Part shown: piece after piece, positions 1 through 64,000 of the stretch
How the letters are laid out: every line of letters begins with the position of its first letter
How positions within the stretch are numbered: position 1 is the first letter of the stretch
Assembly: GCA_902777325.1 (NCBI GenBank)
Contig: CACYTH010000009.1
Location: 88,819-152,818, forward strand
From: an uncultured Coriobacteriaceae bacterium
Lineage (GTDB): Bacteria; Actinomycetota; Coriobacteriia; Coriobacteriales; Atopobiaceae
Direction of reading: 5' to 3'
DNA length: 64,000 nt
Translations under genes and position numbers: made by a program
The notes under the pieces: generated by a model
Told to the model about the DNA's origin: nothing
Database searches by the model: none
Seen by the model: the letters and a program-made list of their open reading frames with translations, nothing else

Positions 1-322
1 CGACCACGCGACCAAGACCGCCGAGGGTGACGAGAAGGTCATCCAGTTTGTCGACGGCGTCATGGCCGTGCACGCAAAGATGCTCGACATCCTGAGCAAG
101 GAGGGCGTCGAGGTCATCGACCCGGCCGGCGAGGCCTTTGACCCGCTGGTGCACCAGGCCGTTGGTCGAGAGGAGAACGCCGAGGCCTACGACGAGACCG
201 TCGCCCAGGTCTACCAGAAGGGCTACCGCATGGGCGGCAAGGTCATCCGCTCCGCAATGGTGACCGTCACCTACGGTGGTCCCAAGCGTCCCGCTGAGCC
301 CACGGAGGACGAGGCGGAGTAG
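1..322 (+). CDS. grpE: GrpE nucleotide exchange factor, C-terminal part
   Basis: This is the 3' end of a gene that runs off the left edge; the frame is open from base 2. The last ~106 residues match the GrpE beta-wing domain, including a segment like FDPLVHQAVGREEN and the closing part YRMGGKVIRSAMVTV. GrpE releases ADP from DnaK in the cytoplasmic Hsp70 cycle. dnaJ follows after 77 bp and hspR after that, the order seen in actinobacterial dnaK operons, so dnaK probably lies just upstream. The end is acidic (EPTEDEAE). The identification is firm; the full length and start are not visible. Confidence 0.93.
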   Translation, partial: DHATKTAEGDEKVIQFVDGVMAVHAKMLDILSKEGVEVIDPAGEAFDPLVHQAVGREENAEAYDETVAQVYQKGYRMGGKVIRSAMVTVTYGGPKRPAEPTEDEAE

Positions 323-399
323 CCAAACCCCACGGGAGAGCCGCGGGCATCCGCCCGTCTCGCCCAACGGCATGACGACGAAAGGAGGCGTTGCCTCAC

Positions 400-1368
400 A
401 TGGCTGGCAAGAGGAACTACTACGACATCCTTGGCGTGCAGCGCGACGCCACCCAGGACGACATCAAGAAGGCCTTCCGCAAGCTGGCGGCCAAGTACCA
501 CCCCGATGCGGGCGGTGACGAGGAGAAGTTCAAGGAGGTCAGCGAGGCCTACACGACCCTCTCCGACGCCGAGAAGCGCAAGGAGTACGATCAGCTGCTG
601 ATGTTTGGCGGCATCCCGGGCGCAGACTTCGGCGGCTCGGGCGGACGCAACCGCGGCGGCTACACCTACACTGGCAACGGTGCGGACTGGTCTGACATCT
701 TCGAGAACATCCGCAGCGGCGACGGTGCGTTTGGCGGCTTTGACTTCTCCACCTTCTTTGGTGGCCAGCCGGGCAGCGGAACGCGCACCAACCGCCCCAC
801 CAAGGGCGGCGACCTCACGATGACGGTGGACGTCACCGCCGAGGAGGCCTTTACCGGCGCACAGCGCAAGGTGAGCTACACCATCCCCTCCACGGGCGAG
901 AAGCAGACCCTGACGGTCAAGGTCCCGGCCGGCGCGGTCGATGGCGGAAAGCTCCGCTATCGCGGCCGCGGCGAGTACGGTGCCAACGGTGGCGCGCGCG
1001 GCGACCTGGTGATTACCACCCGCGTCGCGGAGCACCCGCTCTTCAAGCGTGACGGCGCGGACGTGCGCATGGAACTGCCCATCAGCATGTACGAGGCCGC
1101 CCTTGGCGCGGAGGTCAACGTGCCCACGCCCGACGGCTCCACCTGCCGCCTCAAGATCCCGGCCGGCACGCAGGACGGCAAGACCTTCCGCTTCCGCGAC
1201 CTTGGCGCGCCAAACGTCAAGCGCAAGGGGAGCAAGGGCGCCCTCTACGTGAAGGTGCGGGTCAAGGTGCCCACGCGCCTGTCGGCCAAGGAGCGCGAGG
1301 CCCTCGAGGCGCTGCGCACCTCTGACGAGCGCGAGTACAGGAAGGACGTCGAGAGCTATGGCGCGTAG
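400..1368 (+). CDS. dnaJ: DnaJ/CbpA-type Hsp40 co-chaperone without zinc finger
   Basis: This 322-residue co-chaperone stimulates DnaK ATPase and delivers substrates. The J domain occupies about residues 6-70, with the catalytic HPD at 34-36. A Gly/Phe-rich linker covers roughly 70-130, followed by two beta-barrel substrate-binding domains. The four CxxCxGxG zinc motifs of classical DnaJ are absent, so it is CbpA-like. I chose the ATG at 400 because AAAGGAGG at 381-388 is well spaced from it; the in-frame TTG at 391 is too close. Its last 11 bases overlap hspR, which suggests translational coupling and shared heat-shock control. Confidence 0.93.
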
Positions 1369-1780
1369 TGACGACAGCAAGGACAAGCCGCTCTACATGA
1401 TTAGCGTTGCTGCCGAGCTCACGGGCATGCACCCGCAGACCCTGCGCGTCTACGAGCAGAAGGGCCTGGTCACGCCGGGCCGTTCGCGCGGGAACACGCG
1501 CCTGTACTCGCAGAGCGACATCGAGCGACTCAACCTCATCAGCAAGCTGACCGACGAGGGCATCAACCTTGCGGGCGTGGTGCGCATTCTCGACATGCGC
1601 GAGCGCCAGGTGGAGCGCGAGAGGGAGATCGACGAGCTCCGTGCCCGCGTGCGCGAGCTGGAGGACCAAGTGCACGAGTACCGCATGCGCGAGCGCATCA
1701 CCGCGCTCACGCGCTACGACGGGCAGGGTCCCGAGCAGGTCATGCGCGGGCTTTTGGAGAGTGGCCTGGGCGGCAGGTAG
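1358..1780 (+). CDS. hspR: HspR-type MerR-family heat shock repressor
   Basis: This 140-residue protein has a MerR-type winged-helix DNA-binding domain at about residues 10-80 ([19 protein letters not shown], then [11 protein letters not shown]), followed by a charged dimerisation coil ([11 protein letters not shown]). It lacks a long effector domain. In actinobacteria HspR represses dnaK, clpB and hsp20 genes at HAIR operators, with DnaK as corepressor. The position inside the grpE-dnaJ operon, overlapping dnaJ by 11 bp, supports HspR rather than another MerR regulator. Likely targets in this window are the elements at 8101 and 13793. A terminator hairpin follows at 1804. Confidence 0.92.
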
Positions 1781-1803
1781 CCTAAACCCTTTCAAGCGGT
1801 GTC

Positions 1804-1839
1804 AGCGGCCGCTGTGGCAGAGATGTCGCAGCGGCCGCT
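1804..1839 (+). terminator. Rho-independent terminator after hspR
   Basis: The 11-bp arms AGCGGCCGCTG and CAGCGGCCGCT are separated by a 14-nt loop and followed by a short T-rich stretch (TTTCTGT). It lies 24 bp after the hspR stop and would end the dnaK-type operon. Confidence 0.75.
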
Positions 1840-1973
1840 TTCTGTCGGTCGGACCGACTGCCTACCTAGGGCCCTTTTGCCTATGCCGCACCGCTGGGAA
1901 GATGCGAGAACGGCGCAGCGCACAAGCTGCCGTATCATGAGAGAGTCGGACAATGCGGCAGGGAGGGGCGCAT

Positions 1974-2879
1974 ATGGTCCTGATTCTCATCAAGCAGATT
2001 CTGGTCATGCTGGCGATGATGTCTATTGGCGTCATCCTGTTCAAGCTGGGGCAACTCGACGAGAAGGGCGTGGGCCAGCTATCAAATCTGGCTCTGTACG
2101 TGGCGACGCCCTGCGTGGTGATTCGCGCGTTGGCCATCCCGTTTGACGCGGAGAAGATCTCGACCGGCGTTACGGTGATGCTGTTCTTCCTGGTCATCTT
2201 TGCCGTGTCGGTGGTCATCGGACGCTTTGGCTGCGGCAAGGCCGACCGCGTGGGCACCTTTGCCGTGGTGTTCTCCAACTCGGGCTTTGTGGGCATCCCG
2301 CTTATCCAGGGCATTCTGGGCGACGAGTACGTCTTCTATGTGACGATGACCATGGTGGTGGGCACGATCACCTTCTGGACCTACGGCGTCCTGCTCATGA
2401 GCGGCGACAAGAACGAGGTCTCCGTCAAGAAGATTCTGACCAACCCCAACCTGATTGCCGTGGTCGTGGGCATGATCCTCTTCTTTGCGGTCGACGAGCT
2501 GCCCTACGTGATCCAGCAGGCGCTGACCGGCATGGCCAACATGAACACAGGCCTCGGCATGGTCATCCTCGGCGCCACGCTCGGCGCGTCCAACATCGGC
2601 CTCATGATCACCGACACGCGCCTGTACAAGGCGATTGCCCTGCGACTCGTGGTGGTGCCTCTGGCCTGCATCCCCATCCTTCTGCTGATGCCCGTGCCCT
2701 TTGAGGTCCGCATGGTCATGATGATCATCGCGGCGGCACCCGCGGCCTCGGCCACGTCGATGCTCGCGCTCAAGTACGGCGCCGACTACTCGTATGGCAC
2801 GGGCCTCTCCATCGGCACCACCATCGTCTCCATGCTCACCATGCCCCTCGTGCTGGCGCTTGCCATGCAGGTTCTCTAG
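1974..2879 (+). CDS. AEC (auxin efflux carrier) family transporter
   Basis: This 301-residue integral membrane protein has about ten hydrophobic segments across its whole length (for example LVMLAMMSIGVILFKLG and MVMMIIAAAPAASATSMLA). It matches the AEC/MleP permease family, whose members export or import organic acids such as malate; the substrate cannot be read here. I chose the ATG at 1974 because GGGAGGGG sits at a good distance, whereas the in-frame ATG at 1953 has no site. The stop lies 9 bp before the next gene, whose ribosome site AGGAGG starts at the stop codon, so the two are probably cotranscribed and may share a carbon substrate. Confidence 0.85.
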   Translation: MVLILIKQILVMLAMMSIGVILFKLGQLDEKGVGQLSNLALYVATPCVVIRALAIPFDAEKISTGVTVMLFFLVIFAVSVVIGRFGCGKADRVGTFAVVFSNSGFVGIPLIQGILGDEYVFYVTMTMVVGTITFWTYGVLLMSGDKNEVSVKKILTNPNLIAVVVGMILFFAVDELPYVIQQALTGMANMNTGLGMVILGATLGASNIGLMITDTRLYKAIALRLVVVPLACIPILLLMPVPFEVRMVMMIIAAAPAASATSMLALKYGADYSYGTGLSIGTTIVSMLTMPLVLALAMQVL

Positions 2880-2888
2880 GAGGTTCCC

Positions 2889-3563
2889 ATGCAGCTTCAA
2901 CTCACCATTGACCACGGCAAGCGCCACGAGGTCATCAATATCGTGAACGAGCTCGCGGACTACGTGGACATCGTCGAGATCGGCTACCCGCAGATGATGA
3001 CCTTTGGTCTTGGTCTCATCGAGGAGATTCACGCCGCCCACCCCGACCTGTGCATTTGCGTGGATGCCAAGGTCTTTCATGGCGGGACGGGCGTGACCAC
3101 GCGCGCCTTCGAGGCGGGTGCCAGCATCGTGACGGTCCTCTCCGCCGCTCCCGACCCCGTGATCGTGAAGATGGTCGAGAAGGCAAAGGAGTACGGCGGA
3201 AAGATTATGTGCGACATGTCCGCACCTCCGCGGTCGTTTGCCAAGCGCACTGCCGAGGTCGACGAGCTTGGTGTCGACTACATTGCGGTGCACACCGGCT
3301 ACATTCCCGAGTACGACTACGACATCGAGACGCACCGCAGGTGGTTCACGCCCAAGATCAAGCCGCTCGACCTTGCCAAGGTCGCCCGCCGCAACATGCG
3401 AAATGCCCAGCTGGCGCTGGGTACGGGCATCAACGAGGGAAACATCCGCGAGGTTATGACGCTCGACCCCGAGATCATCATGGTGGGACGCGCCATCTTT
3501 GACACCGACGACCACGTGATGGCCGCAGACCGCATGAGGCGCTACCTGCCGTTTGAGGGGTAG
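2889..3563 (+). CDS. OMPDC-superfamily enzyme, hexulose-6-phosphate synthase / KGPDC-like
   Basis: This 224-residue TIM barrel is of the orotidine-monophosphate decarboxylase superfamily, closest by eye to 3-hexulose-6-phosphate synthase and 3-keto-L-gulonate-6-phosphate decarboxylase. Alignable landmarks are VDIVEIGYP (first strands), CVDAKVFHGG at the position of the DxKxxD catalytic motif, ASIVTVL, YIAVHTGY and the phosphate-binding end ALGTGI ... IIMVGRAIF. The final Asp of DxKxxD is replaced by His, so the reaction may differ from both named enzymes. It is coupled to the AEC carrier upstream, which hints at sugar-acid metabolism. The family is secure; the substrate is unknown. Confidence 0.75.
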   Translation: MQLQLTIDHGKRHEVINIVNELADYVDIVEIGYPQMMTFGLGLIEEIHAAHPDLCICVDAKVFHGGTGVTTRAFEAGASIVTVLSAAPDPVIVKMVEKAKEYGGKIMCDMSAPPRSFAKRTAEVDELGVDYIAVHTGYIPEYDYDIETHRRWFTPKIKPLDLAKVARRNMRNAQLALGTGINEGNIREVMTLDPEIIMVGRAIFDTDDHVMAADRMRRYLPFEG

Positions 3564-3611
3564 TTGGGCCGCAAGTCAACAGCTTGCGGACGCCGCCAAC
3601 AGGAGGAACCG

Positions 3612-4670
3612 ATGCGACACACACTGCAAGGCCAGCTGGGCAGGCGGGCCGATGAGTCCGATGCCGTCAGGCGAGAGTATCCGGCGCTGCTTAGCGCCGA
3701 GCAGCTTGGCGCCGTTGCTGCGCACTACCTCAGGAACTGCCAGCATGCTTGGAAGCCCAATCCCGACCGCGAGTATCTTGATCCGGACAAGGACCTCGTG
3801 TACGAGATGCAGTTTGCGGATGAGTTTTCCGACGCACGGGCAGACGATATCCGCACGGCCCTCGGCATCGGTGCAGATGAGGCCATCTACGTGCTGTGGG
3901 ACAAGAAGCTCTCGTCGCTCTTCAAGACCACCTACGAGAGCCTCGTCCTGTGTGACTCGGGCGTCTATTACCGCACGGGCAAGAAGGCCGGACGCTTGAG
4001 CTGGGAGGAGTTCCGCGCGCTTCCGGCACGGGCGATCCGCGGTGGCGGCAACACCCTGATGCTGGATGGGATGAGCTTTAGGTGTCATGACGCCGGCGCG
4101 TTCATGATGGTGCTGCAAAGGCTCAGGAGCGAGCTTGTCTATGCGCGGAACTGGCCAAACAGGGACGAGCTGACGTTTGAGGCACCCGGTTCGGAGGAGA
4201 TGCGCGCAAGCGCGAGCAAGCGTGCCATTGACTTCCTGAGGAGCAAGGAGTCCGGGTCAGCGGTTCACACAAGCATGGAGTTCGATGACGCGAACGACTT
4301 TGCGAGTGACGTGCGGGGCTATCTGGACATGCCCGAAGACGAGGCCGTATATGCGGGGTACGAGTGGTCGCACGACAGCGACAACCCCTTCCCTGAGACG
4401 AACAAGGAGCTTCCGGCTTCCTTTGGCGCCTTTGCCTTTGCCCAGAGTGGCTTCTACGTCTGCCTGGACGATGGCTGCAAGAAGACTCACACAAGGCTGA
4501 TTGGCTGGGACGAGTTTGTCGAGGTCATGGCGCGCGACTACGCCCCCTCGCCAGACGGATTGAACTCCCTTGTCATCGACGGCACGCTGTTTGGCAACCT
4601 TGGGGAGGGAGTCAACCTCTACCCAAGGCTCATCGCCGAGCTCAGTGACGAGCTCAAGCGCCTCCAGTAA
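3612..4670 (+). CDS. Protein of unknown function with two repeated halves
   Basis: I do not recognise this 352-residue soluble protein. It appears to be an internal duplication: about residues 90-180 (VLWDKKLSSLFKTTYESL ... VYYRTGKKAGRLSWEEFRAL ... MLDGMSF) resemble about 230-345 (YAGYEWSHDSDNPFP ... GFYVCLDDGCKKTHTRLIGW ... VIDGTLF). Each half ends with a W-D/E-E-F segment and a buried DG turn, a layout like small PH-like beta domains. There is no signal peptide or membrane segment. I chose the ATG at 3612, directly after AGGAGGAACCG; an upstream in-frame TTG at 3564 has no site. It converges on the ClpX-like gene. The function is not predictable. Confidence 0.7.
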   Translation: MRHTLQGQLGRRADESDAVRREYPALLSAEQLGAVAAHYLRNCQHAWKPNPDREYLDPDKDLVYEMQFADEFSDARADDIRTALGIGADEAIYVLWDKKLSSLFKTTYESLVLCDSGVYYRTGKKAGRLSWEEFRALPARAIRGGGNTLMLDGMSFRCHDAGAFMMVLQRLRSELVYARNWPNRDELTFEAPGSEEMRASASKRAIDFLRSKESGSAVHTSMEFDDANDFASDVRGYLDMPEDEAVYAGYEWSHDSDNPFPETNKELPASFGAFAFAQSGFYVCLDDGCKKTHTRLIGWDEFVEVMARDYAPSPDGLNSLVIDGTLFGNLGEGVNLYPRLIAELSDELKRLQ

Positions 4671-4726
4671 CTGACTCAGGTCTTTCTGATCCCTGGCGGG
4701 CGAGGCCGTAAGGGTCGGTGGTGGCG

Positions 4727-6433
4727 CTATGCCTCGGCATTGCGCAGCACGTACTCGGGCTTCTCGCCATCGGTCACGCAAGCCCGATGCACCACGACCT
4801 GCTCGATATCCGTGCGCCCGGGCACCTCGAACATGGCGTCGCGCAGCACCTTCTCGCAGATGGAGCGCAGCCCGCGCGCCCCGGTGCCGCGATCGAGCGC
4901 AGCCTGCGCGATGGCTTCGAGTGCCTCCTGGTCAAAGATCAGCTGGACTCCGTCATAGGCCATGAGCTGCTGGTATTGGCGGACGATGGCGTTTTTGGGC
5001 TCGGTGAGGATGCGCACCATGTCCTCGACGCGAAGCTCGCAGGTGTGCGTGATGACCGGTATGCGCCCGATGAGCTCGGGGATGAGGCCAAAGCGGTGCA
5101 GGTCCTGTGGCTCGACCATGCCGAGCAACTCGTCGTCGGAGAGCTGCGACACGCTGGAATCCTGCTGCGTGAAGCCGATGCTGCGGTTTGAGGTGCGCCG
5201 CCGGACGATGTCGGTCAGGCCCACAAAGGCACCGCCGCAGATGAACAGGATGTTGGTGGTGTCCACCTGGCTGTTCTTCTGAAAGAGGTTTGTGCGCCCG
5301 CCCAGGGGCGGCACGCTGGTCATGGACCCCTCGAGCAGCTTGAGCAGGGCCTGCTGCACGCCCTCGCCGGAGGGGTCGTTGTTGTTGGCAAAGTTGCTGG
5401 CGCCAGACGTGCGGGCGATCTTGTCTATCTCGTCGATGTACACGATGCCCATCGAGGCGTTCTCCTCGCTGCCGGCTGCCGCGATGAGGCGTGCGAGGAT
5501 GGACTCCACGTCGTCGCCCACGTAGCCTGCGTCGGTCAGGGTCGTGGCGTCGGCGATGGCCAGGGGCACGTCGAGGATCCGCGCAAGCGTCTGCACCATG
5601 AGGGTCTTACCGGTGCCAGTTGGTCCCAGCAGCATGATGTTCGACTTGGCGATCTCAACCGGGTTCTGCTTGTCCTCGTGCCAGCTGGGCGTGATGCGCT
5701 TGTAGTGGTTGTAGACCGCAACCGCCAGCGTGCGACGCGCGTCCTCCTGACCGATCACGTACTCGCCGAGCGCGTCATATATCTGCTGTGGGGTGGGGAG
5801 CGAGCCGTCCTTGCGCAGGCGCGGGCCGACCTCGACCTCGGCATCCACGCGCCGGCCCACCTTGATGCCGGCACGTACCTTGCGCTTTTTGCCCTTCTCG
5901 ATGGAGGAGGATGCACTGCGCGGGACGGGCGCATCGGACATCAGGCCCTCGCCCCCGCCGGCCGCTGCCGAGAGCGGCATGGGGGTTGGGCCGATGTACT
6001 CCGAGTCCTGCTTGGCGGACCCTTGGTCCTGCAGCTTGTCGATGCGCGCGGAGACCTCGGCGGCCTTCTCGGCACGCTCCCTGCCGCGCTCGGCAGCGGC
6101 GGACTTGACGGGCACGAGCTGGCCGTTCTCGTCGACGGTCATCTGAAAGCCCCGGTAGTTGGCTGCGTAGTCGCCGGAGACCGTGGGCGCCCAACCCAGC
6201 GGAGGGTCCTCGATGGTGCCGTCAAAGCCCTGGTAGAACTTGCGCATGACAAAGAAGCCCGCGACGATGATGCCCACCACGACAAGGGTACCCACGAGGT
6301 CGACCACGCTCGTCTCGCCCGCGGCGGCATCGACGACCTCAATAAAGATGCGTCCGCACATCATTGCGCCGACCAGTGCGAGAATGGCCTTCATCTTCCA
6401 GGAAAGTACCTGCTTATTTGCCCGTTGAGCCAT
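4727..6433 (-). CDS. Membrane-anchored ClpX-like AAA+ unfoldase
   Basis: This 568-residue protein has a complete ClpX ATPase: Walker A GPTGTGKT (270-277), pore loop GYVG (303-306), Walker [10 protein letters not shown] (331-339), a ClpP-docking IGF tripeptide (419-421), the [10 protein letters not shown] arginine-finger region (448-457) and sensor-2 GARGLR (518-523). The N-terminal C4 zinc domain of ClpX is missing. In its place are two hydrophobic helices at about 15-34 and 43-64 with a short loop between them, then a 150-residue charged linker. Basic residues before helix 1 and after helix 2 predict the ATPase in the cytoplasm. The RKH substrate loop reads RTN. GAAGGAAATGC precedes the ATG. 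It probably unfolds membrane or membrane-proximal clients for ClpP; whether an ordinary ClpX also exists is not visible. Confidence 0.85.
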
Positions 6434-6554
6434 GCATTTCCTTCGTTCGCAGCGATAGCATCATTATGCCCAAACGCCCCCACGACATGCATTACGGCTA
6501 TCCTATTGCCCGAACACGTATGCCTACACGGCAACGGCTGGAGTGGAGGAAGCG

Positions 6555-8066
6555 ATGGCTCGCGAGGGTATCGACAGAAGATCATGGATCTTTATCGGTG
6601 TTGCCATAGCGATAGGCGTCGTCAATGCCCTGCTGGCGGCGTTCCTGCTGTTCCCTAAGCCGTACGTCGCGTCGTGGGGAGAGGAGATCGACCGTCACGA
6701 GGAGTACCTGTACCTCAGGGACGTGACGTTCACGCAAGACGATCTGGAGGCCATCGCCTCGATCAAGACCCTCAAGTACCTCTCGCTTCAGAACTGCAAC
6801 GTGGGCGAGTGCCGCCTGCCCGAGCTCAGGTTTGCCTCAAAGGGGATCTATCACCTCGAGCTGATTGACGTTGGGGGACTGTGGGATTCGAGCTTTCTGT
6901 CAGACCTGCCGGTCGAATATCTCTCGCTCGAGGGCTGCACGCGGTTTGACGACCTCTCGGTGCTCAACCTCGAGGAGCTCAGCGAGCTTGACGTGTCGGG
7001 GACGTCAGTGACCGACCTCTCCCCGCTGGCAGGCTCGGACATCAGGCGGCTCAAGTTTGCGCGCACCAAGGTGAGCGACCTCGCACCGCTGGCAAAGATG
7101 CCAAGCCTTCGGGACGTGGACGGCTCCGACACGGAGGTCACCTCCCTCGACGCGCTCAAGAACCTCTCCTCGTACTCGAGCCTCGCGTTTGCGGGGTGCG
7201 CCATCGAGGAGGTGCCCGAAGGCCTGGAGTACCTGTACGCCCTGGACCTGAGCCGCACCAAGATCAGCGACTTCAGTTCGCTGGGGAATATAAGGCCCGT
7301 GCAGCTCGACCTGGCGGGCAACCCCCAGCTGGACGACATCTCGTGGCTGGGCGACGATGCGCGCGAGTACCTCAGGCACCTCAACCTTGCCGGCACGGGG
7401 CTCGAGAAGAACGACCTGACGCTTGTGCCCAGGCTCTCCAAGCTCGAGGAGCTGTACCTCGACGGCATTGCGCTCGGTGACCTGAACATGTTTGGCGACC
7501 TGCGGGAGCTCAGGTACCTGAGTGCGGTGGGCTGTGACCTCTCCGATGTGTCCGGCGTCAAGAACCTGCCCCAGATCGAGACGCTGCTCCTTGGCTACAA
7601 CCATATCGAGGACCTGAAGGGCCTGCCCAAGCCAAACGCCGACTGGCCTCGCTTGCTGCTCGACCTCTCTCACAACGGCCTGACCTCGCTCAAGGGGCTG
7701 CCTGGCGGGGACTACCGCCTGCTGCTCCTACAGGGCAACGACATCGACTACGCAAAGGCCCTGAACCCCATGGTCAGCTCGTACATGGTCGTTGTCTCAT
7801 GGAACGACAGCATCGACGGGAGCGCCCTCAGCCAATACGACCGCTTCTCGCGCACCTACGTGCTCGATTACCCAGAAAGCAGGGGAGACGAGCCTGCCGA
7901 TGGCTTTAGCCCCTACCAGTTTGCGGCGACAACCCCAGACCAGCTCCTCTATGCGATAAAGAACGACGCCTTTGACTACACGCTCTACGAGGACATGGAG
8001 TGGTATGTCAGGTATGCCGAGGCGCAGGGTGACGGAGTCGCGGACAATGGCGGGCCCTTTGAGTAG
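6555..8066 (+). CDS. Membrane-anchored leucine-rich repeat protein
   Basis: This 503-residue protein has one N-terminal membrane segment (SWIFIGVAIAIGVVNALLA, about residues 10-30) with no cleavage site, then an exposed domain of about fifteen internalin-like LRR units of 20-24 residues (for example LSELDVSGTSVTDLSPLAG, YALDLSRTKISDFSSLG). A non-repetitive, acidic, Tyr-rich C-terminus follows. Such domains bind proteins or glycans outside the cell; the ligand is unknown. There is no LPXTG motif. I chose the ATG at 6555 over the GTG at 6543 because GGAGGA lies just ahead of it. The gene is divergent from the ClpX-like gene, with only ~120 bp shared upstream DNA. Confidence 0.8.
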   Translation: MAREGIDRRSWIFIGVAIAIGVVNALLAAFLLFPKPYVASWGEEIDRHEEYLYLRDVTFTQDDLEAIASIKTLKYLSLQNCNVGECRLPELRFASKGIYHLELIDVGGLWDSSFLSDLPVEYLSLEGCTRFDDLSVLNLEELSELDVSGTSVTDLSPLAGSDIRRLKFARTKVSDLAPLAKMPSLRDVDGSDTEVTSLDALKNLSSYSSLAFAGCAIEEVPEGLEYLYALDLSRTKISDFSSLGNIRPVQLDLAGNPQLDDISWLGDDAREYLRHLNLAGTGLEKNDLTLVPRLSKLEELYLDGIALGDLNMFGDLRELRYLSAVGCDLSDVSGVKNLPQIETLLLGYNHIEDLKGLPKPNADWPRLLLDLSHNGLTSLKGLPGGDYRLLLLQGNDIDYAKALNPMVSSYMVVVSWNDSIDGSALSQYDRFSRTYVLDYPESRGDEPADGFSPYQFAATTPDQLLYAIKNDAFDYTLYEDMEWYVRYAEAQGDGVADNGGPFE

Positions 8067-8100
8067 CCGCAAGCTGTCCTAATGGCTGCAAACTAAGAAA

Positions 8101-8123
8101 ACCTTATACAAACGCACTTAGAT
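8101..8123 (+). promoter_or_regulatory. Putative HspR operator/heat-shock element upstream of clpB
   Basis: ACCTTATA-N6-CACTTAGAT lies 76 bp before the clpB start. The identical outer blocks at identical spacing occur upstream of hsp20 at 13793. On the opposite strand it reads TCTAAGT-N7-TATAAGG, which has the 7-7-7 geometry of HAIR (CTTGAGT-N7-ACTCAAG) but is degenerate. Assignment to HspR is inference. Confidence 0.55.
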
Positions 8124-8198
8124 ATGAATACCTTCTGGCTGTGCGGGAACAATGAGAGGGAACACCGATCAAGGCCAGGCGGCCAGAAGGAGGTATCC

Positions 8199-10847
<2,649 letters not shown>

Positions 10848-10881
10848 CCAAGCCTGCGTAGCTTGATGGGACCATGAAACG

Positions 10882-10915
10882 ATGCCCGCTTGGTGCGGTA
10901 ACGCCAAGCGGGCAT
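10882..10915 (+). terminator. Hairpin terminator after clpB
   Basis: A perfect 12-bp stem (ATGCCCGCTTGG / CCAAGCGGGCAT) with a 10-nt loop begins 34 bp after the clpB stop. The following CTGTGTGTTGG is only weakly T-rich. Confidence 0.6.
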
Positions 10916-10969
10916 CTGTGTGTTGGCCTATACTTGCTCTATCTGCAGCTGAAATGAAGGAGCAAGGCT

Positions 10970-12880
10970 ATGGACGAGCTGCCCACTCCCCAGACGCGCG
11001 ACGGTCGGAACGCCGATACGGAGCGCAGGGAAGAAGCCCTAGATGAGGAGGTCACGCGTCTTATCGACGAGCTGCCCACAATGGTGGCGCGGCGCGAGCA
11101 GGAGACCGTCGTTCAGGCCAGCGAGGCTGCGGAGCCCTCTGGTGACGAGACCGTGCTCATGGACTTGGACGAGGTCGATGGTGTGGCCGGCGAGGCGGAG
11201 GTTGTGGAGCCCGAGCCTGAGCCGGAACCTGCGCCCGAGCCTGTGGTTGAGGCAACCGTCCTGCGTCCGCTTCCCGAGGACATCGGCCTGCCCGTGCGCG
11301 ACAGCAGCATCGGCGTGCGCCGTACGCGTGACTACGACCACGATGCCCAGTCGACCAACCTTGCCTCCAGTGTGGACAACTTTGACACCATCCGCGAGGA
11401 GCGCAGCAGGCAGGGGAGCAAGAAGGACCCCTACGCGCGCGGTGCCCGCACGGGCGAGGCGCCCGGCGAGGGCAACAGCCGCAGCAAGCTGCGCCCCCTG
11501 CTCGCGCTCTTCATCATCGCCCTGGTGCTGGGCGGCGGCGGTGCGGTTCTCACCTACGGCATGGAGCTCTGGGGTGGCAAGTCGGTGCCCTACGTCGTCG
11601 GCGAGTCGCAGGCAAATGCAGAGGTCAGGGTCAAGGAGAAGGGCTTTGACGTGGTCATCGAGGCCGAGCCGGCCGACGATGCCATCGGCAAGGTGCTGCG
11701 CCAGGAGCCCGAGTCGGGCACGCGCATACCCGAGGGCAGCGAGGTGACCCTGATCATTGCCACCAATCGCACCATGCCCGAGGTGATCGGACTCACCGAG
11801 GAGGAGGCGCGTGCCCTTCTCACCGAGGCCGGCGCGGCAAACATCGAGACCAAGACCAAGTCGTCAAGCGAGGCGGAGGGTACCGTCATCGACGTGAGCC
11901 CCGCCGCTGGCGAGGCGTTTGTCTCGCGCGGCGTGGTGACGCTTACCGTTGCCGCGCCCTACCGCGTGCCTGACGTCATCGGCAAGAAGGAGTCTGACGC
12001 CGTCGAGGCCATCGAGGCGGAGGGCTTCACGGCCGAGGTCAGTTACGTCAAGTCGGACAAGACCGTGCGCACCGTCGTCGAGACCTCACCCGCCGCGGGC
12101 GAGACCATCTCCGAGGGCGGCACCGTCCAGGTGAAGGTCTCTTCTCCGTACCCCACGAGCGCCCTGCACCTCGCCGAGTACTTTGACCACTCGTCTCAGG
12201 ACGTGGATGCCTATCTTCAGAAGGAGGGCTACGTCTTTGCCAAGGGCTACGTCGACACCAACGGCAACGCGGTGACGGCCTATGCCTCCAACAACGCCGG
12301 CAACATCACGTTCTCCTCAACGCCCTACTCCCATACCGTGAGCTTCCCGGGCAAGAGCGACACAAACGTGCTGTCGTCGGGCACGCCTTTTGTCGGCGTG
12401 CGGATCGACTTCCCCGCATGGCAGGTGCCCTCGGGCTACGAGCAGAGCGCGATCAACGAGCTCATGGAGCAGTGCGGCTTTGAGGGGCAGGACGACATCT
12501 GCAACAACGCGTCGATGACGCTGCCCTCGGGCACTGCTGCGACCTCGGCGACCTTCGTGTGCGCGAGCGGCAAGATGGACAACCTCGTGTGGACGATTCT
12601 CGTGGTGGGCAACAACGGCAGCGTGCGCGCCTCCGCCACCTGCGCGAAGGAGGGCATCTACGCCAGCGACGACCTCAGGCAGTTTGGCGGCAGCGTGGCG
12701 CAGTTTGTGGCGTACCAAGAGGTCTACCTCTCGCCCGAGTACCAGGTGAAGGAAGAGAAGAAGGACGAGAGCAAGGACCAGGACAAGGACAAGGACGACA
12801 AGTCGACCGACAAGGACGACAATGACGCCAACGCCACCGACAACGCCGACGAGAAGAAGGACGAAAAGAGCAATGGCTAG
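10970..12880 (+). CDS. PASTA-domain membrane protein without kinase domain
   Basis: This 636-residue protein has a cytoplasmic acidic N-terminus (about 1-175, with an EPEPEPEPAPEP stretch), one membrane helix (LLALFIIALVLGGGGAVL, about 178-195) and three PASTA domains outside (about 205-265, 266-330, 331-398, each with a VPxVxG-like opening and a SPAAGExxxxG turn in the second and third). A ~200-residue C-domain of unknown fold and a Lys/Asp-rich tail follow. PASTA domains bind muropeptides in PknB-type kinases, but no kinase precedes them here. It may sense or bind peptidoglycan. GAAGGAG-like bases precede the ATG. The stop overlaps the start of the next small gene. Confidence 0.85.
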   Translation: MDELPTPQTRDGRNADTERREEALDEEVTRLIDELPTMVARREQETVVQASEAAEPSGDETVLMDLDEVDGVAGEAEVVEPEPEPEPAPEPVVEATVLRPLPEDIGLPVRDSSIGVRRTRDYDHDAQSTNLASSVDNFDTIREERSRQGSKKDPYARGARTGEAPGEGNSRSKLRPLLALFIIALVLGGGGAVLTYGMELWGGKSVPYVVGESQANAEVRVKEKGFDVVIEAEPADDAIGKVLRQEPESGTRIPEGSEVTLIIATNRTMPEVIGLTEEEARALLTEAGAANIETKTKSSSEAEGTVIDVSPAAGEAFVSRGVVTLTVAAPYRVPDVIGKKESDAVEAIEAEGFTAEVSYVKSDKTVRTVVETSPAAGETISEGGTVQVKVSSPYPTSALHLAEYFDHSSQDVDAYLQKEGYVFAKGYVDTNGNAVTAYASNNAGNITFSSTPYSHTVSFPGKSDTNVLSSGTPFVGVRIDFPAWQVPSGYEQSAINELMEQCGFEGQDDICNNASMTLPSGTAATSATFVCASGKMDNLVWTILVVGNNGSVRASATCAKEGIYASDDLRQFGGSVAQFVAYQEVYLSPEYQVKEEKKDESKDQDKDKDDKSTDKDDNDANATDNADEKKDEKSNG

Positions 12881-13055
12881 CGCGGATCCTACCAAGAAGG
12901 ACGTCAAGACGACCAAGGACGCACCGCGCGACACCACTCCTGCGGTAGATCGGGCCTACCTGCGTGCCGAGAACGAGGACGACGATGGGTACGACCCGTA
13001 CTCGGACCGTCCGGCGACCCCCGAGCCGCTCTTCGAGCGCGACCCCTGGGCCTAG
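12873..13055 (+). CDS. Small acidic protein of unknown function
   Basis: This predicted 60-residue protein starts MASADPTKKDVK and ends LFERDPWA. It is hydrophilic, with a basic first third and an acidic middle (ENEDDDGYDPYSD), and has no membrane segment. Its ATG overlaps the stop of the PASTA gene by 8 bases, and GAAAAGAGC lies just ahead, so it would be made by translational coupling. I do not recognise it. The codon pattern continues the G/C third-position bias of its neighbours, which favours a real gene, but its size leaves some doubt. Confidence 0.5.
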   Translation: MASADPTKKDVKTTKDAPRDTTPAVDRAYLRAENEDDDGYDPYSDRPATPEPLFERDPWA

Positions 13056-13085
13056 TGCAGTTTGGTGGTTTGAGCTGGTCGTGCG

Positions 13086-13700
13086 CTAGTTGAGCACGTT
13101 CTGCATCATGTTCCAGATGACCATGGCCGCCAGCACTAGCAGGATGATGACGGCAAACAGCGCCAGTACGGAGTTGCGGCGGCGCGCCCGCTCGCGCGAG
13201 GCAAAGATGCTGCGGCGACCCTTGGGAATCTCGAGGTACTGGCCGTAGCGGCTGCCCTTGACGCGCGACATGTTGCTGCGCGCGCGGCGATACTGCATGC
13301 CGGAGAGCGGCGTGGCCCCGCCGACGCTGATGTTGGAGTCATGCGTGTAGGTGGCGGAGGACTCGCTGTCCTCGTTGAGGTCATCGAGGGTGCCCTGGCT
13401 GCGGTGCGGCGTGCGTTTGCGCACGTAGCGCGGTGCGGAGGGAGCGGAGGCCGTGCTGAACGAGGGGCCCTCGCTGTCTGCGGAGGGCATGCTGGGCATC
13501 GAGCCCGTCGAGGATGCTGCGAGGGGGATGGAGCCGGTGCCCTGAAGAAGGTCGTCGTTGCCGCTAAACGTTGCGCCACTCTGCTCGGAGGACAGGTAAT
13601 CGTCGTTGTCCACGACGGGAATCGAGTGAGCAAGATTGTGCTGGGCGGCGTTGCCTGCCGCATGCGATGGCGTGTGGCGCGTGCTCTCGCGGTCGTCCAT
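13086..13700 (-). CDS. Tail-anchored membrane protein of unknown function
   Basis: This 204-residue protein is Ser/Pro-rich and low-complexity for its first ~100 residues. A basic stretch (about 135-178, rich in Arg, including GRRSIFASRERARRR) follows, then a single C-terminal hydrophobic helix (SVLALFAVIILLVLAAMVI) that ends 8 residues before the stop. This topology predicts a cytoplasmic domain held to the membrane by its tail. GGAGGA precedes the ATG at a good distance. It converges on the PASTA/small-protein pair and is divergent from hsp20. I recognise no family; the Ser/Thr-rich region could be a phosphorylation target, which is speculation. Confidence 0.7.
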   Translation of the reverse strand: MDDRESTRHTPSHAAGNAAQHNLAHSIPVVDNDDYLSSEQSGATFSGNDDLLQGTGSIPLAASSTGSMPSMPSADSEGPSFSTASAPSAPRYVRKRTPHRSQGTLDDLNEDSESSATYTHDSNISVGGATPLSGMQYRRARSNMSRVKGSRYGQYLEIPKGRRSIFASRERARRRNSVLALFAVIILLVLAAMVIWNMMQNVLN

Positions 13701-13792
13701 GGTTCCTCCGAAGTGCCGCTTACGTTCGCCTTATTCTAGTGCAGGTCTTGCCGTGCGGGGAGAGATTTGTCACAACCGCAAGAAACAACAGG

Positions 13793-13815
13793 ACCTTATA
13801 TAGAGACACTTAGAT
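13793..13815 (+). promoter_or_regulatory. Putative HspR operator/heat-shock element upstream of hsp20
   Basis: ACCTTATA-N6-CACTTAGAT has the same outer blocks and spacing as the element before clpB. It sits 150 bp ahead of the hsp20 start, implying a long leader if it overlaps the promoter. Linking it to HspR rests on shared context, not on a canonical HAIR match. Confidence 0.55.
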
Positions 13816-13964
13816 TTGATGCGTCTATGAAGCTTAGAAAATCTTGATTTGTCGGAATAAAACCAGTCTGCCGGGGAACAAGTAACTATGACACCCGGGA
13901 TGCCCCAGGAGGCATCCAACCAGTGGGGCGAGAGCGCTTTGCCCCAAAGAAAGGACTGGTAACC

Positions 13965-14396
13965 ATGGCAAGCATGATTCCGTACAGCAACTACGAGCGC
14001 GCACTGCGCAGGCAGTTCCCCTTTGACGTGTTCGACGACTTCTTTGCCTCTCCGCTGACCGCCGTCAACTCCAACGACGCCTTCAAGATGGACGTCGAGG
14101 ACACCGGCGATGCCTACGTGATCAGCGCATATCTCGCAGGCGTCAACCGCGACGAGATCGACGTCGAGCTCAACGAGGGTCGTCTGTCCATCTCCGTCGA
14201 GAAGACCGAGACCGAGGAGGAGAGCGGCAAGAACTACCTCCACAAGGAGACCCACTCCTGGAGCGCCTCGCGCGGCGTGTATCTCAAGGACGCCGCGACG
14301 GCCGGCCTCACCGCCAAGCTCGACAACGGCGTGCTGACCATTAACGTCCCCAAGCAGGACGAGAAGGCCAACGTCACCAAGATTTCGATCGACTAG
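13965..14396 (+). CDS. Hsp20/alpha-crystallin small heat shock protein
   Basis: This 143-residue holdase has an alpha-crystallin domain at about residues 40-140. Landmarks are KMDVEDTGDAYVISAYLAGV, the ISVEKTETEEESG loop and the core segment GVYLKDAATAGLTAKLDNGVLTI. The short N-terminus (MIPYSNYERALRRQFPFDVF) drives oligomer formation. It binds unfolding proteins without ATP and passes them to DnaK/ClpB. I chose the ATG at 13965 because AAGGA lies 9 bp ahead; a GTG-like upstream extension has no support. The gene is a single unit closed by a strong terminator, with the putative HspR element upstream. Confidence 0.93.
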   Translation: MASMIPYSNYERALRRQFPFDVFDDFFASPLTAVNSNDAFKMDVEDTGDAYVISAYLAGVNRDEIDVELNEGRLSISVEKTETEEESGKNYLHKETHSWSASRGVYLKDAATAGLTAKLDNGVLTINVPKQDEKANVTKISID

Positions 14397-14421
14397 CGTC
14401 TCTCGCAAAGCGCACGTAAGG

Positions 14422-14453
14422 GGTCCCGCCAGCCGGAAACGGCTGGCGGGACC
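14422..14453 (+). terminator. Strong terminator after hsp20
   Basis: A perfect 14-bp stem (GGTCCCGCCAGCCG / CGGCTGGCGGGACC) closed by a GAAA tetraloop is followed by TTTATG, 25 bp after the hsp20 stop. Confidence 0.85.
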
Positions 14454-14503
14454 TTTATGCGCCGGGAGGAATGCATGCCACGCAGGTTTTATGCATGCGC
14501 AAA

Positions 14504-14608
14504 GCTAACTTGCACAAATCTGCGCAAATTAGGGTCCTAGTGAGCTCACGGGTGGGTCCGCCGCGCTCACTAGACGGCTAACTTGCACAAATTTGCGCAA
14601 GTTAGGGG
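14504..14608. repeat. Palindromic intergenic repeat, copy 1
   Basis: Two 32-bp direct units (14504-14535 and 14577-14608) each form a near-palindrome around GCRCAAATTTGYGC. Between them, CTAGTGAGC and GCTCACTAG form an inner stem. The element fills the gap between hsp20 and the convergent hydrolase gene. The block at 39858-39983 has the same parts in the same order on the opposite strand, and a TTTATGCAT motif occurs on the same side of both. The rest of the 305-bp gap holds the hsp20 terminator and no gene. Confidence 0.8.
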
Positions 14609-14701
14609 TGCGCCAGGTTGGGCTTATGCATTTTCGCTGCCAAGGGGTCGTCAGGAGGCGGATTCCGACGCCGGATTGGCGCTAACGGGGCCGGCAGGCC
14701 A

Positions 14702-15478
14702 CTACCAGATGGTGATGGGCTCCGTCTGGGAGGCCACAAGCACCTCCGCCTGAGTGCCAACCGCCTGGGCGAGGGCGTCCTCTGCCAGCTCGGGTAGGTT
14801 GTTCTTCTGCGAGACGTGCATGGCGACGACGGTCTGGGTCTCGGGCGTAAGAAGCTGCGGCAGAACCTCCGCCGCCTGCGCGTTGGAGAGGTGGCCATGG
14901 TCACCACCGACACGTTTCTGCAGGTAATAGGGGTAGGGACCGTTGACGAGCATCTCGCGGTCGTGGTTTGCCTCGATGCCCAGGATGCGACATCCGCGCA
15001 GGGCCTCGAGCGCCTGCCGGGTGAGGACGCCCGTGTCGGTTGCCCAGGCGAGCGCGTCTACGAGATGGCTTTGCTCCCATACCTCAAAGCGGAAGCAGAC
15101 GGGGTCGGCAACGTCGTGCGAAAGGGGAAAGGCTTGGATGCGCATGCCGCCAAGCGAGAGGGTGGCGTTGCGCGCAACGGTGGTAAAGGGCAGGCTCGCA
15201 AGGGCTGGCCGCGCGTGCGCCGTGCCAAACGTGGCGTACACCGGCCCGTCAAAGTGCTTGCATACGACGGGCAGGCCGCTCGTGTGGTCGGTGTGCTCGT
15301 GCGTGACGAGGATCGCCTCCACGCGGGAGAGGTCGCACTCGGCGAGGTCCGCGCGGCGATGCAGCTCGCGACGGGAGATCCCGCAGTCCACGAGCACCGA
15401 TCCGGTTGGCCCCTCGACAACGGCGGCATTGCCCTTTGACCCGCTGGCCAGTATGTGAAGATGGATGGAAGCGTCCAT
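14702..15478 (-). CDS. MBL-fold metallohydrolase, WalJ/YycJ-like
   Basis: This 258-residue cytoplasmic metallo-beta-lactamase-fold protein starts MDASIHLHILASGSKGN, the typical WalJ/VicX opening. The metal motif THEHTDH lies at about residues 62-68, with later ligands in LSHD and ATDTG. Homologues are linked to coordination of cell-wall metabolism or DNA processing and are thought to be exonuclease-like. Here the gene stands alone, without walRK. I chose the ATG at 15478 because GAGGGG precedes it; the open frame upstream lacks family similarity. It converges on hsp20 across the palindromic repeat. Confidence 0.87.
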   Translation of the reverse strand: MDASIHLHILASGSKGNAAVVEGPTGSVLVDCGISRRELHRRADLAECDLSRVEAILVTHEHTDHTSGLPVVCKHFDGPVYATFGTAHARPALASLPFTTVARNATLSLGGMRIQAFPLSHDVADPVCFRFEVWEQSHLVDALAWATDTGVLTRQALEALRGCRILGIEANHDREMLVNGPYPYYLQKRVGGDHGHLSNAQAAEVLPQLLTPETQTVVAMHVSQKNNLPELAEDALAQAVGTQAEVLVASQTEPITIW

Positions 15479-15639
15479 GCGTACCCCTCGTGACGTTGAC
15501 CAAGCAAGGGTAACAGAAGCAGCGGACGCCAACGGCGCAGGGCCATAACCCGCGCGGCAACAGACCGCGGGCACAAGGCACGCCACGTTTGTGCGCGAAG
15601 GTTGTACTATGGTCAAACGGCGTTATGAGAGGGGGACGT

Positions 15640-17157
15640 GTGCCAAGCGTCATGCGCAGATATGCCGGCGGCGAGGGCCGCTTTGATCGTCCGTCGGGGC
15701 AGGACGACCCGGACCGTGGCGCACCGGTGGTGCTGATGGTGTCCGGCGGCGCCGACTCCACGGCACTTCTCGTGATGGCGGCAACCTCCAAGCTCGACAT
15801 CGATGACGGACGCGGCCTGGCGCGCATCGCGCGCGAGCGGCTCCATGTGCTGCATGTCAACCACTGCCTGCGCGGCATGGATGCCGAGGAGGACGAGGAG
15901 TTTGTCCGCGAGCTCTCTGCCCGCTACGGCATCCCCTGCACGGTGCGCCGCGTCGATGTGGCCGCAAGGGCCGAGGAGGCTCGCCAGCGCGGAGACGCGA
16001 CCTCGGGAAACGTAGAAAACGCAGGTCGTGAGGCACGTTATGCTGCTGCGACCGACCTTGCCAACCGCTTGGCGCAGGAGCATGGCGTCCCGCGCTCGGC
16101 GGTGCGCATCCTCACGGCACATACGGCCGACGACCGTGCCGAGACCTTCTTCATGAACGCGATCCGCGGCACCGGCCCCGCCGGTCTCTCGTCCATCCCG
16201 CGCCGTCGCAACCGCATCGTGCGACCGCTCATCGACCTGACCCACGACCAGCTCTGCGACATGCTGCGCATGCGCGGCATCGTCTGGCGCGAGGACGACA
16301 CCAACCACGACACCCGCTACCTGCGCGCCTACGTGCGCCACGAGCTCATGCCCGTGGCCAAGCGCCGCAATGCGCGGGTTGCGGCCAGCCTGGCAACCAC
16401 CTGCGACATCCTCTCCGACGAGGACGCCTACCTCAACCAGCTGGCATCGCGCGCATACCGCGACCTGCTGCGTCGCGAGGAGGAGGGCGTGGTGGCCCTC
16501 GACGCGGCCCGCCTGGCTGCCTCCGAGGTGGCGCTCGCCCGCCGCGTGGTGCGCAAGGCGCTGCTCGTGGCCTGCCCCGGCGCGCGTCTGGAGGCGCGGC
16601 ACGTGGCGCAGGTGCTGCAGCTGGTTGCTGCGGGCAAGGGCTCGTGTATGGTGCCGGTGGACGTGGACGTACGCGTGGAGTTTGGCCTGCTCATCGTGCG
16701 TGCCAGCAGGGAAGCGAGCGAGCATGTGGCGGCCTGGCTGGAGGTGCCGGGGGAGCTCAACCTGCCTGACGGCGGCAAGATCCAGGCGCGGTTGACGCAG
16801 GTGCCGGCGGGGTCTCGCGCCGAGGACGTCGCGCGCGCTCACGGTGCTGAGTGGCAGGGCCGCTCGGTGCTGCTGGATGCCGCGGCGGCCGGCATCGACC
16901 ACACGCAAGGCGGTCGGCTCTGGGTGGACGGCCTGCAGCCCGGTGACGTGCTCTGCCCGCTTGGCATGTACGGCCAGTCCAAGAAGCTCTCCGACCTGCT
17001 CGCGGAGGCACACGTTCCGGTGGCGGACCGCGCCTCGGTGCCCATCGTGCGCAGGTCGTTTACGGGGCACGTGGTCTGGGTTGCCGGCATCCGCGCCGAC
17101 GAGCGCGCCCGCGTGACGCCCGACACCAAGACGCTGCTTGAGCTGACGCTGCTGTGA
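15640..17157 (+). CDS. tilS: tRNA(Ile)-lysidine synthetase TilS
   Basis: This 505-residue enzyme adds lysine to C34 of tRNA-Ile(CAU), an essential modification for AUA decoding. The PP-loop SGGADS is at about 35-40. Further family motifs are HVNHCLRGMDAEEDEEF, HTADDRAETFFMNAIRGTG and NHDTRYLRAYVRHELMP. The C-terminal tRNA-binding domains occupy about 330-505. I chose the GTG at 15640 because GAGAGGGGG lies ahead; ATG at 15652 is an alternative, and starts further upstream add no similarity. hpt and ftsH follow in the widely conserved tilS-hpt-ftsH order. Confidence 0.93.
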   Translation: MPSVMRRYAGGEGRFDRPSGQDDPDRGAPVVLMVSGGADSTALLVMAATSKLDIDDGRGLARIARERLHVLHVNHCLRGMDAEEDEEFVRELSARYGIPCTVRRVDVAARAEEARQRGDATSGNVENAGREARYAAATDLANRLAQEHGVPRSAVRILTAHTADDRAETFFMNAIRGTGPAGLSSIPRRRNRIVRPLIDLTHDQLCDMLRMRGIVWREDDTNHDTRYLRAYVRHELMPVAKRRNARVAASLATTCDILSDEDAYLNQLASRAYRDLLRREEEGVVALDAARLAASEVALARRVVRKALLVACPGARLEARHVAQVLQLVAAGKGSCMVPVDVDVRVEFGLLIVRASREASEHVAAWLEVPGELNLPDGGKIQARLTQVPAGSRAEDVARAHGAEWQGRSVLLDAAAAGIDHTQGGRLWVDGLQPGDVLCPLGMYGQSKKLSDLLAEAHVPVADRASVPIVRRSFTGHVVWVAGIRADERARVTPDTKTLLELTLL

Positions 17158-17238
17158 CGGCCAAACGCAGCTGACACATCCCCTACAGCCTCTGGTAAAA
17201 TCTTGCGGATATGCCTTTTTAGACCACTGGAGGCTGCA

Positions 17239-17796
17239 ATGGAAGACCAGACTCAGCTGCATCCTGACATCGAGAGCATCGTTCTGAGCGAGCAGGACAT
17301 CGAGTCCATCATCAAGCGTCTGGGAGACGAGATCTCCCTGGACTACGCCGACAAGAACCCGCTGGTGGTGGCAGTGCTGCGCGGCGCGTTTGTCTTTATG
17401 GCCGACCTCGTGCGCGCCATCACGGTGCCCTGCACGGTGGACTTCATGGCCGTGTCCAGCTACGGTGCGGGCGTCAAGAGCTCCGGTGAGGTGCGCATCG
17501 TCAAGGACCTCGACACCAAGCTCGAGGGTCGTCACGTGATCATCGCCGAGGACATCCTCGACTCCGGCCTCACCCTGTCCTACCTCATGCGCGTGCTCGG
17601 CGAGCGCAAGCCCGCCTCCATCCGCATCTGCGCGTTTGCGGTCAAGGACGTGCCGGGCAAGAAGTCCGCGGTCGCACCGACCTACGTGGGCACCCACGTG
17701 CCCGACTCATTTATCGTGGGCTACGGCCTCGACTACGCAGAGCGCTACCGCAACCTTCCCTATGTCGGCGTGCTCAAGCCCGAGGTGTACAGCTAA
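17239..17796 (+). CDS. hpt: Hypoxanthine phosphoribosyltransferase
   Basis: This 185-residue purine salvage enzyme transfers phosphoribose from PRPP to hypoxanthine/guanine. Visible motifs are VVAVLRGAFVFMADL, the flexible loop VSSYGAGVKSSGEVRI, and the PRPP loop IIAEDILDSGLTLSYL; the purine pocket lies around FIVGYGLDYAERYRNLPYVG. Its length is typical. I chose the ATG at 17239 because TGGAGG is well spaced ahead of it. It lies between tilS and ftsH in a conserved arrangement and is probably cotranscribed with ftsH. Confidence 0.95.
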   Translation: MEDQTQLHPDIESIVLSEQDIESIIKRLGDEISLDYADKNPLVVAVLRGAFVFMADLVRAITVPCTVDFMAVSSYGAGVKSSGEVRIVKDLDTKLEGRHVIIAEDILDSGLTLSYLMRVLGERKPASIRICAFAVKDVPGKKSAVAPTYVGTHVPDSFIVGYGLDYAERYRNLPYVGVLKPEVYS

Positions 17797-17838
17797 CCCG
17801 CGTCTCTGAGACACCAATGCAAGCAAGGAGGCCCCTTA

Positions 17839-19941
<2,103 letters not shown>

Positions 19942-19964
19942 CGCACAAAAGAGGGGAGAGACCC

Positions 19965-21149
19965 ATGTCCATCAACGAGGCAAGCTACGCATACGGCGCG
20001 GCAAAGTCGTCCATCCGCGAGATTGCTGCCTACGGCGCCGCGCGAAAGGCCCAGGTGGGAGCCGAGAACGTCTACGACTTCAGCTTGGGCAACCCATCCA
20101 TCCCCGCGCCGGAGGCGGTGCGCGCTTCCATGGAGCGCAGCCTGGCGCTGCCCGCCACGCAGCTCCACGGCTACACGCCGGCGGCGGGCCTGCCGTCCGC
20201 GCGCGAGGCCGTGGCCAAGTCGCTCAACCGCCGCTTTGGCACCGGCTATGGCCCCGGTGACCTCTACCTCACCTGCGGCGCCGCCGCGTCGCTGTCCATC
20301 AGCTTCCACGCGCTGTGCAACCCCGGCGACGAGGTGATCGTCATCGCTCCGTACTTCCCCGAGTACCGCGTGTGGATCGAGACCGCCCGCGCTACCTGCG
20401 TCGAGGTCATGGCCGACGCCGCCACCTTCCAGATCGACACCGAGGCCGTGGCCGCCGCCATCAACGAGCGCACCAAGGCCGTGGTCATCAACTCGCCCAA
20501 CAACCCGGTGGGCTCGGTCTACTCGGCCGCCAACCTGCAGGCCCTCTCCGACGTGCTGCATGCGCGCGAGGAGGAGCTGGGCACGAGCATCTACCTCGTC
20601 GCCGACGAGCCCTACCGCGAGATCACCTATGGCGCCGAGGTGCCATGGGTGCCCTCCATCTACGACCGCACGATCGTGTGCTACTCCTACTCCAAGAGCC
20701 TCTCGCTGCCGGGCGAGCGCATCGGCTGGGTGCTGGTGCCCGACACCAACCCCGACCACGACCGTCTGGTGCTGGCCGTCGCCGGTGCTGGCCGCAAGCT
20801 GGGCTTTGTCTGCGCACCGGCCATCTTCCAGCGCGTGATCATGGACTGCGTGGACGAGCCGTCCGACGTCGAGGCCTACGCGCGCAACCGCGTGGCGCTC
20901 ACCGAGGGCCTCTCCAAGCTGGGCTACGAGTACATCGAGCCGCAGGGTGCCTTCTACCTGTGGGTCAAGGCACTGGAGCCCGACGCCGAGGCCTTCTTCG
21001 AGAAGTGCAAGGCGCTCGACCTGCTGCCCGTGCCGTCCGACTCCTTTGGCTGCCCCGGCTGGATCCGCATCGGCTACTGCGTGAGCTACGAGACCATCGT
21101 CAACTCCATGGATGCCTGGGCCAAGCTCAAGGCCCAGTACGAGGCGTAA
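19965..21149 (+). CDS. PLP-dependent aminotransferase, class I/II
   Basis: This 394-residue fold-type I aminotransferase is related to aspartate/aromatic aminotransferases. Landmarks are LGNPSIPAPEAV, HGYTPAAGLPSAREAV, SPNNPVGSVYS, VADEPYREITYG and the PLP-lysine segment CYSYSKSLSLPGERIGW (Lys at about 244); the substrate-carboxylate Arg lies in GWIRIGYC. The amino donor and acceptor cannot be fixed by eye. GAGGGGAG precedes the ATG. It is 24 bp after ftsH and is ended by the terminator at 21174. Confidence 0.9.
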   Translation: MSINEASYAYGAAKSSIREIAAYGAARKAQVGAENVYDFSLGNPSIPAPEAVRASMERSLALPATQLHGYTPAAGLPSAREAVAKSLNRRFGTGYGPGDLYLTCGAAASLSISFHALCNPGDEVIVIAPYFPEYRVWIETARATCVEVMADAATFQIDTEAVAAAINERTKAVVINSPNNPVGSVYSAANLQALSDVLHAREEELGTSIYLVADEPYREITYGAEVPWVPSIYDRTIVCYSYSKSLSLPGERIGWVLVPDTNPDHDRLVLAVAGAGRKLGFVCAPAIFQRVIMDCVDEPSDVEAYARNRVALTEGLSKLGYEYIEPQGAFYLWVKALEPDAEAFFEKCKALDLLPVPSDSFGCPGWIRIGYCVSYETIVNSMDAWAKLKAQYEA

Positions 21150-21173
21150 GCGCCTGATCTTTACCACGCGAGG

Positions 21174-21225
21174 CGGTTCCTCTCGTCCTGTGTCTGCGGC
21201 CGGGCGAGGGGAACCGTCCCTTTTT
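21174..21225 (+). terminator. Terminator after the aminotransferase gene
   Basis: A 12-bp stem (CGGTTCCTCTCG / CGAGGGGAACCG, one G-U pair) with a 19-nt loop ends in TCCCTTTTT, just ahead of the PHP gene. Confidence 0.75.
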
Positions 21226-21244
21226 ACCGACGAGGGAGGGCCGC

Positions 21245-22054
21245 ATGCTGCACATTGCCTGTGACACCCATACGCACACCATCTTCTCGCGCCACGCGTA
21301 CTCCACGCTGGAGGAGAACGTGCGCGCGGCCGCGGAGCTGCGCTTTGAGCTGCTGGGCATTACGGACCACTTCTCGTCGATGCTCTACCCCGAGCCTGCG
21401 ACGGGCGTTGACCTGCGCGACTACCAGCACTTTCTCAACTTTGAGGTGTGGCCCGAGACGTGCCATGGCGTGCGGCTGATGCATGGCTGCGAGGCCGACA
21501 TCGTGGACCTCGACGGTAACCTCTACGGCTGGGACATGCCGCTGGAGCGCGGACTTGGAGGCCCGGTGGCAGGCCCCACCGAGACGCTGCAGCAGGTGGT
21601 CTTCCGCGACTGCGACTACGTGATTGCCAGCGTGCATAGCCACCCCTGGGCCGAGGGCGCCTCGCGCGAGCAGCTCACGCGCATGTACCTGCGCGCGCTC
21701 GAGCATCCCAAGGTGCTCATCCTGGGGCACGTGGGACGCTCCGGTCTGGACTTTGACATCGACGCCGTGGCGGGACGTGCCCGCGAGCTGGGCAAACTCA
21801 TCGAGATAAACGAGAGCAGCCTCTACGGGCACCAGGACACCACCCCGCGCTGCACCGAGATCGCCCGCCGCTGCAAGGCTGTGGGCTGCATGGTGTCCAC
21901 GGGTTCCGACGCGCACATCTCCTACGACGTGGCGCGGCTCGACCGCACCCGCCAGATGCTGGAGGAGATTGGCTTTCCCGCGCGCCTGGTGGCGACGCGC
22001 GACGCCGAGGCCTTCGTGCGCGTGCTGGAGCGCGCCCTGCCTACAGCTCGATAG
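21245..22054 (+). CDS. PHP-domain phosphatase, YcdX-like
   Basis: This 269-residue PHP-fold metallohydrolase has the metal-binding start CDTHTHTIFSRHAYST, then GITDH, the GCEADIVDLDG strand, VHSHPW, HVGRSGLDFD and the closing SDAHISYDVARL. These match the trinuclear-zinc YcdX branch of PHP phosphatases rather than DNA polymerase PHP domains. The natural substrate is unknown. GAGGGAGGG precedes the ATG at 21245. Its 3' end overlaps the convergent xth gene by 14 bp. Confidence 0.88.
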   Translation: MLHIACDTHTHTIFSRHAYSTLEENVRAAAELRFELLGITDHFSSMLYPEPATGVDLRDYQHFLNFEVWPETCHGVRLMHGCEADIVDLDGNLYGWDMPLERGLGGPVAGPTETLQQVVFRDCDYVIASVHSHPWAEGASREQLTRMYLRALEHPKVLILGHVGRSGLDFDIDAVAGRARELGKLIEINESSLYGHQDTTPRCTEIARRCKAVGCMVSTGSDAHISYDVARLDRTRQMLEEIGFPARLVATRDAEAFVRVLERALPTAR

Positions 22055-22838
22055 ACAGGCCCACGGGGCAGTGGTCGCTGCCAAACACCTCGTTGTAGAT
22101 TGAGGCGCTGGTCACGCGGTCGGCGATGCGGTCGCTCACAAGGAAGTAGTCGATGCGCCAGCCAGTGTTGTTCTGGCGCGCGCGGCCTCGGTAGCTCCAC
22201 CAGCTGTAGGCGCCCGCGAGGTCTGGGTGCAGCGAGCGGAAGGTGTCGGTAAAGCCGGCGTCAAGCAGCTTGCCAAAGCTCTCGCGCTCCTCGTCGGAGA
22301 AGCCTGGGTTGCCGCGATTGGGGCCGGGGTTCTTGAGGTCGATCTCCTTGTGGGCCACGTTGAAGTCGCCGCAGGTCACCACGGGCTTGTCGGCATCGAG
22401 CTCGCGCAAGAAGTCGCGGTAGCGCGCGTCCCAGGCCAGGCGGGTCTCGATGCGACGCAGGCCGTCCTGCGCGTTGGGGGTGTAGACGTCCACAAACCAG
22501 TAGGTCGGAAACTCCAGCGCGCAGACGCGCCCCTCGACGTCGGCCACCTCCGAGCCAATCTGGCGGATGACCTGCAGCGGCTCCTCGCGGCTCCAGACCG
22601 CTGTACCAGAGTAGCCCTTGCGCTCGGCGTAGTTCCAGGTCTGGTGATAACCCTCAAACTGGACGTCCTTGAGCTTGGCGCGCTGCTCGTCCTGCAGCTT
22701 GGTCTCCTGAATGGCAAAGACGTCTGCATTCAGGGTGGCAAAGATCTCGGGGAAGGACGGGTCCTTCTTGAGGGTGGCGCGCAGGCCATTGACGTTCCAC
22801 GAGATGAGTCGCAGCTCGCGCGGGGTGGTGCTGGGCAT
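22041..22838 (-). CDS. xth: Exodeoxyribonuclease III / AP endonuclease
   Basis: This 265-residue base-excision repair enzyme cuts at abasic sites and degrades 3' ends. Family motifs are RLISWNVNGLRA (substrate/metal), IQETKL (catalytic Glu), the GYSGTAVWSR region, CGDFNVAHKEIDL (catalytic Asp/Asn), GFTDTFR, YSWWSYRGRAR and the terminal GSDHCPVGLSIEL with the catalytic Asp-His pair. Its length is normal. CCAAGGAGGCC precedes the ATG at 22838. The last 14 bp overlap the end of the convergent PHP phosphatase gene. Confidence 0.95.
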   Translation of the reverse strand: MPSTTPRELRLISWNVNGLRATLKKDPSFPEIFATLNADVFAIQETKLQDEQRAKLKDVQFEGYHQTWNYAERKGYSGTAVWSREEPLQVIRQIGSEVADVEGRVCALEFPTYWFVDVYTPNAQDGLRRIETRLAWDARYRDFLRELDADKPVVTCGDFNVAHKEIDLKNPGPNRGNPGFSDEERESFGKLLDAGFTDTFRSLHPDLAGAYSWWSYRGRARQNNTGWRIDYFLVSDRIADRVTSASIYNEVFGSDHCPVGLSIEL

Positions 22839-22916
22839 GGGGCCTCCTTGGCTTGGTGTTGACGTGCACAGTATATCCGAGGCCCGCCGGGTGGCGCTGC
22901 CCACGCTGCACCGGCA

Positions 22917-23840
22917 CTAGCGCCCGATAAACTCCAGCAGGTGCTGCAGCTCGCGCTGCAGCTGCGCGTGGCCCTGGCCGTAGGCGTACTGCAGCCTGGT
23001 GGTGTCGAGCGTCCCGTTGCTCACGGGCATCTCGTCCGGGCGGATGACCAGCGCGCGGCCCTCGCGCTCCAGGGTGGCAATGCGGTCGAGCTCGGCGTTG
23101 TAGCGTTCCGGGCGCGTGAGTGTGGCCTCCAGCACGTGAGGCTGGCTGCCAAGCAGGCGCGAGAAGACCGTGCGCTCCATGCTGGAGAGGGGCTTCTTGC
23201 GGTAGCCGGCGGGGCGCGTCGCAAACATGACGAAGCGCTCGTAGCCGTCCTGCTCCGCAAGGTGCAGCGGCAGTCCCGCGCCATGACCCAGCCCGCCGTC
23301 AAAGTACGTCACACCGTCCAGGGGCAGCGGCTTCATGGCAATGGGGATGGTGGAGCTCGCGCGCACGCAGTTGATCATGCGCCACACGTCGGGCATGTCG
23401 TCCTTGGTGAAGCTGGCCGAGCGTCCGGTTGCCGCCTCGAAGGCCTGGATGCGGATGCGTGCGGGGTTGGCGCAGAAGGTCTCCCAGTCAAAGCCGCAAA
23501 AGCCGTCGCGGATGCAGCCCTCGTAAAGGTAGTCGGCGTTAAAGTAACCATGCCCGCGCAAAAAGCTCCCGAGACCGCCCACGGGCTCCTTGCCGTCGAT
23601 GGCGAGAAAGGCCATGTGCACGCGCGTCTGGTCCCGCGAGACGTAGTTGATGGTGTGGCTGGCCCCGGCCGAGATCCCGCAGGCGTAGTCGAAGTAGATG
23701 CCCTGCTCCAGCAGCACGTTGACCATGCCGGCCGTGTAGGCGCCGCGGTAGCCGCCGCCCTCAAAGACAAGCGCGCAGTCGCGAACGTTGTTGGTGAGCG
23801 GCTCGTCTGCCCAAACGGGCGCGTCTGGTGTGCTGGACAT
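22917..23840 (-). CDS. Patatin-like phospholipase family protein
   Basis: This 307-residue patatin/RssA-like serine hydrolase has the oxyanion loop EGGGYRGAYTAGM (about 28-40), the nucleophile elbow GISAGA (Ser at about 57) and the dyad Asp in YFDGGLG (about 180). There is no signal peptide, so it acts in the cytoplasm or at the inner membrane face. Likely substrates are phospholipids or acyl esters. AGGAGAGG precedes the ATG. It is divergent from the sirtuin gene across ~100 bp that carry an inverted repeat, so the two may be co-regulated. Confidence 0.88.
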   Translation of the reverse strand: MSSTPDAPVWADEPLTNNVRDCALVFEGGGYRGAYTAGMVNVLLEQGIYFDYACGISAGASHTINYVSRDQTRVHMAFLAIDGKEPVGGLGSFLRGHGYFNADYLYEGCIRDGFCGFDWETFCANPARIRIQAFEAATGRSASFTKDDMPDVWRMINCVRASSTIPIAMKPLPLDGVTYFDGGLGHGAGLPLHLAEQDGYERFVMFATRPAGYRKKPLSSMERTVFSRLLGSQPHVLEATLTRPERYNAELDRIATLEREGRALVIRPDEMPVSNGTLDTTRLQYAYGQGHAQLQRELQHLLEFIGR

Positions 23841-23893
23841 GCTCGGGACCTCTCCTCGGTGCTAGCATCAACGTATGATGGTACCCCTTTAGG

Positions 23894-23916
23894 CGTACAC
23901 AAAAGGTTGGTGTACG
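23894..23916. promoter_or_regulatory. Inverted repeat between patatin and sirtuin genes
   Basis: CGTACAC-N9-GTGTACG is a perfect 7-bp dyad in the divergent intergenic region, 28 bp before the sirtuin start. There is no T-run, so a transcription-factor operator is more likely than a terminator. The cognate regulator is unknown. Confidence 0.5.
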
Positions 23917-23943
23917 TTACAAACACAGAGGATGGGAGAGGCC

Positions 23944-24681
23944 ATGGCACGCACGATCACCGATCCACAAGAGGCTGCGCTGGAACTGAAGGAGCGCGTT
24001 GACCGCGCGCGGCGCGTGGTGTTCTTTGGCGGTGCGGGCGTCTCCACCGCAAGCGGCATCCCCGACTTCCGCAGCGAGGACGGTCTCTATCACCAGCACT
24101 TCAAGTACCCGCCAGAGACGATGCTCTCGCACGGCTTTTACGTGAGCCACACCGAGGAATTCTACGACTTCTATCGCGAGCGCATGATCTGCCTGACGGC
24201 CAAGCCCAACCAAGCGCATTACAAGCTGGCAGAGCTTGAGCGCGAGGGCAAGCTACTGGCCGTGGTGACGCAGAACATCGACGGCCTGCACCAGGCGGCG
24301 GGGTCGCGCGCCGTGCTCGAGCTGCACGGGTCGGTGCACCGCAACATCTGCCAGAGGTGCGGGCACGTGCACTCGGCCGAGTGGGTGCTGGGCACCAAGG
24401 GCGTGCCGCACTGCGAGGAGTGCGGCGGGCCGGTCAAGCCGGACGTCGTGCTCTACGAGGAGAGCCTGGACGAGGACGTGATCACCACGAGCCTGAGGGC
24501 CATCGCCAGCTGCGACATGCTCATCGTGGGCGGCACGAGCCTGGTGGTCTACCCGGCGGCAGGCCTCATCCGGTACTTCCAGGGCGACCAGCTGGTCATC
24601 TGCAACCTGCAGCCCACACCGCAGGACTCCGCTGCCGACCTCGTGTGCGCGTGTGACATCGCGAAGGCCTTCGACTGGTAA
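23944..24681 (+). CDS. NAD-dependent protein deacylase, Sir2 family
   Basis: This 245-residue sirtuin has the NAD-binding GAGVSTASGIPDFRS, the catalytic TQNIDGLHQAAGS and ELHGS (catalytic His), a structural zinc site made by CQRCGH and CEECGG, and the second NAD segment VGGTSLVVYPAAGLI. It removes acyl groups from lysines and makes O-acyl-ADP-ribose plus nicotinamide. The spacing and length fit bacterial CobB-like class U/III enzymes. I chose ATG 23944 because GGGAGAGG precedes it; ATG 23932 is alternative. A terminator follows at 24703. Confidence 0.93.
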   Translation: MARTITDPQEAALELKERVDRARRVVFFGGAGVSTASGIPDFRSEDGLYHQHFKYPPETMLSHGFYVSHTEEFYDFYRERMICLTAKPNQAHYKLAELEREGKLLAVVTQNIDGLHQAAGSRAVLELHGSVHRNICQRCGHVHSAEWVLGTKGVPHCEECGGPVKPDVVLYEESLDEDVITTSLRAIASCDMLIVGGTSLVVYPAAGLIRYFQGDQLVICNLQPTPQDSAADLVCACDIAKAFDW

Positions 24682-24702
24682 GAGCCGTCTAGAGAGCGCC
24701 TG

Positions 24703-24732
24703 GCCCCGGTTGCCCACGTGTGCGACCGGGGC
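24703..24732 (+). terminator. Terminator after the sirtuin gene
   Basis: GCCCCGGT and ACCGGGGC form an 8-bp stem over a 14-nt loop, followed by TTATTGCT, 21 bp past the stop codon. Confidence 0.6.
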
Positions 24733-24900
24733 TTATTGCTGGCCGGACGCGCCGGGGACATCGAGGCGTGCCGCTAGCAGAAGGCGGGCAAACGCAGGTG
24801 AGCGGTAGCTTAAAGCGTTAGTTATAGTGGTCTGGGGCCACTTCTCTTGTTATGCCGTTGACCTGCATATATGATAGTGCTTGCAGAGAAAGGGCATACC

Positions 24901-24916
24901 TGCTTTACGTAAAGCA
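24901..24916. promoter_or_regulatory. Perfect 16-bp palindrome, probable antitoxin operator
   Basis: TGCTTTACGTAAAGCA is a perfect palindrome ending 14 bp before the antitoxin start and just ahead of its AAGAGAGA ribosome site. Antitoxins of the RelB/DinJ type bind palindromes in this position to repress their own operon; that role here is inferred. Confidence 0.65.
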
Positions 24917-24930
24917 AAAGAGAGATTGCC

Positions 24931-25320
24931 ATGAAGCATACAGAGGTAGCAAGCCCTCGTGTGGCGCAGATTAACGTTAGGATTGATCGCTCACTCAAGG
25001 ACGAGGGCGACGCGGTGCTGGCCGAGGCGGGCATATCACCCACGCGCATCGTGAGGGACCTGTGGACCAAACTGGCGCAGCGCGGCACGGCGCTCGACGA
25101 GGTGGTTGCGGCGCTGGGCGCGAGTGGGTTCACTCCCGACGAGCAGGCAGCCATCGACGCAAAGCTTGCCGTGATCGACCGGGTGTCTCGGCGGCGCGAC
25201 CAGCTGGCCGGGCAGCTCGGACTCTCCTCGGCGACGGAGCCCCTTTACCAGGATGGCTTTGAGTGGCGCGACCGCGTGCGTGCCGAGCGCGACCGCAAGA
25301 GGGGAAGGAGGGGTCTCTGA
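24931..25320 (+). CDS. RelB/DinJ-like antitoxin
   Basis: This 129-residue protein has an N-terminal ribbon-helix-helix segment (residues 13-45: INVRIDRSLKDEGDAVL, then GISPTRIVRDLWTKLAQRG) of RelB/DinJ type, followed by a charged helical region that would wrap the toxin. It would repress its own promoter through the palindrome just upstream and neutralise the PIN toxin. Its stop TGA overlaps the toxin ATG by one base, the usual coupling in such pairs. The partner is a PIN nuclease rather than the RelE/YafQ fold normally found with this antitoxin family. Confidence 0.82.
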   Translation: MKHTEVASPRVAQINVRIDRSLKDEGDAVLAEAGISPTRIVRDLWTKLAQRGTALDEVVAALGASGFTPDEQAAIDAKLAVIDRVSRRRDQLAGQLGLSSATEPLYQDGFEWRDRVRAERDRKRGRRGL

Positions 25321-25814
25321 TGGCGGGCGGACAGCTGCGTATCATGCTCGACGCCAACGTGTGGCTCGACTTCTTTATCCCCGGGCGAGCAAGCTCTGCC
25401 ACCGCGTCGCGACTCATCCGTGGCGCGGTCGAGCGCAACGCGGAGCTGCTGTACCCCTCGCACATCATTGAGGACCTGTTCTACGAGATTCGTCGCGACG
25501 CTGCGGAGTGGACGCGGGCGGGTGCGGGTGAGGTCACGCGCGAGGCTGCGCGCTACTGTCATGACTACGCGTGGGGGTGCATGGAGGACCTCCACGAGCT
25601 GGCGACTGCGGTGGCCACCGATGACGCCGACGTGCTCACGGCGCTCAAGTTCCGGTCGCTCAGCGAGGACCTGGGAGACAACCTTGTGCTGGTGGCGGCG
25701 CAGCGTGCGGGCGTGGACTATCTGGTGACTTCTGACAACGTGATGCTCAACAAGGCGACCGTAGCGGCGCTTGCTCCGCAGGACATGCTCTCGGTGCTGG
25801 AGGCCGGGCTGTAG
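25320..25814 (+). CDS. PIN-domain ribonuclease toxin
   Basis: This 164-residue PIN-fold nuclease has conserved acidic residues in LDANVWLDFF (about residue 10), a Glu in HIIEDLFYEI, Asp in TDDADVLTALKF and Asp in VDYLVTSDN. PIN toxins of the VapC type cut tRNA or rRNA in a metal-dependent way and stop translation. The ATG at 25320 overlaps the antitoxin stop; GGGGAAGGAGGGG precedes it. Together the two genes form a type II toxin-antitoxin module. The target RNA is unknown. Confidence 0.83.
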   Translation: MAGGQLRIMLDANVWLDFFIPGRASSATASRLIRGAVERNAELLYPSHIIEDLFYEIRRDAAEWTRAGAGEVTREAARYCHDYAWGCMEDLHELATAVATDDADVLTALKFRSLSEDLGDNLVLVAAQRAGVDYLVTSDNVMLNKATVAALAPQDMLSVLEAGL

Positions 25815-25831
25815 GCTCGCAGGGTGAGGTA

Positions 25832-26124
25832 TTTCGCGTGGTGCACTGCGGGGTTGGGGACGCGGCGAAATTTCACGGCTGGTGCAGTGCGCCGGATGGC
25901 GCCCGGCGAAAATCTACGCTCGGTGCGCTGCGTGCGGTTGCGTTGGGCGGGAATTTTCGACTGGTTCACCGTGGCGCGGAATCGGGTGCACCAGGCGAAA
26001 AATACCGCCGCGATACTCGCCCCAGAGTGCACCACGCGAAAATCTTGACGAGCCCCCGATTCTGGAGTGCACCAAGTGAAAACTTTTGCCCCGCCCCAGA
26101 CCTCGGAGTGCACCAAGCGAAAAC
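25832..26124. repeat. Inverted array of eight ~20-bp units, copy 1
   Basis: Four left-facing units start near 25832, 25871, 25911 and 25953; four right-facing units near 25983, 26023, 26064 and 26105. The core is GTGCACCAAGCGAAAA (right) and its complement (left). Within each arm the spacing is 40-42 bp; across the centre it is 22 bp. The unit-to-unit spacers also pair across the centre (for example GGCGAAATTTCAC against GTGAAAACTTTTGCC), so the whole block is one imperfect ~290-bp palindrome. A homologous copy in the same orientation lies at 27440. The 488-bp gap holds no convincing gene. Confidence 0.85.
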
Positions 26125-26302
26125 TCTTGCCATGCCCCGAGCCCTGTGTGTAAAGCGTGACGATGTGGCTCAAATTCCCCAGCTCTTTTGTATGTAGGCA
26201 CGAACAAAAGGCGAGCTACAAGAGTTGCATCCCATCCATGTGCGACCATTTGGCTACCGAGTGCCTACAGTGCGCCAACGTCACTGCCCTACGCTTCTGC
26301 CT

Positions 26303-27385
26303 ATGGACATTGTGATTACGGGTAAGAGCGCCCTAACGCTCTACAGGCAAATGAGGGCAGGCAAACTGCAGCTTAAGGCGAAGCCCATCCCCATGGCTTT
26401 CGTCTCATGGGAGAAGCTCGACGGCAAACAAGTGCGGGAGCTAAGTATTCCCGCCCTCGAGACGTCGGGACTCTTTACCGTAGACAGGCCGCTGGATCTA
26501 CGCGTGCGTGATACACGGGATAGGGTGCGCCTCGGGACGGTCGTCTGTCACGCAACAACCAAGCCGCTCCCAGGCGGTTCGATCGTCGAGCTTACGGCGC
26601 CTTGGCACAGTGCCGACTTGCTGCCGTTGGAGCAGGGATGCCGCGTCCTCATGGACAGCGCGCCGCTGATGATTTTGGACATGGCTGGCCAGCTCTGTGA
26701 GCACGTGAACAATGGGAAGATGTCCCATGACGTCGGGATAATGAGGCTCACGGAGTTGATTTGCGAGTTTTGCGGTACATACGCGAGACACTATCTGAAC
26801 CCACGAAACGGCGAGATGACCTTTGAGATCGAGCCAGCAACTACGGTAAGCGAGGTCAGAGAATACCTGTCCCGCGTGCGTGGCATATCGGGGATCAAGC
26901 TTGCACGAGCGGCGGTTGCGCTGGCAGTCGATAAGCTGGCGTCGCCTATGGAGCTCGTGGTGTACGCGGCGATGGCGTTTCCGCCACGTCTGGGCGGTCT
27001 GCACATTCAAGACATACGGGTCAACGAGCCGCTCAACCTGTCGGTGGTGCCCAGGGGTACGCTAGCTCACCAGCAGTTGACTCCGGACCTTAGGGTTGGA
27101 GACCGACCAGTGGTTGTCGAGTACAACGGCAAGGAGCATCTCAAGAAATACCGTGTGCGGCAGGACAAGAATCGCGCACAGGACTATGCGAAGCTCGGCA
27201 TCTACCAGTATCCGCTGATGATCGAAGATGTCTGTACGGTCGATGCGCTTGAGCGAACGTTACGGGACTTTGTTGACTTGCTGACGCCGTACGAAGGCCT
27301 CAGCTTTCGCGCCAGGACGCTACGCATTCTCCGCGACCGAAAATACAGAGCTGCTCGACAGCGCCTGCTTGACACGTATCTATAA
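26303..27385 (+). CDS. AbiEi-like protein with PD-(D/E)XK nuclease-like C-domain
   Basis: This 360-residue protein is only partly recognisable. The N-terminus (MDIVITGKSALTLYRQMRAG) resembles the start of AbiEi/DUF559-type proteins common in Coriobacteriia. The C-terminal third carries a PD-(D/E)XK pattern: SPMELVVYAAM (Glu), LTPDLRV (Asp), VVVEYNGKEH (Glu, with Asn where Asp is usual), then a basic helix KKYRVRQDKNRAQDYAKLG. It may be a DNA nuclease, a regulator, or an inactive relative. Start ATG 26303 has no clear ribosome site; TTG 26225 is an alternative. Base composition is less GC-rich than neighbours. It is flanked by two copies of the inverted array, which suggests acquisition. Confidence 0.65.
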   Translation: MDIVITGKSALTLYRQMRAGKLQLKAKPIPMAFVSWEKLDGKQVRELSIPALETSGLFTVDRPLDLRVRDTRDRVRLGTVVCHATTKPLPGGSIVELTAPWHSADLLPLEQGCRVLMDSAPLMILDMAGQLCEHVNNGKMSHDVGIMRLTELICEFCGTYARHYLNPRNGEMTFEIEPATTVSEVREYLSRVRGISGIKLARAAVALAVDKLASPMELVVYAAMAFPPRLGGLHIQDIRVNEPLNLSVVPRGTLAHQQLTPDLRVGDRPVVVEYNGKEHLKKYRVRQDKNRAQDYAKLGIYQYPLMIEDVCTVDALERTLRDFVDLLTPYEGLSFRARTLRILRDRKYRAARQRLLDTYL

Positions 27386-27439
27386 AAAACGCGGTCTGCC
27401 TGAGGATTGGTGCTGGGTAGGGTGGCGCAGTCGGAGATT

Positions 27440-27733
27440 ATCTCCGCTTGGTGCAGTCAGTGGCTTTGGGTACAGCGATATTATGCAGCTGGTGCACTGC
27501 GCTGGGTGGTGTTCGGCGAGAATTCGCTCCTGGTGCGCCGTCCGCGGTGGCATTGGGAGGGATTTTCCGCGTGGTGCATCGCGGCGCGGAATCGAGTGCA
27601 CCAATCGAAAAATACCGCCGCGACAATCGCACAGGGTGCACCAGGCGAGCATTTTAGCCGCGCCTCCGATTCCGCAGCGCACCAAGCGCAAACTTTTGCC
27701 CCACCCCAGACTCCGGACTGCACCAAGCGCAAA
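27440..27733. repeat. Inverted array of eight ~20-bp units, copy 2
   Basis: This has the same plan as the array at 25832: left-facing units with cores near 27451, 27492, 27533 and 27573, then right-facing units near 27596, 27636, 27677 and 27718. Spacing is 40-41 bp in each arm and 23 bp at the centre. The centre is strongly conserved between copies (GGCGCGGAATCG and GAAAAATACCGCCGCGA). It fills most of the 451-bp gap between the nuclease-like gene and the AI-2E-family gene; I see no gene in it. Confidence 0.85.
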
Positions 27734-27836
27734 TCCCTCCACGCAAAGCTTTCGAGCGCTGCAACTAGCGGCGCCAGACAAACGCGCTGGTGCGCGTACA
27801 ATGAGACGCACGACTAATCATAAGTGAGGGTCCAAC

Positions 27837-28982
27837 ATGAACAACTTCCTCGACCGGCTCGACAGCCGTTATGTAAAGGTATGCTTCTACGCCTCCGCAA
27901 CCGTGATACTTACCGTGGCCGCCATCATGGTGCTGTACTACGCGTCGCCCGTCATCGCGTCGCTCTGGAACCTCATCTGCGCGGTGCTGGAGCCGCTCAT
28001 TTACGGCGCGGCCCTGAGCTACGTGCTCAACCCGCTGGTCAAGCGCATCTCACGCAGGCTCAGGCGCCGCCCGCGCTTTGCCAACGACGGCGCCAAGCGT
28101 CGCCGGGCCGCCGTGGCCATCAGTCTTGTGCTGGTGCTGCTTGTGCTCTTGGCGATCGCTGCCGTACTGCTGCTCATGATCACGCACAGCCTGGCCAGCC
28201 TCAAGTGGGGCAACATCCAGGCCATCTTCAGCGACGCGAGCGGCGACTTTGGCGAGTACATCGCGGTCGTCGAGGAGCGCCTCGAGCAGTGGGGCATCAT
28301 CTCTGCGGACAGCGACCACAACCTGCTCACCATGTTTAACGGCGCAAAGAACGTCGCATCCACCATGCTGTTTGCCGTCATCTTTGGCGTGTACATGCTC
28401 ATCGACGGGCCGCGTGTGTCCGGCTATTTCAATCGCGTGCTGCGCGCCGTGCTCGGCAAGCATGCCATCGACCCCTCGCGCCTGATCGCCGATGCGGACC
28501 ACGTGTTCTCCGGCTACTTCCGCGGACAGGGCATCGACGCGCTTGTGGTGGGCACGCTCTCCGGCATCGTGCTTACGGCCATCGGCGTGCCTTACGGTCC
28601 GGTGATCGGTCTGCTTACGGGTCTGGGCAACCTCATCCCCTACGTCGGTGGACCGGTGGGCTTTGGCAGCATCGCGCTCATGTGCATTGCGGAGGGCAAC
28701 TGGGTGACCATGATCGCGGGCTTTGTCGCGATGGGCATCGTCATGTTTGTCGACGGCAACATCATCAACCCGCGCCTGCTCTCCGACAACGTTGAGGTGC
28801 ACCCGATGCTGGTAATCGCCGCGCTGATCGCGGGCGGTGCCGTAGGTGGCATTGCGGGCATGCTGGTGGCGGTGCCCACGGCTGCCTTCCTCAAGATCCA
28901 GCTGGACCGCTGGCTGGAGAAGCGCGAGCCCGCGCTTGAGGTCGAGCTGGCAGAAGATTCCGAGGCCGAGCCAGAGGAGTAG
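27837..28982 (+). CDS. AI-2E family transporter
   Basis: This 381-residue membrane protein has about seven hydrophobic segments, including ATVILTVAAIMVLYYASPVIA, LVLLVLLAIAAVLLLMI and VIGLLTGLGNLIPYVGGPVG. The last is the family signature region ahead of the conserved C-terminal helices. Families of this type (PF01594) include AI-2 exporters and Na+/H+ antiporters; the substrate is not predictable. The acidic tail (EVELAEDSEAEPEE) is cytoplasmic. GTGAGGG precedes the ATG at 27837. The alkyltransferase-like gene starts 3 bp after the stop. Confidence 0.87.
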   Translation: MNNFLDRLDSRYVKVCFYASATVILTVAAIMVLYYASPVIASLWNLICAVLEPLIYGAALSYVLNPLVKRISRRLRRRPRFANDGAKRRRAAVAISLVLVLLVLLAIAAVLLLMITHSLASLKWGNIQAIFSDASGDFGEYIAVVEERLEQWGIISADSDHNLLTMFNGAKNVASTMLFAVIFGVYMLIDGPRVSGYFNRVLRAVLGKHAIDPSRLIADADHVFSGYFRGQGIDALVVGTLSGIVLTAIGVPYGPVIGLLTGLGNLIPYVGGPVGFGSIALMCIAEGNWVTMIAGFVAMGIVMFVDGNIINPRLLSDNVEVHPMLVIAALIAGGAVGGIAGMLVAVPTAAFLKIQLDRWLEKREPALEVELAEDSEAEPEE

Positions 28983-28984
28983 AC

Positions 28985-29359
28985 ATGGGCGCCTTCAACG
29001 ACAAGGTCTACGAGGTGGTCCGCCAGATTCCGTACGGCTGCGTGAGTACGTACGGGGACATCGCGCGGGCCATCGGCCAGCCGCGCAAGGCGCTCTTTGT
29101 GGGATACGCCATGAAGAGCTCCCTCGAGGAGGGTGCGGTTCCGTGCCATCGCGTGGTCTACAAGGACGGGCGCATCTACCCGACCGACGAGGAAGGAAAC
29201 CCCACGGTCCAGAGCATCATGCTGCACCGCGAGGGCGTGCCGTTCTTGGACGAGGAGCACGTTGACCTTGCGGCATGCCATTGGACACCTGGTCGCCTTG
29301 ACGCCGAGGGGCGCCCGGCCGACATCGACTGGGCTGCCGAGATGGGAGACCTGTTTTAG
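28985..29359 (+). CDS. Methylated-DNA--cysteine S-methyltransferase domain protein
   Basis: This 124-residue protein corresponds to the C-terminal DNA-repair domain of Ogt/MGMT alone. It keeps the active PCHRVV motif with Cys54 and the helix-turn-helix part (VSTYGDIARAIGQPRKALFVGYAM). Because the Cys is present, it is more likely a true O6-alkylguanine acceptor than an alkyltransferase-like (ATL) protein, in which Cys is replaced by Trp or Ala; the missing N-terminal domain is ATL-like. After PCHR it diverges, with a longer acidic end. It directly follows the AI-2E-family gene (3 bp) and is probably cotranscribed. Confidence 0.82.
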   Translation: MGAFNDKVYEVVRQIPYGCVSTYGDIARAIGQPRKALFVGYAMKSSLEEGAVPCHRVVYKDGRIYPTDEEGNPTVQSIMLHREGVPFLDEEHVDLAACHWTPGRLDAEGRPADIDWAAEMGDLF

Positions 29360-29478
29360 CCTCGCGCTTGAACTAGGCGTCCGTTCTTCCCTCGCGTACA
29401 TAATATATATAGAGTTGACGAGAAGGCACATGCATATATGTAGTGCCTGTCCGTAACGCATGGCAACAAGGCCCGGAG

Positions 29479-30378
29479 CTAGTCCCTCTTGCCAAGCTTG
29501 TTGAAGTGCTCCTGCAGGGCCAGGCGAACCTCGCGCAAGCGCTTTGCGGGGATGGGAATCACGGTGCCGGTGGTCAGGTAGAGGGAGTCCTGCTCAAAGC
29601 GACTGATGTATGCGGGGTTGATGGCGTAGCTGCGATGCACGCGCACCACCACCGAGCTCAGCTGATCCGCGATCGAGGCGATTGAGGCGCGCAGACGCAG
29701 GCGTCGGTCGGTGCAGTAGATGTCGGTGTACTGGTGCGCGGCAGCAACGTAGATGATGCTATCCGGCTGGATCCAGTGGGTCACGCCGTCGGTGCCGCGC
29801 GCCTGCAGGGCTGGCTGGCGCTCGCCTGGGTCGCCCGCATCTCGCAGGGTACCGATGGAAGGACTTGCCACGCGAGGCTTGTCGAAGGCACGCTCCAAAT
29901 CTCGGGAAGCACCGGGGAAGCCCCTCCAGCTCCAAAGTGCCAGCTTGCACTCGTCGCCCCTGTCCTTCGACCAAACGGTCGTACAAAGAAAGCGGTTGGG
30001 CGACGCGGGGCGACGTTGCACGGAACCCTCCGAACCAGACTCCTCAACACAATGGTGCGCCAGTACCATGCAGGCGTCATTGCCGAGCGGCGTGACGTCG
30101 TACTGCTCGTCACGCATAACGAGGCGAGAGGCGTAACCGTCGCGCATGGTCTGCAGCACCCTGGTAATCTGCGTCGGACCCGAGTATTCAAATGGGTCCT
30201 CGGCGGCTATGAGTCTGCTCGCACTGTCGACCATATGGGCGCAAGCGTCGACGGCATTGGCCCAGAAGAGCCAGAGGAGCTCACGGCTCAGCGAGGCGGC
30301 AGAAAGCTCAAAGTCAGACAGATCCGCTCCATAGGAACCATCGCCGGCAGCAAAGCTGTCGGGTAACAGCGAGATCAT
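29479..30378 (-). CDS. LytTR-domain transcriptional regulator
   Basis: This 299-residue protein has no receiver domain. The C-terminal ~95 residues form a LytTR DNA-binding domain (SIIYVAAAHQYTDIYCTDRR, VVVRVHRSYAINPAYISRF, VIPIPAKRLREVR). The N-terminal ~190 residues match no family I know and may sense a signal. I chose ATG 30378 because a GAGGGGGG run precedes it; other in-frame starts lie up to 30438. It is transcribed away from the large adhesin across ~570 bp of AT-rich DNA, so it is a good candidate regulator of that adhesin. Its codon use and Cys/His content differ slightly from neighbours. Confidence 0.82.
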   Translation of the reverse strand: MISLLPDSFAAGDGSYGADLSDFELSAASLSRELLWLFWANAVDACAHMVDSASRLIAAEDPFEYSGPTQITRVLQTMRDGYASRLVMRDEQYDVTPLGNDACMVLAHHCVEESGSEGSVQRRPASPNRFLCTTVWSKDRGDECKLALWSWRGFPGASRDLERAFDKPRVASPSIGTLRDAGDPGERQPALQARGTDGVTHWIQPDSIIYVAAAHQYTDIYCTDRRLRLRASIASIADQLSSVVVRVHRSYAINPAYISRFEQDSLYLTTGTVIPIPAKRLREVRLALQEHFNKLGKRD

Positions 30379-30949
30379 GGCGACACCCCCCCTCAAAGGC
30401 GTAACCATTGCTACTGGCAATCTAAAGAACAATCCCAAAGGTGATTATCGCTATATGTCTTCCGTTTGACCAAAGCGACAAGAAACTATTCTGCAAAGCA
30501 ATGAAATCACATAGTGAGCGGTTAATGCTAGCGAGATAAAACATTATCTGCGCAAGCGGCAAGCCTTAGAATAGCGGTAGATCATCCGAGTAGCCTAAAT
30601 GATATTCAAATACAGCATATAGGTCCAACATATTTCAATACTGGCATCAAGCTGAACAGTCATAAGCTGCAGTATCTAAGTCCAATGAAACGTATATATG
30701 AAGGTAAATCACTATAGTGTCATGTTAGTTCTCTAAATAGGTGCTTTCTCTCTGGAGGCGCTAGGTCAGTAATAGGAAATGCGAGAGGTAGTCATGGGCA
30801 GAAACGAGACCAAAACGCAGCCCGTCCCAGTGACAACACGAAAACGCAAACGACTCGGTTTTGATGCCCGGGCGGGGACGCCTCCCTCGGGCTTTTGGCA
30901 CGTAGGTGAGGCATCGTCCGCGCAAGGTAATGGTTCTAAGGGGTTGGCA
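30379..30949. other. AT-rich divergent regulatory region
   Basis: 571 bp between the LytTR regulator and the adhesin. About 30420-30780 is visibly AT-rich compared with the surrounding DNA. It includes CACTATAGTG at 30710-30719, a 10-bp palindrome, and scattered CAGT/GTTA motifs that could belong to LytTR sites, though I cannot align a convincing direct repeat. The adhesin frame stays open back to 30779, so part of this region could be coding. Confidence 0.6.
30866..30896 (+). promoter_or_regulatory. Possible attenuator hairpin in adhesin leader
   Basis: GCCCG/CGGGC closes an inner G-rich/C-rich stem and is followed by TTTT, 54 bp before the chosen adhesin start. It could be a leader terminator. 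It would instead lie inside coding sequence if translation starts at 30779 or 30794. Confidence 0.35.
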
Positions 30950-33700
30950 ATGAGTAGAAGATCGAAGCTGAGAGCATGGGTGGTGGCACTGGTCGCCGCA
31001 CTTGCCGTGGTTGTGGGAAGCATCGGCGTCGCGTTTGCGGCTGTCGGTGATGTACCTCCGCACACGAAGAATCTGAGGAACAATCAAGACGGCACGTACA
31101 CGCTGTCCCTCGACGTGGTCGGCGACTCTGAGAAGAAGCCCAATAATGTCAACGTCATCGTGATCTTCGATACGTCAGGCTCGATGACGCAGCAGCGCAT
31201 GACTGCTGCGAAGAACGCTGTCAACAGTTTGGCCAACTCGCTATACGCCTATAACACGTCAAGCGAGCCTGATACTGTTGAGATGGCGCTCGTGCGCTTC
31301 GCGACGTCGTCCCGTGTCGCGCAGCAGCCTACGGCGAATGCAAACACGTTCCGCAGCACGGTCAATGGTCTTGGTAATGCTGGAGACGGTGGCACTAACT
31401 GGGAGTCGGCGTTGCAGACCGCCAATGGCGTGAACTTCAATGATAACGATCAGACGTTCGTCGTCTTCGTATCCGACGGCAACCCCACGTTCCGCACTTC
31501 GCAGAACGGCTGGAATGACTGGAGCAACCAGTATCAGCAGTGGGGTAGCGGCCGGGAGACTGCCACGAATATCCAGCGTTGTTACACGACGGCTGTTGAC
31601 GACGCTAAGGCTCTTGCCACCAAGGTTACCCCTGCCAACTTCTTCACGATTGGTGCCTTCGGCAACGTTGACCGTATGGAGCAGCTGACCGACGATGCTG
31701 GTTCCAACTCGGACACCAATTACTACAACGCCTCTGACACCGCGGCCCTCAATCAGGCCATCTCGGAAATCCTTGCAAAGATTGAGATGTCCGGTATCGG
31801 CAACACCTCGATTGAGGACGGCACCACAAACAGTGTGACCACCTCGTCAGGAGAGATCGCCAATCTTCTCGAGGTCGATACATCTTCATTCAAGTACTCC
31901 CGTTCTGGCGGTTCGTATGGAACCGGCCAGGATTGGGCTGACGCACCAGAAGCTAAGCTTGTGAACGGTGCGGTCGAGTGGGACCTCTCCAAGGAGGGTA
32001 CCAACGGCATTCTCGAGAACGGCGTGAAGTACACCGTCACCTTTGACGTGTATCCCAGCCAGACTACCTACGACACCATTGCCAAGCTCAAGAACGGCGA
32101 CATCACGTACGACAGCCTTGATTCCGAGATTAAGAAGTACATCGTTGACAACGGAGGCGGCGCTTACTCACTGCGCACCAACACCAACGCAACGCTGTCC
32201 TATGACGACACTCGCGATGAGGAGGGGCAACAGGAGAGTCCGTACGTTAACCCTGATCCTGTGGCGACTGACGCTGAGATGCTGACCGTCAAGAAGGAGT
32301 GGGTTGGCGCAAATCCTCCGAGCGGCGATCTCAAGATGACCGTCAACATGGATGGCGAGGCGTTCAGCACTGTTACACTGAACAGTGGCAACAGCTGGTC
32401 TGACGATTCGTATATCTCAATCGGCATCATCAAGAACGGCGAGGCGCTCCCCGGTGCCGAGGGCCACGACTTCAGCTTTGCAGAGCTTGACGGCTCGCAG
32501 TATCGCTGGGAGCTCGATGCGCCGACAGTGCATCCGATGCTTGTGAACGGCAAGCTGACTATGCTCGTGAAGGAGGATGCCGACCATAAGGCCCCGGCCG
32601 GTGCAACCAAATATACGATCGGCCAGGGCACGTACTATGTGGACAATGCCGTCACCAACCTCACGGCAACCAATACGCGTCGCTCCAACCTCAATCTGAA
32701 GAAAGTCGTAACTGGCGATAATGCCCCTGCTGACGCCCTGTTCCCCTTCACCCTGAAGGTTAAGAACTCGAAGGCCGACCCCAGCGACAGCACGAACGGG
32801 GACAATGTTGTGTGGTTCTCGATCCAGGACAAGGACGGGAATATCGTTAAGGACGCCAGCCGCGTCTCTGGCGCGACGGCCGAAGATGGCGACACTGGTT
32901 ATTACTATGCTGACAGCAATGCTGCAATCAGCGTAAAGCTCAAGGCTGGCGAGAACCTCCGCTTCACCAACCTGCCTTCTGGCTCCACCTATGAGTTCAC
33001 CGAGGGTGACGCATCTGGCTTCGAGTTCGTGACGGCCGAGAATACCGGCGAGAATGATTCGACCTTTACTGGTGGGAAGACGTCAACTGGTACGGTTGAG
33101 AAAGCTGGCAACCTGTCTTATGAGGTGACTTACACCAATAAGTACACTCCCGAGCCCGTTAAGGCTAGCTTCCCCGTCAAGAAGGTCATCGAGAAGGCTG
33201 ACGGCCTGACTGGCCCCTCCGAGTGGAGCTACACGATCGATGTGACCGCCAACGGCAACGCGCCTGAGGCTGAGACTATGACCGGTACAGTCAACCAGAG
33301 CAATGACACGGTTACTTTCGGCGACTTCACGTTTACCGCGCCTGGAACCTATACCTATACCGTGAAGGAGACGGGTACTGTTGCTGGCGTCACTAACGAT
33401 GCGGACGCTGCCGGCAAGACCGTCACCATCAAGGTCGAGGACAAGAACGGCGACGGTAAGCTGACTGCAACCGTTACTCCGACGGACGGCATTACCTTTA
33501 CCAATACGTATGACGCCAAGGGCGAGGCCGTTCTCGAGGTCACCAAGGCCGTCGAGGGCGCCGGCTGGCCCGCGGGCAAGAAGCTGACCTTCACGCTCGA
33601 CGGCGAGGGCGGCCGCTCCCGGAAAGGCGACCTTCGGCGCCATCAAGTACACCGCGGCCGACGCTGGCAAGACCTACACCTACACCATCTCCGAGGGTAA
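30950..33700 (+). CDS. Large pilin-repeat adhesin, N-terminal segment (frameshifted)
   Basis: The segment starts with a Sec signal (MSRRSKLRAWVVALVAALAV ... VAFAA, cleavage near residue 31). A von Willebrand A domain follows with MIDAS DTSGS at 74-78, then CnaB-like and pilin isopeptide-linkage (FctA/TIGR03786-type) repeats with the recurring pattern FTFxL ... YTYTVKETG ... TVTIKVEDK ... ITFTNTY. ATG 30950 has AAGGGG ahead and starts the signal peptide; ATG 30794 is a rival giving a long leader. True coding continuity ends near 33613: downstream the frame reads Arg/His-rich nonsense to the stop at 33700, while homology continues in the +1 frame. The start of this segment is less GC-rich than the repeats. 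Confidence 0.8.
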   Translation: MSRRSKLRAWVVALVAALAVVVGSIGVAFAAVGDVPPHTKNLRNNQDGTYTLSLDVVGDSEKKPNNVNVIVIFDTSGSMTQQRMTAAKNAVNSLANSLYAYNTSSEPDTVEMALVRFATSSRVAQQPTANANTFRSTVNGLGNAGDGGTNWESALQTANGVNFNDNDQTFVVFVSDGNPTFRTSQNGWNDWSNQYQQWGSGRETATNIQRCYTTAVDDAKALATKVTPANFFTIGAFGNVDRMEQLTDDAGSNSDTNYYNASDTAALNQAISEILAKIEMSGIGNTSIEDGTTNSVTTSSGEIANLLEVDTSSFKYSRSGGSYGTGQDWADAPEAKLVNGAVEWDLSKEGTNGILENGVKYTVTFDVYPSQTTYDTIAKLKNGDITYDSLDSEIKKYIVDNGGGAYSLRTNTNATLSYDDTRDEEGQQESPYVNPDPVATDAEMLTVKKEWVGANPPSGDLKMTVNMDGEAFSTVTLNSGNSWSDDSYISIGIIKNGEALPGAEGHDFSFAELDGSQYRWELDAPTVHPMLVNGKLTMLVKEDADHKAPAGATKYTIGQGTYYVDNAVTNLTATNTRRSNLNLKKVVTGDNAPADALFPFTLKVKNSKADPSDSTNGDNVVWFSIQDKDGNIVKDASRVSGATAEDGDTGYYYADSNAAISVKLKAGENLRFTNLPSGSTYEFTEGDASGFEFVTAENTGENDSTFTGGKTSTGTVEKAGNLSYEVTYTNKYTPEPVKASFPVKKVIEKADGLTGPSEWSYTIDVTANGNAPEAETMTGTVNQSNDTVTFGDFTFTAPGTYTYTVKETGTVAGVTNDADAAGKTVTIKVEDKNGDGKLTATVTPTDGITFTNTYDAKGEAVLEVTKAVEGAGWPAGKKLTFTLDGEGGRSRKGDLRRHQVHRGRRWQDLHLHHLRG
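33515..33613 (+). repeat. 99-bp exact repeat at first adhesin frameshift, copy 1
   Basis: The 99 bases from GCCAAGGGCGAGGCC to GGCGAGGGCGGC are identical to 34548-34646. After it, 10 bases separate the block from AAGGCGACC, where a multiple of three is needed, which shifts the frame by +1. Confidence 0.9.
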
Positions 33701-33734
33701 TGGGTTTGGCACCGGCTGGACCGGCTCCGGCGAC

Positions 33735-34760
33735 GTGACCGCCACCGTCAAGGTCACCGACAACGGCAACGGCACGCTCAAGGCCGACGTCACCTACTCG
33801 CCCGAGGACGCGACCATCACCAACACCTACAAGGCCAAGGGCTCTGCCGAGATCGAGGTCACCAAGAAGCTCACCGGCCGCGACTGGCTCGACGGCGAGA
33901 CCTTCACCTTCACGCTGACCGGCCCGAACGGTGTGAACGAGTCTGTCGAGGTCAGCGAGAACAGCCCCGTCGCGAAGTTCCAGGCCATTAGCTATACTCA
34001 GGCGGACATCGACAAGACCTACACCTACACCGTCTCCGAGACCGGCAACCTGCCTGGCGGCATCACCAAGTCCGGCGACGTGACCGTGACCGTCAAGATC
34101 ACTGACAAGGGCGACGGCACGCTGGCCACCGATGTCTCCTACCAGGACGGCAACAACACCATCACCAACAAGTACGATGCCACGGGTTCCGTCGAGCTCG
34201 AGGCCATCAAGAAGCTCGAGGGCCGCGATTGGAAGGAAGGCGAGTCCTACACCTTCACCCTCAAGGACGCCGATGGCAACGTCCTCGACGAGAAGACCGT
34301 GAGCTCCAACACCAAGGTGTCCTTCGACGCGCTTGAGTACACCGAGGAGGACATGGTCGACGAGAATGGCAACTATGCCTCTGAGGTCATCCTCAACTAC
34401 ACCATCGAAGAGACAACCAAGATGCCGGGCGGCATGACGAACTCCGGCAAGATCAACGTGACCGTCACGCTGACTGACGACGGCGAGGGCAACATCACCG
34501 CGAAGGCTGACTACACCAACAACGACACTATCACCAACACCTACGAGGCCAAGGGCGAGGCCGTTCTCGAGGTCACCAAGGCCGTCGAGGGCGCCGGCTG
34601 GCCCGCGGGCAAGAAGCTGACCTTCACGCTCGACGGCGAGGGCGGCGCAAGGCGACCTTCGGCGCCATCAAGTACACCGAGGCCGACGCGGGCAAGACCT
34701 ACACCTACACCATCTCCGAGGACGGCTTCGGCGACGGCTGGACCGGCTCCGGCGACGTGA
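33735..34760 (+). CDS. Large pilin-repeat adhesin, middle segment (other frame)
   Basis: This is the same gene as the flanking segments but read in the +1 frame. Protein similarity begins earlier, at about 33624 (KATFGAIKYT), and runs to about 34646. It holds about three isopeptide-linkage repeats with Lys-rich openings (EVTKKLTGRDWLDGETFTF, EAIKKLEGRDWKEGESYTF) and the usual TNTY ends. These domains form Lys-Asn bonds that stiffen Gram-positive pilins. The last residues before the stop at 34760 (GGARRPSAPSS...) are out-of-frame nonsense. No independent ribosome site is convincing, so it is probably not a separate gene. Confidence 0.7.
   Translation: MTATVKVTDNGNGTLKADVTYSPEDATITNTYKAKGSAEIEVTKKLTGRDWLDGETFTFTLTGPNGVNESVEVSENSPVAKFQAISYTQADIDKTYTYTVSETGNLPGGITKSGDVTVTVKITDKGDGTLATDVSYQDGNNTITNKYDATGSVELEAIKKLEGRDWKEGESYTFTLKDADGNVLDEKTVSSNTKVSFDALEYTEEDMVDENGNYASEVILNYTIEETTKMPGGMTNSGKINVTVTLTDDGEGNITAKADYTNNDTITNTYEAKGEAVLEVTKAVEGAGWPAGKKLTFTLDGEGGARRPSAPSSTPRPTRARPTPTPSPRTASATAGPAPAT
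34548..34646 (+). repeat. 99-bp exact repeat at second adhesin frameshift, copy 2
   Basis: This block is identical to 33515-33613. Here only 2 bases separate it from AAGGCGACC, shifting the frame by -1 and restoring the frame of the first segment. Confidence 0.9.
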
Positions 34761-37522
34761 CCGCCACCGTCAAGGTCACCGACGACGGCGAAGGCAAACT
34801 GTCCACCGAGATCACCTACGACAAGAACGACACCATCACCAACACCTATAAGGCCGAGGGCAGCGTGACTCTCGAGGCTGCAAAGGTGCTTACTGGTCGC
34901 GACTGGCAGAAGGATGAGACGTTTACCTTCCAGCTTCTTGACTCAACTGGCAAGATGCTTCAGGAGAAGGACGTCTCCGCGAACGGTACCGTTACTTTCG
35001 ATGCGATTAAGTACACCGAAGCTGACTCTGGTAAGACCTATGAGTACACCATCACCGAGAAGGCTCCTCTGCCTGTCAACGTCGAGAAATCAGAAGATGT
35101 TAAAGCCACTGTCGTAGTCAATGATGATGGGCAGGGTAAGCTTACTGCTGACGTTAGCTACAGCCCGAAGGACAAGACAATCACCAACACCTACACGCCG
35201 ACCCCGGTGAAGGCATCCATCACGGTCAACAAGACCATCGACGATTACATTGCCGGCTCTGACAAGACGTTCAAGTTTACGATGACTCCGGTCGACGGCG
35301 CCCCCATGCCCGAGGGCAAGGACACCGTCACCGCCGAGATCACAACCAAGGACGGCACGGGCACGGTGAATCTCGACGAGATCACCTACACCGAGAAGGG
35401 CGATTACAAGTATCAGGTCGTCGAGACCGCGGACGGCGCCGCCGGCTGGACCTACGATACGAAGACGTACGAGGTCACCGTCAAGGTGACAGACGACCCG
35501 ACCACCGGCAAGCTCTCTGCAAAGGTCGAGTACGGCAACGATGCTACTGCTGTAGACGTTCACAATTCTTTCAAGGAAGAGGCGATTGATGTCACCTTGC
35601 ACGTCGACAAGGTCATCGAGGACAAGTCCAACAGCGCTGAGAACGGCATCTTCACCTTCGTGCTAACCCCGGCTGATGGCGCTCCCGGCGAGCCCCAGAC
35701 TATCGAGATCGAGACCACAGAGCTCAAGGGTGGTAAGGACTTCGCACCCATCACGTTCACGAAGTCCGGTACCTACAACTACACGATTCAGGAAACCGGT
35801 ACCGACGGCAACGGATGGGATTACGACACCAAGAAGTACCCGGTCGTCATCAAGGTGAGCGACAATTTCGAGACGGCCAAGCTCGAGAGCGAGACCACCA
35901 TCGATGGTGAGAGCACCACGAAGGTGACCATCACCAACGTGTACAAGGCCGACCCCGTGACCCTGTCGACCATCGAGGTCACCAAGAGCATCGAAGACAC
36001 CTCCGGCAGCGCGCCTGAGACCACCTTCGAGTTCACGCTGGCGACCACCGATGACTCGCCCATGCCCGAGGCTGGCGGCGAGAAGAAGTCCGTGACCGGC
36101 GAGGGCACGGCGACCTTCGGCGAGATTAAGTACGAGAAGGCCGGCACCTACAACTACACCATCACCGAGACCAAGGGCGGTGGCCTTGGTTGGCAGAACG
36201 ACACGACCACCTACCCGGTTGTCGTGACCGTTACGGACAACGGCGGCAAGCTTGAGGCGGTAGTTGCCTACGGCGAGGACCAGACGAGCCTGACGGTCAA
36301 GAACACCTACGATCCCAAGGACGCCACGGCCGCGCCTCAGCTGCGTAAGGTGATCGAGGACCTGTCCAACAGCGTCCCCGACGAGACCTTCACCTTCAAG
36401 CTGACCCCGAGTGCCGGCGCGCCGGGCGAGGTCCAGACGAAGGAGATCGAGAACGGCGGCCCCGTGGTCTTCGACGCGATCACGTTCGACAAGGTTGGCA
36501 CCTACAACTACACCGTCCAGGAGGCCGAGGGCAAGACCAACGGCTACACCTACGACACAGAGGCCCACGCCGTGACCATTAAGGTTACCGACCCGGGCGA
36601 CGGCCAGCTCAAGGCAGAGATCAAGTATGCCGATGCCAACGAGGACGGCGAACTTGTGATCACCAACATCTACGAGGCCGAGCCCACCTCCCTGGTGCTT
36701 GACGTCGAGAAGGTCATCTCCGGTCCTGTGGATCCGAAGAAGGATGCTACCTTCACCTTCGAGATGACCGGCGACGCCGAGATGACCACGTCCGTCACGG
36801 GCGAGGGCACCGCAAGCTTCGACGAGATCAAGTACACCGAGGCTGGCACCTACTACTACACCGTGACCGAGGTTCCTGGCGACAGCGACGACTACATCTA
36901 CGACGGCACCGTCTACACCGTCACGGTTGAGGTTGTCGACGAGGGCGGCAAGCTCGTGGCAACGCCGACCATCAGCGCTGATGGCGCGGACGTCGACAGC
37001 ATCGTCTTCGACAACCCGTACGTCCCCGAGGTTGGCCTCAAGGTCACCAAGACGGTCACCTCCAAGCCCGCCAACGGCAGCTACTACAAGGAGGGCGAGA
37101 CGGTCAAGTACATGATCGTCGTGACCAACACGGGCGAGTGCGACCTTGCCGACGTCAAGGTTGACGACGAGCTCACTGGCGATCACTGGGTCGTCAAGAA
37201 GCTGGCCGCCGGCGCCTCCAAGGACTTCACCACCTCCTACAAGGTGACGAAGGATGACGTCAAGGCCGGTAGCGTCCTCAACGTGGTCACCGCCGAGGTC
37301 GAGAACCCGTACGACCCCGACGAGCCGCTCAAGGACGAGGACGACGTGGAGGTCCCGACCGGCAGCGATCAGACCCCGCCCAAGCCGAACCCGCCCAAGA
37401 AGAAGATCGTCATCCCGCAGACCGGCGACGACACCCCGACCGGCGCCATGGCAGCCCTGACCGTCTTCGGCGCGGCAGCCCTGACCGCGGGCACGGTCCT
37501 GCAGCGCCGCAAGCGCAAGTAG
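34757..37522 (+). CDS. Large pilin-repeat adhesin, C-terminal segment with LPXTG-type anchor
   Basis: Similarity starts at about 34649, in the same frame as the first segment. It contains about seven further FctA-like repeats of 95-110 residues (for example TLEAAKVLTGRDWQKDETF, TVNKTIDDYIAGSDKTFKF). A DUF11-like domain follows (KYMIVVTNTGECDLADVKV), then a Pro-rich spacer (PPKPNPPKKK) and a sortase signal IPQTGDD with a hydrophobic helix (AALTVFGAAALTAGTVL) and basic tail RRKRK. Reading across both shifts gives a surface protein of about 2,190 residues. A terminator follows at 37548. No class C sortase is adjacent; a class B sortase lies at 63026. Confidence 0.8.
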   Translation: MTATVKVTDDGEGKLSTEITYDKNDTITNTYKAEGSVTLEAAKVLTGRDWQKDETFTFQLLDSTGKMLQEKDVSANGTVTFDAIKYTEADSGKTYEYTITEKAPLPVNVEKSEDVKATVVVNDDGQGKLTADVSYSPKDKTITNTYTPTPVKASITVNKTIDDYIAGSDKTFKFTMTPVDGAPMPEGKDTVTAEITTKDGTGTVNLDEITYTEKGDYKYQVVETADGAAGWTYDTKTYEVTVKVTDDPTTGKLSAKVEYGNDATAVDVHNSFKEEAIDVTLHVDKVIEDKSNSAENGIFTFVLTPADGAPGEPQTIEIETTELKGGKDFAPITFTKSGTYNYTIQETGTDGNGWDYDTKKYPVVIKVSDNFETAKLESETTIDGESTTKVTITNVYKADPVTLSTIEVTKSIEDTSGSAPETTFEFTLATTDDSPMPEAGGEKKSVTGEGTATFGEIKYEKAGTYNYTITETKGGGLGWQNDTTTYPVVVTVTDNGGKLEAVVAYGEDQTSLTVKNTYDPKDATAAPQLRKVIEDLSNSVPDETFTFKLTPSAGAPGEVQTKEIENGGPVVFDAITFDKVGTYNYTVQEAEGKTNGYTYDTEAHAVTIKVTDPGDGQLKAEIKYADANEDGELVITNIYEAEPTSLVLDVEKVISGPVDPKKDATFTFEMTGDAEMTTSVTGEGTASFDEIKYTEAGTYYYTVTEVPGDSDDYIYDGTVYTVTVEVVDEGGKLVATPTISADGADVDSIVFDNPYVPEVGLKVTKTVTSKPANGSYYKEGETVKYMIVVTNTGECDLADVKVDDELTGDHWVVKKLAAGASKDFTTSYKVTKDDVKAGSVLNVVTAEVENPYDPDEPLKDEDDVEVPTGSDQTPPKPNPPKKKIVIPQTGDDTPTGAMAALTVFGAAALTAGTVLQRRKRK

Positions 37523-37547
37523 CTCCGCGCGACATCCAAGTACCACG

Positions 37548-37575
37548 AAGGCGCCCCGGACATCCGGGGCGCCTT
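37548..37575 (+). terminator. Terminator after the adhesin
   Basis: A perfect 12-bp stem (AAGGCGCCCCGG / CCGGGGCGCCTT) with an ACAT loop is followed by TCTCATAGG, 25 bp after the stop codon. Confidence 0.8.
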
Positions 37576-37649
37576 TCTCATAGGTCTAGCTCGCGATTTC
37601 AATGTGCAGGCCACCCGCTAAGCCCGCATACGCACCTCTTGCTGCGCTT

Positions 37650-37702
37650 ATTACGTGCCGTAATGCGTTTCAGCTTTGTCCGATACCAAATCTGGCTACA
37701 AT
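37650..37702 (+). promoter_or_regulatory. Putative promoter and operator of the folP-folK gene
   Basis: ATTACG-TGC-CGTAAT (37650-37664) is a perfect dyad just upstream of a possible -35 TTTGTC (37675-37680) and -10 TACAAT (37697-37702) with a 16-bp spacer. The leader to the start codon is ~57 nt. The regulator is unknown. Confidence 0.45.
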
Positions 37703-37765
37703 AGTTGCATCTGTATCTCGATACCACTGTCGCAGATGAGACGAAACACGAAAGGGACCAGATCC

Positions 37766-39202
37766 ATGCTCAGATCGGACTATTCAACCTGGCGCTGCGG
37801 CGCGTACGAGCTCTCGCTCTCCCGCCCGCGGATCATGGGCATTCTCAACGTGACCCCGGACTCCTTCTCCGATGGCGGCGAGAACCTCGATGTGGATGCT
37901 GCCATCGCTCGTGGCCTGCAGATGCTCGACGAGGGCGCCGACATCATCGACGTGGGCGGCGAGTCCACCCGTCCCGGCCACACGCCGGTCGACCCCGACG
38001 ACGAGGCCGAGCGCATCATTCCGGTGGTCCGTGCCCTCGCCGAGGCTGGTGCCATCGTGAGCGTTGACACGCGCCATGCGGAGGTCGCGAGCATCTGTCT
38101 GGAGCTGGGCGCATCCATCGTAAACGACGTCAGTGGCTTTACCGATCCCAACATGGTGCGCGTGGTCTCCGAGACCGAGTGCGGCTGCGTCATCATGTGC
38201 GACAACGAGTTCCGTGGCAACGAGAGCCGCAAGTCCGTGGTGCTCGAGTCAGTCAACCCGCGCCGCCGCGCTGCCGAGCCGCGCCAGCTGCCCGCCACGC
38301 GCAACCGCTTCACCTTGCCCGAGGAGGCGCCCATCATGCGCTCCATCATGGGCTTCCTGGGCGACCAGGCGCGCACCCTGCAGCGCGCAGGCGTGGCCCA
38401 CGACCGCATCTGCGTCGACCCGGGTCCGGGCTTCAACAAGACCACCGACGAGGACGTGGTCATCCAGCGCGCCATGCGCAAGCTTGACTCCATGGGTTAC
38501 GTGCTTATGCAGGCCGTTTCGCGCAAACGCTTTGTGGGCGCTATCACCGGTGAGCAGGACGTGCTCGATCGCGACGCCGCCACGACAGGCCTGGCCATCG
38601 CGGCTATCGAGGCGGGCGCCCGCGTGCTGCGCGTGCACAATGTGGCCGCTGCCGCCGACGCCATCAACGCCTATTGGGCCGTGGCCAAAAAGGACCCGCG
38701 CCAGGGCTTTATCGCGCTGGGCTCCAACGTGGGCGACCGCATGGGCTACCTGAGCCGCGCCTGCAAGCTGATCAACGAGATTCCCCTGACCTGCGTGGTC
38801 AACGTGAGCCATGCCTACGAGACCGAGCCCGCATACGGTATTGCGACCCCGGTTGCCGACGCCGTGGCCGAGATCCGCACCGAGCTGCACCCGCTGGTGC
38901 TGATGGACAAGCTGCTCGAGGTCGAGGACAAGCTCGACCGCGTGCGCAAGCCCGGCGAGGAGGGTCACGGCCCGCGCACCATCGACTGCGACCTGCTCTG
39001 GGTCGAGGACGAGCGCCACGCCGGCCCCAAGCTCACGCTGCCGCACCCGCGCCTGGGAGAGCGCGACTTTGTGCTGCTCCCGATGGAGGACCTCATGCAC
39101 GACCCCGTGCGCTTCTTCTCGCACGGCGGCGTCGAGGTGCTGCCGGTCGAGCAGCGCGTTGGCCGCGTTACCGACGAGCTGGGGGTCTTGGAGTGGGAGT
39201 AA
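37766..39202 (+). CDS. folP/folK: Dihydropteroate synthase / HPPK fusion (FolP-FolK)
   Basis: This 478-residue bifunctional folate enzyme has DHPS at about residues 15-310: IMGILNVTPDSFSDGG (pterin site), DVGGESTRPGHTPV, VSVDTRHAEVA, VNDVSGF, CVDPGPGFNKT and SRKRFVG. HPPK occupies about 318-478: IALGSNVGDRMGYLSRA, ETEPAYG and GPRTIDCDLLWVED, then TLPHPRLGERDFVLLP. It joins pABA to the pyrophosphorylated pterin that its own C-domain makes. The usual order in fused enzymes is HPPK first, so this reversed order is uncommon. DHPS carries a basic insert after CVIMCDNEF. AAAGGGA precedes the ATG. Confidence 0.92.
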   Translation: MLRSDYSTWRCGAYELSLSRPRIMGILNVTPDSFSDGGENLDVDAAIARGLQMLDEGADIIDVGGESTRPGHTPVDPDDEAERIIPVVRALAEAGAIVSVDTRHAEVASICLELGASIVNDVSGFTDPNMVRVVSETECGCVIMCDNEFRGNESRKSVVLESVNPRRRAAEPRQLPATRNRFTLPEEAPIMRSIMGFLGDQARTLQRAGVAHDRICVDPGPGFNKTTDEDVVIQRAMRKLDSMGYVLMQAVSRKRFVGAITGEQDVLDRDAATTGLAIAAIEAGARVLRVHNVAAAADAINAYWAVAKKDPRQGFIALGSNVGDRMGYLSRACKLINEIPLTCVVNVSHAYETEPAYGIATPVADAVAEIRTELHPLVLMDKLLEVEDKLDRVRKPGEEGHGPRTIDCDLLWVEDERHAGPKLTLPHPRLGERDFVLLPMEDLMHDPVRFFSHGGVEVLPVEQRVGRVTDELGVLEWE

Positions 39203-39774
39203 GGTCTGCCGGGGACGTCCTTGCCGAGGTGACGGTGCGTCCGCAGGTGCCGATGGGTGCCTTCCATGCGCTGGGATACGTGTGTGCGATGGGCGTGGCC
39301 GAGGGGCTGCGCGAGGCCGGCGTCGGCTTTGCCGGCATTGGCTGGCCGCAGGACGTGGTCGACACGCGCACCTTTAGGCAGATTGCCACGCTTAGGATGC
39401 ATGCGGGCTATGACAAGGGCATGTTTGGCACGTGCACCGTGGTCGCCGGGCAGCAGATCGGGCTTTTGCGCGACCGTGCGGACGACGAGCTGGCCGCGGC
39501 CATCGAGGCTGGCGTGCAGGCGCGTGTCACGTCTTGGGAGCAGGCCATTGCCGCAGGTGGGGGAGTGGCTGGCCCGCTGGCGCCGGTGCTTTCCGAGTAC
39601 TTTGACCTCGTCCCGTTGCTGGGGCATCCCGCCCAGGCGGTGTATCCCAACGGCAACGTGATGGCGGAGGGTACCTTTGCGGGCGTGGACATCTGGGGAC
39701 GCGCGACGATCGTCACCGCGGGCGGCCAAGAGGTGGAGTTCTCGCCCGAGCAGGCCGGCGTCCGCCCCGCGTAG
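39193..39774 (+). CDS. Biotin-protein-ligase-like protein, degenerate
   Basis: This 193-residue protein follows the BirA catalytic fold: AFHALGYVCAMGVAEGLREAG (ALAVAEAL helix), IGWPQDVVDT at the KWPNDV position, and the C-terminal VMAEGTFAGVDIWGRATIV (GIDxxG turn). The GRGRxGR biotinoyl-AMP loop and the catalytic Lys regions are not conserved, so biotin transfer is doubtful. It may bind a related ligand. It starts at GTG 39193, overlapping the folP-folK stop by 10 bp, so it is coupled to folate synthesis; that linkage suggests a pterin- or coenzyme-related role but does not prove one. The start is uncertain. Confidence 0.6.
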   Translation: MGVRSAGDVLAEVTVRPQVPMGAFHALGYVCAMGVAEGLREAGVGFAGIGWPQDVVDTRTFRQIATLRMHAGYDKGMFGTCTVVAGQQIGLLRDRADDELAAAIEAGVQARVTSWEQAIAAGGGVAGPLAPVLSEYFDLVPLLGHPAQAVYPNGNVMAEGTFAGVDIWGRATIVTAGGQEVEFSPEQAGVRPA

Positions 39775-39857
39775 GTCGCCTGGGGCCTCAAAACTGCTAA
39801 AAAATGCAGCCCACCCACGCGGTGGGCATATCTTTGCAGCCGATCTGCATACATACC

Positions 39858-39983
39858 CTGTGCCCGACTGGCAACTTGCACAAAATTTTGCAAGATAGGC
39901 CCCTAGTGAGCTTGGCGAAAGCGCCCGGCGCTCACTAGGGGCCTAATTTGCGCAAATTAGTGCAAGTTGCCAGTCGGGCACAG
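39858..39983. repeat. Palindromic intergenic repeat, copy 2
   Basis: The outer arms are a perfect 23-bp inverted repeat (39858-39880 and 39961-39983; CTGTGCCCGACTGGCAACTT inward). An inner perfect 14-bp stem GGCCCCTAGTGAGC / GCTCACTAGGGGCC lies at 39898-39911 and 39930-39943. AT-rich CAAAATTTTG and TTTGCGCAAA blocks lie between them. Read on the minus strand it lines up with the repeat at 14504. It separates two convergent genes. The rest of the 272-bp gap shows no gene. Confidence 0.85.
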
Positions 39984-40046
39984 CTCAAGATGCATAAACC
40001 ATGCGCCTGGCAGCAAACGGGCGGCAATCGATGCCCGTTTTACGCC

Positions 40047-40856
40047 CTATTGCGCTCGCGCGTTGTGCTTCTCCACCGCATGAGCCCATATCTGATAGAT
40101 GCCGCGGATGGTTATGTCGGCATCAAGCGCATCAAAGATGTCTGTCGCCTCGGCAATGGTCTCCGAGTAGCCGCCGGTTCCGACCACCGTGGCGCGCGGG
40201 ATGTTCTCGCCCTCCGCGGCTAGCTCGCGCTGGATGCGCTCGACAAGCCCCTCGATCTGCGTGGCGGCACCAATGACGATGCCCGACTGTACGGCGGTCT
40301 CCGTCGAGTCGCCCAGGGCGTGGGGCGGCATGACCAGCGGCACGCTCGAGAGCTTGGCCGCGCGCGAGAACAGCGAGTTTGCCGACAGCAGGAGTCCCGG
40401 CATGATGGCACCACCGCGGAAGGCACCCGTGTGGTCGACGACGTCGATGTTGGTTGCGGTGCCAAAGTCCACCACGATGACCGGCGCGCCGTAGGTGGTG
40501 ATGGCGGCCAGCGCGTTGGCAATGCGGTCGGCGCCCACTTGGCGCGGGTCGGGCATGTTGATGGCAATGCCGCAGTCGCGGGTGGCATCGATCATCAGCG
40601 GGTCGATGCTCAGGCCCATGCGCACCATGCGCTGCCACGACTGGGCAAGAATGGGCACCACGCTCGCGATGGCAGCATAGGTGACCGAGTTCAGGCTGAG
40701 GTCGTACATCTGGAAGTAGCCGTACAGGCGCTCGTGCAGCTGGTCTGCGGTGTCGGTGCGGTCGGTGGCCATGCGCCACTGGCGCACGAGCTTGCCCTCG
40801 TCCTCAAAGAGGCCGATGGTGGTCTGGGTGTTGCCTACGTCGACGGACAAGAACAT
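40047..40856 (-). CDS. coaX: Type III pantothenate kinase
   Basis: This 269-residue enzyme makes the first committed step of CoA synthesis. Family motifs are the phosphate-1 segment MFLSVDVGNTQTTIGLF, DPRQVGADRIANALAA, the phosphate-2 segment VVDFGTATNIDVVD, and GGAIMPGLLLSANSLFSRAAKL. Type III kinases are insensitive to CoA feedback and need a monovalent cation. GGCTTGGAGGACCC precedes the ATG at 40856, which fixes the start. The gene is oriented toward the palindromic repeat and away from rpmE. Confidence 0.95.
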   Translation of the reverse strand: MFLSVDVGNTQTTIGLFEDEGKLVRQWRMATDRTDTADQLHERLYGYFQMYDLSLNSVTYAAIASVVPILAQSWQRMVRMGLSIDPLMIDATRDCGIAINMPDPRQVGADRIANALAAITTYGAPVIVVDFGTATNIDVVDHTGAFRGGAIMPGLLLSANSLFSRAAKLSSVPLVMPPHALGDSTETAVQSGIVIGAATQIEGLVERIQRELAAEGENIPRATVVGTGGYSETIAEATDIFDALDADITIRGIYQIWAHAVEKHNARAQ

Positions 40857-41010
40857 GGGTCCTCCAAGCCTGGTGTTTGCTGGGTTCATTTTATGCCAGA
40901 AGCGCAGTGGCTGATGCGTCACGCGCGAGGCGCGAGCCACATGTGCGTGCCTACGGCGAAAAAACTCCTGCAAACACAGGCTCTCCATAGCGCATTGTGG
41001 CAGGATTTGG

Positions 41011-41098
41011 TACACTACCAAAGCTTGACTGTCTGTGGCGGGCATCCTGCCGCCCGTGCAGACGGATACGACCCTTGTCCTGGTCGGAAACCAGGACA
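41011..41098 (+). ncRNA. Structured 5' leader of rpmE with extended -10 promoter
   Basis: TGGTACACT (41008-41016) resembles an extended -10. Downstream, hairpin 1 pairs GTCTG/CAGAC (41031-41035/41059-41063) around GGCGG/CCGCC. Hairpin 2 pairs TGTCCTGGT/ACCAGGACA (41076-41098) immediately before the ribosome site. Ribosomal-protein leaders of L31 genes have been described in several bacterial groups, including Coriobacteria; membership here is inferred from position and structure. Confidence 0.5.
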
Positions 41099-41116
41099 TA
41101 ACGAAGGAGACCAGAA

Positions 41117-41491
41117 ATGAAGCAAGGCATCCATCCTAATTACGTTGAGTGCACGGTGCGCTGCACCTGCGGCAACACCTGGAAGACTCACTCCACCAAG
41201 AGCGAGATCGTCGTCGACCTGTGCGACAAGTGCCACCCGTTCTACACCGGCACCCAGAAGCTCGTCGACACCGGTGGTCGCGTCCAGCGCTTCTCCGACA
41301 AGTTCGGTGCCGCCGCTGCCGCCCGGCTCGAGGCTGCCAACAAGGCCAAGGCCGCCAAGGCCGCTCGCGCTGCCCAGCTCGAGGCCGAGCGCAAGGCTAA
41401 GGCCGAGGCCAAGGCTGCTGCCAAGGCCAAGCGCGCTGCCGAGTTTGCCGCCAAGGCCGAGGCTGCTCCTGCCGAGGACGCCGTCGAGTAA
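41117..41491 (+). CDS. rpmE: Ribosomal protein L31 with long Ala/Lys-rich tail
   Basis: This 124-residue large-subunit protein, bL31, is of the zinc-binding type: [19 protein letters not shown] and [13 protein letters not shown] supply the four Cys ligands, and the core ends near residue 68. The remaining ~55 residues are a predicted highly charged helix of [20 protein letters not shown] type, almost doubling the usual 65-75-residue length. Such tails may contact rRNA or bridge subunits. AACGAAGGAGACC precedes the ATG. A structured leader lies upstream and a strong terminator downstream, so the gene is its own unit. Confidence 0.93.
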
Positions 41492-41515
41492 CGTACGGCA
41501 ACCATAGGTTGGTCA

Positions 41516-41545
41516 AGAGGGGTCGTCCGGATGGACGACCCCTCT
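41516..41545 (+). terminator. Terminator after rpmE
   Basis: A perfect 13-bp stem (AGAGGGGTCGTCC / GGACGACCCCTCT) with a GGAT loop is followed by TTCG, 25 bp after the stop. Confidence 0.82.
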
Positions 41546-41581
41546 TTCGTACTCAGAAGTGCCGTACGGTCGGCTATGTCA

Positions 41582-42421
41582 CTAGACCAGCTTGAAGCCG
41601 CTGTTCTCGCTCACGGGCGGCTCGGGCTCGTCGTCCTCGCCGGCGCCGGCAAACATCTGCTCCATCTGGTGATACTGCGCCACGCGGGCCTTTGCCTGCT
41701 CCGGGGTCTCGTGACGATACGAGCAAGAGCACTCGGCCACCACGATCTGCGCCGCCTTGGCCATGAGCGCCGCCTCGTGCAGCTCGTCGGACTGCCCGGC
41801 TGCGCGCGTCTGCTCGATGACCTTCTGCATCTCCTCGGGGTCCATGCCCAGCAGGCGGGCGTACTCCTGCTCGTCCACCTTGAGCTTCTTCTCGTGGGCG
41901 TAGGCGGCAAGCGCTGCGTCGCCCTCCATCATCTGCTGCGCCTGGCGGTCGAACATCGCCTCGAGCTGGGCCGCCGTGGTATGCGTGCGCTGCATGAACT
42001 GCCCGGGCGTCATGCCGTCGCTCTGCAGCTGCTGCGTGAAGCGCATCTGCACCTCCTCGCGCGCACGCGCCAGAAACTGCGGCGGGATGGACTGCGCCAG
42101 ACGGCTGGCGAGCACCTCGATGCAGCGGCCGAGCTTCTGCTGCTCGGCCATCTGCACGTTCATCATGTCGAGCTCGCGGCGCATGGCTTCGCGCACCTCG
42201 TTCTCGGCGCTGAGGCCCTCAAACTTCTCGGCCACCCACGCTGGGTCGGAGAGGCTGGCCATGGAGCCGCCCATCTCCTGCAGGGTCATGCTCAGCACGT
42301 AGTCGACGTCCTCGTCGAGCGTGTGGGGCACGTCGACGGTGATCTCCACTGGGTCGTACGAGGTCAGCGAGTAGTACGCCTTGTTGCCCACCATCAGGGG
42401 CAGGGGCTTTTCAATGGACAT
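41582..42421 (-). CDS. Trigger factor C-domain-like protein without PPIase domain
   Basis: The C-terminal half of this 279-residue protein resembles the helical chaperone domain of trigger factor: LASRLAQSIPPQFLARAREE, then FTQQLQSDGMTPGQFM, a long arm, and ALMAKAAQIVVAEC. The N-terminal ~110 residues (YDPVEITVDVPHTLDEDVDYV) are not the ribosome-binding GFRxGKxP domain, and the FKBP-type PPIase is absent. It is probably a cytoplasmic holdase-type chaperone for an unknown client. The end is acidic (GEDDEPEPPVSEN). GAGGAGGATCC precedes the ATG at 42421. It is divergent from the FAD enzyme across the repeat cluster. Confidence 0.65.
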   Translation of the reverse strand: MSIEKPLPLMVGNKAYYSLTSYDPVEITVDVPHTLDEDVDYVLSMTLQEMGGSMASLSDPAWVAEKFEGLSAENEVREAMRRELDMMNVQMAEQQKLGRCIEVLASRLAQSIPPQFLARAREEVQMRFTQQLQSDGMTPGQFMQRTHTTAAQLEAMFDRQAQQMMEGDAALAAYAHEKKLKVDEQEYARLLGMDPEEMQKVIEQTRAAGQSDELHEAALMAKAAQIVVAECSCSYRHETPEQAKARVAQYHQMEQMFAGAGEDDEPEPPVSENSGFKLV

Positions 42422-42547
42422 GGATCCTCCTCGATAAGCGGCACGGCTGCCGCGCGATTGCCTTCGGTCAATACTACCCTTGTTCCCCTTATGGCGCCCT
42501 AGCTTACAATGGGAGCGCAAAACCAACCGGAGAAGCAGCGGCGCGGT

Positions 42548-42718
42548 GTGGGACAGGGTGGGACAGGGGACGTGCCTGGTGTCCCACTCGACTGTAAAGC
42601 TGAAAGCAGGCGCATGTTTTATGGTCCCGAGTGGGACACCAGGCACGTCCCCTGTCCCACCCTGTCCCACCCGCCCCCTGTCCCACAAGAGTGGGACACC
42701 AGGCACGTCCCCTGTCCC
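42548..42718. repeat. GTGGGACA/TGTCCCAC repeat cluster
   Basis: Copy A (42548-42590) and copy B (42628-42670) are perfect 43-bp inverted repeats around a 37-nt spacer. Copy C (42689-42718) repeats 30 bp of B in direct orientation. Each unit is itself a hairpin, GTGGGACA-N14-TGTCCCAC, and extra CTGTCCCAC pieces lie between B and C. It sits in the 321-bp gap between divergent genes, ending 25 bp before the FAD-enzyme start, so it falls in that gene's probable leader. No other gene is visible in the gap. Confidence 0.88.
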
Positions 42719-42742
42719 GCGCCGGCAACACTTGGAGGACCA

Positions 42743-44167
42743 ATGAGCAACACGAGCATACCCTCTACCACTGACGTCCTCATCATCGGGGCTGGCCCTG
42801 CGGGCATCTTCTGCGCGCTCCAGCTGCTCGAGCGCGGCGACGGACGCCACATCACCATGGTGGAGAAGGGCCTGCCCATCGAGCGGCGCAGCTGCCCCAA
42901 GGAGCGCACGGGCTATTGCGTGGGCTGCCAGCCGTGCCGCATCACCACGGGCTTCAGCGGTGCCGGGGCGTTCTCCGACGGCAAGCTCTCGCTCTCGCAC
43001 GAGGTCGGCGGCGACCTCCCCGAGCTTATCGGCGCAGAGCTCGCGCAAAGGACGATCGAGCGCTGCGACAGCATCTACCTGCGCTTTGGTGCCGACCCGC
43101 GCGTGGAGGGCCTCGGACATCCCAGTGAGGTTGCCGAGATCCGCCGTCGCGCCATCAAGGCGGGCCTCAAGCTGGTTGACTGCCCCATCCGCCACCTCGG
43201 CACGGAGCGCGCGCAGCAGATCTACGGGCGCATCCAGCAGCACCTGTTGGAGGCCGGCGTACAGATCCTCTTTGAGCACGAGTGTGTCGACCTGCTCGTC
43301 GAGGGCGGCGGCACCCGCCAGGCCTGCACGGGCGCAAGCGTGAGGCCCACGCGCGGCGGCACCGCGCAGCAGGTCCGCGCCAAGGAGACCGTGGTCGCCA
43401 CGGGCAGGCGCGGCGCCAGTTGGCTCGCGGACGTCTGCGAGGCCCATGGCATCGCGCACGAGCCCGGCCCCATGGACATGGGCGTGCGTGTGGAGGTGCG
43501 CAACGAGGTGATGGAGGAGGTCAACAACGTGCTCTACGAGAGCAAGCTGGTGGGCTACCCCAACCCCTTCCGCGACAAGGTGCGCACGTTCTGCCAGAAC
43601 CCTGGTGGCTTCGTGAGCCAGGAGAACTACGACAACGGCCTCGCCGTGGTCAACGGCCACAGTTACAAGGACCGCAAGAGCGACAACACCAACCTGGCCG
43701 TCCTCTGCACGCAGCACTTCCGCGAGCCGTTTGACCGGCCCATCGAGTACTCCAAGCGCGTCGGATCGCTGGTCAACATGCTCGGCGCGGGTCACATCCT
43801 GGTCCAGCGCTTCGGCGACATCCTCGACGGCAAGCGCACGTGGCCCGAGGAGCTCTCGCGCTCCAACGTGGTGCCCACGCTGCCCGACGCGGAGCCGGGC
43901 GACATCACCAGCGCGCTGCCGTACCGCGCGATGACCGACATCGTGGAGTTCATCAAGGCCGTCGACCAGGTGGTCCCCGGGTTCGCGTCGGGCGAGACAT
44001 TGCTCTACGCGCCTGAGCTCAAGTTCTACAGCAACCGCGTGCGCATGGACGAGCGCTTTGCCACCAGCATGGCGCACCTGCACTGCCTGGGAGACTCCAG
44101 CGGCTGGACGCGCGGCCTCATGATGGCCAGCGTGATGGGCCTGCTGATGGGCGAGTGGCTCGACTAG
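42743..44167 (+). CDS. FAD-dependent dehydrogenase (COG2509-like)
   Basis: This 474-residue flavoprotein has a Rossmann start DVLIIGAGPAGIFCALQLLERG. A Cys-rich motif CPKERTGYCVGCQPC follows, then the signature GFSGAGAFSDGKLSLS. The NAD/FAD middle domain contains VVATGRRGASWL and GVRVEVRNEVM. The closing FAD segment is LGDSSGWTRGLMMASVMGLL. The conserved Cys cluster and the GAFSDGK motif match uncharacterised COG2509 dehydrogenases; the substrate is unknown. It is cytoplasmic. TTGGAGGA precedes the ATG at 42743; the long open frame further upstream runs through the repeat cluster and is not coding. Confidence 0.87.
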   Translation: MSNTSIPSTTDVLIIGAGPAGIFCALQLLERGDGRHITMVEKGLPIERRSCPKERTGYCVGCQPCRITTGFSGAGAFSDGKLSLSHEVGGDLPELIGAELAQRTIERCDSIYLRFGADPRVEGLGHPSEVAEIRRRAIKAGLKLVDCPIRHLGTERAQQIYGRIQQHLLEAGVQILFEHECVDLLVEGGGTRQACTGASVRPTRGGTAQQVRAKETVVATGRRGASWLADVCEAHGIAHEPGPMDMGVRVEVRNEVMEEVNNVLYESKLVGYPNPFRDKVRTFCQNPGGFVSQENYDNGLAVVNGHSYKDRKSDNTNLAVLCTQHFREPFDRPIEYSKRVGSLVNMLGAGHILVQRFGDILDGKRTWPEELSRSNVVPTLPDAEPGDITSALPYRAMTDIVEFIKAVDQVVPGFASGETLLYAPELKFYSNRVRMDERFATSMAHLHCLGDSSGWTRGLMMASVMGLLMGEWLD

Positions 44168-44194
44168 CGAGAATCGCGCCGTCGGCCTGCCCGG

Positions 44195-45763
44195 CTACTG
44201 CTTCTCCAGCGTGAAGACGTCGGTGACGTGGTCCGTGCGCTGGTAGGGGATGATGTACAGCAGCGTCGAGTCGTAGGTGTAGGTGCTCACCAGGGCCGCA
44301 CTCGCGGCGTCCGGCGCCTCGGGGGTGCCAAAGGTCAGCGTGAGCGTGACGGTGCCGCCCGCGATGTCCTGCGTCGTGCAGGTAAACACGAGCCCCTCGC
44401 CGGAGCTGGTACCCGCAAAGGGCACGGAGTCAAGCTGCTGGTCGCCCTCGCTGGCGTCCGCGTCGGCGTCAATCACCGCATGCATGTGAGCCACGCCGGT
44501 CAGCTTGCCCTCTATGGCTGCGCCGCCGTCCTCGGTCATGGTCGCCTTGGTTACCTCGACCACCAGCCCGACGTCGCGCGATGCCAGGCAGCGACCGTCC
44601 TCGGCATTCTGCCGGACAAAGGTGCCCTTCCAGGTGCCCACAAGCGGCGAGAAGCCCAGGTCCTTGGCGCCGCGGCTGGCGGTGGCGTTTGAGAGCTCCC
44701 AGGCGCCGCTTGCCTCGGCAAAGCGGAAGCTCGCCACAAGCTCGCACTCGTAGGCGACAAAGGTCCCGCTGCTGGTAAGGTGCAAGGCGTACTCGCAGGT
44801 CTGGGACTCCTCGTCAAAGTAGGCGTCAGAGACCTCGGCGGTTGCCGTGCGATAGAGGGTGGCAAGGCTGCTGCGCCCATCGTCGCCCGGATCTGCGGCC
44901 CGCAGCAGCTCGTCGAGGTTATCGAGGATCAGCCGCTGGTCGATGGCGGCCTTGGCCCTGTGCGAGGCGGAGCCGACGGTGGCGGCGGAGCAGCTCCAGC
45001 CGTCGCCCTTGCGCACGTAGGTCAGCTGCGCGTCGGCGCGCGTCTCCATGGCCGCGTTGGAGAAGGTGGCCACCACGTCAACCGTGCAGCCGTCGTTGCG
45101 GTTCTTGCTCGGGTGCTTGCCCGCGACGTCGACGGTCTGGAGCACGAGCGGCTCATCGAGGTCGAAGGAGCCCATCGTGTGCTCGGGCGCCCCGAGATGG
45201 GCGAGGGCGTCGGAGCGAATCTGCTCGTCGGTGGGCATGGTCGACCTGCGCAGGCCCAGGAGCGCGATGACAAGCGCCAGGCCGACGCAGGCGAGGGTCA
45301 CGGCTATGGCGGCCAGGCGGTGCGTGAAGAGAAGAGCGCCAATGGCATGGGCACGCCCCTTGAGCCAGGCGGTCGTGGTGTGGCCGACATCTCGGAAGCT
45401 TGGGGCCTCGACGCTGACGGCGGGCTTGCCTGCGGTTGTATCCGGCGCCGGCGTCGGGTTGGGGAGAGGCGCGGTCATCTGCGGCATGGGCTGCGTGGCG
45501 GCAGTGTCTGGCCGCGAGAGGGGTGCGGGTGCGGCTTCTGGCTCGGGCTCGGCTTCGGGTTCGGAAACGGCTTCTGGTCCGGGCGCATCATCGGCCTCAG
45601 CCTCGGGCTCTGACGTTGCTTCGGGCTCTGACGTGGCCTCGGGCACGTCCTCGGCCTCAATCGCGGCCTGGGCGTCTGTCGCCTCGGTACCAGGCTCGTC
45701 CGCAGGGGTCTCGCGCGGCTCGTCCGCCTCGTGTGCCAGTGTCTTGTCCAGCTCGTCCTGCAT
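44195..45763 (-). CDS. Membrane protein with acidic Pro/Glu-rich N-terminus, function unknown
   Basis: This 522-residue protein has a low-complexity N-terminus (about 1-115, repeated EPEA and SEPEAT blocks). One membrane helix follows (LAAIAVTLACVGLALVIALLG, about 150-172), then a ~350-residue outer domain with paired cysteines and no family I recognise. The outer part has alternating hydrophobic strands (for example TVDVVATFSNAAMETRA, VGTWKGTFVRQN), suggesting beta structure. The architecture is common in Coriobacteriia for cell-envelope proteins with a long cytoplasmic linker. GAGGGGG precedes the ATG. It converges on the FAD enzyme. Confidence 0.75.
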   Translation of the reverse strand: MQDELDKTLAHEADEPRETPADEPGTEATDAQAAIEAEDVPEATSEPEATSEPEAEADDAPGPEAVSEPEAEPEPEAAPAPLSRPDTAATQPMPQMTAPLPNPTPAPDTTAGKPAVSVEAPSFRDVGHTTTAWLKGRAHAIGALLFTHRLAAIAVTLACVGLALVIALLGLRRSTMPTDEQIRSDALAHLGAPEHTMGSFDLDEPLVLQTVDVAGKHPSKNRNDGCTVDVVATFSNAAMETRADAQLTYVRKGDGWSCSAATVGSASHRAKAAIDQRLILDNLDELLRAADPGDDGRSSLATLYRTATAEVSDAYFDEESQTCEYALHLTSSGTFVAYECELVASFRFAEASGAWELSNATASRGAKDLGFSPLVGTWKGTFVRQNAEDGRCLASRDVGLVVEVTKATMTEDGGAAIEGKLTGVAHMHAVIDADADASEGDQQLDSVPFAGTSSGEGLVFTCTTQDIAGGTVTLTLTFGTPEAPDAASAALVSTYTYDSTLLYIIPYQRTDHVTDVFTLEKQ

Positions 45764-45841
45764 GGCTGCCCCCTCGCCGTGACCTCCCCTTATCTTAGCG
45801 CAGCGCGCGCGGGGCGCTCCGCGTCCGCCGCAAACGAAGCA

Positions 45842-45869
45842 CGCCCCCAGGTGCGAAATCCTGAGGGCG
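45842..45869 (-). terminator. Terminator after the Gln-rich protein gene (minus strand)
   Basis: On the minus strand, CGCCCTCAGG and CCTGGGGGCG form a 10-bp stem (one G-U pair) with an 8-nt loop, followed by TGCTTCGTTT, 47 bp after the stop of the gene at 45916. Confidence 0.6.
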
Positions 45870-45915
45870 CGTCAGAAGGCGGCTCTTGCGAGCCGAGGCT
45901 ATACCCGATGATGCC

Positions 45916-46545
45916 TTACTTCTTGAGGAACATGCTTGCCAGCTGGGCAATGGTGCCAAAGTCGATGCTGTTTGCGGCCTGCTGCTGCGTCTGCGGGACT
46001 GCCTGGGGCTTGGCAGCGGCGGCGGTGGAGCCGCCACCCAGGAACTGGCCGGCCAGCGTGGCGATCTCGCCGATGTCAAGGCCGTCGGCCAGGTTGACGG
46101 AGGGCTTGCTGGCCTGTGCGGCCTGCTGCGTCTGCTGGGCCTGGGGCTTGGCGGCGTTCATCAGCGTGTTGGCGAGAAGGGCCATGCTCACGAGGCTGCC
46201 GAGGTTGAGCGTGCCGTTAGAGGTGGTCTGCTGCTGGGCCATCTGCGTGGGCTGCGCCGTGTTGCCGCCGCCAAACAGCATGCTGGTGAGGGCGTGCACG
46301 CTGTTGTTGTTCTGGCCGAGCAACGCGGAGGCGATGTTGGCGATGTCGGAGCCGGGGAGCTGCTGGTTGTTGGAGAGGGCCGCGGCGGCGGTGACGACCT
46401 GGCTCATGTCCTCGCGGGAGAGCTGCTCGGTGGAGCCGGTGGCCTGTGCGGTGGTGGAGTACGGGTGCTGGATGAACTGCTGGATGAGCTGGGGGTTGTT
46501 GCCTAGGAACCCGACGAGCTGGGAAGCGACCTGCATGATGTCCAT
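45916..46545 (-). CDS. Gln/Ala-rich protein of unknown function
   Basis: This 209-residue soluble protein starts MDIMQVASQLVGFLGNNPQL. It has three similar amphipathic blocks separated by Gln-rich linkers: SDIANIASALLGQNNN, DIGEIATLAGQFLGGG and DFGTIAQLASMFLKK. The recurring (D)xxxIAxLAxxFLG pattern suggests a repeated helical oligomerisation motif. No signal peptide or catalytic motif is seen. GCAAAGGAGTTAGTC before the ATG is a near-ideal ribosome site, implying high expression. I do not recognise the family. It is a single gene ended by a terminator. Confidence 0.75.
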   Translation of the reverse strand: MDIMQVASQLVGFLGNNPQLIQQFIQHPYSTTAQATGSTEQLSREDMSQVVTAAAALSNNQQLPGSDIANIASALLGQNNNSVHALTSMLFGGGNTAQPTQMAQQQTTSNGTLNLGSLVSMALLANTLMNAAKPQAQQTQQAAQASKPSVNLADGLDIGEIATLAGQFLGGGSTAAAAKPQAVPQTQQQAANSIDFGTIAQLASMFLKK

Positions 46546-46653
46546 GACTAACTCCTTTGCTGAGATCGGCTGAAAGTCGACTGATAGGCACATGGTACTA
46601 CGGATGCAACTCAGTTGCGCCCACGCCTCCCACCTGCGGTAGAATGAGACAGT

Positions 46654-47970
46654 GTGCTGGCAGTTCGAGTGAAAGGCGCACGCCTCCACGTGAATCCCGT
46701 CATCGTCATACCCTCGTACTGGTCTCGTACCGACGGCCTCGTGTCCGTCGGCGATGTCGGCATATACGACCACTCGACGCCCATCTCAAAACCGCTTCCC
46801 GAGCTCGAGACCTGCCTGCAGTCGCTGGAGCAGGTGCGCGGTGTGCTGCGGGTGATCGTGCTCGTGGTGGCGCCGCCCACCTACGCGGAGTCCGCGCGCG
46901 CCCGCGTCAACAGCATCTGCCGCACCCATCCGGACCTCAATCCGCTGGTCATCGGCCGCAGCGAGGCCCAGCAGGTCATACGCGCCATCGAGCACGTGGC
47001 GCCCGGTCTCGACGGCGAGCCCTGCTCGCTGCGCGGCTACGGGGCCATCCGCAACATGGGGCTGGCGGTCGCTGCGGCCCTTGGCCACGACGTGGTGGTC
47101 TTTCTCGATGACGACGAGGTGGCGCTCGACGAGAACTTCCTCATCGACGCGGTCTACGGCATCGGCCTGGAGACGCGCCAGGGCCTGCCCATCCAGGCAA
47201 AGAGCGGCTACTACATCAACCGCGAGGGCTCGCCCTACGCCAACACAAACAAGCCGCGCTGGTACGACCGCTGGTGGTCAAAGCGCGAGGAGTTCAACGA
47301 GTGGATGCAGGCCGCCCTCTCGGGCACGCGCATCTCGAGGTCCAACTACGTCTGCGGCGGCTGCTTTGCCGTGGGCGCTGAGGCCTTCTGCAGCGTGGCC
47401 TTCGACCCGCTGATCACGCGCGGAGAAGACCTCGACTACCTGATCAACCTGCGCATGTACGGCTTTGACGTGTGGTTTGACAACCAGTGGTGCGTCAAGC
47501 ACCTCCCGCCCGAGGTGCCCAGCCATGCGGCCCGCTACCTGCAGAACCTCTACCGCTGGAACTACGAGGTCAAGAAGCTGGCCGCCTCGCGCGAGATCAT
47601 CAGCCTGCGCCACGTGACGCCGGAGTCGCTGCGGCCCTATCCCGCCGCCTGGATCGACGGCCGCATCCTCAAGGCGCGCATCCTGCGAACCACCATCGCA
47701 CGCGCGATCGCCGGTCCCGAGCGCCGCGCGTACCTGGAGATACTCTTCCACGGGCGCGCCGAGGCCGAGCGCTGGGCCACCTCCGTGGCGCGCGACTACT
47801 TTGCCTTCCAGACCTACTGGCCGCGCATCATGGCCTCGCTCTGGAACGACCGCGCCCTTGCGCATACGCTCAAAAAGATGGGCTCGCCCCAGCCGGCGAG
47901 CCAGACCACCACACGCGCCGCCATAGGCAGCTTGGACGACGCCCTGCCCATGGCTGGAGGTACTGACTGA
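46654..47970 (+). CDS. Glycosyltransferase, GT-A fold
   Basis: This 438-residue protein is of the GT2-like GT-A type. It has a nucleotide-binding start VNPVIVIPSYWSR, the metal-binding FLDDDEVALDENF at about 150, an acceptor segment SRSNYVCGGCFAVGAEAF, the catalytic-site pattern ITRGEDLDYLINLRMYG, and a C-terminal helical part. No membrane helix is seen, so it works on the cytoplasmic side. The sugar and acceptor are unknown. GTG 46654 lacks a strong ribosome site; GTG 46690 is an alternative. Its stop overlaps the histidine kinase ATG (TGATG), which ties it to the two-component system. Confidence 0.8.
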   Translation: MLAVRVKGARLHVNPVIVIPSYWSRTDGLVSVGDVGIYDHSTPISKPLPELETCLQSLEQVRGVLRVIVLVVAPPTYAESARARVNSICRTHPDLNPLVIGRSEAQQVIRAIEHVAPGLDGEPCSLRGYGAIRNMGLAVAAALGHDVVVFLDDDEVALDENFLIDAVYGIGLETRQGLPIQAKSGYYINREGSPYANTNKPRWYDRWWSKREEFNEWMQAALSGTRISRSNYVCGGCFAVGAEAFCSVAFDPLITRGEDLDYLINLRMYGFDVWFDNQWCVKHLPPEVPSHAARYLQNLYRWNYEVKKLAASREIISLRHVTPESLRPYPAAWIDGRILKARILRTTIARAIAGPERRAYLEILFHGRAEAERWATSVARDYFAFQTYWPRIMASLWNDRALAHTLKKMGSPQPASQTTTRAAIGSLDDALPMAGGTD

Positions 47971-49346
47971 TGCGTGCCGATCGCTCCCGGTTTCTGCCAG
48001 ACGGGTTCCACCTGTTTCTGAGCATCGTCACCATCGCGATGCTCGGGTTCCTCTCGCTGGGTCTCATCAGGGGGAACCTCCTTGCGGTGGTGCTTGCGGG
48101 CGTGGGCCTGGCAACCGTCATCACCATGGCCAGCTCGAGCCTGCTCGCATCCGACGACCAGCGCTCCCAGGCAACCGAGCGCACGCTGCGCGTGGCATCT
48201 GCCACCCAGTACCACATGCGCGGCGGCCTCACGCCCGAGGGCTGCCATGCCGTGTGCCAGCTGCTGCTGCCCGAGACCGAGGCCTCGGCCATATCCATGA
48301 CGGACACGGAGAAGACCCTCGCCTACGTGGGAGAGGGCGCCTACGGCAGCGAGGAGGGGATTTCCAACGGCGACCCCACCAACGCGGTCCTGGAGAGCGG
48401 TCGCATCCAGACCTTCTCGCGCCTCAATGAGAAGCACTGGCGGCGCACGGGTGGCATGTTCAGCGCCATCGTCACCGAGGCTGCGCGTGCGTACCCCGTG
48501 GGCATCATTGTGCCGCTCTACGTGCACGAGCGCGCCGTGGGCACGCTCAAGCTCTACTACCGCAGCGGCAGCGAGATCAACCGCACGCAGATGGCCATCG
48601 CACGCGGCTTTGCGGAGCTGCTCTCGTCGCAGCTGTCCGTCTACGAGCTTGACCGCCAGGCCGAGCTCACCGCGCGCGCCGAGGTCAAGGCCCTGCAGGC
48701 GCAGATCAACCCGCACTTCCTGTTCAACACGCTCAACACCATCGCTGCGTTCACGCGCACCGACCCGACCCGCGCCCGCGACCTGCTGCGCGAGTTTGCG
48801 GTCTTCTACCGTCGCACGCTTGAGGGCACGGAGGCTCCCATCACCCTGGCCGACGAGCTCGAGCAGACGCGCCGCTACCTGACCATCGAGCGCGCCCGCT
48901 TTGGAGACGACCGCATCGTGCTCACCGAGGACGTCGAGCCGGGCTGCGGCGACATCAAGGTGCCCGCCTTTATCGTGCAGCCGCTGGTGGAGAACTCCGT
49001 GCGCCACGCCATGCGCGACGAGGGGCCGCTGCACATCGACGTGCAGGTGGCAACCGACGGCAGGGACGTGCTGGTTGCGGTGGCGGACGACGGCGTCGGC
49101 ATGGACGAGGAGGTGGCCGAGCGCCTGCTCAGCATGGACACCGCGGCGCAGCCGCAGGGCGGCAGCAAGGGTACGGGCATCGCCCTGCGCAACGTGGCCG
49201 ACCGCATCGAGCTCTTCTACGGCAAGGGTTCGGGCATCGAGGTCATGTCAAAGGTGGGTGCGGGAACATCGGTTACATTAAGACTTGTTGGCGTGGCGCC
49301 AACAAGGGAGCTCTCCTCGCCTGACGAATGGGACGAGCAAGAGTAA
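47970..49346 (+). CDS. LytS-type sensor histidine kinase
   Basis: This 458-residue kinase has two N-terminal membrane helices (FHLFLSIVTIAMLGFLSLGL, NLLAVVLAGVGLATVITMA), a GAF-like domain (about 80-225), a His_kinase segment with phospho-acceptor QAQINPHFLFNTLNTI (about 247-262), and an HATPase with FIVQPLVENSVRHAM (N box), ADDGVGMD and GTGIALRNV. This is the LytS/YpdA class that pairs with LytTR regulators. The short membrane part lacks the 5TM-5TMR sensor, so the GAF domain probably senses an internal signal. It overlaps the glycosyltransferase stop and is followed by its likely partner at 49418. Confidence 0.9.
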   Translation: MRADRSRFLPDGFHLFLSIVTIAMLGFLSLGLIRGNLLAVVLAGVGLATVITMASSSLLASDDQRSQATERTLRVASATQYHMRGGLTPEGCHAVCQLLLPETEASAISMTDTEKTLAYVGEGAYGSEEGISNGDPTNAVLESGRIQTFSRLNEKHWRRTGGMFSAIVTEAARAYPVGIIVPLYVHERAVGTLKLYYRSGSEINRTQMAIARGFAELLSSQLSVYELDRQAELTARAEVKALQAQINPHFLFNTLNTIAAFTRTDPTRARDLLREFAVFYRRTLEGTEAPITLADELEQTRRYLTIERARFGDDRIVLTEDVEPGCGDIKVPAFIVQPLVENSVRHAMRDEGPLHIDVQVATDGRDVLVAVADDGVGMDEEVAERLLSMDTAAQPQGGSKGTGIALRNVADRIELFYGKGSGIEVMSKVGAGTSVTLRLVGVAPTRELSSPDEWDEQE

Positions 49347-49417
49347 AATAAGCAAGTTACGATGCAGATTATGGTTACTGGCAGCCCCGGTACACGGTTT
49401 TTAGAAAGTGGTGGAAG

Positions 49418-50155
49418 ATGCTCAACGCGCTGATTGTGGACGACGAGGCTCCTGCCCGCTCCGAGTTGAGGTTCCTGCTGGAGGAGACCGGCCGGATCAA
49501 CTACATCTCCGAGGCCGCCAATGCGCGCGAGGCCGTGGAGAAGCTCGTGCGCAGCAAGGAGGGCACCGACGAGCGCACCGACGTGCTGTTCATGGACATC
49601 TCCATGCCCAAGACGAGCGGCATGCAGCTTGCCGAGGCCCTGCACAAGCTCAAGAACCCTCCCGCGGTGGTGTTCGTGACCGCCTATAGCGAGTACGCCG
49701 TCGAGGCCTTCAGCGTCGATGCCGTCGACTACCTGCTCAAGCCCGTGGAGACGAGCCGTCTCGCCCGCGCGCTGGACAAGGTGGAGGCCCGCGTCAAGCC
49801 CGCGCCGTCGTCGCACTCCGGCGTGGAGCGCATCCCGGTGGAGAAGGGCGGCCGCAAGGTGCTCGTCCCCATCGACCAGATCCGCTACATCGAGGCCAAG
49901 GACGACTACTCCTGCATCTACACCGAGGGCGATCGCTACCTCTCCACGATCAGCCTGGCCAAGCTCGAGCAGAAGCTCGCCCCGCACAACTTCTTCCGCG
50001 TGCACCGTGGCTACATCGTCAACCTGGACAACGTCGAGTCGGTGGACACCATCTCCAGCGGCATCCTGCAGCTGGGCCTCAAGGGCATCGACGAGAAGAA
50101 GATCCCGGTGTCGCGTCGTCGCGTAGTGGCCCTCAAGCGCGCGCTCGGCCTGTAG
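49418..50155 (+). CDS. LytR/AlgR-type response regulator
   Basis: This 245-residue regulator has a receiver domain at 1-120: NALIVDDEAPARSEL (acidic pocket), LFMDISMPKTSG with phospho-acceptor Asp at about 56, VFVTAYSEYAVEAF and LLKPVE. A LytTR DNA-binding domain occupies about 140-243 (IRYIEAKDDYSCIYTEGDR, FFRVHRGYIVNLDNVE, KKIPVSRRRVVALKRAL). It probably takes phosphate from the kinase at 47970. Targets are unknown; in other bacteria such pairs control autolysis or carbon-acid uptake. GTGGTGGAAG precedes the ATG. The phosphoesterase gene follows 13 bp later. Confidence 0.92.
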   Translation: MLNALIVDDEAPARSELRFLLEETGRINYISEAANAREAVEKLVRSKEGTDERTDVLFMDISMPKTSGMQLAEALHKLKNPPAVVFVTAYSEYAVEAFSVDAVDYLLKPVETSRLARALDKVEARVKPAPSSHSGVERIPVEKGGRKVLVPIDQIRYIEAKDDYSCIYTEGDRYLSTISLAKLEQKLAPHNFFRVHRGYIVNLDNVESVDTISSGILQLGLKGIDEKKIPVSRRRVVALKRALGL

Positions 50156-50168
50156 CTAGGCTCAAGAC

Positions 50169-50633
50169 ATGCGGTTTGACATCATCTCCGACACCCACGG
50201 CCACCTCTCTGACGAGCTGCTGGAGGCCGTGCGTGGCGCGGACTACATCGTGCATGCCGGTGACATCTGCTCCGACTCCGACTTCAGGACGCTCGAGCGG
50301 ATCGCGCCGGTGCGCGCATGCCTGGGCAACAACGACTGGGGCGTGGACTACGGCCCCTCGGTCAAGCGCGTGACCCAGTTCTTCTCGGCAGGGCTGCGCT
50401 GGCAGATCTGCCACTACGAGGAGCGTCTCGACCTCCAGACCTGCGACATCGCCATCTGCGGCCACACGCACCGCCCCTTTGTGGAGCGCGACCCCAAAAC
50501 CCGCACGCTGGTCATGAACCCAGGCAGCCCCACCTTCCCGCGCACGGCCAAGGGCCCCACCATCGGCCGCATCATTGCGGAGAACGGCCACGTGAGCGAG
50601 GTCCGCATCATCGAGCTGGGCAAGAGGCGCTAG
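50169..50633 (+). CDS. YfcE-like metallophosphoesterase
   Basis: This 154-residue calcineurin-like phosphoesterase has all metal motifs: DIISDTHGHL, VHAGDICSDSDF, CLGNNDWG and ICGHTHRPF, followed by MNPGSPTFPR. These match the YfcE/MJ0936 branch, single-domain phosphodiesterases with broad activity in vitro. It is cytoplasmic. It starts 13 bp after the response regulator, so it is probably in the same transcript, although the ribosome site (GCTCAAGAC) is weak. A functional link to the two-component system is not shown. Confidence 0.87.
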   Translation: MRFDIISDTHGHLSDELLEAVRGADYIVHAGDICSDSDFRTLERIAPVRACLGNNDWGVDYGPSVKRVTQFFSAGLRWQICHYEERLDLQTCDIAICGHTHRPFVERDPKTRTLVMNPGSPTFPRTAKGPTIGRIIAENGHVSEVRIIELGKRR

Positions 50634-50658
50634 GCGCCGCTCTGGCTGCGATGTGGGT

Positions 50659-51213
50659 CTAGTACGGCTCGCCCAGCGGCGGAAGCTGCTTGAGGCGACG
50701 CCACATCACCTGCTTCTGGTGCTTGTCGGCAAGCGACGCCGCAAACCCGCCCAGGCTCATCATGCGCATGCACGCCACCTGCGCCAGCACGCCGTCCACG
50801 AGCATGGCTTCGTCAAAGCTCTCCAGCGAGGCGAGGTCGTCGGCGAAGGCCTCGCGCACCAGGTTTGCCGCGGCTGCGTCGCACACCACGCAGGTTGCCG
50901 GGTCAAGCGCGCAGATGGCCTCTCGCAGCAGGGGAGCGTCCAGGCTGGCGCCCGTCTCGTCCCACGCGGCAAGCCCCGACCAGTCCTCGGGGGCATACCC
51001 CAACGCCTGCAGCGCGGCCCTGAGCGCTGCACCGTCCTCGCCCGCAAACGGCGTCCCGCCGGCGCGCTCCTCGGTTGTGGGCTCGCCCTTGATCAGCAGC
51101 ACCGAGGAGAACGCATTGCCTGCCATCAGTACCCCGCGCTCGCCGAGGCTCTCCAGCTCGGCCCGCGCCTTTGCCACGTAGCTGTCGTGACGCTCTTCTC
51201 TGCTTGGTCCCAT
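50659..51213 (-). CDS. Uracil-DNA-glycosylase-superfamily-like protein
   Basis: The segment VLLIKGEPTTEERAGGTPF, then AGEDGAALRAAL, of this 184-residue protein resembles the GExPGxxEDxxGxPFVG phosphate/active region of family 4/5 uracil-DNA glycosylases. The expected N-terminal Fe-S cysteines are not arranged in the usual way; only one CxxC (CVVCD) is seen. The C-terminal half is helical (SFDEAMLVDGVLAQVACMRM). Activity is uncertain and another superfamily role is possible. AGGGGGAGACC precedes the ATG at 51213. It converges on the phosphoesterase gene, 25 bp apart. Confidence 0.5.
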   Translation of the reverse strand: MGPSREERHDSYVAKARAELESLGERGVLMAGNAFSSVLLIKGEPTTEERAGGTPFAGEDGAALRAALQALGYAPEDWSGLAAWDETGASLDAPLLREAICALDPATCVVCDAAAANLVREAFADDLASLESFDEAMLVDGVLAQVACMRMMSLGGFAASLADKHQKQVMWRRLKQLPPLGEPY

Positions 51214-51418
51214 GGTCTCCCCCTGCCGATTGACCCCACCAGAATAGCAGTTGGTGGCGCTGGCGCCGCCCATCCCTCGCCCCGCCGCACGTTCATGCTG
51301 CTCGATTGATTGTTTGTTGGCAAACCATTCGGCCACGTGATGATTTTCGCCCGTGTTGGGTATAAGCTAAGCTAAGTGAAGAAGAACGCCCCATGGCGTA
51401 GACAACAAGGAGACCATC

Positions 51419-51736
51419 ATGGCCAACGAGATCACCACTGCAGACTTCGACGCTATCGTTGCCGCTTCCGACAAGCCCGTCCTCGTGGACTTCTGGGCCT
51501 CTTGGTGTGGCCCCTGCCGCGCACTGGGCCCCATCGTCGAGCAGGTCGGCGAGGAGATGGCTGACCGCCTGACCGTGTACAAGTGCAATGTCGACGACGA
51601 GGGCGCCCTTGCCCAGCGCTTTGGCATCATGTCCATCCCCACGCTCATCCTCTTCAAGGGCGGCGAGGCCGTGCACACCATGGTCGGCAGCGTGCCCAAG
51701 GCCACCCTGGTGGCCGAGCTCGAGGCTCACATCTAA
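51419..51736 (+). CDS. trxA: Thioredoxin
   Basis: This 105-residue thioredoxin has the active-site WCGPC at about 30-34, the buried Asp in VLVDFWASW, cis-Pro in IMSIPTLILF and the closing GGEAVHTMVGSVPKATL. It has the standard length, no signal peptide, and is cytoplasmic. It reduces protein disulfides with electrons from thioredoxin reductase. AACAAGGAGACCATC precedes the ATG. A strong hairpin lies 31 bp after the stop. Confidence 0.95.
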   Translation: MANEITTADFDAIVAASDKPVLVDFWASWCGPCRALGPIVEQVGEEMADRLTVYKCNVDDEGALAQRFGIMSIPTLILFKGGEAVHTMVGSVPKATLVAELEAHI

Positions 51737-51738
51737 GC

Positions 51739-52491
51739 GTGGCCAAACCACGTCATACACGCGATGGGCGCCTGCTCCAGACGATGGAGCAGGCGCCTCA
51801 TGACATCTGGCGCAACCTGCGCAGCAACAAGCGGGTTGTGCTCTTTGTCATTGCGGTGGTCCTGTTTATGGGCGTCCTGCAGAACATGCTCGCAGGCGAC
51901 CTTCTCCGTCTGGACTACTACGCCTACCGCATCTTTGTGGTGCGCATGCGCCGCGCCTGGCTGACGCCCATCATGCAGTCCATATCCGAGCTCGCCCTGC
52001 CGGTGGTGCTGCTGGCCATGCTGCTTGCGGTGCAGGCCTTTGCGCCGGGGCGCCGCCCGGGCCTGTTTGCGGCGCTCAACCTGGTGGGCGTGGTGCTCGT
52101 CAACCAGGTGTTCAAGTTCATCGTGCAGCGGCCGCGCCCGGAGGGCTTCCGCCTCATCGCGGAGAGCGGCTACAGCTTTCCCTCGGGCCACTCCATGGTT
52201 GCCATGGGCTTCTACGGCCTGCTTGCCTGGATGGCCTGGCACTACGAGCGCGACGCCTTTGTCCGCCGCGTGAGCGTGACCGGCTTTGGCCTGGTCATCA
52301 TACTCATCGGCATCAGCCGCATCTACCTGGGCGTGCACTACGCCTCCGACGTCATCGCCGGATTCTGCCTGTCCGCCGCCTGGCTTGCGCTCTACACCAC
52401 CATCATGGCCCCCATCTTCCTGCCCGAGGAGGAGACCGGCCTTGGCATGGACGACAAGGCCATCAGGGACACGCGGGGCACACCGGAGTAG
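51739..52491 (+). CDS. PAP2-family phosphatase
   Basis: This 250-residue membrane phosphatase has six hydrophobic segments and all three PAP2 motifs: KFIVQRPRP, YSFPSGHSMVAM and SRIYLGVHYASDVIAG (catalytic His in each of the last two). Likely substrates are undecaprenyl pyrophosphate or phosphatidic acid; gene-level choice is not possible. GTG 51739 follows the trxA stop by 2 bp, but the strong hairpin then lies in the coding sequence; ATG 51784 is the other option. Either way the catalytic core is complete. The tail is acidic. Confidence 0.85.
   Translation: MAKPRHTRDGRLLQTMEQAPHDIWRNLRSNKRVVLFVIAVVLFMGVLQNMLAGDLLRLDYYAYRIFVVRMRRAWLTPIMQSISELALPVVLLAMLLAVQAFAPGRRPGLFAALNLVGVVLVNQVFKFIVQRPRPEGFRLIAESGYSFPSGHSMVAMGFYGLLAWMAWHYERDAFVRRVSVTGFGLVIILIGISRIYLGVHYASDVIAGFCLSAAWLALYTTIMAPIFLPEEETGLGMDDKAIRDTRGTPE
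51767..51797 (+). terminator. Hairpin downstream of trxA
   Basis: A perfect 12-bp stem (GGCGCCTGCTCC / GGAGCAGGCGCC) with a 7-nt loop. It has no T-run and would fall inside the PAP2 reading frame if that starts at 51739. It may limit read-through into, or translation of, the PAP2 gene. Confidence 0.4.
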
Positions 52492-52616
52492 CCGTCCGTC
52501 TCCAGCCACGTCGACAGCCAGTCTATCTCATGCTCCCATCCAAAAATGGGCGTGACACTTCGCCTGCAGAGGGCTAACCTTAACGGTTGACCGGCAACTG
52601 AGGGCATGGAGTCAAA

Positions 52617-54026
52617 ATGCGTGTTAAAGAGCTGCTTTCCCAACACCGTAAGGCTGTCATCGGGACGGCCGTCGCGCTCTTGGCGGTGGCGTGCGCCGTC
52701 TTCTTCGGGCTGAGGGCGCTTGGTGGCGGTGACGGTGGCGATGCCGTGTACGTGCAGAAGGTGAGCAACGTCAACGCGGCTGGTGGCGCGACCACAAACC
52801 GCTATGCTGGCGTGACCGAGGCGCAGAAGGTCGAGAAGATCGATCTCTCAAGCGGCGAGACGATCAAGCAGGTCTACGTCAACAAGGGCGATCACGTCAA
52901 GAAGGGCGACCCGCTCTTCGAGTACGACAACTCGCTCAGCGAGATCAAGGTGCAGCAGGCCGAGCTCGAGATCGAGCAGCTCAACACCACCATCGAGAAC
53001 GATACCGGGCAGATCGGCGAGCTCGAGAAGGCCCGCTCCTCCTCCGATGACCCCCTGGCCATCTCGGCGGAGATCCAGGAGCTCCAGGCGGCGATCGCCC
53101 AGGCAAAGTACGACCTCAAGCTCAAGGAGACCGAGCTCAAGAAGCTCAGGGAGGCCGTCACCGACCCAAAGGCGACGGCGCCCATCGACGGCACCATACA
53201 GACCATCAACACGAGCATGATCGGTGGGGGCAACGCGGACGTGCCCTCGGGCGAGGGCGAGGACGCCAGCAGCCTTGAGGCACTGGCGGGGGCTGGCGAG
53301 TCGACGACCTTCATGACCATCCTGGCCGATGGCAACCTGCGCATCCGCTGCAAGGTGAGCGAGCAGAACATCTACGAGGTGTCCACGGGCACTCCCGTCA
53401 TCGTGCGCTCCCGCGTCGACGACAACATCTCATGGCACGGGACGATCTCCTCGGTCGAGAGCCAGCCTACGCAGGATGGCGACGAGGGCATGGGCGACAT
53501 GGGCGATATGGGCGACACGACGGCGTCCAACTACAACTTCTATATCTCGCTCGACGAGTCCGACGGCCTCATGCTGGGCCAGCACGTGACCGTCGAGATG
53601 GACTTCGGCCAGGACACGGCCAAGGAGGGCATCTGGCTCGACGAGGGCTGGATCATCCACGACAACGGGGCCGCGTACGTGTGGGCCACCAGCAAGGAGG
53701 GCGGAAGCCTCGAGCAGCGCAGCGTCATGCTGGGCGAGACTGACGAGAACCTCGGCTTGGTGCAGATCGTCCAGGGCCTCGAGAACACCGACTACATCGC
53801 ATGGCCGGACGAGAGCTGCCGCAAGGGCGCCAGCACGACGACCGAGCTCGTCATCCCCGACGAGGGCGAGGAGATGCTCGACGGCGGCGAGGTCATGCCC
53901 GACGACGCCGAGGACCTGGACATGGAGCTCGAGATGAGCGAGGGCGCTGAGGCCGGCGACACTGCAGTCGCCGAGTCAGCACTTGAGGGCGAGGCCGAGG
54001 CTGCAGATGGCGGAGAGGGTGCATAG
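52617..54026 (+). CDS. HlyD/MacA-like membrane fusion protein (adaptor 1)
   Basis: This 469-residue adaptor is part of a MacAB-like exporter. It has an N-terminal membrane anchor (AVIGTAVALLAVACAVFFGL), a biotinyl-lipoyl half (SGETIKQVYVNKGDHVKKGDPL), a coiled-coil hairpin at about 105-180 (LEIEQLNTTIENDTGQIGEL ... KLKETELKKLREAV), then lipoyl/beta-barrel parts (ATAPIDGTIQTI). A MGDMGDMGD stretch and a long acidic Glu/Asp/Ala tail are unusual. GGAG precedes the ATG at 52617. It is the first gene of a four-gene operon; the ABC ATPase follows at 2 bp. Confidence 0.85.
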   Translation: MRVKELLSQHRKAVIGTAVALLAVACAVFFGLRALGGGDGGDAVYVQKVSNVNAAGGATTNRYAGVTEAQKVEKIDLSSGETIKQVYVNKGDHVKKGDPLFEYDNSLSEIKVQQAELEIEQLNTTIENDTGQIGELEKARSSSDDPLAISAEIQELQAAIAQAKYDLKLKETELKKLREAVTDPKATAPIDGTIQTINTSMIGGGNADVPSGEGEDASSLEALAGAGESTTFMTILADGNLRIRCKVSEQNIYEVSTGTPVIVRSRVDDNISWHGTISSVESQPTQDGDEGMGDMGDMGDTTASNYNFYISLDESDGLMLGQHVTVEMDFGQDTAKEGIWLDEGWIIHDNGAAYVWATSKEGGSLEQRSVMLGETDENLGLVQIVQGLENTDYIAWPDESCRKGASTTTELVIPDEGEEMLDGGEVMPDDAEDLDMELEMSEGAEAGDTAVAESALEGEAEAADGGEGA

Positions 54027-54028
54027 CG

Positions 54029-54835
54029 ATGGAGCTCCTTACCCCGTCATCGGCACCCAGGCACGGTCGCCACGCACGCGTCATGGAGGAGGTCACCCAG
54101 CCAGTGACCGCACCGGCGAGCCAGGCCTCCTCAGACAACTGCCCGGTGGTCAGCCTTCGTGGCATCAACAAGAGCTACGGCGAGGGCGCGCTGGCCGTCC
54201 CCATTCTCCACGACATAGACCTGCAGGTGGAGCAGGGCGAGTATCTCGCCATCATGGGTCCCTCGGGATCGGGCAAGTCCACGCTCATGAACATCGTGGG
54301 ATGCCTGGACGTGGCAACCTCCGGCACCTACCTGCTGAGCGGCACCGACGTGTCGCAGCTGGACGACGAGGGGCTGTCGCGCCTGCGCAACCGCACGATC
54401 GGCTTTGTCTTCCAGAACTTCAACCTGTTGCCGCGCGAGACTGCGCAGGAGAACGTCGCGCTGCCCATGCTGTATGGCGGCGTGCCCCGCTCCGAGCGCA
54501 TCGACCGCGCGCGCGAGGCGCTTGAGCACGTTGGCCTGGGCGACCGCGTCGACTTTCTTCCCACGCAGCTCTCGGGCGGACAAAAGCAGCGCGTGGCCAT
54601 CGCACGAGCCATGGTCATGAAGCCCAGCCTGCTTCTGGCGGACGAGCCCACGGGCGCGCTCGACACGGCCTCGGGCGAGCAGATCATGGAGCTGTTCCAG
54701 GAGCTGTCCGACAGCGGCGCGACCATCGTGATGATCACGCACGAGCGCTCGATCGCCGACCATGCGCATCGCCTCGTGTTTATCCGCGACGGCAGGCTCT
54801 ATACCAGCGAAGAGGTGGAAGGGGTGGCCGAATGA
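54029..54835 (+). CDS. ABC transporter ATP-binding protein, MacB/LolD type
   Basis: This 268-residue ATPase has Walker A GPSGSGKST, Q-loop FVFQNFNLLPRETA, signature LSGGQKQRVAIARAM, Walker B LLLADEPTGALD and the H-loop MITHE. These are typical of the MacB/LolD/FtsE mechanotransmission class. The first ~35 residues are an extra charged N-terminus before VVSLRGINKSYG. It energises the permease at 56929. It starts 2 bp after adaptor 1 and overlaps adaptor 2 by 4 bp, so all are translationally linked. Confidence 0.93.
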   Translation: MELLTPSSAPRHGRHARVMEEVTQPVTAPASQASSDNCPVVSLRGINKSYGEGALAVPILHDIDLQVEQGEYLAIMGPSGSGKSTLMNIVGCLDVATSGTYLLSGTDVSQLDDEGLSRLRNRTIGFVFQNFNLLPRETAQENVALPMLYGGVPRSERIDRAREALEHVGLGDRVDFLPTQLSGGQKQRVAIARAMVMKPSLLLADEPTGALDTASGEQIMELFQELSDSGATIVMITHERSIADHAHRLVFIRDGRLYTSEEVEGVAE

Positions 54836-56916
54836 GCAGGCGGAGCAAGCTCGTCTTGGCAGCCGTGGCACTCCTTGCGGCTGCGGCGTTGGCATTCTTC
54901 ATCTGGCGCGGGCGTACCGGCGGCGTGGCCGAGGTGTACCCCGTGTCAAACCTCAACGTCTTTGGCGACGACTACGCAACCATGTCGGGCACCATCGAGG
55001 CCGGAAAGGTCCAGGAGGTGCGGCTGGCCAACGGCATAGTCAATGAGATGAGGGTCAAGGAGGGCGACAAGGTCAACGAGGGCGACGTGCTCATGGTCTA
55101 CGACACCGAGTCGTACCAGATCACGCTGCTCACCGACGAGGCTAAGATTGCCGTGCTCGAGGCATCGCTCAACTCGGCAAAGCGCGAGATCTCGCGCCTG
55201 TCGGGCCTGCGTCCGTCCGAGCAGGGTGGTGGCGGGGGCGGCGGCACCCGAACCATCGACCACGGTGCGCTCAAGCTGCTTGGCAGCGTTACCTCCGACA
55301 GCCAGGGCGTGGATGGCGAGGAGTACGGCTCGGAGTGCGAGCGCGTCTTTCTCTGCACGTCCGATGCGGTGGTCTCGGCCGACTACCTCAAGAGCCTGCG
55401 CGGCACCAACAGGTCCGTCGAGTTCAGGCTGTACAGGGAGGAGATGGTGGAGGGTGTCAGCACGCAGGTCTGCTTCGGCAGCTGGATCGTCAATGGCAAA
55501 GACTTGCCCAAGACCGTCACGTCGTACGAGCCCGTCGACCCGGTGATCGCAAACGTGAAGGTATCGGCGCAGCTAGACGATGGCGTAGAGTGGCCTGAGG
55601 GCGTCACGATCTCGGCCCAGCTGCTCGCTGGCGAGGCCGCCCAGGGAGACCCGCAGGATCTTGGCGCCGACGCCGAACAGCGTGATGCGACCTTCAAGAA
55701 CCTGCCCGTAAAGGGACAGGATGGCAAGGATGCTGCATATGCGGTCGACGTCAAGCCCGTGCGCGAAGGCGCGGACGAGCCCGCGGACCCCAGCGGGGAT
55801 GACGGCACCAGCGGCGACGATGAGGAGAAGCTCGTCCTCTCGGAGGATCTCGACACGCTCTACGTGGACGTGGAGACGCTCGAGGTTCGCAAGACCAGGG
55901 AGCGCGAGGGGAGCGAAGGCGACGACGAGGGCGCCGAGACCCACGTAATCGAGCTCACCTATGCCAAGGAGTACCCCGACACCCTCTACAAGAAGGTGAC
56001 CGGAGAGGCGATAGCCGATGACTGGCAGCTCTCGTCCAACATCGAGCTTAAGGATGACGGCGCCTCCCTTGTCGGCCCCGATGAGTACGGTTATGGAAAG
56101 TTCTATCCGCGCAACGAGGCGTACGAGCGCTTTGAGATCGTCGACTCGGAGGGCAACGTCGCCGAGGGCGACGACTTTTCCTACTCGCGCGCCGAGATCG
56201 CCCAGATGATTGCGGACAAGCAGCGCGAGATGCGCACCACCGACATCGAACTGCGCAAGGCGCGCCTCGCCTACCAGAGGGACCAGATCACCGCACAGAC
56301 CGGCGAGGTCAAGGCGGACATCAGCGGTACGGTGACCAAAGTGGTTCCCTACGATGACGCAAAGGTCGACTCGGTGATCATCGAGGTGCGCGGGGACAAG
56401 GCCTACACGCTGGTGACCTACATTGACGAGCTGTCGCGCGACGGCATTCATGTGGGCGACGAGCTCGATGTCTACTCCTACGAGTCGGGCAGCTCCTCCA
56501 CGGCTCGGGTCACGGAGGTGCTTGACGCTCCGTCGGCCGATGGCGCCGGCATGGGCTTTGGCGACGTCAATCCCAACAGCTCGTGGTATCCGGTCAAGGC
56601 CGAGATCCTGGACAAGGAGGCTCCGTTCGTGGTGGGCGAGTACTGCGACGTGAGGCGGCTCGGCCAGGAGGAGAGCGGCGGCGACATCTACCTGCCGACC
56701 ATGTTCGTGCGCAAGGACGCGCAGGGCCACTACGTGCTGGTTGCGGGCGAGGACGGGCGCCTCGAGCGTAGGCAGGTGACCACAGGAAAGACGCTTTGGG
56801 GCATGTACCTGCAGATAAGCTCCGGCCTTACCGTTGATGACAGCGTCGCGTTCCCCTACGGCAAGCTGGCCGTCGAGGGCATGCAGACCGAGCAAGTGGA
56901 CTATCCGGAATACTAG
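54832..56916 (+). CDS. HlyD/MacA-like membrane fusion protein (adaptor 2) with large insertion
   Basis: This 694-residue adaptor has an N-terminal membrane helix (LVLAAVALLAAAALAFFI), the lipoyl half VKEGDKVNEGDVLMVYDTE, and the first coiled-coil helix at about 91-127. A ~325-residue insertion (about 128-452) starts with a Gly run (GGGGGGG) and contains strand-rich and acidic parts. The second helix (AEIAQMIADKQREMRTTDI, about 455-495) follows, then the lipoyl/barrel return DISGTVTKVVPYDDAKVDSV. Normal adaptors are 350-450 residues, so the inserted domain at the hairpin tip position is notable and could form an outer module. It starts in the ATPase gene (ATGA overlap). Confidence 0.8.
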   Translation: MSRRSKLVLAAVALLAAAALAFFIWRGRTGGVAEVYPVSNLNVFGDDYATMSGTIEAGKVQEVRLANGIVNEMRVKEGDKVNEGDVLMVYDTESYQITLLTDEAKIAVLEASLNSAKREISRLSGLRPSEQGGGGGGGTRTIDHGALKLLGSVTSDSQGVDGEEYGSECERVFLCTSDAVVSADYLKSLRGTNRSVEFRLYREEMVEGVSTQVCFGSWIVNGKDLPKTVTSYEPVDPVIANVKVSAQLDDGVEWPEGVTISAQLLAGEAAQGDPQDLGADAEQRDATFKNLPVKGQDGKDAAYAVDVKPVREGADEPADPSGDDGTSGDDEEKLVLSEDLDTLYVDVETLEVRKTREREGSEGDDEGAETHVIELTYAKEYPDTLYKKVTGEAIADDWQLSSNIELKDDGASLVGPDEYGYGKFYPRNEAYERFEIVDSEGNVAEGDDFSYSRAEIAQMIADKQREMRTTDIELRKARLAYQRDQITAQTGEVKADISGTVTKVVPYDDAKVDSVIIEVRGDKAYTLVTYIDELSRDGIHVGDELDVYSYESGSSSTARVTEVLDAPSADGAGMGFGDVNPNSSWYPVKAEILDKEAPFVVGEYCDVRRLGQEESGGDIYLPTMFVRKDAQGHYVLVAGEDGRLERRQVTTGKTLWGMYLQISSGLTVDDSVAFPYGKLAVEGMQTEQVDYPEY

Positions 56917-56928
56917 GGAGGGGCGCAT

Positions 56929-58182
56929 ATGCTTGAGAACATCCGTATCTCGCTCCGCGGCATCTGGTCGCACAAGATGCGCAGCTTCCTGACCATGCTG
57001 GGCATCATCATCGGCATTGCGGCCATCATCGCCATCGTGTCCACCATCATGGGCACCAACGAGCAGATCAAGAGCAACCTCATCGGCCAGGGCAACAACA
57101 CCGTGGAGGCGACGCTCATGCAGGATGGCTGGGAGGCGGACTTCTCCAACCAGTCAATCGCGGGCGTTCCCGTCTTCGACCAGTCGATTATCGACGAGAT
57201 TCTCGAGATAGACGGTGCCGAGAAGGCCTCGCTCTACCACACGCGCACGTGGGTCGACAGCCTGTACTACCTCAACACCAGCCTTTCGGGCGCAACCGTT
57301 CTGGGCATCGACGAGAACTACCTCGACTGTGCGGGCCTGTCGGTGAGTCGTGGGCGCGGCTTCAGCCTGCGCGACCACGTGAGCAACGCCAAGGTGGCGC
57401 TGATCGACCAGACGGCGTGCGACAGCGCCTTTGGCGGGCAGGACCCACTCGGCAAGACCCTCGAGATCAACCGCGAGCCGTTTACGGTGGTGGGCGTGGT
57501 CACCATGCGCAGCGCCTTCGAGCCCACCATCAACAGCATGGAGGACTACGAGCTCTACACTCAGGACAGCGGGGGCAAGGTCTACATCCCCGACAAGTCC
57601 TGGCCCATCGTCTTCCGCTACGACGAGCCGGTGTCGGTCATGGTGCGCGCCGCCTCGACCGACGACATGGCGCCGGTGGGACGCGAGCTGGCCAATCTCC
57701 TCAACGGCAAGCTGTCGGTCAAGGAAGGCGCAAAGGTCAGCTACCAGAGCAGCAACCTGGCCGAGGAGGCGGCACAGCTGCAGCAGCTGGCGTCCTCCAC
57801 CAATGCCATGCTCATCGGCATCGCGTCGATCTCGCTGCTCGTGGGCGGCATTGGCGTGATGAACATCATGCTGGTGTCCGTGACCGAGCGCACGCGCGAG
57901 ATCGGCCTCAAGAAGGCGCTTGGCGCCCCCAGGCGTACCATCATGCTGCAGTTTTTGACGGAGGCCATCCTCCTGTCGCTGATGGGTGGCGTCGTGGGCG
58001 TCGTGGTGGGCATCGTGCTGTCGCACGTGATTGCGGCGGTGGCCGGCGTGCCCGTCATGATCAGTGGCCTCGCCATCCTGGTGGCGGTGGGCTTCTCCAT
58101 GGCCGTGGGCATCATCTTTGGCCTGGTGCCCTCGCTCAAGGCGTCCGAGCTCAACCCCATCGACGCGCTGCGCTACGAGTAG
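56929..58182 (+). CDS. ABC transporter permease, MacB-like
   Basis: This 417-residue permease has an N-terminal TM (FLTMLGIIIGIAAIIAIVST) preceded by the conserved NIRISLRGIWSHKMRS amphipathic start. A large extracytoplasmic MacB periplasmic-core domain covers about 45-280, with three C-terminal TMs (LIGIASISLLVGGIGVMNIM, ILLSLMGGVVGVVVGIVL, LAILVAVGFSMAVGIIFGLV). The coupling motif TERTREIGLKKALGA is clear. Together with the ATPase and two adaptors it would export a peptide, lipid or drug. GAGGGGCGCAT precedes the ATG, 12 bp after adaptor 2. Confidence 0.93.
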   Translation: MLENIRISLRGIWSHKMRSFLTMLGIIIGIAAIIAIVSTIMGTNEQIKSNLIGQGNNTVEATLMQDGWEADFSNQSIAGVPVFDQSIIDEILEIDGAEKASLYHTRTWVDSLYYLNTSLSGATVLGIDENYLDCAGLSVSRGRGFSLRDHVSNAKVALIDQTACDSAFGGQDPLGKTLEINREPFTVVGVVTMRSAFEPTINSMEDYELYTQDSGGKVYIPDKSWPIVFRYDEPVSVMVRAASTDDMAPVGRELANLLNGKLSVKEGAKVSYQSSNLAEEAAQLQQLASSTNAMLIGIASISLLVGGIGVMNIMLVSVTERTREIGLKKALGAPRRTIMLQFLTEAILLSLMGGVVGVVVGIVLSHVIAAVAGVPVMISGLAILVAVGFSMAVGIIFGLVPSLKASELNPIDALRYE

Positions 58183-58334
58183 CGGCGGGTGGCAGGTCAG
58201 GGATTATGGCCCATCGTCCTGCCCCTTAGCCGTCAGCATCACGCAGCTCGCCGCAAGGTGAGGGCCCCGCGTGTCGAGCTGCGCTATCCTTATCCAAACT
58301 ATGTCCGTACCAAGCCAAGGACAAGGAGCCCGCC

Positions 58335-60026
<1,692 letters not shown>

Positions 60027-60047
60027 CCGCGGCCACACGCAGTGCTC

Positions 60048-60075
60048 GGCGCCCTCGCCTGCGGACGGGGGCGCC
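60048..60075 (+). terminator. Terminator after pgi
   Basis: GGCGCCCTCG and CGGGGGCGCC form a 10-bp stem (one G-U pair) with an 8-nt loop, followed by GTCTTTTGTCTG. Confidence 0.75.
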
Positions 60076-60123
60076 GTCTTTTGTCTGCATTAGGTGCGGT
60101 ATACGGGCGTCAAAGGTGCCGCG

Positions 60124-60981
60124 CTAGCAGTTGCCGATGCGCACGTGGGGGAGGGCCTCGCGCGCCACGTCGGCCAGCGCGTGCACCGTGGAGATGGGCG
60201 TCGGCGCGCCGGACATCCTCCAGCGCGGGAAGTACCTGGTCACATGAAGGGTTATGTCGGGGTCAACGCCCGCGAGCCAAGTGGAGAGCGAGCGCATCTC
60301 GTCCGGCGCGTCGTTGTGGCCGGGCACGACGAGGCAGGTCACCTCAAGATGGCAGCCGGGCTCTGCGGCAAGCCGCTCGATGCAGGCGCACACCGTGTCA
60401 AAGGCCGTGGCTGCGCCTCCGCACCAGCGGTAGTAGTCGGCGGTAAAGCCCTTGAGGTCGATGTTTGCCGCGTCAAGCAGGGGAGCCAACGCGTCGATCA
60501 CGGGCGCGTTGGCGCATCCGTTGCTCACCAGCACGTTGGCAAGCCCCGCCTCATGCGCAAGGATGCCCACGTCGCGGACGTACTCCCACGAGGTCAGCGG
60601 CTCGTTGTAGGTATGGGCGATGCCCACCGTGCGCGGCTGGCGCGCGCGGGCGTCGAGTGCCAGCGCCACCAACTCCTCAGGCGAGACGTGGCGCCAGCCG
60701 ACGTCGCTCTCGCCCGCCTGCGCGATCGCGTGGTTCTGGCAGAAGGGGCAGTGCAGGTTGCAGCCATAGGACCCTGCGGAGAGCAGCCAGCCGCCCGGCT
60801 CCCACCGGGCAAGCGGCTTCTTCTCCACGGGGTCGAGCGCGAGCGAGGTCAGTCGTCCGTAGGCGAGGGGCACCACCCTGCCGTCGCGCAACCCGCGGGC
60901 GCGGCACCCGCCCGCCTGGCCCTCGGCGAGCCGGCAGCCATGCGGGCAGACGTCGCAGGCGGGCGTTGCGGAGGCGCTCAC
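60124..60981 (-). CDS. AmmeMemoRadiSam system radical SAM enzyme
   Basis: This 285-residue radical SAM protein starts with a Cys-rich segment CDVCPHGCRLAEGQAGGC, then has the [4Fe-4S]/SAM motif CNLHCPFC (Cx3Cx2C) and the family segments AHTYNEPLTSWEY, NIDLKGFTADYY and TCLVVPGHNDAPDEM. It resembles pyruvate-formate-lyase-activating enzymes and matches the AmmeMemoRadiSam cassette enzyme. It starts at GTG 60981, with a 4-base GTGA overlap to the Memo-AMMECR1 gene, so the two are translated together. The substrate of this cassette is unknown; a metal-dependent modification is the usual guess. Confidence 0.9.
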   Translation of the reverse strand: MSASATPACDVCPHGCRLAEGQAGGCRARGLRDGRVVPLAYGRLTSLALDPVEKKPLARWEPGGWLLSAGSYGCNLHCPFCQNHAIAQAGESDVGWRHVSPEELVALALDARARQPRTVGIAHTYNEPLTSWEYVRDVGILAHEAGLANVLVSNGCANAPVIDALAPLLDAANIDLKGFTADYYRWCGGAATAFDTVCACIERLAAEPGCHLEVTCLVVPGHNDAPDEMRSLSTWLAGVDPDITLHVTRYFPRWRMSGAPTPISTVHALADVAREALPHVRIGNC

Positions 60982-62408
60982 AGGTGACGCTCCACCACAA
61001 AGCGCTCGAGGCGGTAGTCATCGCCAATGAGGTCGATGCCGCCTTTTTGCGCAGCTATCTGCACCTGCTCCTGCACGGTGTCCACGCCGTCCAGGTCAGG
61101 CAGCAGAAGCCCGCGCCGCCCGTCGGGCGTGCTCACGATCACCCCGTAGCGCCGCGGGTCAAGCTCGCGCTCGCTGCTTACGGGCTCGGGTCTGCCCAGC
61201 ACGTCGACGTCGTAGACCAGGTCGGCCAGCTCGTCGAGCTCAACTGGCTCAAAGCGGGGGTCGTGGCGTCCCGCGCTCACCGCGTTGGCGCAGATCTCCT
61301 CCGCGAGCGAGGCGCGCGTCGGCGCGATGGTGCCGATGCATCCGCGCAGCTCGCCGTCCTTCTTGAGCGAGACGAAGCAGCCCGCGCGCTGCGTGAGGAG
61401 CTCGCTCGAGAGGCTGCGGCCGTCGGGCAGGTCGTCCACCCGCACGGGAATGCCACCGCTCATGACAAAGCTCTCCAGCGCGAGACGTGCCAGCGAGACC
61501 AGCTCGTCCTCCGCCGCGCGACGCCGGGCAAGGTCGTCCGCGCGCCACTGCTCGAAGCGCTCCAGCAGCGCGCGCTCCTCGCAGGCACCCTCCTCGCCAA
61601 GGGGCACGAAGGCAGCAATGCCGTAGCCCACGCCAAAGGGGCCCTCGTGCGAGAGCAACTCCGCGCGCACCTCGGTGCGGTCGAGCGCGCCGGCCATGAT
61701 CTGGAAGCTGCGCAGGCCGCACTCCGCCGCGCGCTCGGCAAAGCCGCGGTCCATGCAGAGCAGGTCCAAGAAGTCCCCGGAGGCAAAGTCCCTGCAGGTC
61801 CGCTCGTCAAACTCGGGGCCCTCGGGCGCAAAGCCGTACGGGCCCTCGTCCAGCAGCTTGTGCGAGAGGTCTCCCGATGCGATAAAGACCACGCGCCTGC
61901 CCAGCACGTCGGCCACCTTCTGCACGAGAATGCCCAACTGGTAGTGAAAGGCCGGCGAGAGGCCGGAGAGGCCCATGCGCACGACCTTGGGGCTGACCCC
62001 CGCGGCCTCGCATGCGGGCTGGATGAAGTGCAGCGGGATCATGGTCGCGTGGTCCAGGCGCGGGTCCCGCTCGCCGCGCGTGCCCGCGGGCAGCTGCTGC
62101 GCCAGGCAGGCGGCCTCGAGCGAGACGACAAAGGCCTGGTCGTAGGTGCAGTGGTAGGACGCCTCGGCCGCGCGGAACTGCGCAAAGCTCCCGCGCGCCT
62201 CGGGTCCGGGCGATATGTGCAGGTAGTCGCGGTACATGACGGAGTGGGGCGAGGCGATGACCAGCGTGTCCGGCGCAAGCGCCGCAACACGCCTCCCGAC
62301 CTCCTCGTACGCGTCGATCGTCGCCTGAATGCCATGCTCGCGCCCGTGCCCGACCGCAGGGATGATCAGCGGCGGATGGGGGACGGCGAATGCTCCAACG
62401 ATAGCCAT
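60978..62408 (-). CDS. Memo-AMMECR1 fusion protein (AmmeMemoRadiSam A+B)
   Basis: This 476-residue fusion has a Memo/LigB-like domain at about 1-275 (GAFAVPHPPLIIPAVG, VIASPHSVMYRDYLH, FIASGDLSHKLLDEGPYG; His residues probably bind metal) and an AMMECR1 domain at about 290-476 (LARLALESFVMSGGIPVRV, FVSLKKDGELRGCIGTI, DPRFEPVELDEL, YGVIVSTPDGRRGLLLPDL). In many genomes these are separate genes beside the radical SAM gene; here they are one polypeptide overlapping that gene by 4 bases. GAGAAAGGAGCCCTC precedes the ATG, fixing the start. Confidence 0.92.
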   Translation of the reverse strand: MAIVGAFAVPHPPLIIPAVGHGREHGIQATIDAYEEVGRRVAALAPDTLVIASPHSVMYRDYLHISPGPEARGSFAQFRAAEASYHCTYDQAFVVSLEAACLAQQLPAGTRGERDPRLDHATMIPLHFIQPACEAAGVSPKVVRMGLSGLSPAFHYQLGILVQKVADVLGRRVVFIASGDLSHKLLDEGPYGFAPEGPEFDERTCRDFASGDFLDLLCMDRGFAERAAECGLRSFQIMAGALDRTEVRAELLSHEGPFGVGYGIAAFVPLGEEGACEERALLERFEQWRADDLARRRAAEDELVSLARLALESFVMSGGIPVRVDDLPDGRSLSSELLTQRAGCFVSLKKDGELRGCIGTIAPTRASLAEEICANAVSAGRHDPRFEPVELDELADLVYDVDVLGRPEPVSSERELDPRRYGVIVSTPDGRRGLLLPDLDGVDTVQEQVQIAAQKGGIDLIGDDYRLERFVVERHL

Positions 62409-62561
62409 GAGGGCTCCTTTCTCACGAGTCTAGCGTAGCGCGAGAACGTGTTGACAAGCTGGGGATATAGGCCCGCGGACACCCCCGTGCGACATGCGGC
62501 GGACCTGCAGCGATATACTGGTCGGGTTGTTACCAAGAACTGCACATCTTTGGAGGATGTT

Positions 62562-63023
62562 ATGGCAGACGCGCCGCTCGTTGGCATCATCATGGGTTCG
62601 AAGTCCGACATGCCCGTCATGGAGGCATGCACGGCGCAGCTCGAGGAGTTTGGCATCCCCTACGAGCTGGTCATTGCCTCGGCGCACCGTGCGCCCGACA
62701 AGGTCCACGAGTGGGCCGGCTCCGCAGCCGAGCGCGGCCTCAAGGTGATCATCGCCGCTGCCGGCAAGGCCGCGCACCTCGGTGGCGTGGTTGCGGCCTA
62801 CGCCCCGCTGCCCATCATCGGCGTGCCCATCAAGACGAGCGACCTTGGCGGCATGGACTCGCTCCTCTCCATGGTGCAGATGCCCTCCGGCGTGCCCGTG
62901 GCCTGCGTGGCGATCAATGGTTCCAAGAACGCGGCAATCTACGCGGCTCAGATCCTCGGCGCAACCATGCCCGAGTACCAGCAGAAGATCGTCGACTTCA
63001 AGCGTGAGATGGCTGAGGCGTAG
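62562..63023 (+). CDS. purE: N5-carboxyaminoimidazole ribonucleotide mutase PurE
   Basis: This 153-residue enzyme of de novo purine synthesis converts N5-CAIR to CAIR (class I mutase). The signature is complete: [50 protein letters not shown] and [22 protein letters not shown]. Its length is normal for the octameric bacterial form. TTTGGAGGATGTT precedes the ATG at 62562; open frame upstream has no similarity. The sortase gene begins 2 bp after the stop. Confidence 0.96.
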
Positions 63024-63025
63024 AG

Positions 63026-63997
63026 ATGGCTGGACGTCATGCGCGACCGGCGCAAAACGAGAGTGTCAACGAGGGCGCACAGGCGCCCCTGAGCGTGCGG
63101 GCGACCTCGCGCACGCGGTCGGTGGGTGCCAGGCGCGCACAGACCACGGGACGCGTGCAGGCTCCGCTGAGCTCGCGGCGCGGCGCGTCGCAGCGCTACG
63201 GCGGCGAGAAGCCCCGCAAGAAGCGCGACACGCTCTCGCTGCTGCTCATTGCCGTCGGTGTGGTGCTTCTGCTTGTTGCGGGCTTCCTCTGGGGACAGTC
63301 AAAGCTGCGCTACATGAAGCAGGACAAGATTAACAACGAGCTCGCGGGCTACGTGACGGTTAAGGACAACGAGCTTGACTCCGAGAAGTCCGAGCCGCCC
63401 GAGGTCGACTGGGCCGGTCTCAAGGCGATCAACGACGACGTCGTCGGATGGCTGCAGGTGCCAGGCACCACGATCAACTACCCCGTCTACCAGGCGGAAG
63501 ACAACGAGCACTACCTGCGCACGAGCGCGACGGGCGAGTGGTCGATCGGCGGTCAGCTCTTCCTCGACTACGAAAACACGGCCCCCGGCATGGTGGACCC
63601 GATATCGCAGATCTACGGGCATCACCTGATCAACGGCACGATGTTCGAGCAGATTGCCGCGATGGACGAGCAGTCTCGCTTCGACGAGATCAACACGGTG
63701 TGGTACGTGACCGAGGGGGCGGCATACGAGTGCCAACCGGTGCTGCTGTACTACACGACGCCCGACGACCAAGACGCGCGCACCTTCAAGTTCGAGGACG
63801 ACGAGAAGTTCCATACGTACCTCAGGGAGCGCCTGAACCGCGCGGTGACCAAGTGCAAGGATGCCGACATCATCGTCTCTGGCACGCATCATGTGCTGTC
63901 GCTGATTACCTGCAACTACTACGACGGGTATGGCCGCACGGTGCTGCTGTGCGTGCCCAAGGACGAGGCCTCCGCCGCGTTCAAGGTGTCGGACTAA
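63026..63997 (+). CDS. srtB: Class B sortase
   Basis: This 323-residue membrane transpeptidase has a basic cytoplasmic N-terminus (~65 residues, Arg/Ser-rich), one membrane helix (LSLLLIAVGVVLLLVAGFLWG, about 69-89) and an outer sortase domain. Catalytic residues are His199 (YGHHL), Cys296 (LITCNYY) and Arg304 (YGRTVLLC), the SrtB arrangement with the WLQVPGTTINYPVYQ start. It joins proteins to peptidoglycan or into pili. It lies 2 bp after purE, possibly sharing its transcript. Its substrate may include the adhesin at 30950, but the genes are far apart. The gene ends 3 bp before the window edge and is complete. Confidence 0.92.
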   Translation: MAGRHARPAQNESVNEGAQAPLSVRATSRTRSVGARRAQTTGRVQAPLSSRRGASQRYGGEKPRKKRDTLSLLLIAVGVVLLLVAGFLWGQSKLRYMKQDKINNELAGYVTVKDNELDSEKSEPPEVDWAGLKAINDDVVGWLQVPGTTINYPVYQAEDNEHYLRTSATGEWSIGGQLFLDYENTAPGMVDPISQIYGHHLINGTMFEQIAAMDEQSRFDEINTVWYVTEGAAYECQPVLLYYTTPDDQDARTFKFEDDEKFHTYLRERLNRAVTKCKDADIIVSGTHHVLSLITCNYYDGYGRTVLLCVPKDEASAAFKVSD

Positions 63998-64000
63998 CGT

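Follow-up and report, generated by a model that had tools for sequence, protein, structure and literature searches.

The window analyzed here is a 64,000-nucleotide stretch of contig CACYTH010000009.1 from an uncultured Coriobacteriaceae bacterium (genome G000). It contains two arrays of short repeated units, between which lies a single open reading frame with a GC content of 57.8%, as compared to 64.2% for the whole window (Table 1). With up to three mismatches allowed, the 16-bp unit core GTGCACCAAGCGAAAA has 12 matches in the window versus 0.53 ± 0.69 in shuffled sequences, and all 12 fall within the two blocks. The full unit is ∼24 bp long, about GTGCACCAnGCGAAAAttTTcGCC, and is placed with its GTGCAC end inward and its CGAAAA end outward; the left-arm units are degenerate, with 2 to 5 mismatches. 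Units of an arm are 40 to 41 bp apart, and the GTGCAC centers are separated by 22 bp across the middle. The two blocks are direct copies of each other, with 76.8% identity over 294 columns. An initial annotation of this DNA had described two ∼290-bp blocks of the same orientation, each with four units facing left and four facing right, on either side of one gene with a different base composition, and the places and counts that it gave were confirmed. Of its spacings, 40 to 42 bp in the arms and 22 to 23 bp at the center, we found 40 to 41 bp and 22 bp, and a spacing of 42 bp does not occur in the window.

Table 1 Features of the locus and its surroundings, in window positions
Feature	Position	Strand	Description
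RelB-like/PIN toxin-antitoxin pair	24931-25814		Between cobB and the left array
Left array	25831..26123	.	Four units on - then four on +; E 4e-57 to right array
Left array, unit starts	25831, 25872, 25913, 25954	-	
Left array, unit starts	25986, 26027, 26067, 26108	+	
Gene	26303..27385	+	360 aa; predicted AbiEi-antitoxin-like domain (aa 1-209) and predicted EDxHD/Vsr-like nuclease domain (aa 214-332)
Codons of invariant E217, D262, E273, H279, D288	26951..27166	+	Candidate EDxHD active site; from family alignment and fold match to I-Bth0305I/Vsr
Right array	27441..27733	.	Four units on - then four on +; unit order as in left array
Right array, unit starts	27441, 27482, 27523, 27564	-	
Right array, unit starts	27596, 27636, 27677, 27718	+	
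Large surface-protein-like gene	30779-33700		
Open frame flanked by 66-bp direct repeat (77%)	33734-34760		Downstream of the surface-protein-like gene

The protein encoded between the arrays

No Pfam, NCBIfam, or PADLOC model names the window protein. Its ATG start is conserved in a 46%-identical relative. In a family alignment of 27 proteins, with relatives 24 to 46% identical to the window protein, the residues E155, G197, S214, E217, N241, P261, D262, E273, H279, D288, and R291 are invariant, and the least conserved stretch is residues 21 to 60 (mean identity 0.14). Three of the 27 members match REase_MTES_1575 (best E 2e-4), none matches Y1 in Pfam, and single relatives weakly match the PADLOC models PDC-S69 (E 2.5e-4) and HEase (E 0.006).

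The AlphaFold2 model of the protein (pLDDT 90.7) was compared with known structures. The modeled C-domain matches the homing endonuclease I-Bth0305I (PDB 3r3p) with a Z of 10.6 over 95 residues at 2.3 Å, and Vsr with a Z of 9.0. It would share its catalytic fold with the EDxHD/Vsr-like homing endonucleases, as well as the order of the conserved acidic and histidine residues. The initial annotation had called this domain PD-(D/E)XK-like; for the predicted nuclease, EDxHD/Vsr-like would be a better name than the generic one, although the EDxHD profile match is weak (E 0.14). The N-domain, also modeled alone, matches the antitoxin domain of AbiEi (PDB 6y8q residues 67-195; Z 7.1, 124 residues, 3.7 Å) and next Rv2827c (PDB 1zel, Z 4.8), and nothing but AbiEi-like proteins stood out in the fold search. 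The likeness of the modeled N-domain to the AbiEi antitoxin domain is, at these Z values, a lead, and it is strengthened because both AbiEi-type structures top the match list. The resemblance to these type IV antitoxins, a family that binds inverted DNA repeats, lies in the fold of the N-domain. In contrast to them, the AbiEi winged helix is unmatched by the model, the domain is fused to a predicted nuclease, and no AbiEii toxin gene was noticed among the neighbors typed.

The dN/dS of the gene is 0.06 to 0.11 between the window and two close relatives (G002 and G014), which indicates that an apparently intact nuclease is maintained by purifying selection.

Recurrence, dispersal, and helical phase of the arrays

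A family match was found in 117 of 150 relatives of the order, often with 4 to 13 matches per genome, and among the 396 genomes of the phylum searched, strong matches to the core profile are confined to Coriobacteriales. The genomes are mostly metagenome-assembled, and the close relatives include uncultured Atopobiaceae/Coriobacteriaceae MAGs such as RUG13541 and UBA1367; judging by the record names and by what is generally known of the group, we take the host bacteria to be gut and rumen organisms. Carriage by a plasmid, phage, or virus was considered and dropped, the family having no match in the phages, plasmids, and viral contigs searched.

The bracketing of the gene by a repeated array recurs. 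At 18 of 30 core loci, a figure that counts the three window-type loci three times, the array is duplicated upstream and downstream of the gene (E < 1e-5, either orientation). A two-sided array was not detected at that sensitivity at the other 12, several of which carry a one-sided array. When one procedure was applied to all genes of the regions analyzed, an upstream/downstream repeat was present at 11 of 18 core genes, 7 of 16 distant family members, and 5 of 221 other genes. The first of these counts is an underestimate because the survey took the longest open reading frames, which swallow some arrays (e.g., L103), and three of the five control positives (L091, L095, and L097) adjoin family arrays. 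The repeats are mostly unrelated from locus to locus, each gene lineage having a repeat of its own. Genome G000 also holds a distant paralog (C3, L106) that has its own small arrays on both sides, with the core TATTGTGAGTAGTT.

Other arrangements were observed near family members. Upstream of another family paralog in genome G009, tandem 16-bp repeats with a CGCAGCCTGTGCCA core lie on one strand only (L112 2251-2379). A distant family gene (L117, G070 C3, 2681-3682) is flanked by a 118-bp direct repeat that is 98.3% identical, which suggests recent duplication or conversion. In genus g7, a macro-domain gene sits between the second and third family-array copies (L091 10125-10934, and likewise L092).

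The initial annotation had asked whether the arrays are scattered through genomes with no link to the gene, and the answer differs between genomes. The window array occurs at the locus in G000, G002, and G014 only, all of which carry a 95 to 100% identical gene. Elsewhere it has only partial matches, on G014 C240, G002 C4, and G000 C1; the last, a weak 55-bp match, is the extent to which arrays have spread in the window's own genome. The congener G009 has a protein 46% identical to that of the window and a different repeat. Its gene is bracketed by arrays of GGAAAG...GAGTTGTGCG, spaced 41 to 42 bp, and this array occurs at at least 40 sites on 14 contigs, 38 of them away from the gene, and at none in the remaining 17 genomes of the genus. 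The scattered G009 arrays thus remain linked to the gene, as they share the repeat of its own arrays. Genome G043 has 21 genome-wide sites of the array of its own gene, and within 12 kb of that genome (L097 3791-15311) approximately nine copies of one array flank several genes, including that for phosphofructokinase.

Thirty-six G009 stretches were analyzed, which contain 37 arrays holding most of 383 units. In all 37, the plus units come first and the minus units after them, with polarity switching only once, and GTGC points inward, as in the window arrays. The spacing is exactly 42 bp in 292 of 309 cases, and the center measures 35 to 36 bp in 32 arrays, with 4 others longer by one turn. All 37 are intergenic, with tandem, convergent, and divergent neighbors, and none lies within a coding-like frame. 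Adjacent spacers of one arm are more alike within a G009 array (0.43) than otherwise (0.37), which fits growth by tandem duplication. GTAG is absent from the window arrays and from the array of the G009 gene; one CTAC is present in the left array of the window.

Across loci, the same-strand spacings are mostly near 21, 31, 41 to 42, 51 to 52, 62, 72, and 95 bp, with L018, L025, and L029 as exceptions. For 65 distinct locus-spacing pairs, R is about 0.53 at 10.0 to 10.25 bp. With one dominant spacing for each of 17 loci, R is 0.82 at 10.3 bp, a value unmatched in 20,000 randomizations; these dominant spacings are the analyst's pick, and the unpicked set gives the same period with a lower R. Spacings at multiples of ∼10.3 bp, one turn of DNA, are what would be expected for sites that face the same side of the helix, and the phase therefore points to double-stranded DNA. 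Of the two forms that the initial annotation had offered for each block, a ∼140-bp imperfect hairpin or eight phased protein sites, the second appears from these spacings to be the right picture.

The claim that the spacers also pair across the center was not upheld. In the window, spacers match at 0.47 whether the two arms compared come from the same array or from different ones. In the 37 G009 arrays, spacer complementarity of the arms is 0.346 for the same array versus 0.384 for different arrays, with unit columns matching at ∼0.75 in both comparisons. A hairpin is therefore unsupported, since arms kept for pairing should match better within an array and do not, and the reading of a 140-bp hairpin in DNA or RNA was rejected on this test. 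In an alignment of six window-type arrays, two-sided changes are modestly more frequent than in shuffles (9 cells versus 3.8), and these arrays are too few and too related to outweigh the G009 result. A known RNA family was likewise dropped, as Rfam gave no match at gathering level and only a sub-threshold miRNA match.

Turnover of the gene and its arrays at chromosomal sites

In the close relatives G002 and G014, the dS of the gene is 0.16 to 0.20, the lowest of a neighborhood in which the other genes range from 0.25 to 0.74, and the gene may therefore have been exchanged between species. The right half of the G002 left array is nearly identical to the right half of the G000 right array, and on this likeness left and right arrays appear to exchange sequence. 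The RelB-like/PIN pair listed in Table 1 is missing in G002, where the array directly follows cobB, and is present in G005 and G016.

A comparison with empty sites had been proposed in the initial annotation. A clean empty site at the window locus was not found among G005, G016, G012, and G015: the first two have the neighboring genes without the unit, and carry RelB-PIN and a nitroreductase-like gene there, and the latter two differ upstream of the locus. Gene-free sites were found in another genus, g4. Site A, defined in 30 g4 genomes by flanks 81 to 91% identical, holds the gene in 10 genomes, five per orientation, and several of its gene-free copies hold a solo array. The solo array of L132 matches arrays of the filled sites L126, L128, and L130 (92-97%, 70-78 bp), and that of L141 matches arrays of the filled L127 (74%, 129 bp), the filled sites being those of sister species. 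At site B, the gene is present in 16 genomes, nine one way round and seven the other, and, as at site A, it is lacking from some copies of the site. At the filled sites, array sequence is shared in each of the 15 protein pairs of at least ∼75% identity, and most pairs below 69% identity share none, with flanks that are still alike. These comparisons show that the arrays turn over together with the gene, with array likeness at matched sites partly tracking species relatedness.

Short elements were also observed at gene-free copies (L129 2298-2535, L131 2298-2618, L160 1335-1501, and L162 about 1330-1500, with the strand following the orientation of site A or B). They have a conserved center like GGTAGAGAAATGCTACC and variable terminal inverted repeats, and resemble miniature mobile elements of a family of their own.

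A proposed partnership of a nuclease gene and its repeats

We found no description of this combination of gene and phased arrays in the open-access literature. The data suggest that gene and repeats are partners of a kind not described before, with some of the behavior of a mobile element. The reading toward which we lean, if only slightly, is that of a cognate duo, in which a nuclease gene is accompanied by arrays of its DNA sites and the arrays are recombined and spread by the nuclease, in the manner of a REPtron. Its parts differ in strength. By analogy, it is quite probable that the protein binds its own units; such binding is made more likely by AbiEi and Rv2827c, each of which binds its own 23-bp inverted repeats but not those of the other (PMC7319586). 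That the nuclease drives recombination and copying of the arrays is about evenly poised, perhaps a shade in favor. In this reading, the units would be bound by the protein in double-stranded form, from one side of the helix, and the EDxHD domain would nick or cut at the arrays. Breaks in an array would then be repaired from another array, and such repair could lead to gene loss that leaves a solo array, to both orientations at one site, to exchange between left and right arrays, and to copying of arrays to new sites.

The arrays could instead be operators only, to which the AbiEi-like protein binds cooperatively to repress its own and perhaps the next gene, with no mobility and with the downstream copy arising by duplication. 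AbiEi and Rv2827c do repress their own operons through inverted-repeat binding (PMC7319586), and the helical phase suits cooperative binding. We nevertheless regard this as unlikely, as a full array is also present 3' of the gene, solo arrays persist where the gene is gone, and 37 G009 arrays are remote from the gene, with neighboring genes that run in tandem, converge, or diverge. Such regular, intergenic, dispersed arrays of fixed polarity could also be loading or bridging sites of a host chromosome-organizing protein that uses its nuclease fold mainly for DNA handling. This is improbable for a gene that is present or absent among sister species, has repeats wholly different between relatives and invariant nuclease residues, and is accompanied by almost no dispersed arrays in the window's genome.

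REP/RAYT systems typically have dispersed, bracketing repeats (PMC8266576), and another enzyme, a RAYT or an IS, might move the arrays, with the nuclease gene as a passenger or host of repeats. We consider this highly doubtful given that array presence follows this gene family at many independent loci and that neither the window nor the G009 arrays carry the GTAG tag. Similarly remote is an anti-phage defense or toxin-antitoxin unit whose nuclease is titrated or switched by the arrays. The AbiEi-like domain, the rapid turnover at fixed sites, and the weak PDC-S69 and HEase matches of single family members speak for it; against it stand the missing PADLOC match of the window protein, the lack of any noticeable consistent partner gene, and the absence of the family from the phages, plasmids, and viral contigs searched. 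The initial annotation had suggested a mobile or defense unit, and what survives of this is that gene and arrays form one unit, gained and lost and found in both orientations, whereas the defense role is unsupported. Finally, that the protein recognizes the arrays as transcribed hairpin RNA or single-stranded hairpin DNA is extremely unlikely, as the imperfect inverted repeat of each array and the two-sided changes are set against the lower same-array complementarity in G009, the Rfam result, and the 10.3-bp phase.

For the cognate duo, the closest comparison is the REPtron, a single tnpA_REP gene beside its repeats, which are spread through the genome (PMC8266576). As in TnpA_REP/RAYT systems with REP/BIME repeats (PMC8266576, PMC2817692, and PMC3116915), the gene is usually single and bordered by cognate repeats, the repeats lie scattered in intergenic DNA as alternating or inverted sets, and gene and repeat are paired by lineage. 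A single gene with genome-wide repeats was found in G009 and G043 and not in the window's genome. Unlike the REPtron, the predicted protein combines an AbiEi-like domain with an EDxHD nuclease rather than being an HUH/Y1 transposase, and the repeats form phased arrays of several units that change polarity once, lack the GTAG tag, and show no arm pairing specific to an array. The system is not a member of the REPtron family, since both the HUH protein and the GTAG repeat are lacking. The presence or absence of the gene at fixed sites resembles homing, but the gene differs from those of the I-Bth0305I type in that it is not in an intron or intein, it has an added AbiEi-like domain, and full arrays of sites flank it without being interrupted by it. 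A solo array that remains where the gene is missing recalls solo LTRs, although the element is not a retroelement and no transposase or target-site duplication was shown.

More tentatively, and with somewhat less confidence than we would need to favor it, we put forward a second, independently evolved REPtron-like system, in which an EDxHD nuclease with an antitoxin-like domain would recognize phased double-stranded DNA arrays, multiply and reshuffle them, and co-evolve rapidly with them, such that sister species share the chromosomal site and not the repeat. Among bacteria, the pairing of a solitary enzyme gene with dispersed repeats of its own is best known from REP/RAYT, and a second, unrelated duo would, if true, mean that this lifestyle arose on more than one occasion. 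A many-copy family, with core members that go unnamed by Pfam and NCBIfam models, would then also gain a likely target, and a natural series of nuclease-site pairs would be available from which to read how a large nuclease family shifts its DNA specificity.

Follow-up and report, generated by a model that had tools for sequence, protein, structure and literature searches.

The window analysed here is a stretch of 64,000 nucleotides (positions 88819-152818 of contig C9) in a draft assembly of 48 contigs and 2.74 Mb. At 30779-37522, on the plus strand, it carries the gene of a giant adhesin with a vWA domain, DUF7604, DUF7601, an array of FctA domains (PF12892), DUF7507 and a Gram-positive anchor bearing IPQTG. 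The FctA profile has 11 matches on C9, two of which are half domains at the junctions listed below. According to the ORF listing and the repeat edges, the gene as deposited consists of three pieces that pass from frame A to frame B and back to frame A:

30779..33613, plus strand: upstream piece in frame A, with vWA, DUF7604 and DUF7601, a complete FctA domain and the initial third of the one after it
33515..33613, plus strand: copy 1 of a 99-bp block, equal in length to the contig-end overlap of the assembly
33614..33623, plus strand: junction 1, a 10-base spacer to AAGGCGACC, frame A to frame B
33624..34646, plus strand: middle piece in frame B, with the remainder of one FctA domain, two whole ones and the opening third of the one that follows
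34548..34646, plus strand: copy 2 of the 99-bp block
34647..34648, plus strand: junction 2, a 2-base spacer to AAGGCGACC, frame B to frame A
34649..37522, plus strand: downstream piece in frame A, with the remainder of one FctA domain, more FctA domains, DUF7507 and the IPQTG sortase anchor

The supporting frames are an ORF at 30779-33700, an open frame across 33606-34760 and an ORF at 34757-37522 that is open upstream to about 34655; frame A of the upstream piece stays open past 33613 until a stop at 33700. The start codon of the adhesin may lie at 30950, immediately ahead of a signal-peptide-like stretch. At its other end the last piece terminates with IPQTGD, a hydrophobic stretch and RRKRK, and the Gram_pos_anchor profile (PF00746) scores 23.5 bits (cut-off 20), so that the resumed frame does lead to a sortase signal, as the original prediction had proposed.

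The same prediction placed an identical 99-bp block at 33515 and 34548. These coordinates are right, as 33515-33613 equals 34548-34646 and the identity is maximal on both sides. The block by far exceeds every other exact repeat in the window, the second longest measuring 49 bp, and its copies are spaced by 1033 bp (3 x 344 + 1). The spacers of 10 and 2 bases had been read as shifts of +1 then -1, which the offsets modulo 3 confirm (+1 after copy 1; +2, equivalent to -1, after copy 2). The ORFs likewise bear out that the intervening segment is read in another frame before the original one resumes, and the points where the frame switches coincide exactly with the right-hand ends of both blocks.

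Shorter repeats are found elsewhere in the window. The 14-base motif TTCGCTTGGTGCAC, allowing at most 2 mismatches, occurs 10 times (0.54 matches expected by chance) in two clusters of five sites, at 25833-26121 and 27443-27731, which flank a gene at 26225-27385; in both clusters the first site is on the plus strand and the others on the minus strand, with a spacing of 153, 41, 40-41 and 41 bases. The stretch at 42548-42718, between two divergent genes, also contains short repeats, both inverted and direct (43 and 30 bp), has a GGACGTCCC-like core and may be regarded as a REP-like intergenic element.

Two explanations of the paired frameshifts had been offered, namely assembly errors at a collapsed repeat or a real on/off switch; the former is strongly supported by the evidence given below, and the latter is not supported. 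In a phase-variable adhesin, recombination between the 99-bp copies or slippage in the spacers would toggle the production of a full-length anchored protein. Repetitive adhesins are a common class among variable genes, and a repeat pair with compensating shifts is indeed what the deposited sequence contains. Frame arithmetic nevertheless rejects recombination as the switch, since in none of the six arrangements considered, the gene as it is and five products (deletion, both conversions, one or two duplications), do all the segments share one frame. Slippage is rejected as well, there being no repeat tract at the junctions: within 30 bases on either side of them the longest homopolymer is 3 bases and the longest tandem run is the 6-base GGCGGC.

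Besides changing the frame, which is all that had been described, both junctions lack part of a protein domain. They lie inside one kind of FctA domain (AWP...TLTL.G ... ATFG.I.Y), whose inter-strand linker has 18-21 codons (54-63 bases) in eight equivalent domains of relatives, compared to 22 and 14 bases in the two copies of the window. These eight domains were retrieved with one regular expression over seven relative sequences, with matches in G012, G015, L036 and L040. Relative to them, junction 1 is short by at least 32 bases and junction 2 by at least 40. In agreement with the missing linker bases, the matches of the FctA profile to the halves that follow the junctions begin late, at model positions 40 and 52; the remaining nine matches on C9 start at model position 1 or 2. 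A phase-variable gene would have both of its spacers devoid of part of a conserved domain.

Congeners G012 and G015 have orthologues that are unbroken open frames of 2871 and 2569 codons, respectively, the latter with IPRTG; both extend from a signal-peptide-like start to an anchor-like end and include the orthologous FctA run around the junction sites. Relatives with one open frame have a longest repeat of 93 (G012), 90 (L037), 62 (L036) and 56 bp (G015), their intactness being partly by construction since these genes had been picked as long open stretches. Among 14 relative genes, none being listed for L039 and L041, a single open frame is found in 11; the other three (G007, L040 and L044) have two overlapping open segments, which in L040 and L044 occur without long repeats. 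A gene need not be broken by a long exact repeat, as one of 239 bp is located within one open frame in L043, which comes from a different assembly. These orthologues also bear on programmed ribosomal frameshifting, by which a ribosome shifting +1 then -1 would read through the whole gene. Two such shifts would yield one polypeptide, as their net effect on the frame is zero. We nevertheless hold this to be wholly improbable, as G012 and G015 use one frame, no heptamer of the X_XXY_YYZ type was seen by eye at the two junctions, no Rfam structure was found in 29000-39000, and part of the domain would be missing regardless.

The middle piece, compared in its own frame, has dN 0.25 and dS 0.42 with respect to G012 (dN/dS of about 0.6, just moderately below 1), and dN 0.38 and dS 0.62 with respect to G015; the comparison with L036 is saturated. 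It is conserved in this frame, as would be expected if it were normally translated along with the rest of the adhesin. The dS from G012 is lower in the middle piece than in the flanks (0.42 vs 1.50 and 0.77), and GC3 amounts to 0.92 in the middle piece (33624-34646), 0.72 upstream and 0.84 downstream. The GC3 and low dS of the middle piece possibly reflect strain mosaicism within the bin, or a strain mixture.

The length of the block matches a property of the assembly itself, which the original prediction had not noticed. Both 300-base ends of the 48 contigs were taken, C48 being excluded as it consists of N, and all 4371 pairs of the 94 unmasked ends were compared. Among 33 terminus-anchored exact overlaps of at least 12 bp, 19 are exactly 99 bp long, the rest range from 98 down to 13 bp and none is longer, from which it follows that the graph overlap of the assembler was 99. 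Such end overlaps are characteristic of assembly by de Bruijn graph, in which contigs share a 99-base node at forks, and the anomaly of the adhesin lies exactly at the end of a repeat of this length. By default, IDBA-UD uses a largest k of 100 with an overlap of 99, and this program, if it was the assembler of the draft, would explain the 99-base overlaps; the same would hold for SPAdes or MEGAHIT run at k = 99. The 16S rRNA gene was not found with model RF00177 in this genome rated 100% complete, which fits a short-read metagenome-assembled genome, as the draft probably is. A plasmid search and a scan for viral contigs gave no matches.

Breaks of the same kind recur outside the window. The 447,094 bases that we examined comprise the whole of C9, 220 kb from C1 and three stretches of 20 kb, one from C15 and two from C4. 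This sample is not entirely random, as three of the 20 stretches (in C15 and C4, with anchor or FctA matches) were picked for adhesin or anchor matches. Exact direct repeats that reach 99 bp number just three in these bases (99, 99 and 102 bp), and none is longer. Besides the block described above, the other two belong to an adhesin that is built differently and lies on the C15 minus strand, which they cut at four repeat edges into pieces in frames 1, 2, 0, 2 and 1, with a change at every edge. Two of these pieces had two stop-free frames; the frame encoding a protein like that of the neighbouring piece (e.g., SSDAEKVYDGTALTKDEVKV, RAGEYTIYVKG) was preferred over an Arg/His-rich one. Overall, the frame changes at six of six edges (three repeats with two copies each, four edges being in the C15 adhesin) and at the same edge in both copies, so that the break expected of a de Bruijn fork error is seen at all three repeats of at least 99 bp in 447 kb. 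A check of whether ORFs continue across the edges of 13 repeats was uninformative in that edges were scored "same" even at known breaks, since wrong frames stay open in DNA so rich in GC.

In G007, a congener, 20 contigs provide 32 unmasked ends with four terminal overlaps, two of which are exactly 99 bp. Its FctA gene contains an exact repeat of 99 bp, and the frame changes following copy 1; after copy 2 the linker is altered in frame (GHRGKTYEYT), in place of the GLADAGKTYEYT of the sister domain. The phase-variable adhesin becomes very unlikely when the same pattern is found in a second gene and a second genome, in each case at a length of 99, that of the graph overlap.

Other irregularities were observed along these contigs. 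Near position 95290 of C15 (locus L165, C15:80001-100000), a piece of the adhesin stops after ...TFTTSRPEGS, at a point where a paralogous repeat elsewhere in the gene goes on with TFTTSHEVTEADILAG; this stop is probably an additional break of the C15 adhesin. Outside the window, an exact repeat of 82 bp has its two copies at positions 8114 and 8283 of C9 in the same genome (G000), 169 bases from each other; the longest open frame of the minus strand changes there, and this could be another misjoin.

The recurrence also weighs on the view that the gene is a real pseudogene, a decaying adhesin with two genuine deletions in which gene conversion would have maintained the identity of the 99-bp copies. 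Two random frameshifts compensate each other about half of the time, and a gene made of a repeat array is prone to rearrangement. However, the three pieces are otherwise free of stops and have intact FctA domains, deletions at the identical base of both copies and at the very end of a 99-bp block would be unexpected given the 99-bp contig overlaps, and the C15 adhesin would require four further such events, which makes decay a poor candidate that we consider highly improbable. There is similarly little chance that the frameshifts are real in a more general sense, i.e., that this lineage, including G007 and the C15 gene, possesses giant adhesins whose frame is lost and regained at identical edges of repeats, one example being silenced reservoirs that recombination with other, unseen copies would reassemble.

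Taking together the 99-bp contig overlaps, the recurrence in C15 and G007 and the missing linker, we conclude that both frameshifts are almost certainly local assembly errors in a short-read draft, and not a genetic switch. In this giant sortase-anchored adhesin, two of the FctA domains would be near-identical over more than the graph overlap of 99 bp. The graph would then fork at the shared 99-mer, and the assembler, scaffolding or gap-closing would join across each fork and lose a portion of the domain; judged by the equivalent domains of relatives, one copy lacks at least 32 bases and the other at least 40. Neither loss being a multiple of three, the deposited sequence leaves the frame, then returns to it. 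A simpler variant, in which the downstream branches of a true 99-bp repeat were swapped, was rejected, as by offset arithmetic the swap leaves the frame unrestored; the sequence that follows the block must therefore itself be wrong. The sequence directly shows that the block is as long as the contig-end overlap, that the pattern recurs in this genome and in a congener, that linker bases are missing, that the orthologues are intact and that the middle piece is conserved; the responsible assembler step and the true sequence at the joins are inferred. The actual gene is most likely one open frame.

Pairs of compensating frameshifts at exact repeats should be compared with the contig-end overlap length before a switch is proposed, a check that requires no reads and that decided the case of this adhesin. 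Split gene calls of giant adhesins in the assembly of the window and in that of G007 also result in inflated counts of pseudogenes.

No literature was found that matched FctA, isopeptide and Coriobacteri combined. The gene of the window shares its vWA domain, FctA (PF12892) array and Gram-positive anchor with FctA or Spy0128-like isopeptide-domain, sortase-anchored adhesins. The deposited copy is split over three frames, whereas its FctA-type orthologues in G012 and G015 are unsplit. Local errors in short-read metagenome assemblies have a published precedent in the work of Chen and colleagues (PMC7111523), which describes wrong consensus at local repeats within protein-coding genes, as in the adhesin reported here. 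The present case differs from those in that it rests on sequence only (a repeat length equal to the contig-end overlap, and recurrence), and not on read mapping. In the reference genomes of Porphyromonas gingivalis, going by the title of the report, repeats caused misassembly and the genomes were reannotated after long-read resequencing (PMC5771137); long reads settled that case, whereas the adhesin of the window is judged from its nucleotides.
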